The notes below the pieces were generated by a model. It was not told the DNA's origin. It saw only the letters and a list, made by a program, of their open reading frames with translations, and ran no database searches. DNA of 64,000 bases. Source: Natronococcus sp. A-GB1. Its GTDB lineage: Archaea > Halobacteriota > Halobacteria > Halobacteriales > Natrialbaceae. Where the stretch lies: positions 62,001-126,000 of the forward strand of contig NZ_JARUKW010000004.1 in NCBI RefSeq assembly GCF_029688845.1. The letters run 5' to 3'. Positions 1 to 64,000 of the stretch are shown here, piece after piece (within the stretch, counting starts at the first letter, position 1; the number at the start of each line of letters is the position of its first letter). The translations under genes were made by a program, and so were the position numbers.

Positions 1-254
1 ACAGGAGTTTCGTCCAAAACGGCTTCTGGCCTTTATTATATACTTTACTCTAGTGGTAATCTAGTAGTAGTAGTGTAGTGGGACAATCCCGGACCAACCG
101 TTCTGTGTCGGGTTTCTGAAATGGAACGGCGATTCTTCTTCGTTGTTTATACCTTATCCCTCCGTGTCCGGAAGCGAACTCGGATCGAGGGACTCTAGGC
201 GTCGAAGTCGTCGGTGGCACGGGGTGTTCACGTCTCGAGTTCGTTCTTCGATCC

Positions 255-274
255 GACACCGGATTTCAGATGAT
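255..274 (-). repeat. ORB-like element, inverted copy
   Basis: Reads as the reverse complement of the element at 427-446 with a mismatch only at each end. It is the only copy pointing away from the initiator gene, so it and the plus-oriented copies flank the interval 275-426 head to head. Confidence 0.75.
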
Positions 275-426
275 ATCGCCGATTCACAGGCTGTATCATC
301 CGCGAACGGAGATCCAGAACCGCTCGAGGCAAGCACGGGTTGCGATCGGCTCCCGAAGATCTACCCCACATCGAACCGTCGATCGACCGTTACGACCCCT
401 TCCCACCACCCCCTTCTTCGCGGCAT

Positions 427-452
427 TTCATCTGAAATCCGGTGTGGGTGGG
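427..452 (+). repeat. ORB-like element 1
   Basis: Core TTCATCTGAAATCCGGTGTG at 427-446, followed by a G-rich tail to 452. The core is identical to the copies at 489 and 543. G-strings at one end of the box are typical of haloarchaeal ORBs. Confidence 0.8.
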
Positions 453-488
453 AGTAGTTGCCCGAGATCCGCCCCGGCTTCGCAGCAT

Positions 489-515
489 TTCATCTGAAAT
501 CCGGTGTGGGTGGGG
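489..515 (+). repeat. ORB-like element 2
   Basis: The core at 489-508 is identical to element 1, again with a G-rich tail. The preceding bases GCAT are shared with element 1, so the similarity extends a little beyond the core. Confidence 0.8.
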
Positions 516-542
516 GCGCACCGACTCCCTCCTGTCCGGGAA

Positions 543-562
543 TTCATCTGAAATCCGGTGTG
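543..562 (+). repeat. ORB-like element 3
   Basis: The 20-base core is identical to elements 1 and 2, but it lacks the G-rich tail. Confidence 0.75.
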
Positions 563-652
563 TGACTCGCGACCAGGGTTCGGGCCACTTCGGTTTCGAC
601 GCGAACTCGGCGCGAGCGACCCCCGTTCGCGGAGGGAAAGAGCTAAGGAAAA

Positions 653-672
653 ATCATCTGAAAGACGGTGTA
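653..672 (+). repeat. Degenerate ORB-like element at the orc1 start
   Basis: Keeps TCATCTGAAA and CGGTGT with a few substitutions, and abuts the ATG at 672. It lies where the orc1 transcription start would be, so initiator binding here could also repress its own gene. Confidence 0.55.
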
Positions 673-2051
673 TGCCTTTGCACGCGGAGGGAACGGGGAC
701 GCTCGGCGAGTACGCCGCCGAGCACGGCGCAGTCGCCCACTCCCGCTCCAAGTCTCGCGACGATCCGCTCTCGGTCCTGGACGAGGAAGATCGGATCTTC
801 GCGAACGAGGATCTGCTCCGGATCGACCACGTCCCCGACCAGAACAAGATCGTCGGCCGGAACAACCAGATCGAGACCGTTGCCCGACGGCTCAAGCCGA
901 CGATCACCGGCGGAACGGGCAAGGGGACGCTCCTGCTTGGAAAGTCGGGCTCCGGGAAGACGCTGGTCACCCGCTACGTCAGCCGCGAGGTCGTCGGCCG
1001 CGGCCTCGAGAACGACGTCCGGATCGGCCGAGCGGTCATCGACTGCGCCCAGCGCCGCTCGGAGGTACAGACGGTCATCCACCTCGCGAAGAGTCTGAAC
1101 GAACCCGAGAAGACGGGGATCACGATCCCCCACTCCGGGATCGCAACGGGGGCGTACTACGATCGGCTCTGGTCGGTCATCGACGAACTGTACGACGCGA
1201 TCATCGTCGTCCTGGACGAGATCGATCGGCTCGCCCCGCCCGACGACGTCGAGAACGTCCCGCCCGAGGAGGCCGACGACAGCAAACTCCTCATGCAACT
1301 CTCGCGAGCGGGCGAGGAGAACGACGTCGACGCAAGTATTACGGTGATCGGAATCAGCAACGACCTGAAGTACGGAGATCGACTCGACACTCGCGTCGAG
1401 AGTTCGTTCTCGCCCGACGAGATCGTCTTCCCGGCCTACGACGCGAACCAGCTCGGGGACATCCTCGAGCGCCGACGCGACGCCTACCGCGAGAACGTGC
1501 TGACCGACGACGTCATCCCGCTGTGCTCGGCCTTTTCGGCCCAGGAACACGGTGACGCGCGCCGGGCGATCGATCTCTTCCGGCTCGCGGGCGAGGTCGC
1601 CAGGGACAACGACGCCGCCCAGGTCACGGAGAGCCACGTCCGAGTCGCAAACGACGACGCCGAAGTGACCCGGATCCAGGATCTCATCAGGGGGTGTCCC
1701 ACGCAGGCGAAGATCGCGATCGCGGCGCTTGCGACGATGGACGAGTTCTCCGAGCGCTCGGCGTTCAAGGCTACCGAGATGTACCGCGTCTACCGCGCGT
1801 TCGCCGAGGCGATCGACGCCAACGTCCTCGGCAAGAAACGGATCACTGACCAGCTCCGGGAGTACGAAACCTTGAAGATCATCAACATGACCAGGACCAG
1901 CGACGGCTACCGCGAGGGCACCTACCTCCAGCTCTCCCTCCTCGACGACTCGAGTCTCCTGCTCCAGACGATCGGTCTCGACGAGCGGTGTGCGAATATC
2001 CCGATCGACGGGCGGATGCGCCAGCACATCGTCTCCATAGTGGGATCGTAG
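672..2051 (+). CDS. orc1: Orc1/Cdc6 replication initiator
   Basis: Archaeal Orc1/Cdc6 AAA+ ATPase that recognises origin boxes and starts chromosome replication. 459 residues from the ATG at 672. The reading frame is open further upstream, but that part runs through the ORB repeats and looks non-coding. Walker A (GKSGSGKT) is near residue 98 and Walker B (VVLDEID) near residue 185. The C-terminal winged-helix part runs from about residue 330 and includes the phrase AKIAIAALATMDEF. Its position beside five ORB-like repeats supports an origin-linked initiator rather than one of the many dispersed paralogues of haloarchaea. Confidence 0.93.
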   Translation: MPLHAEGTGTLGEYAAEHGAVAHSRSKSRDDPLSVLDEEDRIFANEDLLRIDHVPDQNKIVGRNNQIETVARRLKPTITGGTGKGTLLLGKSGSGKTLVTRYVSREVVGRGLENDVRIGRAVIDCAQRRSEVQTVIHLAKSLNEPEKTGITIPHSGIATGAYYDRLWSVIDELYDAIIVVLDEIDRLAPPDDVENVPPEEADDSKLLMQLSRAGEENDVDASITVIGISNDLKYGDRLDTRVESSFSPDEIVFPAYDANQLGDILERRRDAYRENVLTDDVIPLCSAFSAQEHGDARRAIDLFRLAGEVARDNDAAQVTESHVRVANDDAEVTRIQDLIRGCPTQAKIAIAALATMDEFSERSAFKATEMYRVYRAFAEAIDANVLGKKRITDQLREYETLKIINMTRTSDGYREGTYLQLSLLDDSSLLLQTIGLDERCANIPIDGRMRQHIVSIVGS

Positions 2052-2084
2052 CGCCAACCGACTATTTTGTACCACCAATGACCA

Positions 2085-2092
2085 ATATATTT
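2085..2092 (+). promoter_or_regulatory. TATA element of the aglJ-like gene
   Basis: ATATATTT about 30 nt before the ATG at 2121, the spacing expected for a leaderless haloarchaeal transcript. It supports the upstream start at 2121 over the internal Met codon at 2175. Confidence 0.55.
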
Positions 2093-2120
2093 TTCATCTC
2101 TGATACAGAATTCACGGGCA

Positions 2121-3134
2121 ATGGAACATGACGGGGTCCGCGCGTCGACGCTCGAGCGGGAGGCGTTCCTGTCGATGAGCGAACGGACGCGCGATATTTC
2201 GACCGACGAGGTCTGTATCCTCATCCCGACGCTGAACGAGGCGGCGACGATCGGCGGCGTGATCGACGGTTTCCGTGAACAGGGGTACTCGAACGTCGTC
2301 GTCGTCGACGGCGACTCCGATGACGAGACGCGCACTATCGCGCGCGAGCGGGGCGCCCAGGTGTTCACCCAGGCCGGCAACGGGAAGGGCCAGGCCGTCA
2401 GGGAAACCCTCGAGTACGTCACGGTCCCGTACGTGTTGATGGTCGACGGCGACGGCACCTACGACCCGGCCGACGCCGAGCGCATGCTCGAGCCGCTCTC
2501 GCGGGGGTACGAACACGTCATCGGAAATCGCTTCGCCAACATGGACGACGACGCGATGAGGGCGCTGAACGGGTTCGGAAACAGATTGATCAACCGCTCG
2601 TTCCGGCTGATCCACGGCGCCGAGTACGAGGACATCCTCTCGGGGTACCGGGCGTTTACGACCGACTCGTTCGAACGCCTTTCGCTCGACTCGGACGGGT
2701 TTACCATCGAGACCGAACTCGCCGTCGAGTGTGTCAAACACGGGATCGATACGACGGTCGTCCCGGTCAGTTACAGCGCTCGGCCGGAGGCCTCGGAGAC
2801 GAACCTCCACCCGCTCAGGGACGGTGGGACGATCGTGCTGGCACTGTACTCGCTGGCGAAGACGAACAACCCGCTGTTTTACTTCGGGAGCCTCGGCGCG
2901 GCGAGCATTGCCTCCGGCGGCGTCGTGGCGATGTACGTCCTCTGGCAGTGGATCCAGTACCAACAGGGCCACGAGATTCTGGCGGTCGTCTCGGCGGCCG
3001 CGATTCTGCTCGGCGTGCAGTTGCTCATGTTCGGCGTGCTCTCGGACATGCTCGTAACGCTGCACCGCGAACAGCGCCGCCGGCTCGAACAGATTACGCG
3101 GGCCGAACGCGAGCGGGACCGAGACGACGAGTAG
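2121..3134 (+). CDS. aglJ: AglJ-type dolichyl-phosphate glycosyltransferase (GT2)
   Basis: Family 2 glycosyltransferase resembling Haloferax AglJ, which loads the first sugar onto dolichol phosphate for S-layer protein N-glycosylation at the inner face of the membrane. 337 residues. The N-terminal GT-A fold carries IPTLNEAATIG (near residue 36), VVDGDSDDET and the DxD-type motif MVDGDGTYDP. Two hydrophobic segments lie at about residues 252-275 and 285-312, followed by a basic tail. It stands alone, not in an agl cluster. A close GT2 paralogue with a different lipid substrate cannot be excluded. Confidence 0.85.
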   Translation: MEHDGVRASTLEREAFLSMSERTRDISTDEVCILIPTLNEAATIGGVIDGFREQGYSNVVVVDGDSDDETRTIARERGAQVFTQAGNGKGQAVRETLEYVTVPYVLMVDGDGTYDPADAERMLEPLSRGYEHVIGNRFANMDDDAMRALNGFGNRLINRSFRLIHGAEYEDILSGYRAFTTDSFERLSLDSDGFTIETELAVECVKHGIDTTVVPVSYSARPEASETNLHPLRDGGTIVLALYSLAKTNNPLFYFGSLGAASIASGGVVAMYVLWQWIQYQQGHEILAVVSAAAILLGVQLLMFGVLSDMLVTLHREQRRRLEQITRAERERDRDDE

Positions 3135-3146
3135 CGACCGGAACGA

Positions 3147-3476
3147 CTAGAACGGCAGCATCGACCGAAACTGCTGGACGACGCCGTTTGAGTTCTGTCG
3201 GCGGTGTTCCTCGAACGGTTCGTGCAGCGCGTTCAACAGCTGTTGACGCGAGTCGAACCGCTGCTGGTCGGCCTCTGCGAGCATCTCGCCGAGCGGAACG
3301 TCGTTCCCGTGAACGTCGTACGAGATCCGCTCGTGACCGAGTTCGGCGTCGACGTCGTCTTTGGTCGCCGGAAACGTTAGCTCCGAGCGCCTGAGGCGCG
3401 CGTCGACGGCGGCGATTCCGAAATCGACGCTCTCCGGCTCGTCGTCGTCGTCGTTCGATGGTGGCCTGACTCCCAT
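3147..3476 (-). CDS. DUF5789-like haloarchaeal protein
   Basis: Small acidic protein of 109 residues from ATG 3476; a second Met 7 codons upstream is possible. The central part (SELTFPATKDDVDAELG, then a conserved Gly/Leu region) and the C-terminal helical part resemble haloarchaeal DUF5789 proteins. That family has no known function. It is convergent with the aglJ-like gene, with 12 bases between the stops. Confidence 0.7.
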   Translation of the reverse strand: MGVRPPSNDDDDEPESVDFGIAAVDARLRRSELTFPATKDDVDAELGHERISYDVHGNDVPLGEMLAEADQQRFDSRQQLLNALHEPFEEHRRQNSNGVVQQFRSMLPF

Positions 3477-3683
3477 ACGTTGCCAGTAGAACGCCACATA
3501 TCAAAACCGCTACGGAGACGGTCGGCGATCAGGACGTTTCCGAACGACGTGTGTGGCTCGCCTCTACACCCCGCGCCATCGAGCCGTGGCGGGCCGTGAG
3601 AGGCGAGCCGTCGTCTGCCCGTCTCCGAGAAACGAGCCGTCGAGCGGCGACACGTCTTTGGGGACCGCGGCGGAGTATCTCGT

Positions 3684-3893
3684 ATGGTCGAGTACACCAC
3701 GGTTTCGATCCCGAAGGATCTGGCAGATCGCGTCGACGAAACGATCGAGGGGACGAGCTTCCAGAGCACCAGCGACCTGGTCCGGTTTCTGCTCCGAAGC
3801 ATCGTCATCCAGCACCAGCGACAGGGCGAACTGACCGAGGCCGAGTTCGAGGAGATCACCGAACAGCTCCGCGGACTGGGCTACCTCGAGTAG
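3684..3893 (+). CDS. Ribbon-helix-helix (CopG-type) regulator
   Basis: 69 residues. The N-terminal strand YTTVSIPKDLADRVDE followed by two helices (STSDLVRFLLRSIV) is a ribbon-helix-helix DNA-binding fold. The C-terminal helix (about residues 47-66) is acidic. Likely a dimeric repressor; no paired toxin gene is visible next to it. The target is unknown. Confidence 0.8.
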   Translation: MVEYTTVSIPKDLADRVDETIEGTSFQSTSDLVRFLLRSIVIQHQRQGELTEAEFEEITEQLRGLGYLE

Positions 3894-3945
3894 CGCCGCA
3901 GCTCGTCGGGGCGGGCTCGATCCGCCGGTGCTTAGTCCTGGATGG

Positions 3946-4368
3946 TCAGTCCCGGAGTTCTCGCTCGGGCGCCCGAGCGTCGAGGATCTCGAGGGGCTGG
4001 CGCTCGCCGAACCGATCGAAGGCGCCGAACGACGCCTCGCCGATCTCCCAGGGTGGAACGGCGACGAAGACCACCTGTGCGAGGTCGTCGCGTTTCGTCA
4101 CCTCGAGCTCACGCACGGGGTGGGAGACGAACTGGCCCTGAGCCTGTCGGGCCGGCGTCGAGAGGTCGACGCCGAACACCGCGTTGACCGCGTTCCCGGG
4201 ATCGGGCAGAAAGAAGTCCGTAAAGACCGGCGTCTCGGGTGGGAGCCCCTCGGCTCCCTCGAGCTCGCCGGCCGGCGTCACCGAGACCCCGGTCCGGACT
4301 CGGTCCGGATCGGCGTCCTCGGCCAACTCGAGCAACACCTCGACTAGGGCGCGGGTGACGTAGACCAC
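3946..4368 (-). CDS. Conserved hypothetical protein
   Basis: 140 residues from a GTG start. The sequence has a clean alternating alpha/beta look (VYVTRALVEVLLELAEDADP at the N-terminus; QVVFVAVPPWE near the C-terminus). No signal peptide or membrane segment is visible. I do not recognise the family. It shares a strand with the next gene (4409-5092) and lies 40 bases after it, so the two may be cotranscribed. Confidence 0.65.
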   Translation of the reverse strand: MVYVTRALVEVLLELAEDADPDRVRTGVSVTPAGELEGAEGLPPETPVFTDFFLPDPGNAVNAVFGVDLSTPARQAQGQFVSHPVRELEVTKRDDLAQVVFVAVPPWEIGEASFGAFDRFGERQPLEILDARAPERELRD

Positions 4369-4408
4369 GCCGTACTCGTACGGGCCCGCGGCAGTTAGGT
4401 GTATCCCA

Positions 4409-5092
4409 TCAGAACGGCAACAGCTTCCGTCCCGTCTTGGCGTACAGTAGCGGGGCTCGCGTTCGGGACTGGGTGAGGGCGGCCTCGAGTGCCGTCGTCG
4501 CGTCGGTCAACACGCCAGCGCCGTGGCCGACGAGCACTCGGTCGGGGACGAGATCGCCGAGGGCGTCCCGCGGCGGGATCGCCCGCCGCATCGGGTGGAC
4601 CCCGAGACGTTCCCCCCTGGCGAGGAAGTAGTCCGCGGTGCCGACCGACTCCGGAACGACGAGCGTTCGTCGGTCGGGATCGTAGAGGGCGACCTCCTGC
4701 CAGAACCGGCTGTCGACGACGGTCCGAGCCTTGAACCCCGTGTCGGCGAGTTCGTCGCCAAAGCGAACGACGGGTGCCTCGAGTTCCTCGGAGACGCCGT
4801 CGAAGAACGCCGGAAGGTACACCGGGACGTCGTGGCGGTTCGCGACGTCGGCGGCGTCACGTTTGTGTCGGTCCAGCGTAACGACGACGCCGCGGACCTC
4901 GCCAAACTCCGCGAGAAGGGCGTCGACCCCCTCGGCGTCGACGGGGTCGATCACCCACACCTCGCCGTCGCACTCGAGGGCGTGGCTGGCCCGCTGCATC
5001 TCCTCGTCGGGGTGTGCGATCCAGCCGACGCCGCCGTCGAACCGATCGATCTCCGCGAACTCGGTCGAGCGCTCGTCGACGCGAAATGGCAT
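4409..5092 (-). CDS. Degenerate metallo-beta-lactamase-fold protein
   Basis: 227 residues from ATG 5092. The order of segments follows the MBL fold: ECDGEVWVIDPVD, then VVVTLDRHKRDAADVANRHDVPVYLP, then VLVGHGAGV near the end. The zinc motif HxHxDH is replaced by LDRHKRDA, so hydrolytic metal chemistry is doubtful although the C-terminal His is kept. It may be a non-catalytic family member. An in-frame extension to 5164 exists but looks unlike the family. Confidence 0.7.
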   Translation of the reverse strand: MPFRVDERSTEFAEIDRFDGGVGWIAHPDEEMQRASHALECDGEVWVIDPVDAEGVDALLAEFGEVRGVVVTLDRHKRDAADVANRHDVPVYLPAFFDGVSEELEAPVVRFGDELADTGFKARTVVDSRFWQEVALYDPDRRTLVVPESVGTADYFLARGERLGVHPMRRAIPPRDALGDLVPDRVLVGHGAGVLTDATTALEAALTQSRTRAPLLYAKTGRKLLPF

Positions 5093-5254
5093 GGACGGCG
5101 GTACGCTCGCTCGCGTCATAAACCTGGACGAAGCCGCTGATTCCGCCGGTTCAATCCAGATCACTCTCCGTCGAGTCGTTTACCGCGTCGACCCCGACGC
5201 TGGCGAACTCGCCACGGCGACGCTTCTATGCCCCCGCCCCGAGTAGACGTGCCC

Positions 5255-5953
5255 ATGCTCACCGGGCTCTCCTGGCTCGCTCTCGAGGTCAAGTACCTCG
5301 AGCCGGCACGGCGGTTCTACGCGGAGATGCTGTCCCTGCCCGTCCGCGCGGACGGCGAGAACGAGGTCGTCCTGGCTGCGGGCGAAACGGACCTCGTCCT
5401 CCGACGACCCGAGGCGGTTCCCCGAGGTGGGCTCCACACCCACTACGCCCTCTCGATCCCCGCCGCGGAGTACGACGAGTGGTGGGACCGCCTGAGCGCC
5501 GAGTACGACCTCGAGGAGGCTCAGTTCGGCTCCTCTCGGTCGCTGTATCTGTACGATCCCGACGGGAACTGCGTCGAGCTCGGCCAGCGCGACGTCGCGG
5601 GGCCGGGGATCGACGGCCTGTTCGAGGTCGTCCTCGAGGTCGAGTCCCTCGAGCGGGCTCGCGAGTTCTACGAGGCGCTGGGCTTTCGAACGGTCGACCT
5701 CGGTTCCGACCGCAAGCGGGTGCGGCTGAACGGCCCGATGGCTCTCGAACTCTGGGAACCCCACCTCGGGATCGCCGACGGCCGCGGCGGCGTCCACGTC
5801 GATCTCGGGTTCGAGACCGACGATCCGAAAGCGGCGCTCGAGGCGATCGAGGATCGCGTCGCTCGGGTCGAACGGGAGACGAACGAGGAGATCACGGTTC
5901 GTGATCCGGACGGCCACTGGCTGACGTTCCGGTCGAACGGCGTCTCAGACTGA
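5255..5953 (+). CDS. Two-domain VOC (glyoxalase/dioxygenase-fold) protein
   Basis: About 232 residues from ATG 5255 (MLTGLSWLALEVKYLEPARR); a start at 5228 is possible. It has two tandem vicinal-oxygen-chelate domains, about residues 1-110 and 118-228. The first keeps His (GLHTHYALSI) and Glu (NCVELGQRD) at ligand positions. The second has a His (GGVHVDLGF) but ends WLTFRS, without the usual Glu. It could be a dioxygenase, glyoxalase or binding protein; the substrate cannot be deduced. Confidence 0.82.
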   Translation: MLTGLSWLALEVKYLEPARRFYAEMLSLPVRADGENEVVLAAGETDLVLRRPEAVPRGGLHTHYALSIPAAEYDEWWDRLSAEYDLEEAQFGSSRSLYLYDPDGNCVELGQRDVAGPGIDGLFEVVLEVESLERAREFYEALGFRTVDLGSDRKRVRLNGPMALELWEPHLGIADGRGGVHVDLGFETDDPKAALEAIEDRVARVERETNEEITVRDPDGHWLTFRSNGVSD

Positions 5954-6081
5954 ACGACGACGTTCTGCACACGAGAGACGGAGAAGCAGCGCCTCGGCCC
6001 GTCACACGGTCTGCCGTACTGGTTTCACGAGTCGATCGGGACGATGGGCGTCGCTCCGGAGCTGAAGGACGGGAGCCAGCC

Positions 6082-6372
6082 TCAGAGCCGATCGGTGTTG
6101 ACGTCGATTCCCGGCGGCGTGACGACCAGAAAGCCGCGGAAGTGGATGAGGTTTCCGCCCGACTCCTTGACGTCGCGGGCGAAGCCGGAGGCGAGCTCGT
6201 TGACCTCGCCGTCGACGCAGAGAACGAGGACGTTCCCCGTCGAAACCGCCTCGAGCCACTCCGAGGACGGCGTCGTTCCGTCGAGGACGCCGAGGACGAT
6301 TTCACCGTCGAGCTCGAACTCCTCGTCGATGTGTTCCTCGACGGTCCGCAGGTCGAGGTCGAAATCGCTCAT
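6082..6372 (-). CDS. DUF5779-like haloarchaeal protein
   Basis: 96 residues. It starts MSDFDLDLRTVEEHIDEE and contains VLGVLDGTTPSSEWLEAV and the C-terminal LIHFRGFLVVTPPGIDV, as in the haloarchaeal DUF5779 family. Soluble and acidic, with no known function. It is divergent from the regulator gene at 6452. Confidence 0.75.
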   Translation of the reverse strand: MSDFDLDLRTVEEHIDEEFELDGEIVLGVLDGTTPSSEWLEAVSTGNVLVLCVDGEVNELASGFARDVKESGGNLIHFRGFLVVTPPGIDVNTDRL

Positions 6373-6451
6373 ACCGATCCCCTCGGAGCGCGGCGAGAAA
6401 AACGTTCGCTTCCGCGGTACACTCTTGACGCAGGCCTCCTAACCGACGCTC

Positions 6452-7045
6452 ATGAGAGAGCTCGACGAGACGGACCTCGAGATCCTCGAGTTACTGGCGA
6501 CCGACGCCCGGCGGCCGTACAAGGAGATCGCCGATCGGGTCGACCTGACGCCGCCGGCGGTCTCGGATCGGATCTCCCGGCTCGAGAGCCAGGGGATCAT
6601 CCGGGGGTTTACGATCGACGTCGACCGCGAGCGACTTCACGGCGAGGTCTCGGTGCTGGTCGACCTCGAGCCCGCTCCCGAGGCGGTCGACGAGGTCTAC
6701 GCGGCCGCAGGCGAGCTCGAGGGCGTCGAGCGCGTCCTGGAGGGAGTGGACGGCCGCGTCCTCGTCCACGCAACGATTGCCGACGGTGACGTCCGCTCGT
6801 GGCTCGCTCGCGAGGTCGACCTCGCCTCGCTGTCGGGCTACGACGTCACGCTGCTCAACCGGTCGGCTCGCATCGCCGCGCTCTCGGCGACCGGGTTCGC
6901 CCTCGAGTGTGTCGTCTGCGGGAAGCAGGTCACCGGCGACGGTGTGACGGCAACGGTCGACGGCGAGATCAAGACGTTCTGCTGTTCTTCTTGCGAGGAT
7001 CGATACCTGAGTCGATACGAGTCCCACCGGGACGCCCTCGAGTGA
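6452..7045 (+). CDS. Lrp/AsnC-family regulator with C-terminal TRASH domain
   Basis: 197 residues. The N-terminal winged helix (DETDLEILELLATDARRPYK, then VDLTPPAVSDRISRLESQG) is of the Lrp/AsnC type. A RAM-like middle domain runs from about residue 60 to 140. The C-terminus has ECVVCGKQVTGDG and TFCCSSCEDRYL, a TRASH-type Cys cluster that binds metal in other archaeal Lrp-TRASH regulators. It lies directly upstream of leuA on the same strand. Whether it controls the leu/ilv genes or metal transport cannot be read from the sequence. Confidence 0.85.
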   Translation: MRELDETDLEILELLATDARRPYKEIADRVDLTPPAVSDRISRLESQGIIRGFTIDVDRERLHGEVSVLVDLEPAPEAVDEVYAAAGELEGVERVLEGVDGRVLVHATIADGDVRSWLAREVDLASLSGYDVTLLNRSARIAALSATGFALECVVCGKQVTGDGVTATVDGEIKTFCCSSCEDRYLSRYESHRDALE

Positions 7046-7486
7046 GGGTCCCGACTCTAAGCGATGGGGCGCTCGGATCCAGGTGAAGCTGCAACACGTA
7101 CGAATCCCCGTCGGTAACGGGTCGGTCCGTCCCGGGAGACTATTCTTCTCCTGATTTGTGTTTCGAAATATACTAACAACTGGACGATAGTCTAAATCCG
7201 TTCCGCGTGGTGGTTTCTTACTGACCGACCGTCCACCGGGAAGCGCGCGCCAGCCGAACCACGTTCTTTTCAAGCATGTTTGGGTGGATTGTAGGGGATC
7301 GAGCGAGGGATTTCGGAGTCGACTCGCGGATCGAGTAGTATGATAATAGGCTATCTGGTGGATAATAGGTCGTTGATGTCTTGCGGTTTTCTCCTCTCAG
7401 CGGAGTTCTGTGAGTACTGACACGTCGTCCCATCACGGGGGCAGCGTCAGGTTTATATACGACGTCGGTCCTCGGATTCGGATACA
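7046..7486. other. Intergenic region before leuA
   Basis: About 440 bases without a convincing gene. An AT-rich patch lies at 7141-7200 and the leuA TATA element at 7452-7459. Open frames here have no family features. Confidence 0.5.
7452..7459 (+). promoter_or_regulatory. TATA element of leuA
   Basis: TTTATATA, 28 nt before ATG 7487. It predicts a transcript beginning almost at that ATG, and therefore argues against translation from the GTG at 7410, which lies upstream of the promoter. Confidence 0.7.
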
Positions 7487-8714
7487 ATGTCTTCACAAGG
7501 CAACCCGACCTCTGACACCAGTCAGGGGGGTCGAGTTCTTCCAGGGCACGTTAGATTCCACTGACGAAATCGAGTCAGCACGTGTCTTCGATACGACGCT
7601 GCGGGACGGCGAACAGTCGCCCGGCACGTCGTTTTCCTACGACGACAAACGCGAGATCGCCGCCGTTCTGGACGAGATGGGTACCCACGTCATCGAGGCC
7701 GGGTTTCCCGTCAACTCCGAGGCCGAGTTCGAGGCGGTCAGGGATATCGCGTCCTCGACGTCGACGACCACCTGCGGGCTGGCCCGCGTCGTCGACGACG
7801 ACATCGAAGCCGCACTTGATTCCGGCGTCGAGATGGTGCACACGTTCGTCAGCACCAGCGACGTCCAGATCGAGGATTCAATGCACGCGACCCGGGAGGA
7901 CGTAGTACAGCGCGCCGTCGATTCCGTCGAACGGATTACGGAAGCGGGGGCGACGTGCATGTTCTCCCCGATGGACGCGACCCGGACGGACGAAGCGTTT
8001 CTGATCGACGTGATCGAGGCCGTCTCGGAGGCGGGAACGGACTGGATCAACATTCCGGACACCTGCGGCGTCGCCACGCCGAATCGGTTCCGGGTGATGA
8101 TCGAGAAGGTCTGTGCCCACACGGACGCGCGAGTCGACGTCCACACCCACGACGATTTCGGGCTGGCGACCGCCAACGCTCTGTCGGGGATCGAGGCGGG
8201 CGCCGACCAGGCGCAAGTCTCGGTCAACTCGATCGGCGAGCGGGCCGGCAACGCCGCCTACGAGGAGTTCGTGATGGCCGTCGAATCGGTCTACCAGTGC
8301 GATACGGGTATCGACACGACCCGTATCATGGAGCTCTCGGAGATCGTCGAGGAGAAGAGTTCGATCGAAACGCCGGGGAACAAGCCCGTCGTCGGCGACA
8401 ACGCTTTCTCCCACGAGAGCGGCATCCACGCCGCGGGCGTCATCGAGAACTCGGACACCTTCGAACCCGGCGTCATGACCCCCGAAATGGTCGGCGCGAC
8501 GCGCCGACTGGTCATGGGGAAACACACCGGGACCCACTCGGTCCGCGAACGCCTCGAGGAGCGCGGGTACGTGCCCACCGACGACGAGGTGCGAACGGTA
8601 ACGCGCCGCGTCAAGGACTATGGCGCCGAGAAGCGCCGCATCACGGTCGAGGACTTAGAGCGGTTCGCCAAGGAGGCTGGCGTCGAGCGCCAGCGAGAGG
8701 AGGTGCAGATCTGA
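7487..8714 (+). CDS. leuA: 2-isopropylmalate synthase / citramalate synthase, apparent frameshift near start
   Basis: Condenses acetyl-CoA with a 2-oxo acid, the first step of leucine (LeuA) or citramalate (CimA) synthesis. Motifs include VFDTTLRDGEQSPG, HVIEAGFPVNS, VHTHDDFGLATANAL and NSIGERAGNAAYEE, the HMGL-like fold with its metal-binding His pair. The promoter and ATG at 7487 open a frame that ends after 25 codons. The enzyme frame is reached only if one G is dropped from the G6 run at 7525-7530, which gives SQGVEFFQGTLDS and a 408-residue protein. The alternative GTG at 7410 keeps the frame but lies before the promoter. LeuA versus CimA is uncertain; the neighbouring leuCDB genes serve both pathways. 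Confidence 0.88.
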
Positions 8715-8795
8715 GGGATGGCTCCCTCGTTTGCCACCGGCCGGGAGCCCCGGCTATCGCGCCGTCGTTCCCGCCAGCGTTGCCCGGGACGAAAC

Positions 8796-8802
8796 TATTA
8801 TA
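8796..8802 (+). promoter_or_regulatory. TATA element of the ilvB leader
   Basis: TATTATA about 28-34 nt before ATG 8830, which places the transcript start at or just before the small leader ORF. The ilv-leu genes therefore probably have a promoter separate from leuA. Confidence 0.65.
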
Positions 8803-8829
8803 CTGGTTGCCCCGCCTACCAGTGGAGTA

Positions 8830-8916
8830 ATGACGGATCGCGCTCGACCATCGGTTCGCACTCGCGACACCGGCGGCAGCGCGCTTGCTCGCCTTCGTAT
8901 TGTAGGGGCCGACTAG
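8830..8916 (+). CDS. Putative leader peptide of the ilvBNC-leuCD operon
   Basis: A 28-codon ORF beginning at the predicted 5' end of the transcript. Its C-terminal half reads SALARLRIVGAD. The two Leu codons there are CTT, the Ile is ATT and the Val is GTA, all A/T-ending choices that contrast with the ATC, GTC, CTC and CTG codons dominating the following genes. A hairpin spans its last codons and the stop. These traits fit a ribosome-sensing leader peptide for branched-chain amino acids. This is inference; no homologue was checked. Confidence 0.5.
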   Translation: MTDRARPSVRTRDTGGSALARLRIVGAD

Positions 8917-8921
8917 CCCCT
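8904..8921 (+). promoter_or_regulatory. Attenuator-like hairpin over the leader stop codon
   Basis: AGGGGC (8904-8909) can pair with GCCCCT (8916-8921) across a 6-nt loop. The stem covers the last Val, Gly, Ala and Asp codons and the TAG stop. A pyrimidine-rich stretch follows (8921-8940). A ribosome stalled at the Leu/Ile/Val codons would sit on or beside the left arm. Confidence 0.45.
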
Positions 8922-9040
8922 CACCAACTCCTTCCTCGACCTCGACCCGTATCCGTCGCACCGACCACCGAGCGACCAGCAACTTACCAGATGACACCAG
9001 CAAGCGCACCGGACCGCCGAGAGGCGACAGGAGGTAATCG

Positions 9041-10855
9041 ATGAGCGAACGCGCACCACCGGTTACCGCGACCGAGGAACAGCACGACGACCAGGAGACG
9101 CAGGAGGAACCGGCGGAGACGACCCCGACCGAAGACGTCGAGCCGGCGACCGACGCCGAGCCGACCCCCGTCACGACGGGCGCCGAATCCGTCGTTCGCG
9201 CACTCGAGAACGCGGGCGTTGAGCACGCCTTCGGCGTGCAGGGCGGCGCGATCATGCCCGTCTACGACGCGCTGTACGACTCCGAGATCCACCACGTGAC
9301 GATGGCCCACGAGCAGGGGGCCTCTCACGCGGCCGACGCCTACGGCATCGTCTCCGGGAAGCCGGGGATCTGCCTGGCGACGTCGGGACCGGGCGCGACG
9401 AATCTCGTCACCGGGCTGGCCGACGCCGACATGGATTCGGATCCGGTCGTCGCACTGACCGGCCAGGTGCCGACGGAGTTCGTCGGCAACGACGCCTTCC
9501 AGGAGACCGACACCACCGGCGTCACGATGCCGGTCACGAAGACCAACACCTTCTCGAGCGAGCCCGACCGGGTCGGTACGGACGTCAGCGAGGCGTTCGC
9601 GCTCGCGAGCGAGGGTCGACCCGGTCCGACGCTGGTCGACCTGCCCAAGGACGTCACGAACGCCGAAACCGACCGCGAACCCGACGAGCCGCAGACGCCC
9701 GACACCTACGAGGTCCAGGAACGAGCGGACCCCGAGATCGTCGCGGCCGCAGCCGAACGCGTCGAGAACGCCAGCCGCCCGATCATGCTGCTGGGCGGCG
9801 GCGTGATCAAAGGCGACGCCGCCGAGGTCTGTCGCGAGTTCGCGATCGAACACGAGATCCCGGTCGTCACGACGATGCCCGGAACCGGCGCCTTCCCTGA
9901 AGACCACGAGCTCGCACTCGAGGGTGCGGGGATGCACGGTACCGGCTACGCCAACATGGCGATCACCCACTGCGATACGATGGTCGCCGTCGGCACCCGG
10001 TTCGACGACCGCCTGACGGGCGGTATCGAGACGTTCGCGCCCGACGCCGAGATCATCCACGTCGACATCGATCCTGCGGAGATATCGAAGAACATCCACG
10101 CGGACTATCCGCTGATCGGCGACGCCGGCACCGTCGTTTCCCAGCTGGCCGAGGCCGTCGACGAGTCGCCCCAGGCGACGAAGTGGCGGGCGCAGTGCCA
10201 GCAGTGGAAGTCCGACTACTCGATGGCCTACGACACGCCGGAAGACGAACCGGTCAAGCCGCAGTTCGTCGTCGAGGCCTTAGACGAGGCCACGAGCGAC
10301 CGAGCGGTCGTTACGACCGGCGTCGGCCAACATCAGATGTGGGCCTGGCAGTACTGGACCTACACCGAGCCCCGAACCTGGGTCTCGAGCCACGGTCTGG
10401 GCGCGATGGGCTACGGCCTCCCGGCGGCGATCGGCGCTCGCTTCGCGGCCGACGACGACCAGGAGGTCGTCTGCGTCGACGGCGACGGCTCGTTCCTGAT
10501 GACGCTGCAGGGACTGTCGGTCGCCGTCCGCGAGAACCTGGATATCACGGTCGCCGTGCTCAACAACGAGTATATCGGGATGGTCCGGCAGTGGCAGGAC
10601 GCCTTCTTCGACGGGCGCCACTCCGCCTCGGACTACGGCTGGATGCCCGAGTTCGACACGCTCGCCGAGGCGTTCGGCGCGGAAGGGTTTCGGATCGACG
10701 ACTACGACGAGGTCGCCGACACGATCGAGGCCGCGCTCGCCTACGACGGCCCCTCCGTGATCGACGTCCACATCGATCCGCAGGCGAACGTCTACCCGAT
10801 GGTCCCGAGCGGCGGCGACAACGGTCAGTTCGCACTGACGGAGGACCAGCTATGA
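9041..10855 (+). CDS. ilvB: Acetolactate synthase, large subunit
   Basis: ThDP-dependent catalytic subunit of acetohydroxyacid synthase, the first common step to valine, leucine and isoleucine. 604 residues. An acidic, Thr/Pro-rich extension of about 45 residues precedes the Pyr domain. The active-site Glu is in HEQGASHAADAYG, and the ThDP motif is GDGSF...NNEY near residue 485. A strong Shine-Dalgarno (AGGAGGT, 9031-9037) precedes the ATG, consistent with internal initiation on a transcript starting at the leader. A 17-codon frame (8991-9044) also overlaps its start by 4 bases. The next gene, ilvN, overlaps by 4 bases. Confidence 0.96.
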   Translation: MSERAPPVTATEEQHDDQETQEEPAETTPTEDVEPATDAEPTPVTTGAESVVRALENAGVEHAFGVQGGAIMPVYDALYDSEIHHVTMAHEQGASHAADAYGIVSGKPGICLATSGPGATNLVTGLADADMDSDPVVALTGQVPTEFVGNDAFQETDTTGVTMPVTKTNTFSSEPDRVGTDVSEAFALASEGRPGPTLVDLPKDVTNAETDREPDEPQTPDTYEVQERADPEIVAAAAERVENASRPIMLLGGGVIKGDAAEVCREFAIEHEIPVVTTMPGTGAFPEDHELALEGAGMHGTGYANMAITHCDTMVAVGTRFDDRLTGGIETFAPDAEIIHVDIDPAEISKNIHADYPLIGDAGTVVSQLAEAVDESPQATKWRAQCQQWKSDYSMAYDTPEDEPVKPQFVVEALDEATSDRAVVTTGVGQHQMWAWQYWTYTEPRTWVSSHGLGAMGYGLPAAIGARFAADDDQEVVCVDGDGSFLMTLQGLSVAVRENLDITVAVLNNEYIGMVRQWQDAFFDGRHSASDYGWMPEFDTLAEAFGAEGFRIDDYDEVADTIEAALAYDGPSVIDVHIDPQANVYPMVPSGGDNGQFALTEDQL

Positions 10856-11520
10856 CACGAGAGCAGGGCCTCGACGGACCCGCTCCCGAGGAGCGACCGT
10901 CGCCTGCGGGTCGGCGAAACAAACAGGGGATCCGCATCGACCCCGAAGTCGAGGCGAAACACGAACCTCGACGGACCGTCATCTCGGCACTGGTCGAACA
11001 CGAACCCGGCGTGCTCGCCGAAGCCTCGGGACTGTTCTCGAGGCGGCAGTTCAACATCGAGAGTCTCACCGTGGGCCCGACCGACGACGAGGATCGCGCG
11101 CGGATCACCCTCGTCGTCGAGGAGCCCGATCCGGGGATCGACCAGATCAAAAAGCAGCTCCGAAAGCTGATTCCGGTGATCGCCGTGCGCGAACTCGAGC
11201 CCGACGCGATGCGCCGCGAGCTCGCCCTGGTGAAGGTCAACGCCGAACGACCCGACCAGGTCGCCGCCGTCGCGGACATGTACGACGCCAAGACCGTCGA
11301 CTCGAGCCCCGAGACGGCGACGTTCGAGATCACGGGCGCCCGCCAGAAGATCGAAGCCGCGATCGAGACGTTCTCCCAGTTCGGCATCCGCGAGATCGCC
11401 CGAACGGGGACGACCGCGCTCGCACGCGGTACCGACGACACCGCAGCACCCGCTCCGGCAGAATCGACCGCCAACGAGGCGAACAACACCCCCTACACCC
11501 AACCAGCAGACGATGACTGA
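10852..11520 (+). CDS. ilvN: Acetolactate synthase, small regulatory subunit
   Basis: Regulatory ACT-domain partner of IlvB that mediates feedback inhibition. 222 residues. After a polar N-terminal extension of about 40 residues, the ACT domain reads [21 protein letters not shown] and [14 protein letters not shown]. The C-terminal domain includes [11 protein letters not shown] and [15 protein letters not shown]. It overlaps ilvB by ATGA and ilvC by 8 bases, so the three are translationally coupled. Confidence 0.95.
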
Positions 11521-12565
11521 CGACGAATTCACCACCGAGATCTACTACGAATCGGACGCAGACGAATCGCAGCTCGACGACGTAACCGTCGCCGTCCTCG
11601 GCTACGGCAGCCAGGGCCACGCCCACGCGCTGAACCTCCACGACAGCGGGGTCGACGTGGTCGTCGGCCTCCGCGAAGACTCGTCCTCGCGCTCGGCCGT
11701 CGAAGCAGACGGACTCGAGGTCGTAACGCCCGTTGAGGCCGCATCGCGCGCACAGATCGTCTCGATGCTGGTCCCCGACACGGTCCAGCCCCACGTCTAC
11801 GAGCAGATCGAGGACGAACTCGAGGCCGGCGACACCCTCCAGTTCGCCCACGGCTTCAACATCCACTACAACCAGATCCAGCCCGCCGAGGACGTCGACG
11901 TGACGATGATCGCGCCGAAGTCCCCGGGCCACCTCGTGCGGCGCAACTACGAGAACGGCGAGGGGACGCCGGGGCTGCTCGCGGTCTATCAGGACGCCAC
12001 CGGCGACGCGAAAGAGCGCGCGCTCGCGTACTCGAAGGCGATCGGCTGCGCTCGTGCCGGCGTCGTCGAGACGTCGTTCCGCGAGGAGACCGAGACCGAC
12101 CTCTTCGGCGAACAGGCCGTCCTCTGTGGCGGTATCGCCGAGCTGATCAAGGTCGGCTACGAGACGCTCGTCGACGCGGGCTACAGCAAGGAGATGGCCT
12201 ACTTCGAGTGTCTCAACGAGATGAAGCTCATCGTCGACCTCATGTACGAGGACGGGCTCGGCGCGATGTGGGATTCGGTTTCGGACACCGCCGAGTACGG
12301 CGGTCTCACCCGCGGCGAAGTCGTCATCGACGATCAGGTTCGCGCGAACATGGAGGAGGTACTCGAGGAGGTCCAGAACGGCGAGTTCGCGACCGAGTGG
12401 GTCACCGAGAACCAGGCCAACCGCCCTGTCTACACCCAGCTCAACCAGGCCGAGAAGGACCACGAGATCGAGGAGGTCGGCGAGCGCCTCCGCGCGCTGT
12501 TCGCCTGGCAGGAAGAACAGGAGTCGGAAACCGAGGACGAGCGAGAGAAACTGCAAGCGGATTAG
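11513..12565 (+). CDS. ilvC: Ketol-acid reductoisomerase
   Basis: Converts acetolactate or acetohydroxybutyrate to the dihydroxy acid with NAD(P)H and Mg. 350 residues, class I length. The Rossmann motif [13 protein letters not shown] is at about residue 30. The C-terminal knotted domain has the Mg-binding region [15 protein letters not shown] and [14 protein letters not shown]. The short coenzyme-specificity loop after VVGLRE (DSSSRS) is Ser-rich; NADPH versus NADH preference cannot be settled by eye. The C-terminal tail is acidic. Confidence 0.96.
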
Positions 12566-12566
12566 A

Positions 12567-12866
12567 ATGAAACGAACGAACGACACCGAATCGGACGACG
12601 ACTCGATGCGTGCGGTCAGCCACACCAACCCCTACACCGGCGAGACGGCCGGACGGCTGTTCAGCCGCGGTCCGACCGTCGTGGCCGACGGCGGCCGGCG
12701 GAACGGAGCCGGCGACGAGAATCCAGCCGCGACGGATCCGTCGGCAGACGACACGATGAAGCGAGTCGATCACACGCCGCCAGAGGGCGCCGACGACGCG
12801 AACGACGTCTTCGAGCGGGGCAACGAACACGGCCGCGACGACGAGCGGGGAGCAACCGACGTATGA
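12567..12866 (+). CDS. Small uncharacterised protein embedded in the ilv-leu operon
   Basis: 99 residues, polar and low-complexity. It contains two copies of a short motif: MRAVSHTNP...FSRG (from residue 14) and MKRVDHTPP...FERG (from residue 64). It starts one base after the ilvC stop and overlaps leuC by ATGA, so it is translated as part of the operon. From memory it resembles other haloarchaeal proteins found in this gene position. No catalytic motif, signal or membrane segment is visible and its function is unknown. Confidence 0.75.
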
Positions 12867-14290
12867 GCGAGGGCACGCTGTACGACAAGGTCTGGGACCG
12901 CCACAAGGTGACCACCCTACCGACCGGACAGGATCAGTTGTTCGTCGGCCTCCACCTCATCCACGAGGTCACCAGCCCGCAGGCCTTCGGCATGCTCCGC
13001 GAGCGGGACCTCGAGGTCGCCTATCCCGAATTAACGCACGCGACGGTCGATCACATCATCCCGACAGCAGATCAGTCCCGTCCCTACGACGAGGACGCCG
13101 CCGAGGAGATGATGAGCGAGCTCGAGGAGAACGTCCGCGAGGCAGGAATCGAGTTCTCGGACCCCAACAGCGGGGACCAGGGGATCGTCCACGTCGTCGG
13201 TCCGGAGCAGGGCCTGACCCAGCCCGGGAAGACGATCGTCTGTGGCGACTCCCACACCTCGACCCACGGCGCCTTCGGCGCGCTCGCCTTCGGTATCGGC
13301 ACCAGCCAGATCCGGGACGTGCTCGCGACGGGCACCCTGGCCTTCGAGAAGCAGAAGGTGCGAAAGATCGAAGTCGAGGGTGAACTCGGCGACGGCGTCG
13401 AAGCCAAGGACGTCATCCTCGAGATCATCCGCCGACTGGGTACCGAGGGCGGCGTCGGCTACGTCTACGAGTACGCCGGCTCCGCGATCGAGGACCTGGG
13501 GATGGAAGGCCGGATGTCGATCTGTAACATGTCGATCGAGGGCGGCGCCCGCGCGGGCTACGTCAACCCCGACGAGACCACCTACGAGTGGCTCGAGGAG
13601 ACCGACTACTTCCAGGAGAACCCGGAGAAGTTCGAGGAACTCAAACCGTACTGGGAGTCGATTCGATCGGACGACGACGCCGAATACGATGACGTCGTAA
13701 CGATCGACGCCGACGAGCTCGAGCCCGTCGTCACCTGGGGGACGACCCCGGGTCAGGGGATCGGGATCACCGAGCCGATTCCGGAACCGGAGTCGCTGCC
13801 GGCCGACAAGCAAGACACCGCACGACGCGCACAGGAACACATGCGCGTCGAGCCCGGCGAGACGATGGAGGGGTACAATATCGACGTCGCCTTCCTGGGC
13901 TCCTGTACCAACGCCCGCCTGCCCGACCTGCGTCGCGCGGCCCGGATCGTCGAGGGTCGAGAGGTCCACGACGACGTCCGCGCGCTCGTCGTCCCCGGTA
14001 GCCAGCGCGTCCAGAAGACCGCCGAGGAGGAGGGCCTGAAGGAGATCTTCGAGGAAGCCGGCTTCGAGTGGCGCAACGCCGGCTGCTCGATGTGTCTGGG
14101 CATGAACGAAGACCAGCTCGAGGGCGACGAGGCCTGTGCCTCCTCCTCGAACCGGAACTTCGTCGGTCGCCAAGGCAGCAAGGACGGCCGGACCGTCCTG
14201 ATGAACCCGCGGATGGTCGCCGCGGCGGCGATCACCGGGGAAGTAACCGATGTCCGTGAGCTGCCGGAAGCGGAGGTGACCGCCCAATGA
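12863..14290 (+). CDS. leuC: 3-isopropylmalate dehydratase, large subunit
   Basis: Aconitase-family subunit that isomerises isopropylmalate, probably together with LeuD (14287-14928). 475 residues. The [4Fe-4S] Cys ligands are in [12 protein letters not shown] and [11 protein letters not shown]. Other family phrases are [28 protein letters not shown] and [12 protein letters not shown]. It overlaps the small protein before it and leuD after it by 4 bases each. Homoaconitase or methylmalate activity cannot be excluded. Confidence 0.95.
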
Positions 14291-14928
14291 GCGGCACGGA
14301 CGACGTGGAGATCCCCGAGGTGGACTACGTCTCGGGCTCCGGCGTTCCGATCCGCGGCAACGACATCGACACCGACCAGATCATCCCGGCGCGCTTTATG
14401 AAGGTCGTCACCTTCGACGGGCTGGGCGAGTTCGCGTTCTTCGACCTCCGGTTCGACGAGGACGACGATCAGAAGGACCATCCGTTCAACGAGGAGCGGT
14501 TCCAGGATTCGTCCGTGATGGTGGTCAACTCGAACTTCGGCTGCGGCTCCTCGCGCGAACACGCTCCCCAGGCGCTGATGCGCTGGGGAATCGACGCGAT
14601 CATCGGCGAGAGCTTCGCCGAAATCTTCGCGGGCAACTGTCTCGCGCTCGGCATCCCGACCGTGACGGCCGACAACGAGACGATCCAGGCGCTTCAGGAC
14701 TGGGTCGACGAGAATCCCGACGGCGAACTCGAGATCGACGTCGAGACCGAGACGGTCTCCTACGGTAGTGAGACGATCGACGTCACCGTCGACGACGCCC
14801 AGCGCAAGGCCCTGGTCGACGGGGTCTGGGACACGACGGCGCTGATGAAGTCCAACGCGGGTGCGGTTCGGGACACCGCCCGCGAACTGCCGTACGTCGA
14901 GTCCGAAGCGATCCCCGAGGCCGAGTAG
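14287..14928 (+). CDS. leuD: 3-isopropylmalate dehydratase, small subunit
   Basis: Swivel-domain partner of LeuC. 213 residues. Family motifs: [16 protein letters not shown] near the N-terminus, [15 protein letters not shown] in the middle and [14 protein letters not shown]. It is the last gene before a terminator-like hairpin that overlaps its stop codon. Confidence 0.95.
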
Positions 14929-14938
14929 GCCTCTTTTT
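14917..14938 (+). terminator. Hairpin plus T-tract after leuD
   Basis: GAGGCC (14917-14922) pairs with GGCCTC (14928-14933), followed at once by TTTTT. The stem includes the leuD stop codon. It probably ends the ilvB-leuD transcript, separating it from the subtilase. Confidence 0.55.
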
Positions 14939-14980
14939 CCGTTGGTTCCTCGACCGAGTAGCGGTAGCTAACGGCCGATC

Positions 14981-14990
14981 ATATTTAGTA
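14981..14990 (+). promoter_or_regulatory. TATA element of the subtilase gene
   Basis: AT-rich ATATTTAGTA about 25-33 nt before ATG 15014, which supports that start over an in-frame upstream Met codon at 14993. Confidence 0.5.
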
Positions 14991-15013
14991 TATTGAATTT
15001 CTATATTACACTA

Positions 15014-17308
15014 ATGTCTCCGGGATCGGGAGCCGACCGTCTCGCGACCCGGCCGAGAGTCGTCCTTCTCGCGCTCGTGCTGGTCGTCGGACTGGTTCCG
15101 GGAGCGGCGGTCGGGTCGATCGGCGTCCCCGCCGGGCCGATGGCCGGGATCGACGATCCGACAGCTGGGGTCGACGACGCGACGGCCGCCGAGACCCCGA
15201 TCGATCCCGCACTCGAGGATGCCGAAGGCGAGGTCACCGTCCTCGTCCACCTCGAGTCGCCCCCGGCTGAGGGTGGTGAGGAGCCCGCGGACCGACGGAC
15301 ACAAGCCGAGGCGAGCCACGACCGGTTCGACCGGGGGGCCGCCTCGGACGACGCCGTCACCGTCGAACGGGAGTTCTGGCTCACCACGGCCGTCCTCGCG
15401 ACGGTCGACACCGATCGGATGGATCTCGAGACGCTCGCCCAGGCTGATGGTGTCTCCGCGGTCAGCGCGGACGAAGCGGTTTCCGGATCGTCCGATCGAG
15501 TGGTCGACGACGCCGACGCGGACGCCGACGCGGACGTCGACGGAGAGGCGTCCGAGTCGGACGGCCCCTCGGCCGGGCTCGAGCAGCTGAACGTTCCCGA
15601 GGCGTGGGATACCTACCGGACGGAAGGAGAGGGAACGTCCGTCGCGGTTCTCGACTCGGGCGTCGACGGCGACCCCCCGGACCTCGACGTCGCCGAGTGG
15701 CGCGACTTCGGCGACGACCCCTCGGACGAGCCGATCGCCTACGACGATCACGGCACCCACGTCTCGGGCGTCGTCGCCGGAGGCAACGAGAGCGGCACGC
15801 AGATCGGCGTCGCTCCCGAGGCCGATCTCTACCACGGCGCCGTGATGACCCACTGCGAGGGTGAGGATTGCGTCGGCTACCAGCGCGACATCATCGCGGG
15901 TCTCGAGTGGGCCGTCGAGGCGGACGCGGACGTCATCGTGTTGAGTCTGGGGATCGAGGGATACAATCCGGGGCTGCTCGAGGCGATCGAGAACGCGAAC
16001 GAAGCCGGAACGCCGGTCGTCAGCTCGGCCGGCAACCAGGGTGCGGGAACCTCGACGTCGCCGGGCAACCTCCACGCGACGACCAGCGTCGGTGCGGTCG
16101 ACGAGACGGATACCGTCCCGGAGTTCTCGAGCAGCGAGAGGATCGAGACGGCCGAGACGTGGGGTTCTGACGCGCCGGAGCACTGGCCCGGCTCGTACGA
16201 GGTTCCGACCCTCGTCGCGCCCGGCGTCGACGTAACGAGTACGGCTCCTGGCGGCGGGTACACGACCAAAAGCGGCACCAGCATGGCCGCGCCCGCGGCC
16301 GGCGGGGCGGCCGCGCTCGTCCAGTCGGCGACGGCGACGACGCTCGACGCGACGGAACTCGAGACCGCGCTGACAGAGACCGCGGTCGGCGGCGACGGCC
16401 AGCACAACGGCCACGGGGTCATCGACGTTCCGGCGGCGATCGAGCGGGCCGGCTCGTACTCGACGATCGAGGGGACGGCCACCGATACGGTCACGGACGC
16501 CCCCCTCGAGGAGACGACGGTTACGGCTGCCGCCGACGGTGATCGCCACGAGACGACGACCGACTCTGAGGGCGCGTTCGAGTTCGAGGGCCTCGAGGCC
16601 GACCGGGAGTACGAGGTCGTCGCCGAGGGCTCCGGCTACGAGCCGACGTCGGAGACGGCGACACCGCCGGCCGACGGATCGGCGACCGTCGATCTCTCGC
16701 TCGCCGGTAGCGGGACGATCGACGTCGACCTCGCGGACGAGCAGTTCGAAACGCCGGTGGACGGGGGGACGGTCGCAGCGACGGGACCGACCGGTTCGTA
16801 TCCGGGTGAGCGAACGGACGACGGGAGCTACCGGATCGACGCCGTTCCCGGAGACGAGGAGTACGCCCTCGAGGTAGACGCGCCCGGACGCCTTGCGGAC
16901 GAGCGGACGGTCGCCGTCGACGGTTCGGAAACCCGACCGGAGTCGTTCGACATGCGGGGCGATTCGACCCTCGAGGTCGCGGTCGAGACCGGGGACGGAG
17001 ACCCGGTCGAGAACGCGTCCGTCGTCGTCGAGGTTGAGTCGGGCGAGACGCTCGAACCGGACGAGCGCACGGCTGCGGACGGCACGCTCGAGGTCGCGGT
17101 TCCCGGAACCGGCCAGGAGTACACGGTGACGGCCTCCGGGTCGGCTCTCGAGTCGACCACCGCTGAAACGGGGGCAATCGACGAGGGAACGACCGAGACT
17201 GTCGTCGTCGCGCCTACCGAGGGCAGTTCGGGCGGACCGGCCCCGATCGTTCTCGCCGCGGCCGGAGTGGTCGTCGCGGTCGGCGTCGCGCGGCTGGCGC
17301 GGTCCTGA
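15014..17308 (+). CDS. Exported subtilisin-like serine protease with Cna/carboxypeptidase-type repeats
   Basis: S8 family protease, 764 residues. Hydrophobic signal segment at about residues 14-35; an inhibitor-like propeptide at about 60-150. The catalytic triad reads Asp in VAVLDSGVD, His in DDHGTHVSG and Ser in SGTSMAAPA, with the oxyanion Asn in SSAGNQG. After the protease come three beta-sandwich (carboxypeptidase-regulatory-like) segments at about 475-735, then a C-terminal hydrophobic anchor ([16 protein letters not shown]). It interrupts leuCD and leuB and has its own promoter, so it looks like an unrelated insertion rather than a pathway member. Confidence 0.9.
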
Positions 17309-17385
17309 TTCGGATTCCGCCTCGCAGGCGGGCAGTTCTCGTGGTTTCCGATACCCTCTTTTTCCCCGGCGCGCGAGAGTCCGAC

Positions 17386-18366
17386 ATGACTCACGAGATC
17401 GCCGTCGTGCCCGGTGACGGAATCGGGCAGGAGGTCACGCCCGCAGCGATCGACGTACTGAACGCCCTCGAGATCGACTTCGAGTTCACCGAGGCCGAGG
17501 CCGGCGACGCGGTCGCCGAGGAGACCGGCGACCCGCTGCCCCAGGAAACGTACGACCTCGCCGCGTCGACCGACGCGACGCTGTTCGGCGCGGCCGGCGA
17601 GACCGCGGCTGACGTGATTTTGCCCCTCCGCGAAGCGGTCGGTTCGTTCGTCAACGTCCGTCCCGCGACGGCCTATCCCGGTGTCGACGCCGTCCGTCCC
17701 GAGACCGACCTCGTCTTCCTCCGGGAGAACACCGAGGGCGTCTACGCGGGCCACGAGGACCGCCTCACGGACGACGTCGCGACGCTGACCCGCGTGACGA
17801 CGGAGACGGCCTCCCGACGGCTCGCGGAGTTCGCCTGCGACTACGTCCAGCAGGGCGACCACGACGGCTTTACGATCGCCCACAAGGCGAACGTGATGCG
17901 CGAGACGGACGGACTCTTTCGCGAGACGGTCGCCGACGTCGCCAGCGAGGCTGGTGTCGCGACCGACGAGGTTCTGATGGACGCCTTCGCGACGAGGGTC
18001 TGTCTCGACCCCGAACAGTTCGACGTCATCGTCTGTCCGAACCTCGCGGGCGACGTGCTCTCGGATCTCGCCGCGGGGCTGGTCGGCGGGCTCGGCCTGC
18101 TCCCCTCCGCGAACGTCGGTCCCGATCGCGCGCTGTTCGAACCCGTCCACGGCACCGCCCCCGACATCGCCGGCGAGGGCGCCGCCAACCCCGCCGCGGC
18201 GATCCTCTCGGCGGCGATGCTTCTCGAGTACCTTGAGTACGACGAAGAAGCCTCGGCGGTTCGGTCGGCCGTCGAGACGACCCTCGAGGAGGGACCGCGG
18301 ACGGGCGACCTCGGGGGTGACGCGAGCACCGAGGATGTGACGAACGCGATTATCGACCGGCTGTAG
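17386..18366 (+). CDS. leuB: 3-isopropylmalate dehydrogenase
   Basis: Oxidative decarboxylase of the leucine pathway, 326 residues from ATG 17386 ([17 protein letters not shown]). Motifs: [12 protein letters not shown], the catalytic Lys in [16 protein letters not shown], and [20 protein letters not shown], the metal-binding Asp region. It is separated from leuD by the subtilase. A small hairpin (17317-17331) lies between the subtilase stop and this start. A related isocitrate or homoisocitrate dehydrogenase is less likely given the neighbours. Confidence 0.93.
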
Positions 18367-18479
18367 ACGGACTTCCCGGCGGCGGTACCGCTCGAAACGA
18401 AGCCAGTGGAATCGAACGCACAAAAATCGACGACGGACACGCTTTTCAGCGACAGTACGGCGACGGGCAGCTCCGACGC

Positions 18480-20381
18480 TCAGGCGTCCTCGGCCTCGAG
18501 CGTCCAGTCGCCGTCGGCCTCGATATCGATCCAGACCGGTCCGCCCGCCGCGTACGACCGCGGGCTGTCGAACGATCCAGTCTGGTCGACGAGCTGTTCG
18601 TAGCTCCCGTCGGCGCCGTAGCCGGTGACGACGAACTCGCCGTCGCCGTCGTGGGTCAGCGAGAGCGAGAGGTCGTCGGGCGCCCAGAGCGGGCCGACGA
18701 ACGAGGAGCCGTTCCCGGAGCGCTCGACCGGAAGCTCCTCGAGGTCTTCCCCGTGGATCTCCGGCTGCGAGAGGTCGACGAGCCACTCGCCGTCACCCGC
18801 TATCTCGAGCTGATAGCTGCCGCCGTCGACGGGGAGGATGGATTCGCCGGCCGTCTGTCCGGCGGTCGTCGCGAGCACGTCGCCGTCGAGCTCCACGACG
18901 AACTCGTCGTCGCCGTCGTGGGAGAAACTCGCGACGACGACTCCCTCGTCGAGTTCGACAGTCTCGGTCGTCGATCCGTCGCCCTCGAACTCGTAGGATC
19001 GACCCGCCTCGAGGATCGTCCCCTCCGGGCGCTCGTCGTCCACGTCGTCGTCGGTCTCGCGCTCGTAGCTCTCGTCGACGAGGTCGGAAGGCGTGATCAC
19101 GTCGAGCCCGCGGTGTTCGAGATGGTTGAGCAGGTGCTCGAAGTCGTCGAGGCTCATCTCGCCGTCCTCGGGATCGTCGGTGTCGACGATCCGTTGCATG
19201 CGCAACACTGTGAGCTGGTTGTACTGGTCGACGAGGTTGATGTGCCGGCGCACGCCGTCATGAAGCGAGGGCCCCCAGATGTGCGGAATCATGTGACGCT
19301 CCGTCGGCGGCATCGTGCTCGGACAGGAACCGAACAGAAACGCCGTCTCGTGGACGTCCCTGACGACCTCGTAGGTCTCTTCGCTCATCCGATCGCCGGG
19401 AACGAGCAGGTGGCGCGCACCGTCCTCGAAGCCTTGTTCCTCGAGCATGCTCTTCGAGTTCTCGAGGACGGTTCGCTGTCGGTCCTGGGGCGAGTCCGAG
19501 AGCGGCGTCGTCGTCGACGGGTTCGAACAGATGTCCCAACCCCGATCCTGCAGTTCCTGAAGCTGCTCGACGTTCATCCGACCGCTCTCGCCGATGGCTT
19601 CCGGCGGGAGCGGGACGGCCGCGGCCCAGCCTCGCTCCTCGAGCATGTCGGCAGCGATGTCGTACTGGGACTCGTAGCCGCCGTGGAACAGGAGAATCGC
19701 CTTCCCGTTGTCGACGGACTCGACCTTTCGGAGGTCGTCGACGACCATCTTGATCGGTCGGCCGTCGTTCGTCGCGAGGATGTTGATCGCGGTGACGTTC
19801 GAGAGGTCCGGCTCGTCGCCGGGTTTGTGTTCGTACCCACAGTCGAGCCGGAACCAGCCCGTGAACTCACCGGGAACGGTTCGAACGGTCGTAAGCCGGC
19901 TCCCCCGGCCGGGCGCGACAAACTCGATGACGATTCGGTTCGCGGACTCGGGTTTGACCGCAAACGAGACGTCGTGCTCGGTGAGGTCGATCCCGTCCGA
20001 GAAGTAGACGGTCAGCCCCGCCTCCTCGCCCTCTTCGTCCTCGACGACCGCGGCCTGCGATCCACGCCGGGCCTCGTCGGACGACATCGAGAGCTCACCC
20101 GACCGCCGACTCGGCTCCTCCTCGAAGTCAGCCAGCAGTTCGCCGTCGTCGATCGCGGGCCACAGCGTTTCGCCTCCGCCGTCCCCACCGTCGTCGGAGT
20201 CGTCGCCGTTCCCGCCGTTCGAATCGTCGCCGTTCCCCTCGTCGTCACCGTTCCCACCGTTGCCGTTTTCGTCTTCGGACAGGAAGTCCGTACAGCCGGC
20301 GAGCGTCGCCGACGTTGCACCGACAGCGGCCAGCAGCCGCCGCCTGGACGACCCGAATCCAGTGTTAGTACCGTTATCCAT
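18480..20381 (-). CDS. Tat lipoprotein with polysaccharide-deacetylase-like domain
   Basis: 633 residues. The N-terminus carries a twin-arginine signal (SSRRRLLAAVGA) ending in a lipobox (LAGC, Cys 29), followed by a Gly/Asn/Asp-rich spacer of about 40 residues. A beta-sandwich part (about 75-215) precedes a NodB-like barrel (about 220-450) beginning ILLFHGGYES. The usual TFDDG metal motif is missing, so activity is doubtful. The C-terminus (about 470-630) has two beta-rich repeats with VASFSHDGDDEFVVELDGD and LSLTHDGDGEFVVTGYG. Likely anchored on the outer membrane face. Confidence 0.8.
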   Translation of the reverse strand: MDNGTNTGFGSSRRRLLAAVGATSATLAGCTDFLSEDENGNGGNGDDEGNGDDSNGGNGDDSDDGGDGGGETLWPAIDDGELLADFEEEPSRRSGELSMSSDEARRGSQAAVVEDEEGEEAGLTVYFSDGIDLTEHDVSFAVKPESANRIVIEFVAPGRGSRLTTVRTVPGEFTGWFRLDCGYEHKPGDEPDLSNVTAINILATNDGRPIKMVVDDLRKVESVDNGKAILLFHGGYESQYDIAADMLEERGWAAAVPLPPEAIGESGRMNVEQLQELQDRGWDICSNPSTTTPLSDSPQDRQRTVLENSKSMLEEQGFEDGARHLLVPGDRMSEETYEVVRDVHETAFLFGSCPSTMPPTERHMIPHIWGPSLHDGVRRHINLVDQYNQLTVLRMQRIVDTDDPEDGEMSLDDFEHLLNHLEHRGLDVITPSDLVDESYERETDDDVDDERPEGTILEAGRSYEFEGDGSTTETVELDEGVVVASFSHDGDDEFVVELDGDVLATTAGQTAGESILPVDGGSYQLEIAGDGEWLVDLSQPEIHGEDLEELPVERSGNGSSFVGPLWAPDDLSLSLTHDGDGEFVVTGYGADGSYEQLVDQTGSFDSPRSYAAGGPVWIDIEADGDWTLEAEDA

Positions 20382-20514
20382 GTGTGATCTGAACTTTCCG
20401 CACCTGTATACTTGTTAATAGAGGTACTAAACCTTCTTCCCGAAAGGACTGTGTCCGAGACCGATCGGTGCGGAGACGCTTATTCGATAGCTAACACCCC
20501 GCCTGCTGGCGGTT

Positions 20515-21288
20515 TCAGACGATTTCCAGAGTGGACCGATCGGCACCAGCCAGCTCGACGAGCGCGTCGGCCTCGAGAAGGTGACAGTCGCCGGGGACGA
20601 CCAGCAGGTGCAGCGGATCGCCGAACGACCGCCGTGCGAGTTCGGTCATCGTCCCGGCCGCAACGAGGGGGTCGGGACTGCCGGCTCGAGCGACGACGAT
20701 CCCGACGAGATCCGGGTAGACCTCGGCCAGTAGCTCGGCACCGACGTCGGCGGTCATGTACTCGCCGCGCTCGGCCTTAATATCCAGATAAACGACGGTG
20801 TGGTGTCCGTCTGCGCGGTTCGCGTCGATCGTCCCGGTTACGCTCGAGGGGAGCCCGTCGGCGCCGTGAGCGTAGGGGAAGGGAAGCGTCGTCGCCTTCC
20901 CGAACCGGTAGTTCTGTAGCCCGGTCAGGGAGCTGGCGGCCGTCTGGGCGGTGACGCCGTGAATCACTCGCGTCTCGATTCCGCGGTCGTGGGCGCGCAG
21001 CCGGAGGTCGACGTGGGTCGTCGAGATCATCGTATCGCCGGCCGTCAGGAAGGCGACGTCCTCGTCCTCGGCCGCGGCGAGCATCTCGTCGGGTTCCTGC
21101 TCGACGCCCGCTCGATCGCGAACCTCGATCGAGACGTCGTGGGCCGACTCGAGCTCCTCTGCGGTCGTCCCGAGCAGCTTGCTGGTGTAGAACTCGGCGT
21201 AGGCCCGGTCGGCCTCCCGGAGTGCTCGTCGACCCTCGACGGTGATCGACCGCTCGTCGTAGAGCCCGAGCCCGATGAAGATGAGCAT
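20515..21288 (-). CDS. dphB: Diphthine synthase
   Basis: SAM-dependent methyltransferase that makes the diphthine precursor on elongation factor 2. 257 residues, the usual length. Tetrapyrrole-methylase fold: MLIFIGLGLYDERSITVEG at the start, AFLTAGDTMISTTHVDL, VIHGVTAQTAAS and the C-terminal LLVVPGDCHLLEADAL. Divergent from the Trm5-like gene at 21377. Confidence 0.95.
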   Translation of the reverse strand: MLIFIGLGLYDERSITVEGRRALREADRAYAEFYTSKLLGTTAEELESAHDVSIEVRDRAGVEQEPDEMLAAAEDEDVAFLTAGDTMISTTHVDLRLRAHDRGIETRVIHGVTAQTAASSLTGLQNYRFGKATTLPFPYAHGADGLPSSVTGTIDANRADGHHTVVYLDIKAERGEYMTADVGAELLAEVYPDLVGIVVARAGSPDPLVAAGTMTELARRSFGDPLHLLVVPGDCHLLEADALVELAGADRSTLEIV

Positions 21289-21376
21289 GGCCGTCGGTAG
21301 CGCGAGCGGCCGTTATAAGCTTTCGACACGTCGATCGAAGCGTCAGCGTTAGGAGCCGGCGGTGGCGAGTGTCGGT

Positions 21377-22357
21377 ATGGAGGTGCCGTGTGTCCGCGTC
21401 GAACCCGAGGCGGGCGAGGCGACGCGCTCGACTCTGGCCGAGGCGGACCTGATCAACGACGACTACGAGATCACCGTCGCGGACGGCTGGCTATACGTCC
21501 CGGTCACCGACCCCGAGGCGCTCTCGAGCGAGTACGAGGTCGTCGAGCGAGCCGTCGACGAGCGTCAGAGCCAGACGACCCCCGCCGAGTTGCTTTCGTT
21601 CGAGCCGTCCTACGAACGCCTCGGCAAGGCCGCCCTACTCGACGAGGATGACACCGAGCGCGCGCGGGCGATCGCCGACGCGATCCTCGAGTCTGATCTC
21701 CCCGTCGACACCGTGTTGAACAAGGCCTCGAAGGTCAAAGGCGAGACGCGGGTTCGGGACTGGGAGCTGCTCGCGGGTGAGGGGACCGAGGTCGTCCACC
21801 GCGAGTACGGCTGCGAGTTCGCGCTGGATCTCGCCGAGGTGTACTTTTCGCCCCGGCTCGCGACCGAACGCCACCGGGTTGCCGAACAAGTTGGGAGCAA
21901 GGAGCGCGCGTTCGACATGTTCGCCGGCGTCGGCCCCTTCGTGATCCCGTTCGCGAAGCGCGGTGCCGACTGCGTCGGCGTCGACGTCAACGAGACCGCG
22001 ATCGACTACCTTCGCGAGAACGCCCGCCGAAACGGTGTCGAGGACCGCGTCACGCCGATCTGCGACGACGTCCGCGAGGTCGCCCCCGACCACGAGAGCT
22101 GGGCCGACAGGATCGTGATGAACCTGCCCCACAGCGCAGACGCGTTCCTCGAGTCGGCAGTGACGATCGCGGGCGAGGACTGTACGCTGCACTACTACGA
22201 TATCCAGCACGAGGACGACCCGTTCGGTCCGGGCGAGCGCGCGATCCGCGAGGCCGTCGAACCCGAGTACGAGGTGACCGTCGAGACGCGGCACACGGTC
22301 CGTTCGTACGCGCCCCACGAGCTGAACGTCTGTCTGGACGTCCGGCTCGAGCGATAG
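21377..22357 (+). CDS. trm5: tRNA (guanine37-N1)-methyltransferase, Trm5 family
   Basis: Class I SAM methyltransferase that modifies G37 next to the anticodon. 326 residues from ATG 21377. The N-terminal region contains TVLNKASKVKGETRVRDWELL. The Rossmann core reads MFAGVGPFVIPFAKRGAD with DVNETAID, and the catalytic NLPH is in VMNLPHSADAFLE. It sits directly before a tRNA gene. The Trm5 subtype (a, b or c) is not resolved. Confidence 0.92.
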   Translation: MEVPCVRVEPEAGEATRSTLAEADLINDDYEITVADGWLYVPVTDPEALSSEYEVVERAVDERQSQTTPAELLSFEPSYERLGKAALLDEDDTERARAIADAILESDLPVDTVLNKASKVKGETRVRDWELLAGEGTEVVHREYGCEFALDLAEVYFSPRLATERHRVAEQVGSKERAFDMFAGVGPFVIPFAKRGADCVGVDVNETAIDYLRENARRNGVEDRVTPICDDVREVAPDHESWADRIVMNLPHSADAFLESAVTIAGEDCTLHYYDIQHEDDPFGPGERAIREAVEPEYEVTVETRHTVRSYAPHELNVCLDVRLER

Positions 22358-22447
22358 GTCATCGTACGGAACGCGATAGCACGACCGTCGCGATTCGCAA
22401 CCCTTATGGACGGTATCGGACGTACGAATAAATGCACTCGTCGACGT

Positions 22448-22521
22448 GCCGGTGTAGCTCAGACTGGCAGAGCGAATCCTTCGTAAGGATTAGGTCGAGG
22501 GTTCAAATCCCTCCACCGGCT
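22448..22521 (+). tRNA. tRNA-Thr (anticodon CGT)
   Basis: Complete cloverleaf: acceptor stem GCCGGTG/CACCGGC with discriminator T, D-arm GCTC...GAGC, anticodon stem AATCC/GGATT with loop TTCGTAA, and T-arm GAGGG TTCAAAT CCCTC. The anticodon CGT reads ACG (Thr). No intron and no encoded CCA. A T4 tract follows immediately. Confidence 0.95.
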
Positions 22522-22671
22522 CTTTTCGAGCGAACGAATACGTGAGCCAGAGCTCCGACTTGGAGAGATTTGGCTAAGAGGGAGTTCGCTCCAACTACGA
22601 TCCGCGCTCTCCAACGATTCTTCTACCGCGAGCAAATTCGTGAGCGCCGAGTGCGCTCGCCGCCTGTGGCG

Positions 22672-22899
22672 CTACCGAGCTTCTCGATAGTACGGTCCGA
22701 ATCGCTGTTCGTCGTTCGCCGAGAGGTCGATCCCGTTCTCGGCGAGCAGCTCGATCATCCGTTTGGTTTCACACTCGTACCACGTCGAAAGCACTCGAAC
22801 GTTCTTCTGCGCGTAGTCGTAGTTCCGTTCGAGGACGCGTCTATCGGTTGGATCCAGTTGACGAGCTTTCATTCCATCCCACCTCTGTCCCCCAATCAT
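22672..22899 (-). CDS. Small conserved-looking hypothetical protein
   Basis: 75 residues if started at ATG 22899 (MIGGQRWDGMKARQLDPTDR). The frame extends upstream to 23046, but that part is poorer in acidic residues and an AT-rich promoter-like stretch lies around 22905-22925. It is helical, with the motif DRRVLERNYDYAQKNVRVL and ending GPYYREAR. I do not recognise it. It lies just after the tRNA on the opposite strand. Confidence 0.5.
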   Translation of the reverse strand: MIGGQRWDGMKARQLDPTDRRVLERNYDYAQKNVRVLSTWYECETKRMIELLAENGIDLSANDEQRFGPYYREAR

Positions 22900-23218
22900 G
22901 CATGATTCGTAATAAGCTTGTTGTGCGTTATCACTGACACCGGCCCTTTGGACTCGACCGCCAGCCGCGCTCGAGTTCGGCATCCGACTCGAGCGGTCGA
23001 CCACCGGGCCGGCCGTGTTTTCGTCCCGTTTGTCGCCGAAGTCCACAGTTTCCGCCGTGAGATCGTCGCCCGGTACTCACTGTAACGTCTGTTCGGATCT
23101 ATGGCAGGACACGCCGCCTCGGCTCGTTGGCGCTCGTTCCTCCCGCATTCGTTTCGGAGTATCATCCCCCGAGAGTGAATCGGATACGCTCTTTGCCCAG
23201 CGGGAACATTGACGCGCC
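22900..23218. other. Intergenic region between two divergent genes
   Basis: About 320 bases. The only clear signal is the AT-rich stretch near 22905-22925, a likely minus-strand promoter. Nothing else was recognised. Confidence 0.4.
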
Positions 23219-24262
23219 ATGACCGAGACAAACGGGGGACTGACCGAACAGTCCGCCCTCGGAATCGTCGCGTTGGTGACTGGGCTCCTCGCGGCGTTGC
23301 TCGTCCTACCCTACCTCCAGTACATCCTGCTCGCGGTCGTACTCGCCTACGCGCTCTCGCCGTTCCAGACGACCCTCGAGCGAGTGCTGAGCCCGACCGC
23401 GTCGGCACTGACGTTGATCGTGGGTTCGCTGCTCGTACTCGTGATTCCGGTGTTGTACATCCTCGTCGTCGCGATCCGACAGGCGTCGGAGCTCGTGGGG
23501 ACGATCCAACAACAGGGGTTAGACACAGTGGCGATCCAGAACGAACTCGAGGGCTTCGGCTACCAGCTCGATCCCGAAGCCGCCATCGCGGCCTACGAGG
23601 CCAACCAGGGCCAGATCGACGACGGCCTGCACGGACTTCACGGCGCAGTCACCGGGACCCTCGAGTTCCTCGGCGGGCTGCCGTCGATCGCGTTCGGGCT
23701 GACGGTGACGATGTTCGTCCTCTTCGGGTTGCTCCGGGACGGCGACCGGCTGGTCGACTGGCTCCAGACCGTGGTGCCGATCAGCGACGACGCAAGAGAC
23801 GAGCTGTTCGCCGAACTCGACCGGCTCATGTGGGCGTCGGTGATCGGCAACGTGATCGTCTCCGCGATCCAGGCCGTGTTACTCGGGATCGGCCTCTGGG
23901 TGCTCGACGTGCCGGGCGTCGTCCTACTCACCGTCGCGACGTTCGTACTCGCCTTGCTTCCGCTCGTCGGCGCGTTCGGAATCTGGGTTCCGGTCTCGAT
24001 CTATCTCGTCGCCGTCGGGCGACCGCTGGCGGCGCTGGCGCTGGTCGGCTACGGAACGTTCGTCAGCATCTCCGATATGTACCTCCGCCCGGCTATCATC
24101 GGAAAGAGCGGGGCTCTCAGCGCCGCGGTGATCGTTCTCGGGATCTTCGGCGGGGTCGCGATGTTCGGCGCCGTCGGGCTGTTCGTCGGTCCCGTCATCC
24201 TCGGCGCGGCCAAGATCGCCTTCGACCTCTTCAGTCGCGAGTGGCACGGGTCGGCGGCATGA
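23219..24262 (+). CDS. AI-2E family membrane transporter
   Basis: 347 residues with about eight hydrophobic segments in the layout of the AI-2E/PerM/YdbI family. A pair of N-terminal helices (LGIVALVTGLLAALLVLPYL and following) precedes a soluble stretch at about 95-145. The C-terminal half has the typical LPLVGAFGIWVPVSIYLVAVG and the segment ending LRPAIIGKS. Substrates in this family are varied (autoinducer export, ion/H+ exchange), so none is assigned. Confidence 0.88.
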   Translation: MTETNGGLTEQSALGIVALVTGLLAALLVLPYLQYILLAVVLAYALSPFQTTLERVLSPTASALTLIVGSLLVLVIPVLYILVVAIRQASELVGTIQQQGLDTVAIQNELEGFGYQLDPEAAIAAYEANQGQIDDGLHGLHGAVTGTLEFLGGLPSIAFGLTVTMFVLFGLLRDGDRLVDWLQTVVPISDDARDELFAELDRLMWASVIGNVIVSAIQAVLLGIGLWVLDVPGVVLLTVATFVLALLPLVGAFGIWVPVSIYLVAVGRPLAALALVGYGTFVSISDMYLRPAIIGKSGALSAAVIVLGIFGGVAMFGAVGLFVGPVILGAAKIAFDLFSREWHGSAA

Positions 24263-24337
24263 GATCGTCGCAGGTGCTCGAGACGGGCACGGGCACTCGT
24301 TCGGACCGACCTCACCCGAGCCGCGAGTTCGGCTGGC

Positions 24338-24610
24338 TCAGGGCGTTCGTCGTTCCATGTACTCGTCGTGACTGATCTTCTCGAGGGCGTCAGTCGGAAG
24401 ACAGAGCAGGTCGCTGCGGCGCTTCGGGAGCACGCCGTCCATCACCGCGCCGCTCGCGTAGTCGACGTACCACTCGAGGTCGACCAGCGAGACGTCGCTC
24501 GTCTCGAGGACCCGTCCGACGGCCGCTTCCGCCTGCGGGAGTTCCCGCTCGATCGAATCGGGCAGTTGATCCGGACGTACACAGACCATGTCGCCGGGGC
24601 GAAGCGCCAT
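24338..24610 (-). CDS. Hypothetical protein
   Basis: 90 residues, starting MALRPGDMVCVRPDQLPDS and containing VSLVDLEWYVDYASGAVM. The first 20 residues have the look of a small beta-barrel with a GDMVCVRP turn. I do not recognise the family. It is convergent with the AI-2E gene. Confidence 0.55.
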   Translation of the reverse strand: MALRPGDMVCVRPDQLPDSIERELPQAEAAVGRVLETSDVSLVDLEWYVDYASGAVMDGVLPKRRSDLLCLPTDALEKISHDEYMERRTP

Positions 24611-24727
24611 TCACTAGCTGCATCGATCGGCTGAGGGTTAATAATTCCGGCTTGCTCAGTACTCCTCGCTCTCGGTACGGTTCGGCCGAAAACCGATGGC
24701 GCTGCCTCTCGAGGCCGAGCCGACCGC

Positions 24728-25432
24728 TCAGAGAAACGCCGTCAGGAGCAACGCGACGGCGACTCCCAGCGCGGGCAGATCCCGCTGGGAGAACGCAAGC
24801 GCCGGAAGCGTGGGGTTCCAGGAGAAACACCGCGCCCGCAGCGCGAGCGAGAGTCGATCGGCGCGGTCGAACGTCCGCGAGAGCCCGAGGAGGCCGATCG
24901 TCGTCGCGCGCTCGCGGGCGCTCCGCTCGGTGCCGAGCCGCGCAGCCATCGCGTCTCGGATCGTCCGCAGGTCCGACTGTACGACGGGCAGGAACCGAAA
25001 GATCAGTGCGACGCCGATTCCGAGGAGCTGGCCGGGTTTGCCCGGGACCGTCCGCTGGATCGCGGCCCGCGACTCCCGAACGGGGGTCGTCCGAACGTAG
25101 GCGGCGCTGACGAGCAGGATGAGCAGCACGCGGTAGCTCGCGAGCGCGGTGGCGAGCCCGGCCTCGAGATCGATCCACGGCGGGCCGAGGGTCGCGGCCG
25201 CGACGAGGGGACCCACCGCGAGGATCACCAGCGCGAAACGGTAGGCATACAGCGTCCGCAGCAGGGGAACTCGTGCGAGCGCCAGCACGGCCACGGTGAA
25301 AACCGAGAACCCGAGCAGGGCCCGCGGCGCGGTGTGAGCCAGCGCGGTCGCCGCGAAGCCGATCTGAACCGCGAGCTTGCTTCGGGGGTCCAGATCGTGG
25401 ACGACCGTCTCGCCCGGCTCGTAGGTCAGCAT
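24728..25432 (-). CDS. ecfT: ECF transporter transmembrane subunit EcfT (BioN/CbiQ family)
   Basis: Membrane coupling subunit of an energy-coupling-factor importer. 234 residues with about five or six hydrophobic segments. The N-terminal motif is HDLDPRSKLAVQIGFA. The coupling helices contain the Ala-Arg-Xaa motifs that contact the ATPases (DAMAARLG and LALRARCFS). It overlaps the ATPase gene by 7 bases. It probably works with the BioY subunit encoded upstream. Confidence 0.9.
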   Translation of the reverse strand: MLTYEPGETVVHDLDPRSKLAVQIGFAATALAHTAPRALLGFSVFTVAVLALARVPLLRTLYAYRFALVILAVGPLVAAATLGPPWIDLEAGLATALASYRVLLILLVSAAYVRTTPVRESRAAIQRTVPGKPGQLLGIGVALIFRFLPVVQSDLRTIRDAMAARLGTERSARERATTIGLLGLSRTFDRADRLSLALRARCFSWNPTLPALAFSQRDLPALGVAVALLLTAFL

Positions 25433-26154
25433 CGTTCCTCGAGGTCCACCCGCGCTCGGGGGATGCGAACCGGCAGTCCGTCCAGTTCCTCGAGGGCCCG
25501 GTCGGGGTGCTCGTCGACGACGACCCGTCCGTCGGCCATCGCGATCACGCGGTCGGCCAGCCCGAGCACGTCCCGCAGGTCGTGGGTCGCGAGCAGGATC
25601 CCAGTGCCGTCGGCGGCCAGCGCCTCGAGTCGACCGACCACCGAACGGCGCGCGGGTTCGTCGAGTCCGGTGAATGGTTCGTCGAGCACCAGGTGGGTCG
25701 GCTCCATCGCGAGCGCGCCCGCGATGGCCACCCGGGACTGCTCGCCACCTGAAAGTCGGTCGATCCGTTCGTCCTCGCGTCCCCGTAGATTCACGGCCTC
25801 GAGGGCCTCGGCGACGCGTCGATCGATCTCCTCGCGCCCGAGGCCGAGGTTCGCGGGCCCGAAGGCGACGTCGTCGCCGACGGTCGCGGCGACGAACTGG
25901 TCGCGGGGGTGCTGGAACACCATGCCGACGCTCGTTCGAGCGCCGATGACGTCGTCCGCGACGGGAGTGCCGTCGACCAGCACCGTCCCCTCGTCGGGAT
26001 CCAGCAGGCCGTTGCAGTGGCGCAGCAAGGTCGTCTTCCCGCTGCCGTTCGCTCCTGCGAGGACGACGAACTCGCCATCGGGGATCGAGAGAGAGACGTC
26101 CTCGAGTACGCCGACGTCGTCGAAGCCGAACGAGACGGAGCGGAATTCGAGCAT
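25426..26154 (-). CDS. ecfA: ECF transporter ATP-binding subunit (EcfA/BioM)
   Basis: ABC ATPase of 242 residues. Walker A is GANGSGKTTLL (near residue 35), the Q-loop is in GMVFQHPRDQFVA, the signature is LSGGEQSRVAIAGAL, Walker B is HLVLDEP and the H-loop is in LATHDL. It is the only ATPase in the operon, so it probably forms a homodimer. It overlaps bioY by 1 base on one side and ecfT by 7 on the other. Confidence 0.93.
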   Translation of the reverse strand: MLEFRSVSFGFDDVGVLEDVSLSIPDGEFVVLAGANGSGKTTLLRHCNGLLDPDEGTVLVDGTPVADDVIGARTSVGMVFQHPRDQFVAATVGDDVAFGPANLGLGREEIDRRVAEALEAVNLRGREDERIDRLSGGEQSRVAIAGALAMEPTHLVLDEPFTGLDEPARRSVVGRLEALAADGTGILLATHDLRDVLGLADRVIAMADGRVVVDEHPDRALEELDGLPVRIPRARVDLEERC

Positions 26155-26735
26155 CAGATCGTGTCGATCCGACCGCTCTCGACGATCGCGACCGCGGCGG
26201 CGATCTTCAATACCTCACCCGGGATAAACGGCAGTGCTCCGACTGTAATCGCCTCCCAGAGCTCGAGTTCGAGCAGCCAGGCCATGTAGCCCACTCCCAT
26301 CCCGTAGATGAGGACGGTCGCGGTGACGAGCGCGACGACGACGAGCGGCGTCGAAACCTCGGCGGGATCCCGAAGGTCGGTCCCGCGGTGGACGAGCAGG
26401 CCGATCAGACCGGCGGCCAGGGGGTACGACCAGAGGTAGCCGGCCGAATCCCCGACGAGGACGCCGAGCCCACCGGCCATCCCCGCGAACACCGGGAGTC
26501 CGATCGCGCCGGCGGCAAGGTACAGCAGTATCGAGACGGTCCCCCAGAGCGGGCCGAGCAACAGCCCGGCGAGAAAGACGAACAGCACCTGCAGCGTGAT
26601 TGGCGCCGGAGAGAACGGGATCGGTATCGCGATCGGTGCCACCGCGCCGAGGAGTGTCGCGAGCAGGGCTGCTCGAGCGAACGCGTGGACGACGTCGCCG
26701 TCGACGAGGTCGACGTCTCCCTGTTCGGTTGCCAT
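26154..26735 (-). CDS. bioY: Biotin-specific S component BioY
   Basis: Substrate-binding membrane subunit of the biotin ECF importer. 193 residues with about six hydrophobic segments. Family traits: PIPFSPAPITLQVLFVFLAG near the N-terminus, then LLLGPLWGTVSILLYLAAGA, GLPVFAGMAGGLGVLVG and LPFIPGEVLKIAAAV near the end. It is the first gene of the bioY-ecfA-ecfT operon. A BirA-type inverted repeat lies directly upstream, consistent with repression when biotin is plentiful. Confidence 0.93.
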   Translation of the reverse strand: MATEQGDVDLVDGDVVHAFARAALLATLLGAVAPIAIPIPFSPAPITLQVLFVFLAGLLLGPLWGTVSILLYLAAGAIGLPVFAGMAGGLGVLVGDSAGYLWSYPLAAGLIGLLVHRGTDLRDPAEVSTPLVVVALVTATVLIYGMGVGYMAWLLELELWEAITVGALPFIPGEVLKIAAAVAIVESGRIDTI

Positions 26736-26749
26736 ACGTCACCACCGCC

Positions 26750-26777
26750 GTAAACCGTGATCAAAACTTCGGTTCAC
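26750..26777 (-). promoter_or_regulatory. Putative BirA operator of bioY
   Basis: GTAAACC (26750-26756), 14 bases, GGTTCAC (26771-26777): an inverted repeat with one mismatch. It matches the known biotin operator pattern TTGTAAACC-N14-16-GGTTTACAA at its core. It lies 15-42 nt before the bioY ATG, so it overlaps the promoter region. An HTH-bearing birA occurs at 38043-38981. Confidence 0.65.
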
Positions 26778-26952
26778 GACTCTCGAGATCGCGGACGAAA
26801 CGGGTCGATCGAACGGATCGTGAGTGTACAGCGTCGAACGCGGTTCGACGCTCGTCTCGCCGATCGAACCGATCGCTCGTCGTCGAGAACGAATCGTCGG
26901 CTGTCTGCCGAAAACGGCCGCGAACGAGTCTCGAATCCGTCGGGGTTGTCGG

Positions 26953-27243
26953 TTAGTGCTGGTGGCCGGTCGCCTCGGCGAAGGTCTGGCCGAACCGCTC
27001 CTCGAACTGGTTCATGATGCGTTCCTCCTGGGCCTCGAGCTCCGGATCCGAGCCCTCGCCGTGGTGGACGATATGGTGAGCCCGGCTGGCGAACGAGAGG
27101 AGGGTGATGTCACCGACGGTCTCAGCGGCGTCCTGGTCGCCCTCGGCGAGGAGGTCGATGAGACCGGCGGGGAGCGTTACCTCGTCGGTCTCGTCGTCGT
27201 CGGTCGAGATCGTGATCGTGGTCGTGTCGACGTCGTCGGTCAT
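26953..27243 (-). CDS. Conserved haloarchaeal hypothetical protein
   Basis: 96 residues from ATG 27243 (MTDDVDTTTITISTDDDETD). The frame remains open upstream, but that stretch is basic and unlike the rest. An acidic beta-rich N-terminus is followed by helices with SFASRAHHIVHHGEG and MNQFEERFGQTFAEATGHQH. The His-rich ends hint at metal binding but prove nothing. I recall similar small haloarchaeal proteins without known function. Confidence 0.65.
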   Translation of the reverse strand: MTDDVDTTTITISTDDDETDEVTLPAGLIDLLAEGDQDAAETVGDITLLSFASRAHHIVHHGEGSDPELEAQEERIMNQFEERFGQTFAEATGHQH

Positions 27244-27355
27244 ACCCCGACGGAGGGGTGGGGCACCTAAAGACCCTGTGGCTCGGCCGTGCTCGAGGAA
27301 TGTGGTATGATAGCTCTCCGCGAGGCTTTTGCTCCTCGGCGACGAACGGACTGGT

Positions 27356-27496
27356 ATGCCCACCATCGAACTCGAGGAGGAGACCGTCGAACGGCTGGAC
27401 GGGCTGCGGATCGAGGACGAGTCCTACGACGAGCTCGTCGTGGAGCTGATCAACATCTACGAAGCCAGCGAGTTCACCCTCTTTCACGCGGGCTGA
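27356..27496 (+). CDS. Small DUF7557-like, antitoxin-like protein
   Basis: 46 residues, starting MPTIELEEETVERLDGLR, then EDESYDELVVELINIYEAS. The strand-helix-helix layout resembles VapB-like antitoxins and a widespread small haloarchaeal family. No toxin gene is adjacent. The ATG lies on the opposite strand from the preceding gene, 112 bases from that gene's start. Confidence 0.65.
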   Translation: MPTIELEEETVERLDGLRIEDESYDELVVELINIYEASEFTLFHAG

Positions 27497-27605
27497 TACG
27501 GTCTGTTGTGACGAGTTCCCGGAGCAACCGCAGGACGGGGCGCGGTCGCTCCGGAACTGACGTACAGGAGTCCGTACGAGTAGACGGGACGGATCGCCGC
27601 CAGTC

Positions 27606-28067
27606 TCAGTCGCCGGCCGCGGCCTGCCGGACCGACTCCCATCGCCCCTTCGACTCGAGCTGGCTCTGGAGTTGATCTGCGTACTCCTGGGTGAGCTGCT
27701 CGGCCGCCCGGAGCTGCTCTTCCTCCTCGTCGCCGCCGTCTCCGCCCAGTCCGAGCGCGCCGAGGATGGAGTCGACGACGCCGCCTGACGAGTTCGAGGC
27801 GCCGCCACCGCCGCCCTGGCCGCCCATCGCGCCCATCTGACGATCGACGTTCTCGAGTTCGGGAATGATCTGGTCGACCTTTTCGGTGTTGGCGACGATC
27901 CGGGCCCGATCGGGGTCATCGGCGTCCTCGATCTCGAACTCCGTCGCGGTCATGATCAGGCTCCACTGCTGGCTCGAGAACCGCGAGTCCTGGACGCGCG
28001 CGGAGAACTCCTGATCGACGGTCATCCGTTCGCCGACGATCCGGTCCGTCCACGAGGTGTCGCTCAT
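27606..28067 (-). CDS. DUF5799-like haloarchaeal protein
   Basis: 153 residues from ATG 28067 (MSDTSWTDRIVGERMTVDQE). The N-terminal part (SLIMTATEFEIEDADDPDRA) is well ordered. A Gly-rich linker (GAMGGQGGGGGASNSS) and a short amphipathic stretch (VVDSILGALGLGG) precede a charged C-terminal helix. Family assignment from memory; function unknown. It lies 71 bases after the carbonic anhydrase gene on the same strand and may be cotranscribed. Confidence 0.7.
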   Translation of the reverse strand: MSDTSWTDRIVGERMTVDQEFSARVQDSRFSSQQWSLIMTATEFEIEDADDPDRARIVANTEKVDQIIPELENVDRQMGAMGGQGGGGGASNSSGGVVDSILGALGLGGDGGDEEEEQLRAAEQLTQEYADQLQSQLESKGRWESVRQAAAGD

Positions 28068-28138
28068 GGCCGTCGATTGCGCGGGTGTGCGTATCAGCGT
28101 TTCCCTCGCCGCAGCGTCGACGGTGGGCGATCCTGGGC

Positions 28139-28639
28139 TCAATCGAGTCGTTCCGAGCCCTCGGCGTGACGATTCGAGAGCTCGACGTATCGGTCCGCCG
28201 TCTCTTCGAGGCGCGGATCGTCGACCTCGGCTTTCGGTTCGGCGGGCGCGCCGGCGACGAGCGTCTCCGGCTCGACCTCGCTTCCCTCCGTGACGACGCT
28301 ACCGGCCGCGACGACCGCACCCTTACCGATCCGGGCGCCGTCGAGGACGACGGCGTTCATTCCGACCAGCGCGCGCTCGCGGACGGTCGCGTCGTGGACG
28401 ATCGCGCTGTGACCCACCGTGGCGTAGGGCTCGAGCTCGGCGTCCTCGTGGAGGACCGCGTTGTCCTGGACGTTCGCGCCCTCGCCGACGACGATCCGGC
28501 CGTGATCGCCCCGGAGGGTCGTGTTCGGCCAGACGCTGGCGTCGGCCTCGACGACGACGTCGCCGATGACGACCGCGCTCTCGTCGACGTACGCCGAGTC
28601 GGCGACCTGGGGTTCCGTCCCTTCGAACGAGCGAAGCAT
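28139..28639 (-). CDS. Gamma-class carbonic anhydrase family protein
   Basis: 166 residues of left-handed beta-helix hexapeptide repeats from about residue 12 to 125 (VVIGDVVVEADASVWPNT, then LVGMNAVVLDGARIGKGAVV). Candidate zinc ligands are the His residues in NAVLHEDA and VGHSAIVHDA, in the right order for Cam-like enzymes. A helical C-terminus follows. It could hydrate CO2 or be an acyltransferase-like family member. Confidence 0.88.
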   Translation of the reverse strand: MLRSFEGTEPQVADSAYVDESAVVIGDVVVEADASVWPNTTLRGDHGRIVVGEGANVQDNAVLHEDAELEPYATVGHSAIVHDATVRERALVGMNAVVLDGARIGKGAVVAAGSVVTEGSEVEPETLVAGAPAEPKAEVDDPRLEETADRYVELSNRHAEGSERLD

Positions 28640-28798
28640 GGCGGCTACCTCTCGCGAACGGGGCTTGAATCTACCGTCGATCGGAGTGTGTTCGACCGAC
28701 TCGTCGTATAAACACCAATGTATGTTGGCGGTAGCTCTAATGCGGTATCCCCGCTACGAAGAAGTAGGCAGTGGACGGACGTACCAGAATGCATCCGT

Positions 28799-28989
28799 AG
28801 CCCGCTGCCGTGCTCCGAAGGCCCCGTCTTCGAATCAGGAAGTCTACCCCGCTTCCGTTCCCCGAAGACCCCACCTTCGACGTGGAGGGTTCGACCCCGC
28901 TTCCGTTCACCCAAGACAGTCACCTTGATCAGGGGGGTCAGACCCCGCTTCCGTTTTGCGGCTTCCTTCCCTTTCGGCTCGACCCGAAC
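28799..28989. repeat. Degenerate 48-bp tandem repeat
   Basis: The 14-mer ACCCCGCTTCCGTT occurs at 28846, 28894 and 28942, exactly 48 bases apart, with a diverged copy 47 bases earlier (28799). The rest of each unit is only loosely conserved (CCGAAG/CCCAAG after the 14-mer). One plus-strand frame reads S/Q-TPLPF every 16 residues. The region overlaps the end of the predicted gene at 28938-29237. Confidence 0.7.
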
Positions 28990-29237
28990 AGCGAGTTCCG
29001 ACGCCGGTCGAGAGCCGTCCGTACCTCGCCGATCAGTCGCTCGACCGGCTCGAGACAGTGGGCGGCTAACGAACCGATTACGACCGGACCGTCGGTCGAG
29101 AGCGCGGCTGTCACCGTCTCGAGTTGATCGAGCAGTGCGTTCGGTCGGTTGTCGATGCAACCGCTCAGCGCGAAGAGTGCAACGGTGGCACCGATCCGCG
29201 CGATGCGTCTGGCTCGAGACTCGAAACGGCCGGACAC
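28938..29237 (-). CDS. Small putative lipoprotein
   Basis: 99 residues from a GTG start. A basic N-terminus and hydrophobic segment (IARIGATVALFALSGC) end in a lipobox-like LSGC at Cys 27. The remainder is soluble and helical. The C-terminus runs into the 48-bp repeats and becomes very basic (DRRRNSLFGSSRKGRK), unlike the acidic neighbours, so the 3' end may have been altered by the repeat. No family recognised. Confidence 0.4.
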   Translation of the reverse strand: MSGRFESRARRIARIGATVALFALSGCIDNRPNALLDQLETVTAALSTDGPVVIGSLAAHCLEPVERLIGEVRTALDRRRNSLFGSSRKGRKPQNGSGV

Positions 29238-29279
29238 TAGCAGCCCTCCCGGCGACCGCGAAAGAAGTACTGCTCGATT

Positions 29280-29675
29280 CTAGAAGGCGCCGCCCTCGAA
29301 GTCGGTGTCCGCGTGGAGACTGTCCTTCAGCGCGTCGTGGACCTTACAGAGCTCGAAGGCGCGGTCGATTACCTTCTGCCCGGTGTCGTCGTCGACGTCG
29401 GCCTCGACGCGGATGTCGAAGTGGACCGACTCGAGCTTGTCGTCGTCGTTGAGCTCGCCCGTCGACTCGATCTCGATTCGACCGAGGTCGCCGGCGTCGC
29501 GCTGCTGGCCCCCGACGCGCAGCGCGGGGACGTAACAGGAGGCGTACGCCGCCAGCAGGCTCTCGAGGGTGTCCGGCGCCTCCTCGCCCTCGGCGTCGAT
29601 CGTCGTCTCGAACTCGCCGATCTCGTTCGTCGCGCTGAACCCCTCTTCGGAGACGGTGGTGACTTGTTTCGACAT
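29280..29675 (-). CDS. OsmC family protein
   Basis: 131 residues from ATG 29675 (MSKQVTTVSEEGFSATNE). Family layout: PDTLESLLAAYASCYVPAL with the first Cys, a beta-rich middle and the second Cys in FELCKVHDALKDSL. OsmC proteins reduce organic hydroperoxides; the two Cys are the expected catalytic pair. An in-frame extension to 29729 looks non-coding. Confidence 0.85.
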   Translation of the reverse strand: MSKQVTTVSEEGFSATNEIGEFETTIDAEGEEAPDTLESLLAAYASCYVPALRVGGQQRDAGDLGRIEIESTGELNDDDKLESVHFDIRVEADVDDDTGQKVIDRAFELCKVHDALKDSLHADTDFEGGAF

Positions 29676-29778
29676 CGCAGTCGGGACAACCACTGCCGTC
29701 GCCGTAAACGTTGTTCTCGGGGGCAACACCGTCCGGTTCGAGTTTCCGCCGAAAAATGGACTGTATCGGTCTGCCGGC

Positions 29779-30507
29779 TCAGCTCTCGAGTTCGAACGGC
29801 TCGTCGGCCTCGAGGACGTGGACTTCGGCGTCGCTGCCCGTCCCCGCGACCTCGCTTTCGAACTGCTCGGGGTCCTGCTCGATCGGCGGGAACGTGTCGT
29901 AGTGCTGGGGGAACGCGTGGTCGACGTCGAGCCAGTCGACGGCGACGGCGGCCTGCCAGGGCCCCATCGTGAAGTGATCGCCCATCGGCACCGCCGCGGC
30001 GTCGGGCTCGAGGTAGGGACCGACGACCTCGCGCATCTCGGTCATCAGCGAGGTGTCGCCCGCGTGGTAGAAGGTGGTCGACTCCTCGTCGGCGACCTGC
30101 GTCGGTTTCGTATCCGAGATCACGAAGCCGGCGGGCATCCCCGCGTCGACGTCGTACTCGGTCATGATCCCGTTGGTGTGGTCTGCCCGGACCATCGTGA
30201 CGAACGCGTCGTCACACTCGACGGTCCCGCCGAGGTTCATCCCCATCCCGCCGACGGCGTCCTCGAAGCCGAACTCCTCCTCGCAGTAGGAGACGAGTTC
30301 GGGGGTCGCGACCAGCGTCGCGTCGCTGAACTCGCCCGCGTCGGCGATGTGGTCGGCGTGGCCGTGCGTGAGCAGGACGTAGTCCGGTTCGTCGACGTCC
30401 GACGGCTCGAGGCCCGTCTTCGGGTTGTCGAAGAACGGGTCGATCAACAGGTCGGTGTCGCCGACGGTGACGTGCCACGTCGAGTGACCGTGCCAAGTGA
30501 GTTCCAT
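29779..30507 (-). CDS. Metal-dependent hydrolase, UPF0173-like MBL fold
   Basis: 242 residues from ATG 30507 ([18 protein letters not shown]). Intact metal motif THGHADHI at about residue 48, [18 protein letters not shown] and a C-terminal His in [10 protein letters not shown]. The WHGHS start is typical of UPF0173 hydrolases. Physiological substrate unknown. It faces the gene at 30660 across a 150-base divergent promoter region. Confidence 0.88.
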
Positions 30508-30659
30508 AGCAGGCCAACGGTTGGTCGGAGACTGTCTTAAAACTGGCCGCGGGAGCTGCCGTGGGCCGCCTGCGACCGCAGGCGACGATCGGAACGACGA
30601 GCCGGCAACCCGCGGAGCGATGCCGTGGCGTTTTTTGTACGGGGCTCCTACGACGGTGT

Positions 30660-30923
30660 ATGCTCTCACTCTCGCTCGAGGAGTTCATGGTCGAACTGAA
30701 CGAGGGATCGATCAAGAACGTCGGTCCGACGAACAAGTCCGCGACGGTCAAGCTGTTCGGCGTTGAGGAGGCCGGTGCCCGCGAGTTCGGCGACAAGCGA
30801 GTCAAGCTCGTCTTCGAGGACGAGGACGGCAACGAGGTGCAGGTGTCGCTGTTCCCCGAAGACGTCCGCAAGATCGTCAAAGACGTCGAGGCGCTCGAGG
30901 ACGATTCCCCGGTCTTCGAGTGA
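30660..30923 (+). CDS. Conserved hypothetical protein
   Basis: 87 residues from ATG 30660 ([20 protein letters not shown]). A compact alpha/beta sequence with [19 protein letters not shown] and a C-terminal helix ([13 protein letters not shown]). No motif known to me. It lies 102 bases upstream of the RecJ-like gene on the same strand. Confidence 0.65.
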
Positions 30924-31025
30924 ACGACGGCCGATTCCGGCGGTCGTTTCGCGCACGGATCGGTCGGTACTGCCCCGAACGCATTCCGACAACCGTTTTA
31001 GGGCGAAACTGCTTGGTTCGTGTAG

Positions 31026-33149
31026 ATGGGTAACTGTATCATCTGCGGCACGTCTGTCGACGGCGAGATCTGCAAGAGTCACGAGGAGGACGCGGTCTTC
31101 GAGTTCCGCGGAACCACCCCCTCGCAGCTCACCCCCGGTCGCTACTACCGGGGAACCGTCGACGGCTACGCCGATTTCGGTGTCTTCATCGATATCGGCG
31201 ACCACGTAACCGGTCTGTTGCACAGAAGCGAACTGGACAAGCGACTCGAGAGTCTCGACTGGGAGCCCGGCGACGAGGTGTTCGTCCAGGTTCTTGACGT
31301 CCGGGACAACGGCAACGTCGACCTCGGCTGGTCGATCCGCCAGCGCGAACGCGAGTTCCGTGGTCACCTGGTCGAGACGGCCGACGACGAGTTCCTCCCT
31401 GAGGAGGCCAACGACGGTCCCGACGGCTCGGAGACCGACTCCGAACCCGAACCCGAGCCCGAGCCAGATTCGGGCGCCGAACCGGGCGCGAGCGCCGACG
31501 ACGCCGGTCCGAGCGACGAGGCGAGCCCGCCGACGGGCGGTGCCGAGGCGGTCGCTGCCGAGAGCGGCTCCGTTGCGACCGAGTCGGCCACCGCCTCGAC
31601 GCCGACGACCGACGACGCCGCCGACGCCGAGCCGGAGGCCGAACCGGCGCTGAAGCGAACGACGATCGACGCCATCGAGAACCAGGTCGGCAGCGTCGTC
31701 CGCCTCGAGGGCGAGATCACCGGGGTCCGCCAAACATCCGGCCCGACGGTCTTCGAGCTTCGCGACGAGACCGGCACCGTCGAGTGTGCGGCCTTCGAGG
31801 AGGCCGGCGTTCGGGCCTACCCCGACGTCGAGGTCGAGGACGTCGTCGCCCTCGAGGGCGAGATCGAGCGCCACCACGGCGACCTGCAGGTCGAGACCGA
31901 GACCCTCGAGATCCTCGAGGACGAGGCCCGGGAGACGGTCGTCGACCGCCTCGAGAGCGCGATCGAGCGCGAGGCCCGACCCGCCGACGTCTCGCTGCTG
32001 GCCGACCACGACGCGGTCACGGCCGTCGAAGACGAAATCGCCGACGCCGCGACGACGATCCGACGGGCGGTCATGGAGGCCCGACCCGTCGTCGTTCGCC
32101 ACGCCGCGACCGCCGACGGCTACGTCGCCGGCGCCGCCATCGAGCGCGCCGCGCTCCCGCTGATCCGCGAGAAACACACCCGCGAGGACGCCGAGTACCA
32201 CTACTTCGAGCGCCGGCCGCTCGAGGGCCGGGTGTACGACATGGACGCCGCGACCGACGACGTCACCTCGATGCTCGAGGCCCGCGACCGCCACGACGAG
32301 CAGCTGCCGCTGGTCGTACTCGTCGGCACCGGCTCGACCGTCGAGTCCGCCGACGGCTACGAGCTGCTGTCGCTGTACGGCGCCGAGGCGCTGGTGATCG
32401 ACGACAGCCGCGCCGACGAGGAGATCGTCGACGCCGTCTCGGCGGCCGTCGCGCCCTCGCTCGGCGGCGCCGACGTCGCCGATCTGACCTCGACCGCCCT
32501 CGCCGCGAACGTCGCCGCCCACGTCAACGACGACGTTCGTGACGACCTCGAGCACCTGCCGGCGATCAGCTACTGGGAGAATGCCCCCGAGGCGTACCTC
32601 GAGCTGGCCACCGAGGCCGGCTACGACGAGACGGACATCTCCGAGCGACGTGAGGCCGTCGCGCTGGAAGCGTTCTACCAGAGCTACAAGGACAAGCGCG
32701 AACTCGTCGCGGACCTGCTGTTCGACGGGAACGCCGACCTCGCGGCCCACGTTTCCGAGCAGTTCCGCGACAAGCTCGAGACCGAACTGGGAACCGCGCG
32801 AGAGAACCGCTCGGTGCAGGAGGTCGACGGGCTGACCGTCACCGTGCTCGACACCGACGCGTTCACCCACCGGTACGACTTCCCGACGACGATCCTGCTG
32901 CTCGACGCGCTCCACCGCCGCGAGCGCGAGGAGTCGGCCGCCACGCTCGGCATCGGCGAGGACGAACTGCACGTCCGGACGACCGAAGCGATCGACGTTC
33001 GGGCCCTCGGCAACGCGATCGCCGAACGGGTTCCGAACGGCGGCGTCCACGTCGTCGGCGGGCGGGACGGCCACGTCGAGTTCCTGCCCGGCGAGCGCGA
33101 CGCCGTCCACGAGGCCGCACTCGAAGCCCTCGCCGAGACGCTCGCGTAA
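31026..33149 (+). CDS. RecJ-like DHH-family protein with S1 and OB domains
   Basis: 707 residues. An N-terminal zinc knuckle (C4, C7, C16, H19) is followed by an S1 RNA-binding domain at about 35-110 (YYRGTVDGYADFGVFIDIGD). A long acidic Pro/Glu/Ser/Ala linker spans about 130-215, an OB-fold about 220-300 and a RecJ-like phosphoesterase part the rest. The C-terminus (NGGVHVVGGRDGHVEFLP) resembles a DHHA1-type substrate domain. The usual catalytic HxDxDG and DHH signatures are not recognisable (RHAATADG and LVIDDSRAD instead), so it may bind rather than cut nucleic acid. Confidence 0.8.
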   Translation: MGNCIICGTSVDGEICKSHEEDAVFEFRGTTPSQLTPGRYYRGTVDGYADFGVFIDIGDHVTGLLHRSELDKRLESLDWEPGDEVFVQVLDVRDNGNVDLGWSIRQREREFRGHLVETADDEFLPEEANDGPDGSETDSEPEPEPEPDSGAEPGASADDAGPSDEASPPTGGAEAVAAESGSVATESATASTPTTDDAADAEPEAEPALKRTTIDAIENQVGSVVRLEGEITGVRQTSGPTVFELRDETGTVECAAFEEAGVRAYPDVEVEDVVALEGEIERHHGDLQVETETLEILEDEARETVVDRLESAIEREARPADVSLLADHDAVTAVEDEIADAATTIRRAVMEARPVVVRHAATADGYVAGAAIERAALPLIREKHTREDAEYHYFERRPLEGRVYDMDAATDDVTSMLEARDRHDEQLPLVVLVGTGSTVESADGYELLSLYGAEALVIDDSRADEEIVDAVSAAVAPSLGGADVADLTSTALAANVAAHVNDDVRDDLEHLPAISYWENAPEAYLELATEAGYDETDISERREAVALEAFYQSYKDKRELVADLLFDGNADLAAHVSEQFRDKLETELGTARENRSVQEVDGLTVTVLDTDAFTHRYDFPTTILLLDALHRREREESAATLGIGEDELHVRTTEAIDVRALGNAIAERVPNGGVHVVGGRDGHVEFLPGERDAVHEAALEALAETLA

Positions 33150-33232
33150 TCGCGCCCTTCTCCGTCGTCCGCGATCTGCCAGCGGCGGCACCAGTCAGAA
33201 ACGCATTTGGCAGTCGCTATCACACGTAGGGT

Positions 33233-33670
33233 ATGGGCGCCGATCCGAGGACACGGCTCCGCGAGAACGCCACGGAGGTGACGGCGACGCTCGTGACCGG
33301 GATCTGGCTCGCCGCGATGTTCACCGGCCAGGGGTGGTGGCTCGCGGCGCTGCTCTTCGGGTATATCGTCGTCGTGCCGATGGTCGCATTGCTGTTCGGC
33401 GACGAGGACGACGTTCGGGAGTGGTGGACCGAAGACGAAATCGACCCCGAGACGCTCGCGGAGGCGGAAGCGGAGGAGTCGTCAGCCACCGACGCCCTCG
33501 AGCGACTCCGCGATCGGTACGCGGCGGGCGAGCTGACCGACGAGCAGTTCGAGCGCAAGCTCGATCGGCTCCTCGAGACCGAGAGCCTCGAGGACGCCGA
33601 CCGCTGGCGACGCGAACGACGAAACGAACGCGAGTCGGCCCGGGACCGCGACCTCGAGTACGAGCGCTGA
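33233..33670 (+). CDS. Membrane protein with SHOCT domain
   Basis: 145 residues. Two hydrophobic segments (about 16-37 and 38-56) are followed by a charged cytosolic part. It contains a SHOCT module, DALERLRDRYAAGELTDEQF at about residue 87, and a very basic/acidic C-terminal helix. SHOCT is a short oligomerisation motif common in haloarchaeal membrane proteins; the function is unknown. Confidence 0.8.
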   Translation: MGADPRTRLRENATEVTATLVTGIWLAAMFTGQGWWLAALLFGYIVVVPMVALLFGDEDDVREWWTEDEIDPETLAEAEAEESSATDALERLRDRYAAGELTDEQFERKLDRLLETESLEDADRWRRERRNERESARDRDLEYER

Positions 33671-33710
33671 ACCCCAAGACGCGGGCTGTGGCCGGAACGG
33701 CGACGTGAAT

Positions 33711-34169
33711 TCACTCCCTGTCGTCCGCCCGTTCTGGCTCGTCGGCTACTGGCTCCGGTTCGTCCGCCGCGACGTCCTCGAGCAGGTTCGTGATCGTCAG
33801 CTCGAGTTCCCGACGCACCGTTTTCGCACCCAGCCGATCGAGCACGAACGACCAGATCGAGTCGAACGTGTACCTGGCCGTCGCCGTGACACGGGCCTCC
33901 TCGCCGTCCTCGACAGTGACTCTCGAGTATCGTTCCTCGAACATCCCGCCGTCGACGAAGCGGTAGGCGTACCCGTTCTCGAGCGCCGAAAACACCACTG
34001 TCATCTCGGTTCCGTCGATCGCGACCGTCGCCTCGGCCCCGTCGTCGGTCGGCTCACAGGATCGAACCTCGTAGACGTCCGCGTACTCGAGGATCGAACG
34101 CGGCGTCAGTCGCTCGCGGAGTTGCTCGGCGGACGGCTCGACGGTGTACGAGAGCTCGATCTCGCGCAT
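33711..34169 (-). CDS. SRPBCC (START-like) family protein
   Basis: 152 residues. MREIELSYTVEPSAEQLRERLTP at the start, the central beta-strands (EATVAIDGTEMTVVFSAL, RVTATARYTFDSIW) and a long C-terminal helix fit the helix-grip fold. A short Asp/Glu/Pro-rich tail follows. Ligand unknown. It is convergent with the SHOCT gene. Confidence 0.65.
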   Translation of the reverse strand: MREIELSYTVEPSAEQLRERLTPRSILEYADVYEVRSCEPTDDGAEATVAIDGTEMTVVFSALENGYAYRFVDGGMFEERYSRVTVEDGEEARVTATARYTFDSIWSFVLDRLGAKTVRRELELTITNLLEDVAADEPEPVADEPERADDRE

Positions 34170-34271
34170 TCAGAGTGACGTTGCGGGCGAGCGGTCAAAG
34201 CCGTACTGCTCCCGAGCCGAAGGGTAGCGAGTCCGACACGCTTATTCACGCTCCGAAACCAACTCCGTGTA

Positions 34272-35975
34272 GTGAGTACCGAGACGCCCGAACCGACCGA
34301 AACCGACGCGTTCGAGAAGGTCTGCGAGACGCTCGTCGAGCGAATTCTCGCTGGCGAGATCGACCGTGACGAGGTCGAGAAGGCCAAGCTCGAGGCGTGT
34401 TCGGAACAGTCGGCGCCGAAGGTGCCGAAGAACTCCGAGCTGCTGGACTACGCGCCCCAGGAGCACCGCGAGGAACTCGAGTCGGTGCTTCGGCGCAAAC
34501 CCGTCCGAACCGCCTCGGGCGTCTCCCCGGTCGCGATCATGACCTCGCCCGAACGGTGTCCTCACGGGAAGTGTCTCTACTGTCCCGGCGGCCCCGACTC
34601 GGAGTTCTCGTCCTCCCAGAGCTACACGGGCGAGGAGCCCGCTGCGGCGCGAGGTGTCCAGAACGACTACGACCCCTACGGCCAGGTCACCCTGCGCCTC
34701 GAACAGCTCCGGGAGATCGGCCACCCGGTCGACAAGGTCGAGCTGATCCTGATGGGCGGGACGATGACCGCCCGCAGCCACGACTACCAGGAGTGGTTCG
34801 TCAAGCGCGCCCTCGAGGCGATGAACGACTACGACGTCGACAAGGAGCCAGAGCCCGCCGAGGGCGTCAGCTTCGCCGAGGATCCCGAGGAGTACGAGTG
34901 GAAGTACCTCGAGGACGTCATCGCCGAGAACGAGACCAACGACATCAGGAACATCGGAACGACGTTCGAGACCAAGCCCGACTGGTGTGACCCCGAGCAG
35001 ATCGACCGCATGCTCGACCTCGGCGGGACGAAAGTCGAGGTCGGCGTGCAGACGACCTACGAGCGGATCAATCGAGAGATGCACCGCGGCCACGGCGCCC
35101 AGGCGTCGATCGACGCCAACCGCCGGCTCCGCAACGCGGGCTTCAAGGTCGGCTTCCACATGATGCCGGGCCAGCCGGGGATGTCCAAGGAGATGTGTCT
35201 CGAGGACTTCCGCCGGCTGTTCGAGCAGGAGCAGTGGAAACCCGACTATCTCAAGATCTACCCGACGCTGATCGTTCGCGGGACCGCGACCTACGACTGG
35301 TGGCACGAGGGGGAGTTCGACCCCCTCACGAACGAGGAGGCCGCCGATCTGGTCGCCGAGATCAAGGACATGATCCCCCGGTACACGCGCCTCCAGCGGG
35401 TCCAGCGGGACATTCCGGCGGACTACATCGACGCCGGCGTCTGGAAGTCGAATCTGCGACAGCTCGCCCGACAGCGCATGGACAAGCACGGCTGGTCCTG
35501 TGACTGCATCCGCTGTCGCGAGGCCGGAATGAACGATGAAGTGCCCGAAAACGTCGAGCTCGACGTCATGAACTACGACGCCTGCGGCGGCACGGAGCAG
35601 TTCATCTCGTTCGAGGACTTCGAGAAGGACCTCCTCGTCGGCTTCTGTCGCCTCCGGTTTCCCAACGACGGCGGCACCGCGGACGGCCTTCCCTCGGTCA
35701 CAACGGGCGACCGGATCCGGCCGGAGCTCGAGAACGCCGCCATCGTCCGCGAACTCCACGTCTACGGCAGCGAGGTCGCCGTCGGGAGCGAGGGCCAGAC
35801 GGACCAGCACCAGCACAAGGGGTACGGTCGCCGGCTGATGAACCGCGCGGAGGAGCTTGCGGCCGACGCCGGCTACGACAAGTTGAGCGTCATCTCGGGG
35901 ATCGGCGCTCGAGAGTACTACCGCAACAAACTGGGGTACACGCAGGACGGCCCCTACGTCAGCAAGCGGCTGTAG
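34272..35975 (+). CDS. elp3: Elp3: tRNA uridine-34 modifying radical SAM / acetyltransferase
   Basis: Installs the carboxymethyl precursor on wobble U34 of tRNA. 567 residues from a GTG start. The radical SAM cluster motif is CPHGKCLYCPGG at about residue 96. It continues with LILMGGTMTA, KVEVGVQTTYERINREMHRG and FHMMPGQPGMS. Zinc-site Cys residues lie in WSCDCIRCREAG. The C-terminal GNAT domain (about 480-567) has HKGYGRRLMNRAEELA and YYRNKLGYTQDGPYVSK. Typical archaeal Elp3 length. Confidence 0.96.
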   Translation: MSTETPEPTETDAFEKVCETLVERILAGEIDRDEVEKAKLEACSEQSAPKVPKNSELLDYAPQEHREELESVLRRKPVRTASGVSPVAIMTSPERCPHGKCLYCPGGPDSEFSSSQSYTGEEPAAARGVQNDYDPYGQVTLRLEQLREIGHPVDKVELILMGGTMTARSHDYQEWFVKRALEAMNDYDVDKEPEPAEGVSFAEDPEEYEWKYLEDVIAENETNDIRNIGTTFETKPDWCDPEQIDRMLDLGGTKVEVGVQTTYERINREMHRGHGAQASIDANRRLRNAGFKVGFHMMPGQPGMSKEMCLEDFRRLFEQEQWKPDYLKIYPTLIVRGTATYDWWHEGEFDPLTNEEAADLVAEIKDMIPRYTRLQRVQRDIPADYIDAGVWKSNLRQLARQRMDKHGWSCDCIRCREAGMNDEVPENVELDVMNYDACGGTEQFISFEDFEKDLLVGFCRLRFPNDGGTADGLPSVTTGDRIRPELENAAIVRELHVYGSEVAVGSEGQTDQHQHKGYGRRLMNRAEELAADAGYDKLSVISGIGAREYYRNKLGYTQDGPYVSKRL

Positions 35976-36201
35976 CTGACGGAACGAAAACAGAAGTTTG
36001 CCGCGATCCTCAAGCCAGGAATCGGCGCCGCGTTCGTCCGTAACTGTGGGCCACCCTCTCTCGACCGAACCGAACATATCGACTTGCTTAGCGTAGTAGG
36101 TGACCGATTTTCAGCCGCTGCAATCCAGCCAAGTGTTACCAAAAATTCACTAGATACCTATCTTACCTCTTACATCGTTTCTCGGTAAGTGGTGAGAGAC
36201 C

Positions 36202-37320
36202 ATGAGTGAAGAAATGCGATCGAAAGAGGGAATCATCGAGGGGACGGTTTCGACCGATAAAGGCGATGACGTCGAGGCGGCAGTAATAACCGCTACTGAT
36301 ACCGAAACGGAGGAACTCGAAGCGATAATCACGACGGAGGGGAGCGGTACGTACTCCGTTTCGGTCGGACCTGGTACATACGATGTGCGATGCGAACAAA
36401 TCGGGTTCGAGACCGACGAGCAATCCGTCACCATCGGTGAGGATACGACGGAGACGCTGGACATCACGCTATCCGAACTGGCGTCCGATGCGGCGAGGGA
36501 GATGGCCGATACCCTCGAAATCGGCCTTCTTGCCAGCGGCGATCACGCGACGGTCGGCGGTGGTTTGGACAACGAGGCCCGCGGCAGGTACGACACGGTC
36601 GCCGGGGGATGGGGCAACGTAGCCGACGGTCAGGCGGCGACAGTCAGCGGCGGAGCGAGAAACGAAGCCAGCAACACCGACGCGACAGTTGGCGGTGGCG
36701 TCGGAAACAAAGCCAGCGGCTTCCGAGCGACAATCGGGGGAGGAGGTGGAATTAGTGGAGCCGGAAACACGGCAAGTGGCTCGCACTCGACAGTCGGGGG
36801 CGGGCGAAGGAACCATGCGAACGGTGGTTTGGGAACGGTACCTGGAGGTTCGGAGAACGTTGCGCACGCCAATAATTCGTTCGCAGCCGGCCGGAGAGCG
36901 TACGCGACTCATGAAGGGGCAGTGGTGTTCGCTGACTCCAGCGATGCCTACCAGACGTCGGACGGCGAGAACGAGATCAGATCACAGATGCCGGTCTTCG
37001 CGCCGGCGTTCAACTCGACAAGCGCTACATCGGCGAAAACGAACGTCGAATCGGTCGATCCCGAAACGGTGCTCGACGGCGTCGAGGACTTGGAGATCAC
37101 CACGTGGAAGTTCAGACACAACGGCACCGGAAAACACATGGGACCGATGGCCGAGGAGTTCGCCGAAACGTTCGATCTTGGTGACGACGATGAATCAATC
37201 TCGACAGTCGATGCCGAAGGGGTTGCACTCGCTGCGATCCAAGGCCTGTCGAAGAAGCTCGCCGAGAGGGACGACCGAATCGCGGAGCTAGAGAAGCGAC
37301 TCGCCGCCCTGGAGTCGTAG
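36202..37320 (+). CDS. Beta-roll (YadA-head-like) protein with C-terminal S74 chaperone-like domain
   Basis: 372 residues. Residues 10-92 form a carboxypeptidase-regulatory-like beta-sandwich (GTYSVSVGPGTYDVRCEQIG). Residues 112-235 hold about seven to eight repeats of roughly 14 residues built on TVGGG..N.A.G, like trimeric autotransporter heads. From about 276 the sequence (TWKFRHNGTGKHMGPMAEEF, then ISTVDAEGVALAAIQGLSKK) matches the S74/tail-fibre intramolecular chaperone, ending in a coiled coil (350-370). No signal peptide or membrane anchor is visible. Codon use is less GC-biased than its neighbours, suggesting transfer from bacteria or phage. Confidence 0.82.
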   Translation: MSEEMRSKEGIIEGTVSTDKGDDVEAAVITATDTETEELEAIITTEGSGTYSVSVGPGTYDVRCEQIGFETDEQSVTIGEDTTETLDITLSELASDAAREMADTLEIGLLASGDHATVGGGLDNEARGRYDTVAGGWGNVADGQAATVSGGARNEASNTDATVGGGVGNKASGFRATIGGGGGISGAGNTASGSHSTVGGGRRNHANGGLGTVPGGSENVAHANNSFAAGRRAYATHEGAVVFADSSDAYQTSDGENEIRSQMPVFAPAFNSTSATSAKTNVESVDPETVLDGVEDLEITTWKFRHNGTGKHMGPMAEEFAETFDLGDDDESISTVDAEGVALAAIQGLSKKLAERDDRIAELEKRLAALES

Positions 37321-37357
37321 GTTGGTTTCACGAGACGGCTCTCGTCGACGACCAACC
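37320..37357 (+). terminator. Two-part hairpin after the beta-roll gene
   Basis: The outer stem GGTTGGT/ACCAACC encloses an inner stem ACGAGA-CGGC-TCTCGT, starting at the last base of the stop codon. No T-tract follows, so it may terminate transcription or stabilise the 3' end. Confidence 0.4.
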
Positions 37358-37522
37358 CAAATCTCCGCGGGAAGTACGGCGTAAAGAGCCCTTGTCTGCC
37401 ATGCGGAAACAGTACCAGTAGAAAGAATCGGCGTTCTTTTGTCAGTTCTATCCTCTCGCCATCCCTGTCAGTATTCGTAAGAGAATCCCTCGATACTACC
37501 ACAACGTTATTACTCACGACGT

Positions 37523-37540
37523 GTTATGCCACGTGGTAAC
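37523..37540. promoter_or_regulatory. Palindrome at the start of the usp gene
   Basis: GTTA-TG-CCACGTGG-TAAC, a near-perfect palindrome centred on CCACGTGG, 3-20 bases before the ATG at 37543. A TATA-like GTTATTAC lies at 37506-37513. The site would cover the transcription start, as a repressor operator would. Confidence 0.4.
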
Positions 37541-37542
37541 AG

Positions 37543-38046
37543 ATGTACGACTGCATTCTCGTCCCGACCGACGGTTCGCCGGAGGGCGAGCGCGCGCTCG
37601 AGTACGCCTTCGAGCTCGCCCGAACTCACGACGCGACGGTGAAGGCGATCTACGTCGCCAACGTCGCCAGCTACGGCGGGCTACCGATGGAGACCGCCTG
37701 GGAGGGCATCGGGGAGGCGCTGCGCTCGGAGGGTCAGGGCGCGCTCGCGCGGGTCGAGGAGCTCGCGCCGCCGGACGTCGAGGTCGAGACCGAGATCCTC
37801 GAGGGGTCGCCGAGTCAGGTGATCGTCCGGGAGGCGACGCCCGACAGCTGCGATCTCGTCGTTATGGGTACACACGGCCGCGGCGGAATCGACCGCCTGC
37901 TGCTGGGCAGCGTCGCCGAGCGGGTCGTCAGACAGTCTCCGGTCCCGGTGTTGACGGTCAGACTGGACGAGGACGAACCGGTTCCCGAATCCGAACGCCA
38001 GGCCGAGACGGCCGAGGGAGAAAGGGCTGAGCCCTCGGACGTCTAG
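37543..38046 (+). CDS. Universal stress protein (UspA family)
   Basis: 167 residues, single Usp domain. MYDCILVPTDGSPEGERALE at the start and the ATP-binding motif GTHGRGGIDRLLLGSVAERVVR at about residues 106-127. An acidic C-terminal tail of about 22 residues follows. It overlaps the end of birA by 4 bases on the opposite strand. Confidence 0.93.
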   Translation: MYDCILVPTDGSPEGERALEYAFELARTHDATVKAIYVANVASYGGLPMETAWEGIGEALRSEGQGALARVEELAPPDVEVETEILEGSPSQVIVREATPDSCDLVVMGTHGRGGIDRLLLGSVAERVVRQSPVPVLTVRLDEDEPVPESERQAETAEGERAEPSDV

Positions 38047-38981
38047 GTCGGCCGCAGGTGCTCGCAGTCGCCAGCTGAGACCGTTTCCCGGCCGTCGTCG
38101 GTCTCGACGACGAGCGCCCCGCTGTCGGTGACGTCGACGGCTTCGCCGACGAGTTCGTCGGTCGGCCGCTCGACCCGGACGCGCTGGCCCAGCGTCAGCG
38201 CCAGCTCGCGCCAGGCCGGGACGACCGCCTCGAAGTCGGTCCGAAGGCGATCGAACTCCTCGAGAAGTCGCTGGACGAAGACGCGTCGGTCGACGTCGCC
38301 CGCCTCCGCGCGGATCGACGTCGCCTCTTGTGGAAGGACGTCGCTGTCGATGTTCGCGTTGACGCCGATCCCGACGACGAGCCACGCGATGCGGTCGGTC
38401 TCGCCCTCCATCTCCGTGAGAATTCCTGCGAGCTTGTGGTATCCGCCCTCGTCATCGACGGGAACGACGACGTCGTTGGGCCACTTGATCCGGGCGTCGA
38501 CGCCGGCCTCTCGAGCCGCCCGCGCGGTCGCGACCGCCGCCGCGAGCGTGTATAGGGACGCGCGAGCCGGCACGACCTCCGGCCGGAGGACGATACTTAA
38601 CCAGACGCCCCCCGACGGAGCGGTCCACTCGCGTTTCAGTCGACCCCGGCCCCCGGTCTGTTCGTCCGCGAGGACGCCGACGTCGCTCGCGCCCTCGGTC
38701 GCCAGCTCACGGGCGCGGTCGTTGGTGCTCCCGATCGCGTCGTGGTAGTCGATCGAGAACGGCGCCTCGAGCCCGAACTCGACCGCGGGAGCGTTGTAGG
38801 CCGCGACGTCGGTTAGCTCGTACCCCGTCGATCCGCCCTCGATCTCGAAGCCGGCCTCGCGGAGCGCGTCGATCTGCTTCCAGACGGCCGCCCGGGAGAT
38901 GTCGAGCTCCTCGGCGAGGTCGGGGCCCGACACGGGCCCGTCGCCGATCGCCTCGAGGATCGCTCGTCGCGTCTCGTTCAT
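38043..38981 (-). CDS. birA: Bifunctional biotin ligase / biotin operon repressor BirA
   Basis: 312 residues from ATG 38981. The N-terminal winged helix (about 1-60: ETRRAILEAIGDGPVSGPDL, then ISRAAVWKQIDALRE) is followed by the ligase core with STNDRAREL, the biotinyl-AMP loop GGRGRLKREW, IKWPNDVV and HKLAGILTE. A C-terminal SH3-like domain closes it. It attaches biotin to carboxylase subunits. The DNA-binding domain makes it a candidate repressor of bioY (operator at 26750-26777). Confidence 0.94.
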   Translation of the reverse strand: MNETRRAILEAIGDGPVSGPDLAEELDISRAAVWKQIDALREAGFEIEGGSTGYELTDVAAYNAPAVEFGLEAPFSIDYHDAIGSTNDRARELATEGASDVGVLADEQTGGRGRLKREWTAPSGGVWLSIVLRPEVVPARASLYTLAAAVATARAAREAGVDARIKWPNDVVVPVDDEGGYHKLAGILTEMEGETDRIAWLVVGIGVNANIDSDVLPQEATSIRAEAGDVDRRVFVQRLLEEFDRLRTDFEAVVPAWRELALTLGQRVRVERPTDELVGEAVDVTDSGALVVETDDGRETVSAGDCEHLRPT

Positions 38982-39145
38982 ACCGGGCAAGGAACGGGAC
39001 CGCACTTGAATCGGCTGGATCGGCTCTCGAGCGGTCCGCGGTTCGACCATCTCTCGCCGTGACCGGTCGTTCGACCGTCGGATCCGGAGGTTTTTGTCGC
39101 TCGCTCTCGGACCACCAAATGAATGAGGTGAGTTAGCACGACACA

Positions 39146-39316
39146 ATGAAGATCGGCACGCGCTGTACGACCTGCGGGACGCGACCCGACGACAGCGAGA
39201 TCACAACCTGCGAGACGTGCGGGCGCGGAGTTCACGACCCCTGCGAGGAGTACGAGACGATGTTCGAGTGTCAGTACTGCGGCGACGAACCGTGGATCGG
39301 CGCGGTCGAGTTCTGA
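39146..39316 (+). CDS. Small zinc-finger protein with PHD/RING-like C4HC3 spacing
   Basis: 56 residues. Potential zinc ligands occur as C7-x2-C10, C22-x2-C25, H30, C33 and C42-x2-C45, eight ligands in a C4-H-C3 order as in treble-clef PHD or RING-variant domains. The C-terminus is DEPWIGAVEF. The ATG directly follows a short upstream region. Haloarchaea have many small zinc finger proteins; the function of this one is unknown. Confidence 0.75.
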   Translation: MKIGTRCTTCGTRPDDSEITTCETCGRGVHDPCEEYETMFECQYCGDEPWIGAVEF

Positions 39317-39370
39317 GCCGAGCGGCGACGGCGCGACGGGCGAGCCGTTCGGCGCCCGCGGAACCGAGTG

Positions 39371-40351
39371 TTAGCTTCGCAGCTCCCGGAGCTTCTCGCG
39401 GCCGGGCGCGATCAGTTCGTCGAGGTAGCTTGCGAGGGTGCCCTTGGCGTCGGCGGGGTGGAGCTCGCCCGACTCGAGGTCCGCGGCCAGGCTCTCGTAC
39501 GCCTCGTAGGTCAGATCGCCACCGTACTTCTCGGGACGGTCGACGACGATCTCCTCGAAGCGCGGGAAGACGTGGTACTCGAACAGCTCGAGAACGGGGT
39601 TCTCGAGGTCGTCCTCGGGGTCGCGCGTCGGCGGGCAAAAGGCCGAGTTGACCTTCTCCTCTACCTCCTCGGTGGAGTCCTCCATCGAGATCGTGATCCC
39701 CTCGCTCGAGGACATCTTTCCCTCGCCGCTGGTGAGGTCGGCGACGATCGGCGTGTGGAGACACGGCCGGGCCTCGTAGCCGAGCTCGGGGAGCTCCTCG
39801 CGGGCGAGCATGTGGACTTTCCGCTGATCCAAGCCGCCGACCGCGAGGTCCAGGTCGAGGTACTCGATGTCCAGCGCCTGCATCAGCGGGTAGACGAGGT
39901 GGCTCACTTTAGCGGTCTCGCCCGACTGGAGTTCGGCCATCGCGCGCTGGGCGCGGTTCATCGTCGTCGAGAGCTCGAGTTCGTGGAGGTCGAGGGTGTA
40001 CTCCTCGTCGAGCTGGAACTCGGAGCCGTAGACGAACTCGGTGTTCTCCTCGTCGAGGCCGTAGGCGGTAAACTGCGCCTGCATCCGTTCGGCGGTCTCG
40101 CGAATCTCCTCGAAGCTGCCCTTCCCGTTGAGGTAGGCGTGAACGTCCGCGAGCAGGACGACGACCTCCATGCCGGCGTCCTGGAGGTCGATCAGCTTGT
40201 TGGCCGTCAGCAGGTGTCCCAGGTGTAACACGCCGGAGGGCTCGTAGCCGACGTAGACGCGCTTGCCCTCGGGCTCGGTCGCGAGCTCGCGCACCTCCTC
40301 GTCGGTGACGACTTCCTCGGCGTTTCGCGTGATCAGCTCGTAGGCGTCCAT
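39371..40351 (-). CDS. tyrS: Tyrosyl-tRNA synthetase
   Basis: 326 residues, archaeal type. Class I signatures: GVLHLGHLLTANKL at about residue 40 (HLGH) and GKMSSSEG (KMSKS equivalent) at about 214. The tyrosine pocket includes YVGYEPSG, and GGLDQRKVHMLAREELP is present. The C-terminal anticodon region is short, as expected for archaeal TyrRS. Confidence 0.95.
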   Translation of the reverse strand: MDAYELITRNAEEVVTDEEVRELATEPEGKRVYVGYEPSGVLHLGHLLTANKLIDLQDAGMEVVVLLADVHAYLNGKGSFEEIRETAERMQAQFTAYGLDEENTEFVYGSEFQLDEEYTLDLHELELSTTMNRAQRAMAELQSGETAKVSHLVYPLMQALDIEYLDLDLAVGGLDQRKVHMLAREELPELGYEARPCLHTPIVADLTSGEGKMSSSEGITISMEDSTEEVEEKVNSAFCPPTRDPEDDLENPVLELFEYHVFPRFEEIVVDRPEKYGGDLTYEAYESLAADLESGELHPADAKGTLASYLDELIAPGREKLRELRS

Positions 40352-40416
40352 CTCTACCTCATCGCACCCGGCGAACGGTTTTATAATAACCGACCCGCGA
40401 CCGCGACGACCCCGGA

Positions 40417-40695
40417 TCAGACGCCGGCGTTCATTACCGTCGTCGTCCCGTCCTGCCGGACCCGGAACTGGTACCCCTCGTAGGTGAACTCGAGGGCAGC
40501 GTCGGCCGTCGCCCGCGGCGGCGAAGAGAAGAGATCCGCGAGCAGTTCGCTGACCGTGTAGTAGATCGGCGACAGATCCGTCACCTCACAGTCCTCGAGC
40601 TCTGCCACGAGTTCGGCGACTTGCGTCGCCGGCGTCTCCTGATCGGTGTCGAGCGTGCACCTCGTAATGACATCTCCGTTGTCCGTCGTGTTCAT
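40417..40695 (-). CDS. HalOD1 output-domain protein
   Basis: 92 residues from ATG 40695. A single HalOD1-type domain: ATQVAELVAELEDCEVTDLS, then SELLADLFSSP and the C-terminal LEFTYEGYQFRVRQDGTTTV. HalOD1 is a haloarchaeal signalling output domain of unknown partner. It is divergent from the gene at 40846. Confidence 0.82.
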   Translation of the reverse strand: MNTTDNGDVITRCTLDTDQETPATQVAELVAELEDCEVTDLSPIYYTVSELLADLFSSPPRATADAALEFTYEGYQFRVRQDGTTTVMNAGV

Positions 40696-40845
40696 CTGAG
40701 TGTGCGTAGTACCGACCGGAGTTTCCCTAATCATTCTACCGGCGTATGCACGCATCGTTCGCCCGCTTGCGATTCCGGCAACGACGGCGACTGTGGCCAC
40801 TGCCTGCCGAACATTGATACCGATTTCGACGCATTGCTCGATCGT

Positions 40846-41508
40846 ATGGGCTATCGAGAGGACGCCATCAACGCCGCTCGACGAACCGTCTACCCGCAGA
40901 TCCACTACCTCTTGCGGGGGACCTTCGGCGGGTACGCCGTCACACACACGACCTCCAACGAATACGTGCTGACCGCCCAGTGTTCCGAGGAGGAGATCGA
41001 GGCGCTGCTCGACGACCTGGGCTTTTCGCGTAACCCGATCTCCGCGGTGAAGGTCCGAATGGACGGCAACACCGCCGAGGGATCGTGGGTGTGGCGGCCG
41101 TCGCCGCTGGCGTCGTACCAGCTTCACGTCATCCTCCACGAACTCGAGAACGCCGAGGGTGTCGACATCTACGCCCACTGGGAGTGTTCCTGGATCCGCC
41201 ACCCCTACAGACACTACGTCGCCCGCGGCTACGACGCGGAGAAGGGCGTCGACCTCAGTCAACGCTGGCTGATCGACGACGACGGCGAGACCCTTCGAGG
41301 AGAGGACTGCGACATCCGCTACGAGGTCGACGGCTCGTTCAGCCGGCGAGCCAGCGAGTACTTTTCGCTGTCGTACTACCGCGTCAAGGAGCTTACCGCC
41401 TCGATCAGCTCTCGAGTGCCGTTTGTCGACGGCGCCGCCGACGACTACATCACAGAAGCCGAAGACGGCCGCGACACCCTCTCGCCGCGGATCACCGACC
41501 GCTTCTAG
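40846..41508 (+). CDS. Conserved haloarchaeal hypothetical protein
   Basis: 220 residues from ATG 40846 (MGYREDAINAARRTVYPQIH). The frame continues upstream (DTDFDALLDR), so a non-ATG start slightly upstream is possible. The sequence is aromatic- and His-rich (QLHVILHELENAEGVDIYAH, then WIRHPYRHYVARGYDAEKGV). I recall homologues in other haloarchaea but no function. It overlaps the end of the following minus-strand gene by 4 bases. Confidence 0.7.
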   Translation: MGYREDAINAARRTVYPQIHYLLRGTFGGYAVTHTTSNEYVLTAQCSEEEIEALLDDLGFSRNPISAVKVRMDGNTAEGSWVWRPSPLASYQLHVILHELENAEGVDIYAHWECSWIRHPYRHYVARGYDAEKGVDLSQRWLIDDDGETLRGEDCDIRYEVDGSFSRRASEYFSLSYYRVKELTASISSRVPFVDGAADDYITEAEDGRDTLSPRITDRF

Positions 41509-42284
41509 AGCTCGCCGTCCCGGATCCGGCGCTCCGCTTCCTCGAGCGCCGCCTCCCGGTCGAACGACTCGAGGATCGTCCGGAGTTCGGCCTCCTCCGC
41601 TTCCGCCAGGTCCCGCGCGTGACCGGTGACGTTCGGCACCGCGCGAATGATGTTGTCCACGATCGGGACCTCCGCGATCCGGGGCGACCGCGAGAGCGGG
41701 TTGAGGTCGATCACGATCTCGGTCTTGCCCATCGCCTCTAAGGCCTCCGCGCGGTCGCCGTCCTCGAGCGGGACGACCACGACGTCGGCCGCGTGGATCC
41801 CGTCAGCGTCGACCTTCGCGCGCTGGTGGTCCAGGTTCGGGATCCGGGCGTCTGCCTCGAGCCCCTTCACGTCCTCGGCGCCGTGCTCGCGGAGATGGTC
41901 GGCGATCGCCTCGATCCGCTCCGGGGTGCGGTTGAACAGGTTGACCTCGAGGTCGGCGCCGACAGCGTCGGCCAGCTCGACCATTTCACCGGGCACCAGC
42001 GCGGCGACGTTGCCGTTGATCGAGAGCACCGGCCGATCGGCGAGCAGCAGGTGGGCCGCGGCGGCCCGTTCGGCCTCGTCCGCGCTGGGAATCGTCTCCT
42101 CGCCGAGCAGGTAGTCGAAGGCGCTGCCCCGCCCCTCCGCGTGCATCCCCTGCAGGTGGGTGATCCCCTTCTCGACACCTTGTTCGATCCGATGGCGGGT
42201 AAGCAGGTCCTGGTATCTCGGGTGGTCCTCCGGGATCTCCTCCTCGTGTTCGACGTCGGCGGAGACGGTGTCGTAGTCGGTCAT
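41505..42284 (-). CDS. Phosphopantothenate synthetase (4-phosphopantoate--beta-alanine ligase)
   Basis: Archaeal CoA pathway enzyme joining 4-phosphopantoate and beta-alanine with ATP. 259 residues. Family phrases: EIPEDHPRYQDLLTRHRIEQG, SINGNVAALVPGEMVELAD, LEVNLFNRTPERIEAI, VIDLNPLSRSPR and DNIIRAVPNVTGHA. It follows pantoate kinase by 41 bases on the same strand, so the two consecutive steps are encoded together. Confidence 0.94.
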   Translation of the reverse strand: MTDYDTVSADVEHEEEIPEDHPRYQDLLTRHRIEQGVEKGITHLQGMHAEGRGSAFDYLLGEETIPSADEAERAAAAHLLLADRPVLSINGNVAALVPGEMVELADAVGADLEVNLFNRTPERIEAIADHLREHGAEDVKGLEADARIPNLDHQRAKVDADGIHAADVVVVPLEDGDRAEALEAMGKTEIVIDLNPLSRSPRIAEVPIVDNIIRAVPNVTGHARDLAEAEEAELRTILESFDREAALEEAERRIRDGEL

Positions 42285-42325
42285 GATCGATCCCTCGAGA
42301 CCGTCAATGAAAAGCCGACCGATCC

Positions 42326-43153
42326 CTACTTCAGCACCGCACCCGAGGGGTGGGTCCGGCAGACGGACGGTTCGTAGCCGACGTCAGAGAGCCCGGTCCC
42401 AAGTGCGAAGACCGTCTCTCCGAGCATCGCCATCGACGCCTGCCCACCGGATTCGGTCACCTCCTCGATAGTCGACTCGAGCGTCGGCGTCAACAGCTCG
42501 GCCTCGCGGGCGAACCGACGGGAGACGTTCATGAAGCACTCGAGGGTGGGCTCCTCGACGAGCCGCGACAGCGCCGCCTCGCCGGCCCGCGAGAGCTTCG
42601 CCGTCTCGCCGGCGAGCACGTCGGCCGTCGAGAGCTCGCCGAACGCGACGTACTCGATCCGTGATCGGGCGGGAACCGCGTCGAGTTCGTTGACCGCGGG
42701 CCCGCCGGGCTCGAGTCGGATCGGGATCCCGCCCTGGGCCTGGGCGACGACGTCGCCAAGCCCCGTTCCGGCCTCGACCTCGGCGGCGTGGGCGACCGCA
42801 ACGAGTTCGTTTCGCGAGCGCCGCCGCTCGAAGACCTGGTTCGCTGCGAACGCCGTGCCGAGCGCCATTGCCCCCGAGACGCCGAAGCCGGCTCCCAGCG
42901 GGAGGTCGGACTCGGCTTCGACCCGGGCCGGCACTTCGAGCGCCTCGAGGACCGTCCGTACCGGATCGATCTCGATCGGTTCGCCGTCGAGGATGACCGT
43001 CGTCTCGGTCGCGGGTTCGACGGTCACCTCGACGCCGTCGGTCAGAGTCAGTCCACCCCCCCGTGAGCCGGCTTTCGTCGGGTCCTCGTCCGGATGGGCG
43101 CTGAAGAATCCGGTTACGTGGCCCGGCACGAACGCCGTCGCCTCCTCGCGCAT
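42326..43153 (-). CDS. Pantoate kinase (GHMP family)
   Basis: Phosphorylates pantoate in the archaeal CoA route. 275 residues from ATG 43153. GHMP motifs: AFVPGHVTGFFSAHPDEDP, the ATP loop LPLGAGFGVSGAMALGTAFA at about residue 83 and a C-terminal GGQASMAMLGETVFAL. A TATA-like GTTATACC on the minus strand near 43176 implies a leaderless start. It forms an operon with phosphopantothenate synthetase. Confidence 0.93.
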   Translation of the reverse strand: MREEATAFVPGHVTGFFSAHPDEDPTKAGSRGGGLTLTDGVEVTVEPATETTVILDGEPIEIDPVRTVLEALEVPARVEAESDLPLGAGFGVSGAMALGTAFAANQVFERRRSRNELVAVAHAAEVEAGTGLGDVVAQAQGGIPIRLEPGGPAVNELDAVPARSRIEYVAFGELSTADVLAGETAKLSRAGEAALSRLVEEPTLECFMNVSRRFAREAELLTPTLESTIEEVTESGGQASMAMLGETVFALGTGLSDVGYEPSVCRTHPSGAVLK

Positions 43154-43260
43154 CACCACCCGGTTGTCACTCGCCCGGTATAACGTTACAGGTTCGACGG
43201 CGGCGGCTCAGGACACTTCATGGTCCCGGCTTTTCCGTTCGGAGTGTCAAGGAACGCGCA

Positions 43261-43347
43261 ATGAACGCACAGTCCTCGCCGCGGCCCGTCGACCGGGCGG
43301 CCAGCAGCGATAGCGAGAGTCCTCTCCCCGAGGACGGGTGGGGCTGA
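43261..43347 (+). CDS. Possible 28-codon upstream ORF
   Basis: Starts at ATG 43261 (MNAQSSPRPVDRAASSDSES) and stops at 43347; the next gene's GTG-ATG follows with no gap. It could be a short coupled peptide or chance. Composition is polar; no motif. Confidence 0.3.
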   Translation: MNAQSSPRPVDRAASSDSESPLPEDGWG

Positions 43348-43350
43348 GTG

Positions 43351-44841
43351 ATGGCGACGAACACGGAACCCAGCGGTTTCGGCCGGTTCTTCCAGCAGTA
43401 CACGAAGACCTGGATGCACGCCGTCGCGACGGCCGGACTCACGGCGTTCGGGCTCCTCTCGTTCGTCCACCGCGGGTTCGTCCTCCTGGCGCTTGCCTGC
43501 TACATCGTCCCGCCGATCGTCCTCTATATCACGCGACGCGGCGACGACGCGAGCGGAAACTCGATGTCGCCGACGGACGCGGCGCTCGCGGAGCAGGACG
43601 AGCCGAGCCAGGAGAGGCGAGACGACCCCGAGGCTCGATCCGCTCCGGAGTCGGGAACCGACTCCCTCGGCCCGCCGCCGGCCGAGCGGGACGCTCGATC
43701 CGACTCTTCGAGTGGGGACGGACGGGAGTCGCTCGAGGACTCGCCGACGGACGACCGCGAACCGGAAGCCGAAACCGAACCCGAGACGCAGTCGGAGCCG
43801 GCTCCCTCGAGCGAGCCGACGCCCGACGCCGAACTGTCGACCGAGTCGGCAGGTGCAGCCGCGCCGGAACCCGACCCGAACGAATCGGCCGGCGAGGTCG
43901 AACCAGCGGCGGCAGATGCCACGTTGTCGTCCGAACCGCACGACGAAGATGAGACCGATTCCGAGCCCGAACCCGAGTGGCGACACGCGGACGCACCCAC
44001 CGACGCGACCCTGCTCGATGCCGCGGTCGCGGGCTCGAGCGCCGTCGCTGTCGGCGAGGGCGGCGTTGTCACGATGACGGACGGCGAGGAGTGGTCCATT
44101 ACCCTCGAGGACGGGCCCGCCGCCCAGGGACAGGCGCTACACGGCGTCGATGCGACCGAGGACGGCGAGGTCGCCTGGGTCGCCGGCGACGGTGGCGCCG
44201 TCGGCCGGCTCGAGCTCGACTCGGGTCGCCACACCGACTTCTCGGCGCCCGGCGACCGTACTGACAACCTCGCGGGGATCGCAGTCGCGGGCGCTGCGGG
44301 CGACGAGACGGTCCTTCTGATCAACGGCTCGGGCGAGGTACTGGGCGGCCGGTACCGCGACGGCGACTGCAGCTGGGACGAGCCCCTGCAGCCAGGAAGT
44401 GGCTCGAGCCTGAGCGACGTCGTCCTCGACGGCGAGGTCGGCTACTGCTGTGACACGAACGACGGCGTCTTCGCGACCGACGACGGCGGCGAACGCTTCG
44501 AAGCGATCGGGATCGACGACGCCGACGGCACGCCGACCGGGCTCGCCGCAGGGGAGGACGACTCCTGTCACCTCTGTACCGACGCCGGCGTCGTCCACCG
44601 CTACGACGGGTCGCGCTGGACTCCCGAGCGGGTCTGCGAGGACGCGCTGTCGGGGATCGCTCGAGCCGGAGACCGGCTCGCCGTCTGTACCGCCGACGGA
44701 GCGATTTACGAGCGCGACGACCCGACCGACGACTGGGAACGAGCCGACGCGGACGCGGAGGTGGGGCTCGAGGCGATCGCGCTCGGCGACGAGTTGGGCG
44801 TCGCCGTCGGCGGCGAGGGGACGACGATCGAGCGACGATGA
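43351..44841 (+). CDS. Membrane-anchored beta-propeller-like protein
   Basis: 496 residues from ATG 43351. Two adjacent hydrophobic segments lie at about 23-64. A Pro/Glu/Ser-rich acidic linker spans about 70-210. The C-terminal domain (about 220-496) is a row of beta-blade-like repeats such as SSAVAVGEGGVVTMTDGEEW, EVAWVAGDGGAVGRLELDSG and LAVCTADGAIYERDDP, reminiscent of YCF48/BNR-type propellers. It precedes the antiporter pair on the same strand and may be cotranscribed. The function is unknown. Confidence 0.75.
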   Translation: MATNTEPSGFGRFFQQYTKTWMHAVATAGLTAFGLLSFVHRGFVLLALACYIVPPIVLYITRRGDDASGNSMSPTDAALAEQDEPSQERRDDPEARSAPESGTDSLGPPPAERDARSDSSSGDGRESLEDSPTDDREPEAETEPETQSEPAPSSEPTPDAELSTESAGAAAPEPDPNESAGEVEPAAADATLSSEPHDEDETDSEPEPEWRHADAPTDATLLDAAVAGSSAVAVGEGGVVTMTDGEEWSITLEDGPAAQGQALHGVDATEDGEVAWVAGDGGAVGRLELDSGRHTDFSAPGDRTDNLAGIAVAGAAGDETVLLINGSGEVLGGRYRDGDCSWDEPLQPGSGSSLSDVVLDGEVGYCCDTNDGVFATDDGGERFEAIGIDDADGTPTGLAAGEDDSCHLCTDAGVVHRYDGSRWTPERVCEDALSGIARAGDRLAVCTADGAIYERDDPTDDWERADADAEVGLEAIALGDELGVAVGGEGTTIERR

Positions 44842-44930
44842 GTGCCGTCCGAGAGCGTATCGACGACGAGCGACGAACGACGACAGTCGCGGACGAGCGG
44901 TCGACTACGATTGCTATGAGGAGGCCCTAA
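44838..44930 (+). CDS. Possible 30-codon coupling ORF
   Basis: Overlaps the stop of the propeller gene as ATGA and ends 3 bases before the antiporter ATG. Its last codons contain a Shine-Dalgarno-like AGGAGG at about 44919. It may serve to couple translation of the two genes; the peptide (MSAVRERIDDERRTTTV...) has no recognisable motif. Confidence 0.3.
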   Translation: MSAVRERIDDERRTTTVADERSTTIAMRRP

Positions 44931-44933
44931 GAG

Positions 44934-46652
44934 ATGCCGACCGGAGGGATCGCACTCGCGGCAGACTTCGCGCTGTTGATCGCCGCGGCAACTGTACTGA
45001 GCTATATTGCCCGGCTGACAGGGCAGCCGACGATCGTCGCCTACATCATGACCGGCGTCGTCGTCGGCCCGATCGGTCTCGGGATCGTCACCGAGGACCA
45101 GCTGATCGAGGTGATGGCCGAACTCGGGCTGGGCTTCCTGCTGTTCCTGCTCGGGATCGAGATGCGCTTCGACGACATCAAGGAGATCATGCGCCCCGTC
45201 GGGGCGATCGCCGTCGGGCAGGCGATCCTGCAGGCGATCGCCTCGACGAGCGTCGCGCTCCTGCTTGGCTTTACGCTGTTCCAGTCGCTGATGATCGCGC
45301 TGGCGACGACGTTCGGCGCGACGCCGATCATCGTCAAGGTGCTCGGGGACAAGGACGACCTGAAGACGCTGTACGGCAAGACCGACATCGGCATCCTGAT
45401 CTTCCAGGACATCTACCTGGTGATGGCGCTGGCGATACTGGCCGTCGGCACCGTCGACAACGTCACCGAGGTCGCCTTCAACATCGGACAGGTGCTGTTC
45501 CTGATGGGCGTCATCGGCGTCGTCGCCTACCTTGCGAGCAAGTACTTCCTGCCCGCGCTGTTGCGGGCCAGCGCGGCGAACAAGAGCACGCTCTTTACGG
45601 TCGGCATCGCCTGGGCGTTCCTCTTTATCTTCACTGCTGAAATGCTCGACCTCTCCGTCGAGATCGGCGCGTTCCTTGCGGGGCTCGCGCTCGCACAGCT
45701 ACCCTACAGCACGGAGCTCAAAGAGCGGATGCGGCCCGCGACGAACTTCTTCATCGCGGTCTTCTTCGCGAGCATCGCCCTCCAGATGGAGGTCGACCAG
45801 CTGCTCGCCTACTGGCAGGAGGCACTGATCGCGAGCGTCGCCCTGATCGTCATCAACTTCTTCATCGTCTTCGGGCTGTTCTACAGCCAGAACTTCGACA
45901 TGGAGACCTCCTTCCTGGGAACGATCTCGATGCTGCAGGTCAGCGAATTCTCGGTCGTCCTGGGTGCCCTCGCCGTCGAGGAAGGGTTCATCGAGGAGGG
46001 GCTGCTCGGCTTCTTCAGCCTGATGGCGCTCGTCACGATGCCGATCTCGACGTACTACGTCCGGTACAACCGCGAGATCTACGCGTACGTCAAGCCGTAC
46101 CTCGAGCGCTTCGAACGGGACGACCCCATTCAGGCCGAGCCGGTCGAGTACGAGAACCACGCCGTCGTCGTCGGCTACAACCGACTCTCGAACGAACTCA
46201 TGAACGTACTGGACGAACACGTCGAAGACATCGTCGTCGTCGAGGACCGGGCCGAACACGTCGAGGAGCTCAAGGAGGCCGACTACGGCTTCATCTTCGG
46301 CAACGCCAGACACGGCGAGATCCGCCAGGAGGCGAACCTCGCCGGCGCGGAGGTCCTGATCACCGTCGCCGACCGGGTCGACGTCAACGAGCGCCTCGTC
46401 GAGGAGTCCCCGGAGACGCTTTCGATCGTGCGAGCCAACACCGAGCTCGAAGCCACGCGGCTCACCGAGGCCGGGGCGGACTACGTGGTCATGGAGCGCG
46501 GACTCGTCGGCGAGGAGCTGGCGGACCTACTCGGGACGCTCGACGACCGCGAGGCGTTTGAGGATCGTCTCGAGGAACTCAACGCGCGGGCCCGCAGCGA
46601 GCCGAGGCGAGCGGGCGAGCCCGCCAGCACCGGAGGTGGGACCGATGTATGA
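44934..46652 (+). CDS. CPA2-type cation:proton antiporter with RCK/TrkA-N domain (pair 1, type A)
   Basis: 572 residues. About 11-13 hydrophobic segments from residue 5 to 385, typical of KefB-like antiporters (LTGQPTIVAYIMTGVVVGPI; LGLGFLLFLLGIEMRFDDI; EIGAFLAGLALAQLPYSTEL). A TrkA-N Rossmann domain follows at about 405-530 (HAVVVGYNRLSNELMNVL). Likely exchanges K+ or Na+ for H+ with nucleotide control. It overlaps the next antiporter gene by 8 bases, so the two may act as a pair. Confidence 0.92.
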   Translation: MPTGGIALAADFALLIAAATVLSYIARLTGQPTIVAYIMTGVVVGPIGLGIVTEDQLIEVMAELGLGFLLFLLGIEMRFDDIKEIMRPVGAIAVGQAILQAIASTSVALLLGFTLFQSLMIALATTFGATPIIVKVLGDKDDLKTLYGKTDIGILIFQDIYLVMALAILAVGTVDNVTEVAFNIGQVLFLMGVIGVVAYLASKYFLPALLRASAANKSTLFTVGIAWAFLFIFTAEMLDLSVEIGAFLAGLALAQLPYSTELKERMRPATNFFIAVFFASIALQMEVDQLLAYWQEALIASVALIVINFFIVFGLFYSQNFDMETSFLGTISMLQVSEFSVVLGALAVEEGFIEEGLLGFFSLMALVTMPISTYYVRYNREIYAYVKPYLERFERDDPIQAEPVEYENHAVVVGYNRLSNELMNVLDEHVEDIVVVEDRAEHVEELKEADYGFIFGNARHGEIRQEANLAGAEVLITVADRVDVNERLVEESPETLSIVRANTELEATRLTEAGADYVVMERGLVGEELADLLGTLDDREAFEDRLEELNARARSEPRRAGEPASTGGGTDV

Positions 46653-48306
46653 GATCCTGTTCGCGCTGACGCTGATCTTCACCGTCGCGGCGGGGCTGTT
46701 GCTCGTCGCCGCCCAACGGGATCTCCCGGTACTGCCGTTCTACCTGCTGGCGGGCGTTCTCATCGGCTTCGCGATCGACGAGAGCGAACTTCTCGATCTC
46801 GCCCAGTGGGGAATCGCCTTCCTCGTCTTCCTCTTCGGCACCCACGTCGACCTCGAGGCGTTCCGGTCGACCGGGCGAACGAGCGTCGCCATCGGCGTCC
46901 TGCAGGCGGTCACTATCGGCGGTCTGGCCGTCGCCGGCGCGCTCGCGTTCGGCGTCGACCCGCTGAACGCCGTCTACTTCGGCGTCGCCGCGGCTCTGAG
47001 TTCGTCGCTCGTCGCGACCAGCTACCTCGATACCGACGAGGGCGTTCGACCGACCCACGCGCAGGTCGCCGAGTCGATCCACTTCACGGAGGACCTGCTC
47101 GGCGTTCTGGTCGTGTTGGGTCTGAGCGCGTTCGTCTACGCGGCCGAACCGGCCCCCACCCAGCTTGCGGTCGGCGCCGGGCTGTTCGCGCTCGCACTCG
47201 GCGTGCGATACCTCGCCTTCCACCGCATCACGAGCAGGCTTCAGGGAGATTCGGAGGTGATGATGCTGTTCGGCATCACGCTCGCGATCGGCTTCATCGC
47301 GCTCGCCGAGGCCGCAAACCTCTCGATCATCGTCGGCGCGTTCGCCGCCGGGATCGCCGTCGCCGACGACTACCCCCACTCGCTCGAGCTGGTCGACACG
47401 ATCGACGACCTCGAGGACTTCTTCACGCCGATCTTCTTCGTCACTGTCGGCGCCCTGCTGGCGATCCCGACCGTCGAGACAGTCGGCTACACGGTCGCGC
47501 TCGTCCTCGCCGTGGTCGTTCTCAACCCGCTGATCGTCGGTTTTCTCCTGCTCCGCGGGGGGTTCGACGGGCGGACGGCCGTCATGACGGGGCTAACGCT
47601 CGACCAGGTCAGCGTCTTCAGCCTCTTCATCGCGATCGAGGCGCTCGTCGCCGAGACGATCGCGCGGCCGCTGTTCGACGCGATCGTCCTCTCGGCGGCG
47701 ATCACGTGGATCGCGGCGACGTACACGGCCCGCAACGCCGAGGAGATCAACGGCTGGCTCCGCGAGCACGGAGTCGTCCGCGCAGTCGGCAAACCGATCG
47801 GTGAGAAAACGGACGTCGACGACGATCTCGAGGATCACGTCATTATCACCGACTTCGAACACGGTGGCGAGCACGTCCTCGAGGCCTGCTCGGAGCTCGA
47901 TCGACCGGTCGTGGTCGTCGAGGACAACCCGACGCGGTTCGACGACATCCGCGAACTCGCTGACAACTACGTCTACGGGGACGTGCTGAACGAGCAGACC
48001 TGGGACGTGGCGGGACTCGAGACGGCGGCGCTCGTCGTCTCGCTGTCGCCCGAACTCGCCCGCGCCGAGGCGATCGCCGACCTCGAGGGCGACACGCCGC
48101 GGGTCGTCCGGATCGATTCGGCCGACGACGCGGAGGCGTTCCTCGAACGCGAGGCAACCGGTGTCGTCTACCCCGAGGCGATCACGGCCGAGCGGGTCGG
48201 CGACGACCTCGAGGCGCTGCTTACCGACGAACTCTCTCACGAGGAGTTCGTCGGGCGCAGCCGCACGTTCTTCGAGGACCCGCCGTACCCGGATCAGGAA
48301 TCGTAG
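46645..48306 (+). CDS. CPA2-type antiporter with RCK/TrkA-N domain (pair 1, type B)
   Basis: 553 residues from ATG 46645, preceded by an internal GGAGGT ribosome site at 46632. Membrane part about 1-380: ALTLIFTVAAGLLLVAAQRD, AQWGIAFLVFLFGTHVDLEA, LSIIVGAFAAGIAVADDYPH. The RCK-like domain at about 410-530 reads DHVIITDFEHGGEHVLEA; its Gly motif is loose (DFEHGG), so nucleotide binding is less certain. The last 40 codons are duplicated at 52604-52720. Confidence 0.9.
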   Translation: MYEILFALTLIFTVAAGLLLVAAQRDLPVLPFYLLAGVLIGFAIDESELLDLAQWGIAFLVFLFGTHVDLEAFRSTGRTSVAIGVLQAVTIGGLAVAGALAFGVDPLNAVYFGVAAALSSSLVATSYLDTDEGVRPTHAQVAESIHFTEDLLGVLVVLGLSAFVYAAEPAPTQLAVGAGLFALALGVRYLAFHRITSRLQGDSEVMMLFGITLAIGFIALAEAANLSIIVGAFAAGIAVADDYPHSLELVDTIDDLEDFFTPIFFVTVGALLAIPTVETVGYTVALVLAVVVLNPLIVGFLLLRGGFDGRTAVMTGLTLDQVSVFSLFIAIEALVAETIARPLFDAIVLSAAITWIAATYTARNAEEINGWLREHGVVRAVGKPIGEKTDVDDDLEDHVIITDFEHGGEHVLEACSELDRPVVVVEDNPTRFDDIRELADNYVYGDVLNEQTWDVAGLETAALVVSLSPELARAEAIADLEGDTPRVVRIDSADDAEAFLEREATGVVYPEAITAERVGDDLEALLTDELSHEEFVGRSRTFFEDPPYPDQES

Positions 48307-48331
48307 CGTACCGGTTGCACATTGAGAGTCG
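48213..48331 (+). repeat. Antiporter 3' end, copy A of a direct repeat
   Basis: This segment (last codons of the antiporter plus about 25 bases downstream) matches 52604-52720 at roughly four of five positions. Shared stretches include GCGCTGCTTACCGACGA, CTCTCACGAGGAGTTCG, AGCCGCACGTTCTTCG and GCTTGCACATT/GGTTGCACATT. The two copies bracket the second antiporter pair. Confidence 0.8.
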
Positions 48332-48566
48332 TCTCGACGTTCAGGTATTCGGACGCCACGGCGCCGATCCGGCGGCTGCGTTCCTGTATGGACTCCGTGA
48401 GAAACACGATCCCTCCAAGGCAGCGTTTTTCGTCGCTCAGTTTGGCTATCGGACTGTCCCTGTCCGGTTCGGGTTGAACGACCGAGGAGACTCAGTCGAA
48501 CGAAGCCTCGTCGAAACGTGGTTTCATACGCTCGACATCCGACTCGAGCGTTTTCGCAACTCGTAG
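48330..48566 (+). pseudogene. IS6-family-like transposase fragment
   Basis: About 78 residues resembling the centre and end of the DDE domain of haloarchaeal IS6-type transposases: VFGRHGADPAAAFLYGLREK, VAQFGYRTVPVRFGLNDRG and LVETWFHTLDIRLERFRNS, which contains the expected Glu region. Both ends are missing. No terminal inverted repeats are apparent. It starts within 30 bases of the antiporter stop. Confidence 0.7.
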
Positions 48567-48824
48567 ATGGAGCAACAAAACGTCGTGATACGCTTTGATC
48601 GACAAACGACGGAGCACCGTGCAGACGCTGTCAGCCGAGAGTTGATGCCGACAGAACGGTCGGAGAGAGTCCCAGTTTAGGCAGACGACTCCACTACACG
48701 GTGTTCCACGCCCAATCTGTCTCAGTCGTGTTTGAGCGACTCGTGAGGAGAGAAGACGTACCTGTCGTTGCTTCCACGTATACGCCGACAAAGGCGATAC
48801 AAGACGTTCAGGAGGCGGAGAGCG
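48567..48824. other. Decayed, relatively AT-rich region
   Basis: No intact gene. The minus-strand frame here contains LRRLSIKAYHDVLLLHLRVA, which might be further mobile-element debris, but I cannot name it. GC content is visibly lower than in the flanking genes. Confidence 0.4.
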
Positions 48825-50636
48825 CTACCTGTCGATCTCTCCGGTGTGCGATGTCGATTCCGCGGTGGAAAAACGAGGTGGGACACGTTCAGGGTTTAGT
48901 TCGCTCATACTCTCTGCCCGCAGTTCGTCGGGGTCGTACTCTCCGTTCAACAGTGCTCCGAGGCTGTCGGCGAGCTGGTCGGCTGCAAGGAGATCCGGAA
49001 CGATGACGTACGTAGCCCCTCGCTCGATGAGTTCGGCGGCCATTGGGAGTTCTCTGGTCCGGACGATGACGTCGACGGTATCGGAAAACGACAGGAAGTA
49101 CTCCGTGAGGGACTTCGATTCGGCCGTGGAGACGACCAATCGCGCCGATTCGAGGTTGGACGCGTCCGTCGTTTCCGGTTCGATCGCGTCGGCGAACACG
49201 TAGGCGTCGCACTCGGCCCGGAGGTCGGGCAGTGCCCGCGGGTTGTTCTCGATGACGACGTAGGGTTGGTCGATCTCCTCACAGAACTCGACGAGTCGTC
49301 GACCCTGCCGGCCGTACCCAACGATGACGACGTGGTCGGAGATGTCCTCGGGAACGGAGTTCCAGTCGTCAACATCGTGGCGCGGCTGACCGAGCCAGCC
49401 ACGATCGACCATAACTTCGTAGATCTCCTTGTCGTACGTGTGGGTAAGGTTCGAGAGGATCATCGACACCGCTGCGGCGAGGATGATCGCCTCGAACACC
49501 GGATCAATCAGGAATCCAAGGACGAGCGCCTCGATGGCTACGATGACGCCAAACTCACCGACGTGGTCCAGATTGAGTCCCGTAATCGTCGCCGATCGCC
49601 TGTCGTACCCGTTGTACACGAGCAGGACGCCGATGACGATCGGCTTGATAACGACCGTCAGGATGACGAGTCCGAGCGCGATCGTCACGACGGGGACGAA
49701 GGGGGCAAGACCAGTCGACGGATCGCTCACTACCGCGCTCAGTGGGGGGAGCGTGACCAGGGCACCAACGGTGGCGAAGAAGATCGCAACGAAGAACTCC
49801 TGGATCGATTCCAGCCCGTTGAACACCTCCGAATACTCGACTGGGTCATCTCGGATTGCCAGTCCGGCGGCGAACGCGCCGACGACGATCGAGGTCTCGA
49901 GGAACTCCGCTGCAGCGAGGAAGGCGATCAACAATGCGACGATGCTGACGAGCATCGCCTCGTCGGAACCGCCGGCGAGGCGATCCATGATACCGAACAG
50001 GTACCGGTTGATGACGATCGCCGTGCCGAGGAGTATGACACCGTATCCGAGCTGTGTTGCGATCGGATCCAGTGCGAAGACACCGGCGCTGACGATGAGT
50101 AACAGCACCACTGCCAGAAAGTCGTTGACAGAATTGATCTCGCTCGAGAGATAGTCGTGAACGATGTCGGACTGTGGCTCGGTAAACAGTGCGGTGCCAA
50201 CGATCATCGACGAGAGCGCAGCCGCGATCCCGACGAAGAGCGCCTGTTCGATCGTCACCGGGTCTACGAGTCCTCCGCCCGGGAGGATCCCGGACTCCAG
50301 TGCGATGCCGACCACGAACGCGAAGGCGACGCCGAGTACGCCGAGGACGAGTGCCTGAACGATCGCGACGACTTCGGTATCCGAGATGACTGTACGGACG
50401 TGTTTCGTCTGAATCTGTACACTGAAGGTGAAGACGAGGAACGCGATTCCGAGCCGGGCGAGCTCGAGCATCAGTTCCTCGTCGATGATATCAAGCTGTC
50501 CGACGAATAACCCCGCCAAGATGAGGGACGGGATGACCGACAGCTGCAATCCCTTCGCGATCAGCAACAGCGGTCCGGCGACGACGAAAAGGATCGCCAT
50601 CGCGGTAAGCAACGTGACGTCAGTCATCGTCACCAC
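48825..50636 (-). CDS. CPA2-type antiporter with RCK/TrkA-N domain (pair 2, type B)
   Basis: 603 residues; it may start at 50636 or at the Met 3 codons later (MTDVTLLTAMAIL). The membrane part, about 1-390, is homologous in layout to the gene at 46645: LARLGIAFLVFTFSVQIQTK, TSIVVGAFAAGLAIRDDP. The TrkA-N domain at about 412-540 has an intact VVIVGYGRQGRRLVEFC. A polar tail of about 40 residues ends the protein. Its codon use is less GC-rich than pair 1, consistent with a separate origin. Confidence 0.9.
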   Translation of the reverse strand: MVTMTDVTLLTAMAILFVVAGPLLLIAKGLQLSVIPSLILAGLFVGQLDIIDEELMLELARLGIAFLVFTFSVQIQTKHVRTVISDTEVVAIVQALVLGVLGVAFAFVVGIALESGILPGGGLVDPVTIEQALFVGIAAALSSMIVGTALFTEPQSDIVHDYLSSEINSVNDFLAVVLLLIVSAGVFALDPIATQLGYGVILLGTAIVINRYLFGIMDRLAGGSDEAMLVSIVALLIAFLAAAEFLETSIVVGAFAAGLAIRDDPVEYSEVFNGLESIQEFFVAIFFATVGALVTLPPLSAVVSDPSTGLAPFVPVVTIALGLVILTVVIKPIVIGVLLVYNGYDRRSATITGLNLDHVGEFGVIVAIEALVLGFLIDPVFEAIILAAAVSMILSNLTHTYDKEIYEVMVDRGWLGQPRHDVDDWNSVPEDISDHVVIVGYGRQGRRLVEFCEEIDQPYVVIENNPRALPDLRAECDAYVFADAIEPETTDASNLESARLVVSTAESKSLTEYFLSFSDTVDVIVRTRELPMAAELIERGATYVIVPDLLAADQLADSLGALLNGEYDPDELRAESMSELNPERVPPRFSTAESTSHTGEIDR

Positions 50637-52375
50637 CTACTCGATCCGTGATGTCGGGGAACAGCTTCCCGCTTCGCAACAGCTCCATGTCGGCGGCGAC
50701 CTCTCGGTCGAAGGTCGATCTGTTCTCGAAGTACGACTCGAGGTAGTACGATGAACTGGACGACGCCGAGCTGTGGGGCCAGAATAACGTACTCGGCGCC
50801 AGCATCGTACAACTGCTCTGCCTCCTCGGCAGTTCTGGCCTCGACGAACACAGTCGTCTCCTCCGTTGTCTCTCTGAGCAAGATCTCGTTAATCTCCCTC
50901 TGATCCGACGACGAGAACACGAAGTCGGCGTACTTCACGCCGGCGTCCTTGCGAATCTTCTCGTACTGGACGTCACCGAACAGGACATCGTACCCCGCGT
51001 TTTCGACCGCTTCGACGTGCTCGACGTTTCGGTCGATGACCACGATCTGGTCGTACTGGTCCTCGAGGATTCGCAACGCCCTGCGTGCAATCTCGTCGTA
51101 ACCGATGACAACGACGTGGTTTCGATACTCCGTATCAGCTGGTTGGACGGGATCAGATTGCTCCCATCGTGAGAGATACGGTTCCACGCGCTCGAACAGC
51201 TGTCGGTTGTACTGGATGAAGTACACCGACACGCTCATCGTCATCAGCGCGACGAGGGTGATGAACCCGAGCTCAGCCTGGCCGATAAACGGTGGCTCGC
51301 TCTCGACCGCAGCGACGGCGACGACGATCCCGAACTCACTGACCTGGATCATCCCGATGCTGCCGAGGAACGTCGTCTCGAGATCGAACCGCTGCCAGTT
51401 GAGAAGCGTGAAAAACACGATGAATTTGACGATCATCAGTCCGACGGCGACGACGACCGCTTCCTGCCAGTACGCGAGGAGATCGCTGGCTTCGAAGTCG
51501 AGGGCGACGGAGACGAAAAACACCATCACGAACAGGTCCGTCAATGGGTTGACGCGGCCCTGGAGGTCCTTGCTGTAGGGCAGCTGGGCGATCGCCAGCC
51601 CGGCGAGGAACGCCCCCATCTCGATAGAGAGGTAGGCGTCGATTCCGATCGGTGACAGGAGGACGTTGATCTGGTCGGAGACGAGGACGAACAGAAAGAG
51701 CCACGAGATCGCGACGAGAAAGAGCAGCCTCGTGTCGTCGGCGATTCGTCTAAAGAGCGACGGGAGCACGTATCGGGACGCGGCGATCGCCGCGACGGTA
51801 GTGATCGAGACGAGCACCATCACGATACCAAGTGTTACCGCGACGTCGGCGACACTTTCGGGCCGGCCTGCGGCCAGCACTGCGAGAATAATGACGACGA
51901 CGATGTCCTGGGCGAGGAGTACGCCGACGTCGATCTTGCCGTGCAGCGACGTCGCCTCGCCCTTGTCGTTGAGCATTTTGATCACGACGGCTGTCGAACT
52001 GTACACCACGGCCAGCCCGATGATCACCGCCTCCTCGAATGAAAACGGGAGGAGAACTGCAAAACCGAACCCAACAGCTCCGACCGCGACCATCTGTGGA
52101 ATCGAGATCTTGACGATCGGTGCGATGAGATGGCGAATCTCGCCGATTCGTATCTTGATACCGAGCAAAAATAACAGAAACGCGAGACCGAGTTCGGCCA
52201 TCGTGTCCGTGATGATGCTCGGCTCCACGAGCCCGAGTCCGACCGGGCCGATCACGACGCCGGTAAGAATGTATCCGATGATCGTCGGCTGTCCCAATCG
52301 AACCGCAAGAACCCCGACGAGTGCAGCAGCGACGAGAATAATAGCCACATCACTCGCGAGGCCGACCTCGACCAT
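50620..52375 (-). CDS. CPA2-type antiporter with RCK/TrkA-N domain (pair 2, type A), C-terminal frameshift
   Basis: Membrane part about 1-385 (LGQPTIIGYILTGVVIGPVG; LGLAFLLFLLGIKIRIGEI; EMGAFLAGLAIAQLPYSKDL), TrkA-N at about 405-530 (NHVVVIGYDEIARRALRILE). As sequenced the frame goes on to 50630 with an unlikely Arg/Val-rich tail. Shifting by one base near 50745-50780, where a G4 run occurs, restores a family-like acidic tail (YYLESYFENRSTFDREVAAD) ending at 50620. The corrected gene overlaps the start of its partner at 50636, as in pair 1. Confidence 0.85.
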
Positions 52376-52603
52376 CTCTTATTTCACCACTACCTCTGCT
52401 TTCCTTGAAGCGCTGAAAAGTCCACCGCATGATCCACCAAGGACAAAGACGGTGATCGGTTGGTGCTTACCGTACGGAACGGCGCCGGTCAGGCGGCTGA
52501 GTACGCTCCCCTTTAGAAGACTCGGATCTTCGTGCGTTTCGGAATCGCTACAGAGGACGTCGGTCCGACGAACTCGATCTCCGTTGCGATCGCAGTGCTG
52601 ACC
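52376..52603. other. Intergenic region upstream of pair 2 and the antiporter fragment
   Basis: No gene recognised. It must hold the minus-strand promoter for the gene starting at 52375, but no clear TATA element is visible. Confidence 0.4.
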
Positions 52604-52720
52604 GCGCTGCTTACCGACGAGGTCTCTCACGAGGAGTTCGCCGGGCGAAGCCGCACGTTCTTCGGGAACCCGTCGTATCCAGATCGGCGGTCGTCGTTCA
52701 CCGCTTGCACATTACGAGTC
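52604..52720 (+). pseudogene. Orphan 3' end of a type B antiporter gene, copy B of the repeat
   Basis: Encodes ALLTDEVSHEEFAGRSRTFF, nearly the same as the C-terminus of the antiporter at 46645-48306, without any upstream gene body. It is the second copy of the direct repeat at 48213-48331. It suggests that a second antiporter copy was lost, or that the repeat arose when the intervening segment was inserted. Confidence 0.7.
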
Positions 52721-52892
52721 GGAACGTATCTATCCGGAATACCTACTGTTGACCCACTGTGTCATTGTCTGAGTTCGGTCGTTGTTCTCTCGTGCCGTTC
52801 ACTCATCGGTCCGTACGGCTGATTCGGGGCGCGACGGATCGAAATCTAACGACTGCGGCTCGTCCGACTCCCGTCTCGGATAGGTGGTACTC

Positions 52893-55095
52893 GTGAGCGA
52901 CAGCGAAGGCGAACTCGCCCGGAACCTCGGCTTCACCGAGGCGATGACGATGGGCGGCGGGACGATGATCGGCGCCGGCATCTTTATTCTCCCCGGAATC
53001 GCCGCGGAGGGCGCTGGCAACCGGGATGCCGATCGCCGGCGGCAGCTACCACTACGTCAACCGCGCGCTCGGCAGCCTCTTCGGCAGTATCGTCGGCTGG
53101 GGGATGTGGACCGGGCTGATGTTCGCGAGCGCGTTCTACATGATCGGGTTCGGCCAGTACATCGTCGAACCGATCCCGCTTCTCAGCGGGCGAGCACTGG
53201 TAGTTCTGTTCGGCCTGCTCGGCCTCGCGTTGCTCGTCGGTGTCAACTACTACGGCACGGAGGAGTCGGGGTCGTTCCAGAACATCATGATTGGGCTGGA
53301 ACTCGTCGTGATCATCGTCTACCTCGTCGTCGGCTTCTTTTACATCGACGCCGCGAACCTCGAGCCGTTCGCGCCGACGGGACCGAGCGGGATCATCGCG
53401 ACGACCGGACTCGTCTTCGTCACGTTCCTCGGCTTCGAGATCATCGCGACCGTCGCCGAGGAGGTCAAGAATCCGGGGAAGAACATCCCGCTGACGATGA
53501 TCCTCTCGGTCGTCTCGGTGACCCTGCTGTACGTAGTCGTCATGATCGTCAGTACCGGGGTCGTGCCGTTCGACGAACTGGGTGACTCGCTCGTTCCAGT
53601 CGGTGACGTCGCCGAGGTGTCGATGGGGGTCGCAGGCGTCGCCGCGATCGTCGCCGCTGCGGCGCTGGCGGCGATCTCGAGTTCGAACTCGTCGGTGCTC
53701 GCTGCGGCGCGAGTCGTCTTCGCGATGGGGCGGGACAACCTGATGCACGACTGGCTGAACACGACCCACAACCGTTTCCGAACGCCCCACCGGGCGGTCA
53801 TCGCGACGGGACTCCTGACCGGTCTGCTGGTCGCCGCCGGCCTGCAGGTGGAAGCGATCATCGAGGTGCTGGCCGAGGTGGCCAGCTTCAGCTTCCTGAT
53901 CGCGTACTCGCTGGTCCACGGTGCCGTCGTCGTCATCCGGCGCGCGGAGCCGGAGGACTACGAGCCGGACTTCGAGATCCCGAGCGTCCTCTACCCGTGG
54001 GTGCCGATCGCCGGCATCGCGCTCTCGATGCTGGTCATCACACAAATGAATCTCGCCGTCATCGGAATCGGGATCGGAATTATCGTCCTCGGGATCGTCT
54101 GGTACTTCCTGTACGCTCGACGCCAGGACATCGACCAGAGCCTCGTCGGCGACGCGATCGTCAACGGGTCGGAGGGGAGCAGCCTCGACATCGACGAGGA
54201 ACGGTACAGGGTCATCGTTCCGATCGCGAACCCGGAGACCCAGAAGAACCTGCTCCGGCTCGCCGCGGTCAGCGCGCGGACCCACTCCGAGGGCGAAACG
54301 CCGGAGATCGTCGCCGTCAACATCACCCGGGTTCCGACCCAGACGGCCCTCGAGCAGGAACTCGAGTTCGAGGAGCAACGCGTCGAAACGCAGCGCGAAC
54401 TGCTCGAAAGCGCCCGCGAGGCGGCCGCTGATCTCGACATCAGTCTGCGAACGCGGGCGATTCTTGGACGCGACATCGGGCAGACGCTGCTGACGGTGCT
54501 CGAGGAGGAAGCCGCCGACCAGGTGGTGCTCGGCGACCGCGGACACGGCCGGCGGACGAAGGAGTTCATCTTCGGATCGACCATCGACCCAGTGCTGAAA
54601 AACGCTCCGTGTGACGTGACGATCGCCAACCTCCGACACGACGAGATCGGCGACGCCGTCGCGCTCGCCGGCCCCGGTCCGCATGCGCCGGTGGCCGCGC
54701 GACGCGCGGCCGAGTTCGCGACGCTCTCAGGAACGACGCCGACCCTACTGAACGTCCAGTCGCCCGCCGATGGCGAGGATGAGGACGACGACCCGATCGC
54801 GCAGGGCGAAGCCGTGATCGAGGACATCGCGGAGACGGCCGGACTCGAGCCGGAGAACTACGAGAGCAAGGTTCTCGTCTCCGAGGACGCCCAGTCGGCG
54901 ATCCTCGAGGAGGTCGATAGCTACGACACGATCTGCGCGGGCGTCTCGGAGAAGAGCAGCGTCTCGAAGATTCTGTACGGCTCGATCGCCGAGACGGTCC
55001 AAGAGCAGGCCGACGGCAACGTCGTGATGGTCCGCGGACCCTACGAAACGCACTGGGCGATCGGCGAAGCGGTCGCCGAACGGCTCTCGGCGTAG
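52893..55095 (+). pseudogene. Amino-acid permease-USP fusion with internal deletion and frameshift
   Basis: Starts as an APC-family transporter ([28 protein letters not shown]), then jumps in another frame near 53014-53026 to [20 protein letters not shown]. The normal connecting stretch of about 30-40 residues (TM2) is missing. From 53026 the frame is intact for 689 residues: the remaining transmembrane helices to about 370, then two Usp domains (about 395-545 and 550-685) with GDRGHGRRTKEFIFGSTIDP. A truncated product from ATG 53026 is conceivable but would lack TM1-2 and the substrate-binding GAGIF loop. Confidence 0.75.
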
Positions 55096-55213
55096 CCGGA
55101 GCGGTTTCGATCGCTCGAGTTCGTCATTTTTTACGATTGTTCCGGACGCTACACGCAAAACCAGCTATGTGCGTCCGAAACGCGTCTACTCCTCGGATCT
55201 GACCGCAATGGAT

Positions 55214-55354
55214 TCAGAATACGTAGTGGGCGACCTCCTGTGACCCGCAGTGAGGACACTCGTCGTGGTCGTCGTCGAGCTTCTGACCGCAGTTTCTGCA
55301 CTCGTACAGCTCTGTGCTACGTCTACCGGTTCGTAGCGCATCGAGTACCCCCAT
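55214..55354 (-). CDS. Small zinc ribbon protein
   Basis: 46 residues from ATG 55354 (MGVLDALRTGRRSTELYECR); an upstream Met at 55381 is also possible. Two Cys pairs, CRNCG and CPHCG, separated by 13 residues, form a rubredoxin-like zinc ribbon, ending SQEVAHYVF. Function unknown; similar mini zinc ribbons are common in haloarchaea. Confidence 0.7.
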   Translation of the reverse strand: MGVLDALRTGRRSTELYECRNCGQKLDDDHDECPHCGSQEVAHYVF

Positions 55355-55439
55355 CCGTAGTAGACGTTGTTGGTATACCATCATTAATCCCACTCTCGAT
55401 TCTGGAACGGGAGATAAGAACGAGATGCACATGCATGAG

Positions 55440-55658
55440 CTGCGACATCGTATAGTCGTGGGAGTCGCGATTAGAGGTCGTCGCTCCCGACACCGATTAC
55501 GAGAGGGTCGCGATTCGGTCGGTGACGGGTGCTGCCGGTTCTGTGGAACTCGCTCCGTTCGTTCCGCTGGCTCGCCACGTCCTCGCCCTTATGGGCTCAG
55601 ACGTTGGCGGTCTCGAGGAAACGCACTCGCGCTGCGCACTTGTGGTTTCCACGCGCTC
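55440..55658. other. Intergenic region, first part
   Basis: No gene recognised between the zinc ribbon gene and the hairpin cluster. The translations on both strands are rich in Arg and Ser and lack the acidic bias of local proteins. Confidence 0.4.
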
Positions 55659-55808
55659 CCAGAGACTTCGCCTACGGGCTCAGTCTCTGGCGGTCCTGCA
55701 AGGCGTGGCTCTCTACGTTCGCCACGCCTTGCTGGCCCCCAGGTTTGTCGCCTACGGCGACAAACGCTGGCGATCTCGCGGGAATAGCGCGGGACCTTCG
55801 GTCCCGCG
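55659..55808. repeat. Cluster of four strong hairpins
   Basis: Four inverted repeats in 150 bases: a 9-bp stem 55659-55667/55682-55690; a 12-bp stem GCAAGGCGTGGC/GCCACGCCTTGC at 55698-55709/55721-55732; a 10-bp stem with 3-nt loop at 55743-55752/55756-55765; and a 9-bp stem CGCGGGACC-TTC-GGTCCCGCG at 55788-55808. The first and third share the phrase TCGCCTACGG. They lie just beyond the aspS stop codon at 55825. Confidence 0.75.
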
Positions 55809-55824
55809 AACACCCATGCGACCG

Positions 55825-57129
55825 TTACGGCGAAAGCCGCTGCCGGTCGCGTGGGAACAACACAGCCTCCCGGATGTTCTCGAGGCCCAGGATCGTCATG
55901 ATCAGGCGCTCGCCACCCAGCCCGAAGCCGGCGTGGGGCGGCATGCCGTACTTGAACATCTTCGTGTAGTAGTCGAACTGCTCGGGGTCGAGGCCCTGCT
56001 GCTCGAACCCTTCGATGAGCTGCTCGTAACGGTGTTCGCGCTGGCCGCCCGAGACCAGTTCCATACGCGGGTGCATCAGGTCGAAGCCCGTCGAGAGCTC
56101 CTCGTCGTCGTCGTGGTCCTGGATGTAGAACGGTTTGATCTCGCTCGGCCAGTCGGTGATGAAGTAGTGGCCGCCGACGTCGTCGCCCAGGGCCTTCTCG
56201 CCCTCGGTCGGCAGGTCGTCGCCCCAGACGAGCTGCTCGTCGAGTTCACCCGTCGCGTTGATGCGCTCGATGGCCTCCTCGTAGCTGAGTCGTGGGAACT
56301 CGCCGTCAGGTACCTCGAACGAGTCCTCGAGACCGAGCGCCTCGAGCTCCTCGCTACAGTTCTCGTTGACGGCCTCGTAGGCGGCGGTGACGACGCCCTC
56401 GGCGACGTCCATCGCGTCGTGTTCGTCACAGAACGCGCCCTCGAAGTCGATCGAAGTCGCTTCGTTGAGGTGGCGCGGCGTGTTGTGCTCCTCGGCGCGG
56501 AAGATCGGACCGATCTCGAAGACCCGCTCGACGTTCGAGCCCGCGATCAGCTGCTTGAACAGCTGCGGCGACTGGTTCATGAAGGCCTCCTCGCCGAAGT
56601 AGGTTATCGGGAAGAGTTCGGTGCCGCCCTCGGTCCCGGTGGCGACGATCTTCGGCGTCGTGATCTCCGTACAGCGGAACTCGCGGAACGCATCGCGGGC
56701 CGCGCGCAGGATCTCCGAGCGGATCTCGAAGATCGCCTGGACCTCGTCCTTTCGGAGGTCGAGCGTGCGGTTGTCCAGTCGCGTCGAGAGCTCGGCGTCG
56801 ACCTTTCCGGAGGGATCCAGCGGTAGCTCGGGGTCGGCGGGGCCGACGACCTCGAGCGACTCCGGCGTGACCTCGACGCCGGTCGGCGCGCGCGGCTCCT
56901 CCTCGACGGCGCCCGAGACCTTCACGACGCTCTCGCGGGAGACGCCGAGACCGGTCTCGACGAGCTCGTCGTCCATCTCGTCTTTCTCGAATTTGACCTG
57001 AATCTTGCCGGTCGTATCTCGGAGAATCAGGAAGGCGATCCCGCCGAGGTCGCGGATCTCGTGTACCCAGCCGGCGACCGTCGCGTCGTCGCCCGGCTCG
57101 GCGTCGGCAGTGTAGGTTCTATCCTGCAT
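55825..57129 (-). CDS. aspS: Aspartyl-tRNA synthetase (archaeal type)
   Basis: 434 residues from ATG 57129 ([20 protein letters not shown]). The N-terminal OB anticodon-binding domain (about 15-105) is followed by the class II core: [13 protein letters not shown] (motif 1 vicinity), [20 protein letters not shown] (motif 2) and [15 protein letters not shown] (motif 3). The C-terminus [11 protein letters not shown] is typical. It may be discriminating or non-discriminating (Asp/Asn); this was not determined. Confidence 0.95.
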
Positions 57130-57277
57130 ACCACCCGATTCCGGTCGCCGGAACTTAAGCGCAATCGTTCGAAGTCGAGGTCTCGGCCGAGATCGAAACA
57201 CCGTTCCCGTCGTCCGCCCGTCCGTGTCGCGGCCTCGCCCCGAGGACTCTTTGTGGCCTCCGTCGTACTGCCACCGC

Positions 57278-57757
57278 ATGACGACCGCGATCAACGAGGC
57301 CGACCTCGAGTGGACCGAGTACGACCGGGGATCCTCACGGTTCCGGCGCAAGCAGCTCTCGAACGCCGTCGACGCGGCGGATCTGGGCTGTAGCCTGTAC
57401 GAGCTGCCGGCCGGCGAGCGATCGTGGCCCTACCACTACCACACCGCCAACGAGGAGGCGATCTTCGTCCTCGAGGGCGAAGGGATCCTCCGGTGCGAAG
57501 AGGGAGAAAAGCCGCTCGAGGGCGGCGTCTTTGCGGCGCTTCCGGCGAACGAGGACGGCGGACATCAGGTCGTCAACGACGGCGACGGGGTGCTCCGGTA
57601 TCTGCTGGTCTCGACGATGGCCGAACCCGACGTCACCGTCTACCCCGAGATGAACAAGTTCGGCGTCTTCGTCGATTCCCCGCCCGGCGGGGAGGGGGAG
57701 CGCTCGCTTCACGGCTACTACCGGCTCGACGAGGACGTCGGGTACTGGGAGGACTGA
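57278..57757 (+). CDS. Cupin-domain protein
   Basis: 159 residues from ATG 57278 ([20 protein letters not shown]). The cupin core has the metal-binding HxH in [20 protein letters not shown] and a downstream His in [10 protein letters not shown]. Resembles small cupins of unknown substrate. It ends 13 bases before the convergent P450 gene. Confidence 0.82.
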
Positions 57758-57770
57758 GTCTCGATGCGGG

Positions 57771-59120
57771 TTACCGCTCGCGGACGGCCATCGGAATCTC
57801 GTGTTTCGGACGGGCGGTGATCGTCGCCAGTAGATCGAGTTCCTCCGTTCCGGGAACGAGCTCGAGGTGGTAGTTCTGGTAGATCGTCGCGAGGATCAGC
57901 CGGGCCTCGAGCATCGCGAACCGATCCCCGATACACCGTCGCGGCCCAGCGGCAAACGGGAAGTACGCGAGTTTCGGTAGCTCGGACTCCATCCTGTCGG
58001 TCCAGCGCTCGGGGTGGAAGGCGAGGGGGTCGTCGTACCAGCGGGGATCGCGGTGGACGACCCACTGGTGCATCCGGACCGTCGAGCCCGGCTGGATCTC
58101 GTAGCCGTCGATAATGTCGGGCTTAACGGGCTCACGGACGATTCCTGGTACGGGCGGGTAGAGCCGCATCGACTCCTTGACCACCCGCTCGGTGTACGAC
58201 AAACTGGAAAGGTCGGCCATCGTCGGCGTTTCGCCGTCGAGTTCGGCCTCGAGCTCCTCGACGAGACGGTCCTCGACGGCCGGGTTCCTCGCGAGGAGGT
58301 GGGCGGTAAACGTCAGCGAGAGGGCGGTCGTCTCGTGACCGGCCAGCAGCAGCGTCACGACCTCGTCGCGGATCTGCTCGTCCGAGAGCGCGGTTCCGCG
58401 CTCGTCGGTTACCTCGAGAAGTTTCGAGATGACGCCCCGGTCAGTGGGGTTCGTTCGTCGGTGCTCGATCAGGGGGTAGATAACGGCGTCGAGCTTCTCG
58501 CGTGCACGCCGAATACGCCGCCTGGAGGGTGCCGGTATCCCCGGCGGCAGGACGAGATGCGAGAGGCTCTCGCTGGCGAGCATGAACTCCTCGAGGACGT
58601 CGCCGATCGTGTCGACGTGGTCGTCGATATCGACGCCGAACAGCGCCCGGGCGACGATTCGCAGCGTGAGCTTCATCATGTCCTCGTGGAACAGCCGGGT
58701 TTGGCCGTCGCGCCAATCCTCGAGTGCGTCTTCAGTGAACGCGGTCATCATCTCGGCGTACTCCTCGATCCGGTCGGGAGCGAACGCGGGCTGGATGAGG
58801 TGTCGATTCCGGCGCCAGACGGCGCCTTCACTGTTCAGGATGCCGTTCCCGGTGACCGGTCTGAGGATATGCTGAAACTGCTCGCCCTTGACGTAGTGCT
58901 GGTTGTTCCCGACCAGTACCTGTTCGATGTGGTCCGGGTGGTTGAGCTGATAGACCCGGCCCGTGGGTTCCTCCCAGGAGGCGATATCGCCGTACTCGCG
59001 GGCAGTTCGGGTCATGAACCCGTACGGGTCGCGAACGAACGCCAGCTGGTTGCCAACCAGTGGAAGCCCGTTGGGCCCGGGCGGCTGTCCGTCGGACGAG
59101 GAAGATGTATCGGATCGCAC
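57771..59120 (-). CDS. Cytochrome P450
   Basis: Heme monooxygenase of 449 residues. I-helix LLLAGHETTALSLTF, K-helix ESMRLYPPVP, PERW motif FHPERWTDR and heme-Cys loop FPFAAGPRRCIGDRFA at about residues 383-398. Proline-rich start (GQPPGPNGLPLVGNQLAF) without a membrane anchor. Similar to soluble CYP102/CYP4-like prokaryotic P450s. Redox partner and substrate unknown; no ferredoxin gene is nearby. Confidence 0.95.
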   Translation of the reverse strand: MRSDTSSSSDGQPPGPNGLPLVGNQLAFVRDPYGFMTRTAREYGDIASWEEPTGRVYQLNHPDHIEQVLVGNNQHYVKGEQFQHILRPVTGNGILNSEGAVWRRNRHLIQPAFAPDRIEEYAEMMTAFTEDALEDWRDGQTRLFHEDMMKLTLRIVARALFGVDIDDHVDTIGDVLEEFMLASESLSHLVLPPGIPAPSRRRIRRAREKLDAVIYPLIEHRRTNPTDRGVISKLLEVTDERGTALSDEQIRDEVVTLLLAGHETTALSLTFTAHLLARNPAVEDRLVEELEAELDGETPTMADLSSLSYTERVVKESMRLYPPVPGIVREPVKPDIIDGYEIQPGSTVRMHQWVVHRDPRWYDDPLAFHPERWTDRMESELPKLAYFPFAAGPRRCIGDRFAMLEARLILATIYQNYHLELVPGTEELDLLATITARPKHEIPMAVRER

Positions 59121-59221
59121 AGGTACGAGTTGCGGTTGGGACTACTCTATTTTATGGGTCGATCCGCTCGAGGAACGCGGTTTTCGTCTCGCTTTTGTCG
59201 ATCCGACCCCAGGTCCTCGGT

Positions 59222-60013
59222 ATGGACGATCTCGAGACGCTCGCCGAAGCGATTCGAGCCGCCGACACCGCGGCCGTCCTCACGGGTGCCGGCATCTCGG
59301 CGCCCTCGGGAATCCCCACATTCCGGGGCGACGACGGCGTCTGGGACCATTTCGACGAGGGGCAGTTCACCTACGGCCGCTTCCGGAGCGACCCGGAGGG
59401 GTTCTGGGCGGACCGCCTCGAGCTCCAGGAGGCGATGTTCGGCGGCGAGTACGAGCCCAACGCGGGCCACGAGGCGCTGGCCGCACTCGAGCGCGACGGC
59501 TACCTCGACGCGGTCTGTACCCAGAACACGGACGGCCTCCACCGAGACGCGGCGGTCGCCACCCGTGACCACGAGACCGACGAGCCGAACGTCGATGGTG
59601 CGGGCTCCGTGCTCGAACTTCACGGCAACGCCCGCCGTGTTCGATGTACCGACTGCGGCCGACGGCGCGAGGGTGAGCCGATCTTCGAGCGGGCCGCCGA
59701 CGGCGACCTCCCGCCGACCTGCGACTGTGGCGGCGTCTTCAAGCCCGACGTCGTGCTCTTCGGTGAACGGCTTCCGGGTGCCGTCATCCAGCGCGCACAG
59801 TCGCTGGCCCGCGAGAGCGACGCCTTCCTGGCGATCGGCTCCTCGCTGGTCGTCGAGCCCGCTGCCTCGCTGCCTCGTCAGGCGGCCTCGAGCGGCGCGA
59901 CGGTCGGCATCGTCAACCTCGAGTCGACCCCGTGTGACGAGGCGGCCGACGTGGTCCGCCGCGGGGACGTGACCGAGGTACTCCCGCGGCTGCAGGAGCT
60001 CGTCGACGCCTGA
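59222..60013 (+). CDS. Sir2-family NAD-dependent protein deacylase
   Basis: 264 residues from ATG 59222. Sirtuin motifs: AAVLTGAGISAPSGIPTFRG, catalytic region CTQNTDGLHRDA and ELHGNARRVRCTDCG; zinc Cys pairs are C-x2-C in CTDC and C-x-C in CDCG (unusually close). Then FKPDVVLFGERLP and AIGSSLVVEPAA. A TATA-like CTATTTTATG near 59147-59155 suggests a short leader. Removes acyl groups from lysines, producing nicotinamide. Confidence 0.93.
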   Translation: MDDLETLAEAIRAADTAAVLTGAGISAPSGIPTFRGDDGVWDHFDEGQFTYGRFRSDPEGFWADRLELQEAMFGGEYEPNAGHEALAALERDGYLDAVCTQNTDGLHRDAAVATRDHETDEPNVDGAGSVLELHGNARRVRCTDCGRRREGEPIFERAADGDLPPTCDCGGVFKPDVVLFGERLPGAVIQRAQSLARESDAFLAIGSSLVVEPAASLPRQAASSGATVGIVNLESTPCDEAADVVRRGDVTEVLPRLQELVDA

Positions 60014-60064
60014 TCTCGGTCGTCGACGAACGGGATCGACGCCGCTGCTCGAGGGGGAGCTCCG

Positions 60065-60589
60065 TTACGAGGCGTCGTACTCCTCACCGAGGTCCTCGTA
60101 GATCTCCGGATCGGTCCGGAACTTGAGCACGTTGTGGACCGCCGAGTTGCGGACGTTGGCGATGACGTCGCCGTACTCGGTGTAACAGTCGTGGATCCAC
60201 CGGGAGACCTGCTCGCGGTTCCGGAACATCATCACCGTCTTCCACTGGTACTCCCCGTCCGAGAGGAAGAAAAAGAGGGTGTGTTTGTCCTCGCGAATGT
60301 GCTCCATCGCCTCGCGCCAGCCGTCGGCGAAGCCGTCGGTGTTGAACTTGAACTCGAACAGCGCGAAGATGTAGTACTCTTCGTTGGGGATGATCGCCTC
60401 CCGGAAGACGCCCTCGTTTCGCATCCTGCGGATCGACTCGCTGACGGTCACGTGAGAGACGTCGATATCGTAGTCGGTCTCGAGCACCTCTGTTAGCTCC
60501 CGCGAGGAGAGCTGCGGGTCCTCTGAAAGTTCACAGAGGATCGCGATGTCACGGTCCTTGAACTCCCAGTTCGGGGGGTCGTCGCTCAT
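60065..60589 (-). CDS. Winged-helix transcriptional regulator
   Basis: 174 residues from ATG 60589 (MSDDPPNWEFKDRDIAILCE). The N-terminal HTH (about 10-60: LSSRELTEVLETDYDIDVSH, then VTVSESIRRMRNEGVF) is followed by an alpha/beta sensor-like domain (YYIFALFEFKFNTDGFADGW; TLFFFLSDGEYQWKTVMMF), which I recall from haloarchaeal regulators of this length. Ligand unknown. Two copies of a 12-base motif lie directly upstream and may be its operators. Confidence 0.8.
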   Translation of the reverse strand: MSDDPPNWEFKDRDIAILCELSEDPQLSSRELTEVLETDYDIDVSHVTVSESIRRMRNEGVFREAIIPNEEYYIFALFEFKFNTDGFADGWREAMEHIREDKHTLFFFLSDGEYQWKTVMMFRNREQVSRWIHDCYTEYGDVIANVRNSAVHNVLKFRTDPEIYEDLGEEYDAS

Positions 60590-60605
60590 GATTTCTACTA
60601 ACGCG

Positions 60606-60620
60606 GTTTCCACTGTTTAC
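60606..60620 (-). promoter_or_regulatory. Repeated motif at the regulator promoter, copy 1
   Basis: GTTTCCACTGTTTAC, 17-31 nt upstream of ATG 60589. On the minus strand it reads GTAAACAGTGGAAAC, so its AT part sits at the TATA position. A second copy is at 60704-60718. Confidence 0.45.
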
Positions 60621-60703
60621 ATGTTCGGTTCGCGCAACGCCTTGGAGTAGCGATCGAGTCGACCGTTCGGCCACCCGCTCGACCCGCCGCGAAAGCCGCG
60701 ACC

Positions 60704-60718
60704 GTTTCCACTGTTAAC
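60704..60718 (-). promoter_or_regulatory. Repeated motif upstream of the regulator, copy 2
   Basis: GTTTCCACTGTTAAC: the first 12 bases equal copy 1, exactly 98 bases away. It lies between the helicase stop (60750) and the regulator gene, so it is not explained by coding constraint. Confidence 0.45.
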
Positions 60719-60749
60719 CGCCGCCGGTGAGGAAAGCCACTGGCGTTCC

Positions 60750-63554
60750 TCAGTTCTCCGTCGAGAGCCGCCCGAGCGACTCCTCACCGATCTCCTCGAG
60801 CACGCGCTCGTGGAACGCCTGCAGGGCCGCGCTCTCGTCTTCGGCGAGGACGACGTCGCTCGCCGAGAGGGTCGCCAGCCCGAACGCCCGCGGCGTCGGC
60901 GAGTCAAGCAGCTGGCGCTCGACCGCCAGCTCGTCCGAGTCGATCGCCGCGACGATCCCCTCGATCTCGGCGACGTTGAGCTTGTCCTCCAGAATTTCGC
61001 GGTAGGTCTCCTCGATCACCGCGAACCCCTCGAGATCCTGTGCGAACCCGAGCAACATCTCGCTCGAGACCTGCTGTTCGCTGGCCGATTTCTCGTAGCC
61101 CTTGTACCGTTTGAGGATCATCAGCGCCCGCGTGGCGTTGATCCGGAAGTACCGCTGCAGGAGGTCGGTTCCGGAGAGGGCAGCGCGCAGGTCCTCGCGG
61201 ACGGTCCCGGGATCGAGGTCGTCGAGGATCCCCTCGAGGTCGATCTTGCGGTTCAGCGGCATCGAGAGGGCGAAGCCGTTGTCGGCGACGGCGACCTTGA
61301 CGTTCGCCGTCGCCTCCTGTGCGCAGTGGTAGGCCAGCAGCCGGGAGAGGCCGTCGTTGACCCTCCGCCCGTAGTTCGAGTGAACGTAGTAGCGGCGTTC
61401 GTACTCGTTGCGGTCGCGTTCGACCTCGATCGCGAGTCGCTCGTCCGTGCTGACGCTTTCGACGCCCGCGTACCGCAGCTGGTGGTCGAACAGCCGCGCG
61501 ATCGCCCGCACGCTGTCGTCGTCGAGCGGGAACCCGCGCAGCCACCCGCGAACGCGCGAGGGACCGCCCGTCTCGTAGTGCTCGAGTAGCTGGCGTTGAA
61601 ACGCCAGGATCTCGCAACCCAGGTCGTAGGAGAGCGGCAGTCGCTCGGAGTACCACGATGGGACCGTCGGCCGGGCGCTGGTGTGGTCGACGTACACCTT
61701 CGACCCTCGGCGGTAGCGGTACTCGAAGTGGTTCCCGCCGAGGACGAAGACGTCGCCCTTCTCCAGGGTGTCGAGGTAGTTTTCGTCCAGCTGGCCGACC
61801 CACTCGTCGCTCGCGCGGGTGTGGACGTCGCAGGTGAACGAATCCGGAATGGTGCCGATGTTGGTCATGTAGATCACCCGCGCGAGCCGGCCGCGCTTGC
61901 CGATCAGGGGCTCGCCGACGGGGAAGCTCTCGTGGTGGTGTTCCCCCCCGGGCGGATCGTTCTCGTCGCGCCAGATCTTCGCGTAGACGTTCTTCTCCTC
62001 GAGGCCCGCGTACTCGGCAGTGAGGTACCGACAGAGCGACTCCCACTCCCCGGCGCCGTACTCCCGGTAGGGGTACGCACGTCGGAGGATCGCTGTCACC
62101 TCGCTCTCGGGACGGATCTCGGCGATAGCCATCCCGTAGACCTGCTGGGCGGCGACGTCCTGGGCGTTCGTCGGGATCGACACCGAGTCGACGAACCCGT
62201 CCTCGGCCTTCTTCAACATGACCGCACACTCGAGCAGTTCGTCCCGGTCGAGCGCGATCACCCGCCCCGTGACGGTCTGGCCGACGCGGTGGCCCGCCCG
62301 CCCGACACGCTGGAGCAGCGCGGCGACCGACTTCGGGGAGCCGACCTGCACCACAAGGTCGACGTGGGGCATGTCGATCCCCAGCTCCAGCGAGGTCGAG
62401 GACGTCACCACCTCGAGGTCGCCCGCTTTCAGACGGCCCTCGACGTCCTGGCGGACCTCCTTCGAGAGGCTGCCGTGGTGACAGCCCGAGTTCTCCTCGT
62501 CGTAGTCGTCGAAGCGCTCCCGGAGGTTGTGCAGAACTCGCTCGGCGCCCGATCGCGTGTTCGTAAAGACGAGCGTGTTCGTGTGGTTCTGCACGTGCTC
62601 GTGGAGCGATTCGTAGAAACGATCCTGGACGACCTCGCGGGGGTTGTGGATGAGGTCGTCGGTCGGCGACTCGAGTTCGATGTCGAACTCGCGGGCGAAG
62701 CGCGCGTCGACGATCTCGTACTCCCGGGGAGCGCCCCTCGGCTCTTCCTGTCCGACCAGAAACTCCGCGACCTGCGAGAGCGGGTCGATCGTCGCCGAGC
62801 AGCCGATTCGCGTGATCTCGCCTGCGGCCATCGCTTCGAGTCGCTCGAGGCTCACCGAGAGGTGGGTTCCGCGTTTCCCACCCGCCAGCGAGTGTATCTC
62901 GTCGACGATGACGTACTCGACCGTGCGAAGCTTCTCGCGAAACTTCGGCGAGTTCAACAAGATTGCGAGGGTTTCGGGCGTGGTGTTCAGGATGTGGGGC
63001 GTCTCCTCGAGCATCTTCTGGCGCTCGCTCGAGGGGGTGTCGCCGTGGCGGATGGCGTGGCGGATCTCGCCCGTATCCTCGCTGCTACTCGCGGCTTCAC
63101 CGCTCGGGTTCCCCGCGGCGCCACGCGCCGCGATCGATTCGATCCCCTCGAGGGGCACCTCGAGGTTGCGGTGGATGTCGTTTGCCAGCGACTTCAGCGG
63201 CGAAACGTAGAGGCAGTAGACGGAGTTCTCGAGGCCGTCCTCGTGTTCCCGACTCCGACGGTAGAGTTCGTTGATGATCGCGGTAAACGACGCCATCGTT
63301 TTTCCCGAACCTGTCGGAGCACAGACAAGCGTGTTCGTCCCTGCGTCGATTTTCGGGAGCGCTCCCTTCTGGGGTGGCGTGAAGAAGCCGTCGTTCTCGG
63401 GAACGAACTCGCCGAACTCCTCGAGCCACCACTCCTGGACGGCGGGCTCGAGCAGCTCGAAGATGTCGCGGTCCTCGATCGTGACGGCGTTCGGGTCGAA
63501 GGGCAGCTCCTCGTCGGCGATCGGCAACTCGAGCCCGTCGGTCCCGTCCATCAT
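60750..63554 (-). CDS. lhr: Lhr-type ATP-dependent DNA/RNA helicase
   Basis: Superfamily 2 helicase, 934 residues from ATG 63554. Motifs: Q-region FTPPQKGALP, Walker A APTGSGKT at about residue 75, VSPLKSLANDIHRNL, DEVH-box VDEIHSLAGGKRG, SAT in IGCSATIDPL, LVFTNTRSGAERVLHNL and motif VI region LLQRVGRAGHRVGQT. A winged-helix and an Lhr-core C-terminal half follow. Implicated in replication-coupled repair in archaea. Confidence 0.94.
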   Translation of the reverse strand: MMDGTDGLELPIADEELPFDPNAVTIEDRDIFELLEPAVQEWWLEEFGEFVPENDGFFTPPQKGALPKIDAGTNTLVCAPTGSGKTMASFTAIINELYRRSREHEDGLENSVYCLYVSPLKSLANDIHRNLEVPLEGIESIAARGAAGNPSGEAASSSEDTGEIRHAIRHGDTPSSERQKMLEETPHILNTTPETLAILLNSPKFREKLRTVEYVIVDEIHSLAGGKRGTHLSVSLERLEAMAAGEITRIGCSATIDPLSQVAEFLVGQEEPRGAPREYEIVDARFAREFDIELESPTDDLIHNPREVVQDRFYESLHEHVQNHTNTLVFTNTRSGAERVLHNLRERFDDYDEENSGCHHGSLSKEVRQDVEGRLKAGDLEVVTSSTSLELGIDMPHVDLVVQVGSPKSVAALLQRVGRAGHRVGQTVTGRVIALDRDELLECAVMLKKAEDGFVDSVSIPTNAQDVAAQQVYGMAIAEIRPESEVTAILRRAYPYREYGAGEWESLCRYLTAEYAGLEEKNVYAKIWRDENDPPGGEHHHESFPVGEPLIGKRGRLARVIYMTNIGTIPDSFTCDVHTRASDEWVGQLDENYLDTLEKGDVFVLGGNHFEYRYRRGSKVYVDHTSARPTVPSWYSERLPLSYDLGCEILAFQRQLLEHYETGGPSRVRGWLRGFPLDDDSVRAIARLFDHQLRYAGVESVSTDERLAIEVERDRNEYERRYYVHSNYGRRVNDGLSRLLAYHCAQEATANVKVAVADNGFALSMPLNRKIDLEGILDDLDPGTVREDLRAALSGTDLLQRYFRINATRALMILKRYKGYEKSASEQQVSSEMLLGFAQDLEGFAVIEETYREILEDKLNVAEIEGIVAAIDSDELAVERQLLDSPTPRAFGLATLSASDVVLAEDESAALQAFHERVLEEIGEESLGRLSTEN

Positions 63555-63821
63555 CCCGACCTGGGGGGCCGCGGTGTAAGAGGGTTTGGCCAGCGGGGCG
63601 AAAGTGAAACGACCGTTCGCACGGTCGGCAACCGGGATAGCTGCCTTCACACGCAAGTCGTACGTATATACTCCTGTTCGATGGGAGGAAGAGACGACCC
63701 GCGTCGCGTGGCGGCACAGAACGTGCCTCCGACTCGGGGTCCAAGCCCCTCAGGGTTCCGCTCGCGACCGCACGCCGCAGCCGAACTCGAGGGATCGACG
63801 GCTCGAGTCTCTTTCACAAGC
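63555..63821. other. Intergenic region before the last gene
   Basis: A TATA-like GTATATAC lies at 63664-63671. An ATG at 63681 is in frame with the next gene but would bury its Tat signal, so the region is probably untranslated. Confidence 0.4.
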
Positions 63822-64000
63822 ATGACACGAATCACCCGTCGCACCCTGCTCTGTGGTCTCTCGCTGTCGGCCGGCGTCGGCGCGCTGTCGGCAGTATCAC
63901 TGAAACGGTCGCGGTCGACGTCGGACGGTGGCTCGACCGACGGACAGGAGTTCGATCCCCGCATCGACGGGTTCGGCTTCGAGAACTACGCGACGCCGCC
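63822..64000 (+). CDS. Tat-exported protein, 5' part only
   Basis: The first 59 residues are in the window; the gene continues beyond 64000. A twin-arginine signal (TRITRRTLLCGLSLSAGVGA) is followed by a Ser/Asp/Gly-rich spacer and the phrase FDPRIDGFGFENYATPP. No lipobox Cys follows the hydrophobic stretch. Function cannot be assigned from this fragment. Confidence 0.6.
   Translation, partial: MTRITRRTLLCGLSLSAGVGALSAVSLKRSRSTSDGGSTDGQEFDPRIDGFGFENYATP

Follow-up and report, generated by a model that had tools for sequence, protein, structure and literature searches.

Does the DNA in front of ilvB in a haloarchaeon encode a leader peptide of the attenuator kind? The question is raised by a stretch of 64,000 nucleotides of Natronococcus sp. 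A-GB1 (hereafter, the window), for which an earlier note, made from the sequence alone, described a short open reading frame ending in leucine, isoleucine, and valine codons, a hairpin covering the last codons and the stop, and a pyrimidine tract, all upstream of ilvB. We compared this leader with the equivalent segments of related genomes and weighed the functions that its anatomy might serve.

Anatomy of the leader in the window

The leader lies between a leuA-like gene (7410..8714) and the gene for the acetolactate synthase large subunit, ilvB (9041..10855; TIGR00118, 696.8 bits, cut-off 538.35). Between ilvB and ilvC (11513..12565; NF004017, 525.8 bits, cut-off 336) is ilvN, judged by its translated sequence rather than by a family search, and leuC (12863..14290; TIGR00170, 595.9 bits, cut-off 560.25) and leuD (14287..14928; TIGR00171, 134.9 bits, cut-off 116.25) lie further downstream. 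These genes and the leader elements described below are all on the forward strand. The leuA-like product is best matched by the 2-isopropylmalate synthase models of NCBIfam, below their cut-offs, and contains the Pfam domains HMGL-like and HCS_D2 alone; that is, it is without the allosteric domain, PF08502. A protein of the Lrp/AsnC type, with AsnC-type HTH/TRASH, is encoded nearby at 6452-7045.

The leader reading frame, uORF1 (8830..8916), has 28 codons and the position that the earlier note gave it, and it translates as MTDRARPSVRTRDTGGSALARLRIVGAD*. Its end reads Ile(ATT)-Val(GTA)-Gly(GGG)-Ala-Asp-stop, with CTT codons at 8884 and 8893, ATT at 8899, GTA at 8902, and the TAG stop at 8914. 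The adjacent ATT GTA pair (8899..8904) is proposed to be the control site, given the Ile codon counts at 147 sites and the retention of GTA described below. The rarity ascribed to these codons is borne out by counts over 44 window genes chosen by codon-position GC: ATT makes up 7.9% of Ile codons, GTA 3.7% of Val codons, and CTT 5.6% of Leu codons. ATT and CTT share tRNAs with ATC and CTC (anticodons GAT and GAG, respectively), and GTA is read by its own single tRNA-Val(TAC). Among 44 tRNA hits in the genome of the window there is one tRNA-Val gene each for TAC, GAC, and CAC, one tRNA-Ile gene (GAT), and one tRNA-Leu gene each for GAG, CAG, TAG, TAA, and CAA. The uORF1 peptide has no match in Pfam, and the leader belongs to no Rfam family at gathering score, the sole match in the window being a tRNA at 22448-22521.

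Upstream of uORF1 is a BRE/TATA promoter element, CGAAAC-TATTATA (8790..8802), with TATTATA at 8796-8802. At the other end, the hairpin (8904..8921) pairs AGGGGC with GCCCCT around a loop, CGACTA, which holds most of the stop codon; the predicted folding energy for 8899-8925 is -11.9 kcal/mol. A G-free, pyrimidine-rich tract (8921..8937) directly follows and is proposed to be a site of pausing or termination. The distance from uORF1 to ilvB is 211 nt. A second frame of 17 codons, uORF2 (8991..9044), contains the ilvB Shine-Dalgarno sequence, AGGAGGT (9029..9035), and its TGA stop overlaps the ilvB ATG at 9041 (ATGA).

Conservation across the Halobacteriales

A DNA-similarity search with the DNA of the region covered 61 genomes, that of the window and 60 relatives, and found matches in 57, the match in G054 extending over just 25 bases. 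Fifty-six loci, taken in two rounds (30 and 26), were read upstream of the IlvB core without motif selection. The sequence [A/G]T[T/C]GTAGGGG[C/T] is present in 53 of these 56 ilvB loci. The three exceptions are L044, in which Leu-Val(GTA) replaces Ile-Val (its genome is also the source of L178, below), and two loci of family f9, L054 and L055, with no leader element upstream of ilvB.

The pattern ATYGTAGGGGYN{0,12}CCCC was found in 270 of 293 Halobacteriales genomes, mostly in one copy, and the reversed pattern, used as a control, matches 16 of the 293 (our count of the table). The position before ilvB was checked for the fetched loci alone, as follows. Loci L001-L168 contain 165 distinct motif sites, and 18 of these, which have no IlvB core after them, were excluded: judged by their letters, five second copies (L058, L061, L062, L063, and L066), seven matches to the opposite strand of a palindrome already counted (L030, L043, L070, L073, L076, L079, and L081), and six others (L077, L097, L124, L126, L157, and L167). 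The resulting set of 147 distinct sites is partly motif-chosen, and letters that the motif fixes do not count there as independent evidence.

Twenty-two of the 23 pattern-negative genomes, together with G317, were searched for IlvB; the remaining one, G043, is L040 and carries GTC GTA. A close IlvB (57-76% identity) was found in 15 of the genomes searched, and the other eight gave just homologues of at most 34% identity. A variant leader was recognized by eye in 10 of the 15 (L169-L175 and L177-L179), all of which retain the GTA codon; no leader was found in the other five (L176 and L180-L183). A scan of named genomes, covering the best 80 of at least 595 loci, included 7 haloarchaeal and 73 bacterial loci. 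The leader is present in all seven haloarchaea, namely Natronolimnohabitans innermongolicus, Halovivax sp., Haladaptatus halobius, Halorubrum salsamenti, Halolamina rubra, Natrialba asiatica, and a Halobacteriales MAG. In the same best 80, the bare ten-base core occurs before one of the 73 bacterial ilvB genes, within up to 800 nt upstream (less than 450 nt for four of them). A spread beyond the order was considered and rejected: in a phylum search with a stricter pattern, 32 of 163 outside genomes match, against about 70 for the reversed control (table counts), and the three outside loci that were fetched, all of family f18, proved to be ordinary hairpins of a terminator-like kind that follow other genes.

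Conservation across the Halobacteriales thus extends to the reading frame, with its terminal Ile and Val and its rare codons, and also to the hairpin and to the second frame. Conservation through the order is more than chance would give, and the leader element is real, selected, and order-wide.

The frame itself bears marks of translation. An in-frame stop falls at codon 5 or 6 from Ile at 140 of the 147 sites, and all three stops are used (TAG 98, TGA 21, and TAA 21); the later stops of the remaining seven are at codon 10 in five f1 loci, at codon 8 in L052, and at codon 31 in L069. The Ile codon is ATT at 110 sites and ATC at 36, and one site has Val GTC instead; that is, the leader ends in Ile-Val codons at 146 sites and in Val-Val at one, with Val fixed by the pattern. 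Isoleucine, leucine, and valine account for 0.433 of the six codons before Ile, compared with 0.045 and 0.115 in the other two frames and 0.127 among the earlier uORF1 codons. Variants of the control codons are GTA GTA, GTC GTA, and CTC GTA, and variant leader ends are FVGA*, LVGAL*, and IRVRAAPAH*. The earlier note had read the end of the peptide as a Leu/Ile/Val signal. A lack of conservation is excluded for Ile and Val, but conservation does not extend to the Leu codons as such or to the final Asp. The conserved end is Ile-Val(GTA)-Gly(GGG)-Ala/Val-(X)-stop. GTA is constant even where the stem has changed, which argues for a reason at the level of the codon rather than of the peptide or the stem, and we infer that valine is the main signal of the leader.

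In archaeal promoters, the distance from TATA to the start of transcription provides a basis for placing the transcript start. The promoter and folding counts use 137 leaders, that is, the 147 minus 10 that have no in-frame ATG 12-34 codons upstream; by eye, five of these 10 have an ATG 37-38 codons upstream and two have a GTG. A TTATA-like element (at least 5 of 6 letters) precedes the uORF1 ATG in 128 of the 137 and lies exactly 32 nt before it in 79. Both a TATA element and a following ATG were found in 111 sequences, and in 105 of these the first such ATG reads in frame to the Ile codon without a stop. A stricter search left 35 of the 147 without a TATA element in the stretch searched and one without an ATG. 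Since TATA is mostly 32 nt before the uORF1 ATG, the transcript probably starts at or very near this ATG. The spacing implies a near-leaderless start, and a 5′ end downstream of 8916 is unlikely. Translation of uORF1 is supported by the conservation of its frame, start spacing, and stop.

The hairpin, located where the earlier note had placed it, is conserved, with compensatory variants in L171, L036, and L046. Four G-C pairs of the stem are fixed by the pattern, and the inner pair is standard at 134 of the 147 sites, including a change from C-G to U-A at 10. The outer pairs reach variably into GTA and ATT, giving counted stems of 5 to 11 pairs over the 147 sites; here, the 3′ arm varies and the coding arm, in part fixed by the pattern, is constant. 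Two loci outside the pattern set are instructive: the stem of L171 is rebuilt on both sides, GTAGGGCC..GGCCCTAC, and L174 has GTAGGGGC..GCTCCCTAC, so that the stem is kept by two-sided changes or a G-U pair. Over the 137 leaders, the GGGG arm is predicted to pair locally with a mean probability of 0.980, upstream with 0.000, and downstream with 0.018, and no mutually exclusive antiterminator hairpin was found in these pairing probabilities. Potentially competing C-runs in uORF1 occur in 30 of the 137, against 87.7 expected, a deficit that is indicative only because mononucleotide shuffling ignores codon structure.

The tract after the hairpin proves to be nearly G-free over the 147 sites, with G at 2-4% from +0 to +15 after CCCC and at 16-30% from +16 to +79. 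T peaks at 44% from +12 to +15, and TTTT is found within 70 nt past the hairpin at only 45 of the 147 sites; the tract is rich in both C and U and is not a U run. For Haloferax volcanii, passages of PMC7237163 place intergenic 3′ ends where a T stretch gives way to C, count 503 such sites with a hairpin in the preceding 10 nt, and describe one hairpin element that stopped 59% of transcripts in an in vivo reporter. The tract could be a weak terminator or a pause site, not a classical U run.

The second frame is also where the earlier note had put it. The stop of the first post-hairpin ATG frame overlaps the ilvB start in 108 of the 147 loci, a count uncorrected for kinship, and by 4 nt in 107, which supports the suggested coupling to ilvB. 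In the remaining classes, 8 frames end near the ilvB start, 18 loci have their first ATG in the ilvB frame, and 13 are other. In 78 of the 108 overlapping loci, uORF2 is 83-92 nt after the Ile codon. Since uORF2 varies in length from 3 to 52 codons and its peptides look unrelated, its position and frame rather than its product seem to be under selection.

The gene upstream of the leader shows a pattern of its own. LeuA terminates 54-92 residues past a GKHTGxHSV-like motif in all 105 of the leader loci that include 600 nt or more of upstream sequence, and the allosteric-domain signature searched for is absent from every one. Four leader-bearing LeuA proteins that were scanned, including that of the window, are without PF08502, and the leaderless loci L180-L183 (families f11 and f9) have a LeuA with PF08502, closely followed by ilvB. 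Presence of the leader appears to be associated with a LeuA without the allosteric domain, an association that, with at most two independent clades, is a lead and not a test. If the leader is indeed an attenuator, it stands in lineages with such a LeuA as if feedback at the level of the gene had replaced feedback at the level of the enzyme. The idea that the leader is a remnant of the LeuA allosteric domain, prompted by a SGGSDAVANVYVGV resemblance, is unsupported, as 19-30 of 173 background protein segments score equally high. Nor did a general use of such leaders in amino acid operons find support: upstream of trpC and hisG, a simple short-ORF scan of 26 genomes each gave scattered ORFs, none seen to be shared beyond the genus of the window; a few are common within that genus.

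A probable single-hairpin attenuator and its alternatives

Comparison across loci supports the reading frame, its codons, the hairpin, the tract, the promoter spacing, and the uORF2 overlap, and this anatomy fits control of the hairpin and of expression by ribosome stalling. Attenuation of branched-chain amino acid synthesis through a sensing ribosome is the likeliest function, and we think it reasonably probable that the leader is an attenuator of the ilvBNC-leuCD genes. Its translation, stalling, termination, coupling, and response to Val, Ile, and Leu would proceed as follows. The transcript would begin on the uORF1 ATG or a few bases from it, with a near-leaderless end on which a ribosome would load. 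When Val-tRNA, above all the GTA reader tRNA-Val(UAC), or Ile-tRNA is short, the ribosome would stall on the Ile-Val codons. The 5′ hairpin arm, whose first bases belong to the GTA codon, would then be covered; from the footprints of ribosomes, one with GTA in its A site should cover the whole arm. With the 5′ arm covered, there would be no hairpin, and RNA polymerase would pass into ilvB. When the amino acids are plentiful, the ribosome would end at the stop codon within the hairpin and depart, the hairpin would fold, and RNA polymerase would stop or pause in the pyrimidine tract about 12-16 nt downstream. As no bacterial-type antiterminator stem is seen, such an attenuator would be of a single-hairpin type, the ribosome itself acting as the antiterminator. 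In the continuing transcripts, uORF2 would pass ribosomes to ilvB by termination-reinitiation.

Several observations count against an attenuator. Because the hairpin holds the stop codon, it is masked for a while by a terminating ribosome too, and the timing requires polymerase pausing, which is assumed. Seven of the 147 sites have later stops, and 35 of the 147 are those without TATA in the stricter search. The T peak is farther from the hairpin than the 10-nt window scored for Haloferax hairpins in PMC7237163. The tract is C/U-rich, whereas FttA (aCPSF1), the factor of factor-dependent termination in Archaea, prefers U-rich RNA, according to passages of PMC11616081. For H. volcanii, a paper on transcription start sites (PMC4983044) lists 16 small ORFs within 5′ UTRs 150-250 nt long, of which none precedes ilvB and two precede the tRNA ligases for Trp and Phe. 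The 211 nt of the window fits this range, and the bearing of the list depends on H. volcanii having the leader.

A real uORF1 might instead act after transcription, with stalling or finishing on the leader governing ribosome access to uORF2 and thence to ilvB, or the stability of the mRNA, while transcription goes on unstopped. Such translational attenuation is rather unlikely. In its favour, termination-reinitiation coupling occurs in haloarchaea, and the overlap of uORF2 with ilvB in 108 loci, 78 of them with the 83-92 nt spacing, makes leader translation seem to matter beyond uORF1. The predicted accessibility of the ilvB Shine-Dalgarno sequence and start, however, is nearly unchanged when the 5′ arm of the hairpin is masked in the manner expected of a stalled ribosome. 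In 67 leaders (every second one), the mean unpaired values are 0.399 versus 0.402, with a median difference of -0.003, and a shift greater than 0.1 is upward in 7 and downward in 6. A switch at the ilvB Shine-Dalgarno sequence is thus unsupported. The low probability with which the GGGG arm pairs downstream of its local partner (0.018) also tells against translational attenuation, as does the lack of a strict uORF2 overlap in 39 of the 147 loci, all of which retain uORF1.

The final residues, I-V-G-A/V, are nearly fixed, although pairing of the hairpin alone needs no Ile, and could suggest arrest by the nascent peptide. As with the arrest peptide TnaC, the I-V-G-A end would itself bind within the ribosome tunnel, and it would respond to a free amino acid and not to tRNA charging. 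What makes this improbable is that the GTA codon, not merely Val, is retained even where the stem has changed, and that the preceding residues vary save for their Ile/Leu/Val richness, as do the variant ends given above. We consider it very improbable that the element is a DNA operator or an RNA-protein site in which the ORF is incidental and the palindrome TTGTAGGGGC..GCCCC(TACAA) is bound by a regulator. The AsnC-type HTH/TRASH protein encoded at 6452-7045 would be a candidate regulator, and in some genomes the element reads as a palindrome, which the pattern matches on the reverse strand too. A binding site, however, would not account for a frame kept from a promoter-anchored ATG to any of three stops across a loop of variable length, for an Ile/Leu/Val enrichment that is frame-specific, or for outer pairs that vary on the 3′ arm and not on the coding arm (in part pattern-fixed). 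Finally, GC-rich DNA commonly holds short ORFs, but the probability that the leader is a chance product or annotation artefact of a GC-rich spacer is negligible, being refuted by the order-wide conservation; the scans upstream of trpC and hisG, of 26 genomes each, showed nothing comparable.

The proposed attenuator among known systems

The leader bears on whether regulation in archaea makes use of translation-transcription coupling. According to a passage of a 2021 paper (PMC8448881), archaea have no known mechanism of attenuation or antitermination of transcription. Among the matches listed in our literature search, which had most subscription journals and bioRxiv outside its scope, no title describes an archaeal leader-peptide attenuator. 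A word search of a review of coupling (PMC8116511) finds no mention of attenuation or leader peptides, and both are unmentioned in the main text, outside the reference list, of a Haloferax ribosome-profiling paper (PMC12482152). We lean slightly toward regarding the leader as the first archaeal ribosome-sensing attenuator: an order-wide, minimal, single-hairpin device with the ribosome as antiterminator, valine (through GTA and tRNA-Val(UAC)) as the main signal, and polymerase or FttA making the stop in the pyrimidine tract. If this is true, control of amino acid operons by a sensing ribosome is not confined to Bacteria: it arose or survived elsewhere too, with archaeal termination as its means. 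The leader offers a defined test case throughout the order, as its codons, hairpin, and tract can be altered separately and haloarchaea are genetically tractable.

In the leu, ilvGMEDA, and ilvBN operons of E. coli and Salmonella, the position of the ribosome on codons for the product amino acids chooses the structure of the RNA, and the leu leader has rare codons at its sensing site. Mutually exclusive hairpins and an intrinsic terminator with a U run are the defining parts of these attenuators; in the haloarchaeal leader, exclusive hairpins were not found and a U run is not clear. Mycobacteria have leaderless short-ORF attenuators, whose terminal codons sense cysteine and control the downstream operon. 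The haloarchaeal leader is likewise a short ORF, near-leaderless, with terminal codons that would sense an amino acid; the mycobacterial ones are bacterial, respond to cysteine, and are linked to Rho.

The ilvB-II motif, or ilvBNC attenuator, of Corynebacterium is also alike. As described in passages of PMC10272879, a short uORF rich in Ile, Leu, and Val codons precedes ilvBNC beside stem-loops, and codons for the products of the pathway are the proposed sensor. It differs in being bacterial, in the uridines that follow its terminator, and in an alternative stem for antitermination. In the haloarchaeal leader, by contrast, one hairpin lies over the control and stop codons, no alternative stem is seen, and the tract is C/U-rich; the transcript start is placed almost at the first codon, and there is a second uORF that overlaps ilvB. 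The likeness drawn between the two leaders is one of anatomy.

A second leader copy and the HTPP/FERG small protein

At five loci in other haloarchaeal genomes of genera g54 and g75 (L058, L061, L062, L063, and L066), the leader, comprising both uORF1 and the hairpin, occurs as a second copy. Its uORF1 ends in IVGV* or IVGA*, and what follows it is not ilvB but a short ORF in which a MADVxHTPP..ANRVFERG-like motif is conserved. By eye, T-rich stretches then lie downstream of some of these copies.

A relative of this HTPP/FERG small protein is encoded in the window on the forward strand, between ilvC and leuC (12567–12866), and its stop codon overlaps the leuC start. The product, of 99 amino acid residues, contains two repeats of the motif and gave no match in Pfam or NCBIfam; the 27-residue motif was matched at E 0.01 in 42 of 79 genomes from the order Halobacteriales. 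That the small protein has its own leader copy elsewhere hints at an involvement in the synthesis of branched-chain amino acids.

Genes upstream of ilvB

The listed leuA start (window 7410–7515 region) looks too early: TTTATATA lies inside the listed gene, at 7452–7459, and at leaderless distance from this sequence there is an ATG at 7487, in a frame other than that of leuA. Upstream of leuA, the forward strand at 6452–7045 encodes an HTH protein of the AsnC/Lrp type that carries a TRASH domain (PF24273) at its C-terminus and is a possible additional regulator.

LeuA allosteric domain and the leader

The LeuA allosteric domain is retained at L180–L183, loci with a close IlvB at which no leader was found, whereas the leader-bearing loci are without it.

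Follow-up and report, generated by a model that had tools for sequence, protein, structure and literature searches.

A candidate self-cleaving trimeric fibre of the haloarchaeal beta-roll/S74 family in Natronococcus sp. A-GB1

Within the 64,000-nucleotide stretch of Natronococcus sp. A-GB1 analysed here (the window), a single gene encodes a protein which is best read as an orphan trimeric, surface-type fibre or adhesin of the haloarchaeal beta-roll/S74 family that cleaves itself (probability about 0.6). Intramolecular chaperone self-cleavage is best known from phage tail spikes. On this reading, the self-cleaving trimer chaperone of phage spikes, MYRF and predatory bacteria is also used by cellular archaeal proteins, which form a separate family, and no reports on archaeal S74 fibres were found in the open-access literature. 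Among the options that a first-pass annotation had offered for the protein, the orphan adhesin fits best. The gene and its flanks contain the following features:

36087..36201, plus strand: upstream block travelling with the gene, conserved in G002 and in the copy that a Halococcaceae MAG has at a different locus
36202..37320, plus strand: whole gene, with CarboxypepD_reg, YadA-type beta-roll, S74/ICA chaperone and C-terminal helix, 372 aa
36235..36474, plus strand: N-terminal carboxypeptidase-regulatory / CnaB-like beta-sandwich, residues 12-91 (Pfam, Foldseek)
36535..36927, plus strand: YadA/UspA1-type left-handed beta-roll with 15-residue repeats, residues about 112-242
36937..37020, plus strand: neck from roll to chaperone, residues 246-273, '..RSQMPVFAPAFNST', kept in close relatives, with low model confidence
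37021..37317, plus strand: S74/ICA intramolecular chaperone domain, residues 274-372 (Pfam, domain model, fold matches)
37021..37023, plus strand: Ser274, predicted nucleophile, with which the released chaperone would begin (alignments; PMC8326128)
37036..37038, plus strand: Lys279, predicted general base of the Ser-Lys dyad, at spacing 5 as in S911/K916 and S587/K592
37204..37314, plus strand: C-terminal helix, expected trimeric coiled coil, residues 335-371, pLDDT 96-98 in the S74 model
37320..37357, plus strand: terminator-like stem-loop at the 3' end, z -1.9
37321..37389, plus strand: downstream block travelling with the gene, delimited by the extent of homology

The N-terminal part of the protein possesses a small beta-sandwich, as the first-pass annotation had noticed, which matches PF13620 CarboxypepD_reg at residues 12-91 (Pfam, 6.5e-14) and was placed by Foldseek with CnaB2 and transthyretin-like domains. 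The YadA-head-like beta-roll proposed for the middle of the protein was recovered, with the UspA1 adhesin head 3pr7 as the best structure match (E 2.8e-17). Seven T[VI]xGG repeat starts are present, at residues 117, 132, 147, 162, 177, 197 and 212, against at most three in shuffled sequence (10,000 shuffles); the run of repeats therefore stands, while its period is 15, with one interval of 20, and not the 14 first given. In the full-length model, which is weak (pLDDT 61), a beta-sandwich and a series of short strands can be made out. Pfam detected no DNA-binding or enzyme domain, NCBIfam gave no match and PHROGs a single weak one (0.005).

Towards the C-terminus, PF13884 Peptidase_S74 is matched at residues 278-324 with 29.9 bits against a Pfam cut-off of 22, which agrees with the S74 chaperone domain suspected from the sequence, and the same family is matched by all 57 of the aligned S74 domains. 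The domain model, built on the alignment of these 57 rows (the window protein and 56 others), reached a pLDDT of 86.8, with 96-98 along the C-terminal helix, and every one of its top 12 PDB matches is a chain of an ICA chaperone of known structure, with MYRF 7dc3 ranking first (2.3e-4), followed with weaker E-values by 4uw8 of T5, 3gud of GA-1 and 3gw6 of endoNF. In BFVD, the matches were S74 proteins from phage and giant-virus sources, YadA-like heads being present in some of them as well. The catalytic Ser and Lys have been reported to lie five residues apart in MYRF (S587, K592) and endoNF (S911, K916) (PMC8326128), and S274 and K279 of the window protein show the same spacing of 5. Moreover, in profile alignments S274 pairs with the Ser that opens 3gud, the released chaperone chain of GA-1, as well as with the MYRF nucleophile position (PMC8326128). 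The Ser-Lys dyad is conserved in 35 of the 37 haloarchaeal rows, one of the two exceptions lacking both residues and the other being a gap, and the predicted cleavage site reads SATSAK, in which the Asp that usually follows Ser is missing. Judging from the alignments and the predicted ICA fold, the window protein likely trimerises and then cleaves itself before S274.

In the proposed maturation, three chains would associate at their C-termini via the S74 (ICA) chaperone with its coiled coil, and the beta-roll, probably together with the N-terminal beta-sandwich, would then lock into a stable trimer. After the chaperone trimer has formed, Ser274 and Lys279 would cut between Thr273 and Ser274 and free the chaperone, leaving a mature trimer whose chains, each about 273 residues long, might present the beta-roll as a binding surface.

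The open reading frame 36202-37320 opens with an ATG, upstream of which just two further codons are open in frame, and therefore no in-frame signal peptide has been overlooked. A simple pattern scan, by which Tat motifs, membrane segments and anchors were assessed, found no Tat motif, TM segment or C-terminal anchor in the window protein, and the absence of a signal peptide noted earlier is upheld by both results. Since the protein has none of these and no gene for an exported partner adjoins it, its surface location is proposed by analogy, and a surface-fibre role is our best guess on that footing. The beta-roll/S74 family appears to be mainly exported, because about half of the haloarchaeal S74 loci carry a Tat-type motif, often preceded by a short coiled coil, and several bacterial relatives start with signal-like segments. 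Among the haloarchaeal forms without a signal, six have an Mtd_N-like start, G018 and G082 begin with bare repeats, and the window's group begins with CarboxypepD_reg, as does, on another branch, L217 (G340). All six signal-less Mtd_N-like genes (L019, L063, L057, L210, L213, L064) adjoin a gene whose product has a Tat signal and GYGG-like motifs, a pattern found by looking, and these products are possible export partners of the Mtd_N-like S74 proteins. No such gene lies beside the window gene, L049, G002, L217, G018 or G082.

A wider scheme, which is doubtful as it stands, would have a self-cleaving chaperone of phage type build and proof-read haloarchaeal surface fibres in the cytoplasm, after which they would be exported as folded trimers via their own Tat signal or a Tat partner; some of them would pair with a recruited sheath-less tail-tube protein as a non-contractile surface appendage, and the window protein would be a signal-less member. 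Folded proteins are the cargo of Tat, and the family raises the testable question of whether haloarchaeal trimers are folded and cut inside the cell and then exported whole.

T4-gp19-like tube genes lie directly upstream of an S74 gene in L019 (11223-12898), L063 (9465-11140), L057 (2691-5322) and L056 (17007-19131). The sheath gene is absent from three of these four genomes (G140, G143, G051), and their tube looks like an orphan recruited for another use. In addition, gp19-like tube homologues of 190-192 aa in L229 (from about 1375) and L230 (from about 1381) have a twin-arginine signal at the start and are apparently exported, as far as this signal indicates. The tube-gene and Tat-partner neighbourhood patterns were noticed by inspection, without a statistical test. 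A gene for a CARDB-domain protein is located immediately downstream of S74 in L052, L061, L065, L067 and L051 (seven members, one cluster). As well, an IS200/IS605-type element, with a Y1 transposase identified by Pfam, apparently interrupts the S74 gene at L051 6777-10804; such elements were rejected as carriers of the family, this being one insertion in an S74 gene and the others chance neighbours.

The S74 type is present in 31 of 391 Halobacteria genomes and 19 of 86 genera, which is the patchy rather than wide vertical distribution that had been expected, and a relative with both roll and S74 occurs in 11 of the 125 genomes of the family. A single-query scan of the genome contigs, in which such a query reaches close kin, gave two relatives only. 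The S74 tree has few columns and weak inner forks; 36 of its 37 haloarchaeal rows fall in one branch (support 100/99), whose neighbours are bacterial proteins of Deinococcota and Chloroflexota together with a group from low-GC viral contigs, and the window groups with G002, G302 and L049 (99/99). Closest outside the haloarchaeal clade are secreted bacterial beta-roll/S74 proteins. The direct bacterial or phage import put forward earlier is not borne out by this phylogeny, which puts the window S74 inside a well supported haloarchaeal clade; the ultimate ancestor of the gene was probably bacterial, and on the evidence of the tree it reached Natronococcus via haloarchaea. One haloarchaeal S74 protein (G063, L064 9071-10441), which carries the standard SDARLK motif, falls outside the haloarchaeal clade and represents a second, separate S74 lineage.

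The window gene sits between elp3 and usp, a universal stress protein gene, beyond which birA and a class I (W/Y) tRNA synthetase gene are found. Four species of the same genus have an elp3-usp gap of about 150-200 bp, from which the gene is absent. In G002 the gene follows elp3, is 95% identical to that of the window and is cut by the contig end, while the Halococcaceae MAG copy (L049, about 77-79% identity) lies near rpoB, a different locus, and its homology with the window spans 36087 to 37389 and stops there. A frameshifted copy in G302 (L208 7520-8640, minus strand) occupies a third chromosomal place. As homology ends at short flanks and the copies lie at different loci, what moves is one gene together with its short flanks. 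The upstream block 36087-36201 contains an inverted repeat, perhaps an operator, which is perfect with 15-bp arms in G002 (L070) and decayed in the window; the block was rejected as a repeated element in the genus, where only the window locus and G002 have it. The first-pass annotation had described several hairpins at the 3' end, of which one strong stem was found (37320-37357, z -1.9), and this is weakly kept in the 79%-identical relative. The less GC-biased codon use remarked on before is evident in GC3, which is 0.68 in the gene against 0.87-0.92 in its neighbours. With dN of 0.027, dS of 0.283 and dN/dS of 0.10 against G002, and dN/dS of 0.30 against L049, the gene is under purifying selection.

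An origin as the fibre of a contractile injection system or (pro)virus carried by the window genome, which had also been suggested, is very unlikely. S74 genes are contained in eCIS operons (PMC8213781), the S74 gene of four relatives directly follows a tail-tube gene, and some relatives' genomes have a sheath elsewhere; however, the window's own genome contains neither the sheath PF04984 nor the tube PF06841, and an injection system is excluded for it. It also has no second S74 gene, and core genes flank the window gene on both sides with no provirus nearby, so that the description of the gene as an orphan holds. Moreover, the full protein has zero matches in 50,697 phage records, the N-domain alone has no match there, and no halovirus relative was found. 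The viral-contig matches cover the S74 domain and nearly all lack the beta-roll (one case has it), and none was recognised as haloviral. The window gene is neither a phage remnant nor part of an injection machine.

The lack of a signal may also be explained by a cytoplasmic protein, whose ICA domain would, like that of MYRF, trimerise and cleave within the cell and whose N-terminal part would act in the same place. ICA domains work in other settings, as MYRF illustrates (PMC3742443, PMC8326128). This reading gains from the first rank of MYRF among the fold matches and from the same signal-less start of G340 on another branch, but the Tat signals of many relatives and the absence of any DNA-binding or enzyme domain make it rather improbable. 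Beta-roll heads and CarboxypepD_reg/CnaB-like domains, both present in the window protein, are typical of exported proteins and likewise argue against it. Less probable again is a folded trimer without its own signal which uses Tat by riding along with a partner that bears a signal and is encoded at another place; Tat handles folded proteins and the six Mtd_N-like relatives have such a partner next door, yet these are six cases with a loosely defined motif found post hoc, and neither the window gene nor the five other signal-less or closely related loci have a partner gene beside them. That the gene is a decaying, non-functional horizontal acquisition might be read from its low GC3, its patchy occurrence, the sister species without it at the equivalent site and the frameshift in G302, but this is highly improbable, with the gene intact in G000 and L049, the G002 copy cut just by the contig end, the low dN/dS against G002, and the dyad and repeats kept.

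The surface fibre proposed here resembles the known ICA chaperones (endoNF, T5 L-shaped fibre, GA-1 neck appendage, MYRF) in its predicted fold, long C-terminal helix, dyad spacing of 5 and C-terminal place after a beta-rich trimer-type domain, while it differs in the YadA-type roll and CarboxypepD_reg head ahead of S74, in SATSAK in place of SDxxxK, and in its archaeal chromosome. It shares the S74 domain with eCIS-associated proteins (PMC8213781), whereas the window genome has no injection-system genes. Head repeats are shared with the trimeric autotransporter adhesins YadA and UspA1; in contrast to these, the window protein has no signal peptide and carries S74 in place of a C-terminal membrane anchor. 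In Bdellovibrio, self-cleavage and surface location have been shown for S74 fibres with the SDxxxK motif (PMC10769870). The MAT fibres of this bacterium, like the window protein, are cellular and end in S74, being trimeric in Bdellovibrio; they possess a signal peptide and a conserved 130-aa domain, are about 1,000 aa long and function in prey recognition (PMC10769870), whereas the window protein is short, lacks a signal and has CarboxypepD_reg as its first domain. Allomeiothermus WP_013159675 and Herpetosiphon Haur_5099 ('tail fiber domain-containing') have a signal-like N-terminus, lack CarboxypepD_reg and stand outside the haloarchaeal S74 clade, but, as in the window protein, their beta-roll is followed by S74 of the same subfamily, with 35-40% identity over 60-70% of the query, and their genes are plasmid-borne and do not adjoin phage genes.
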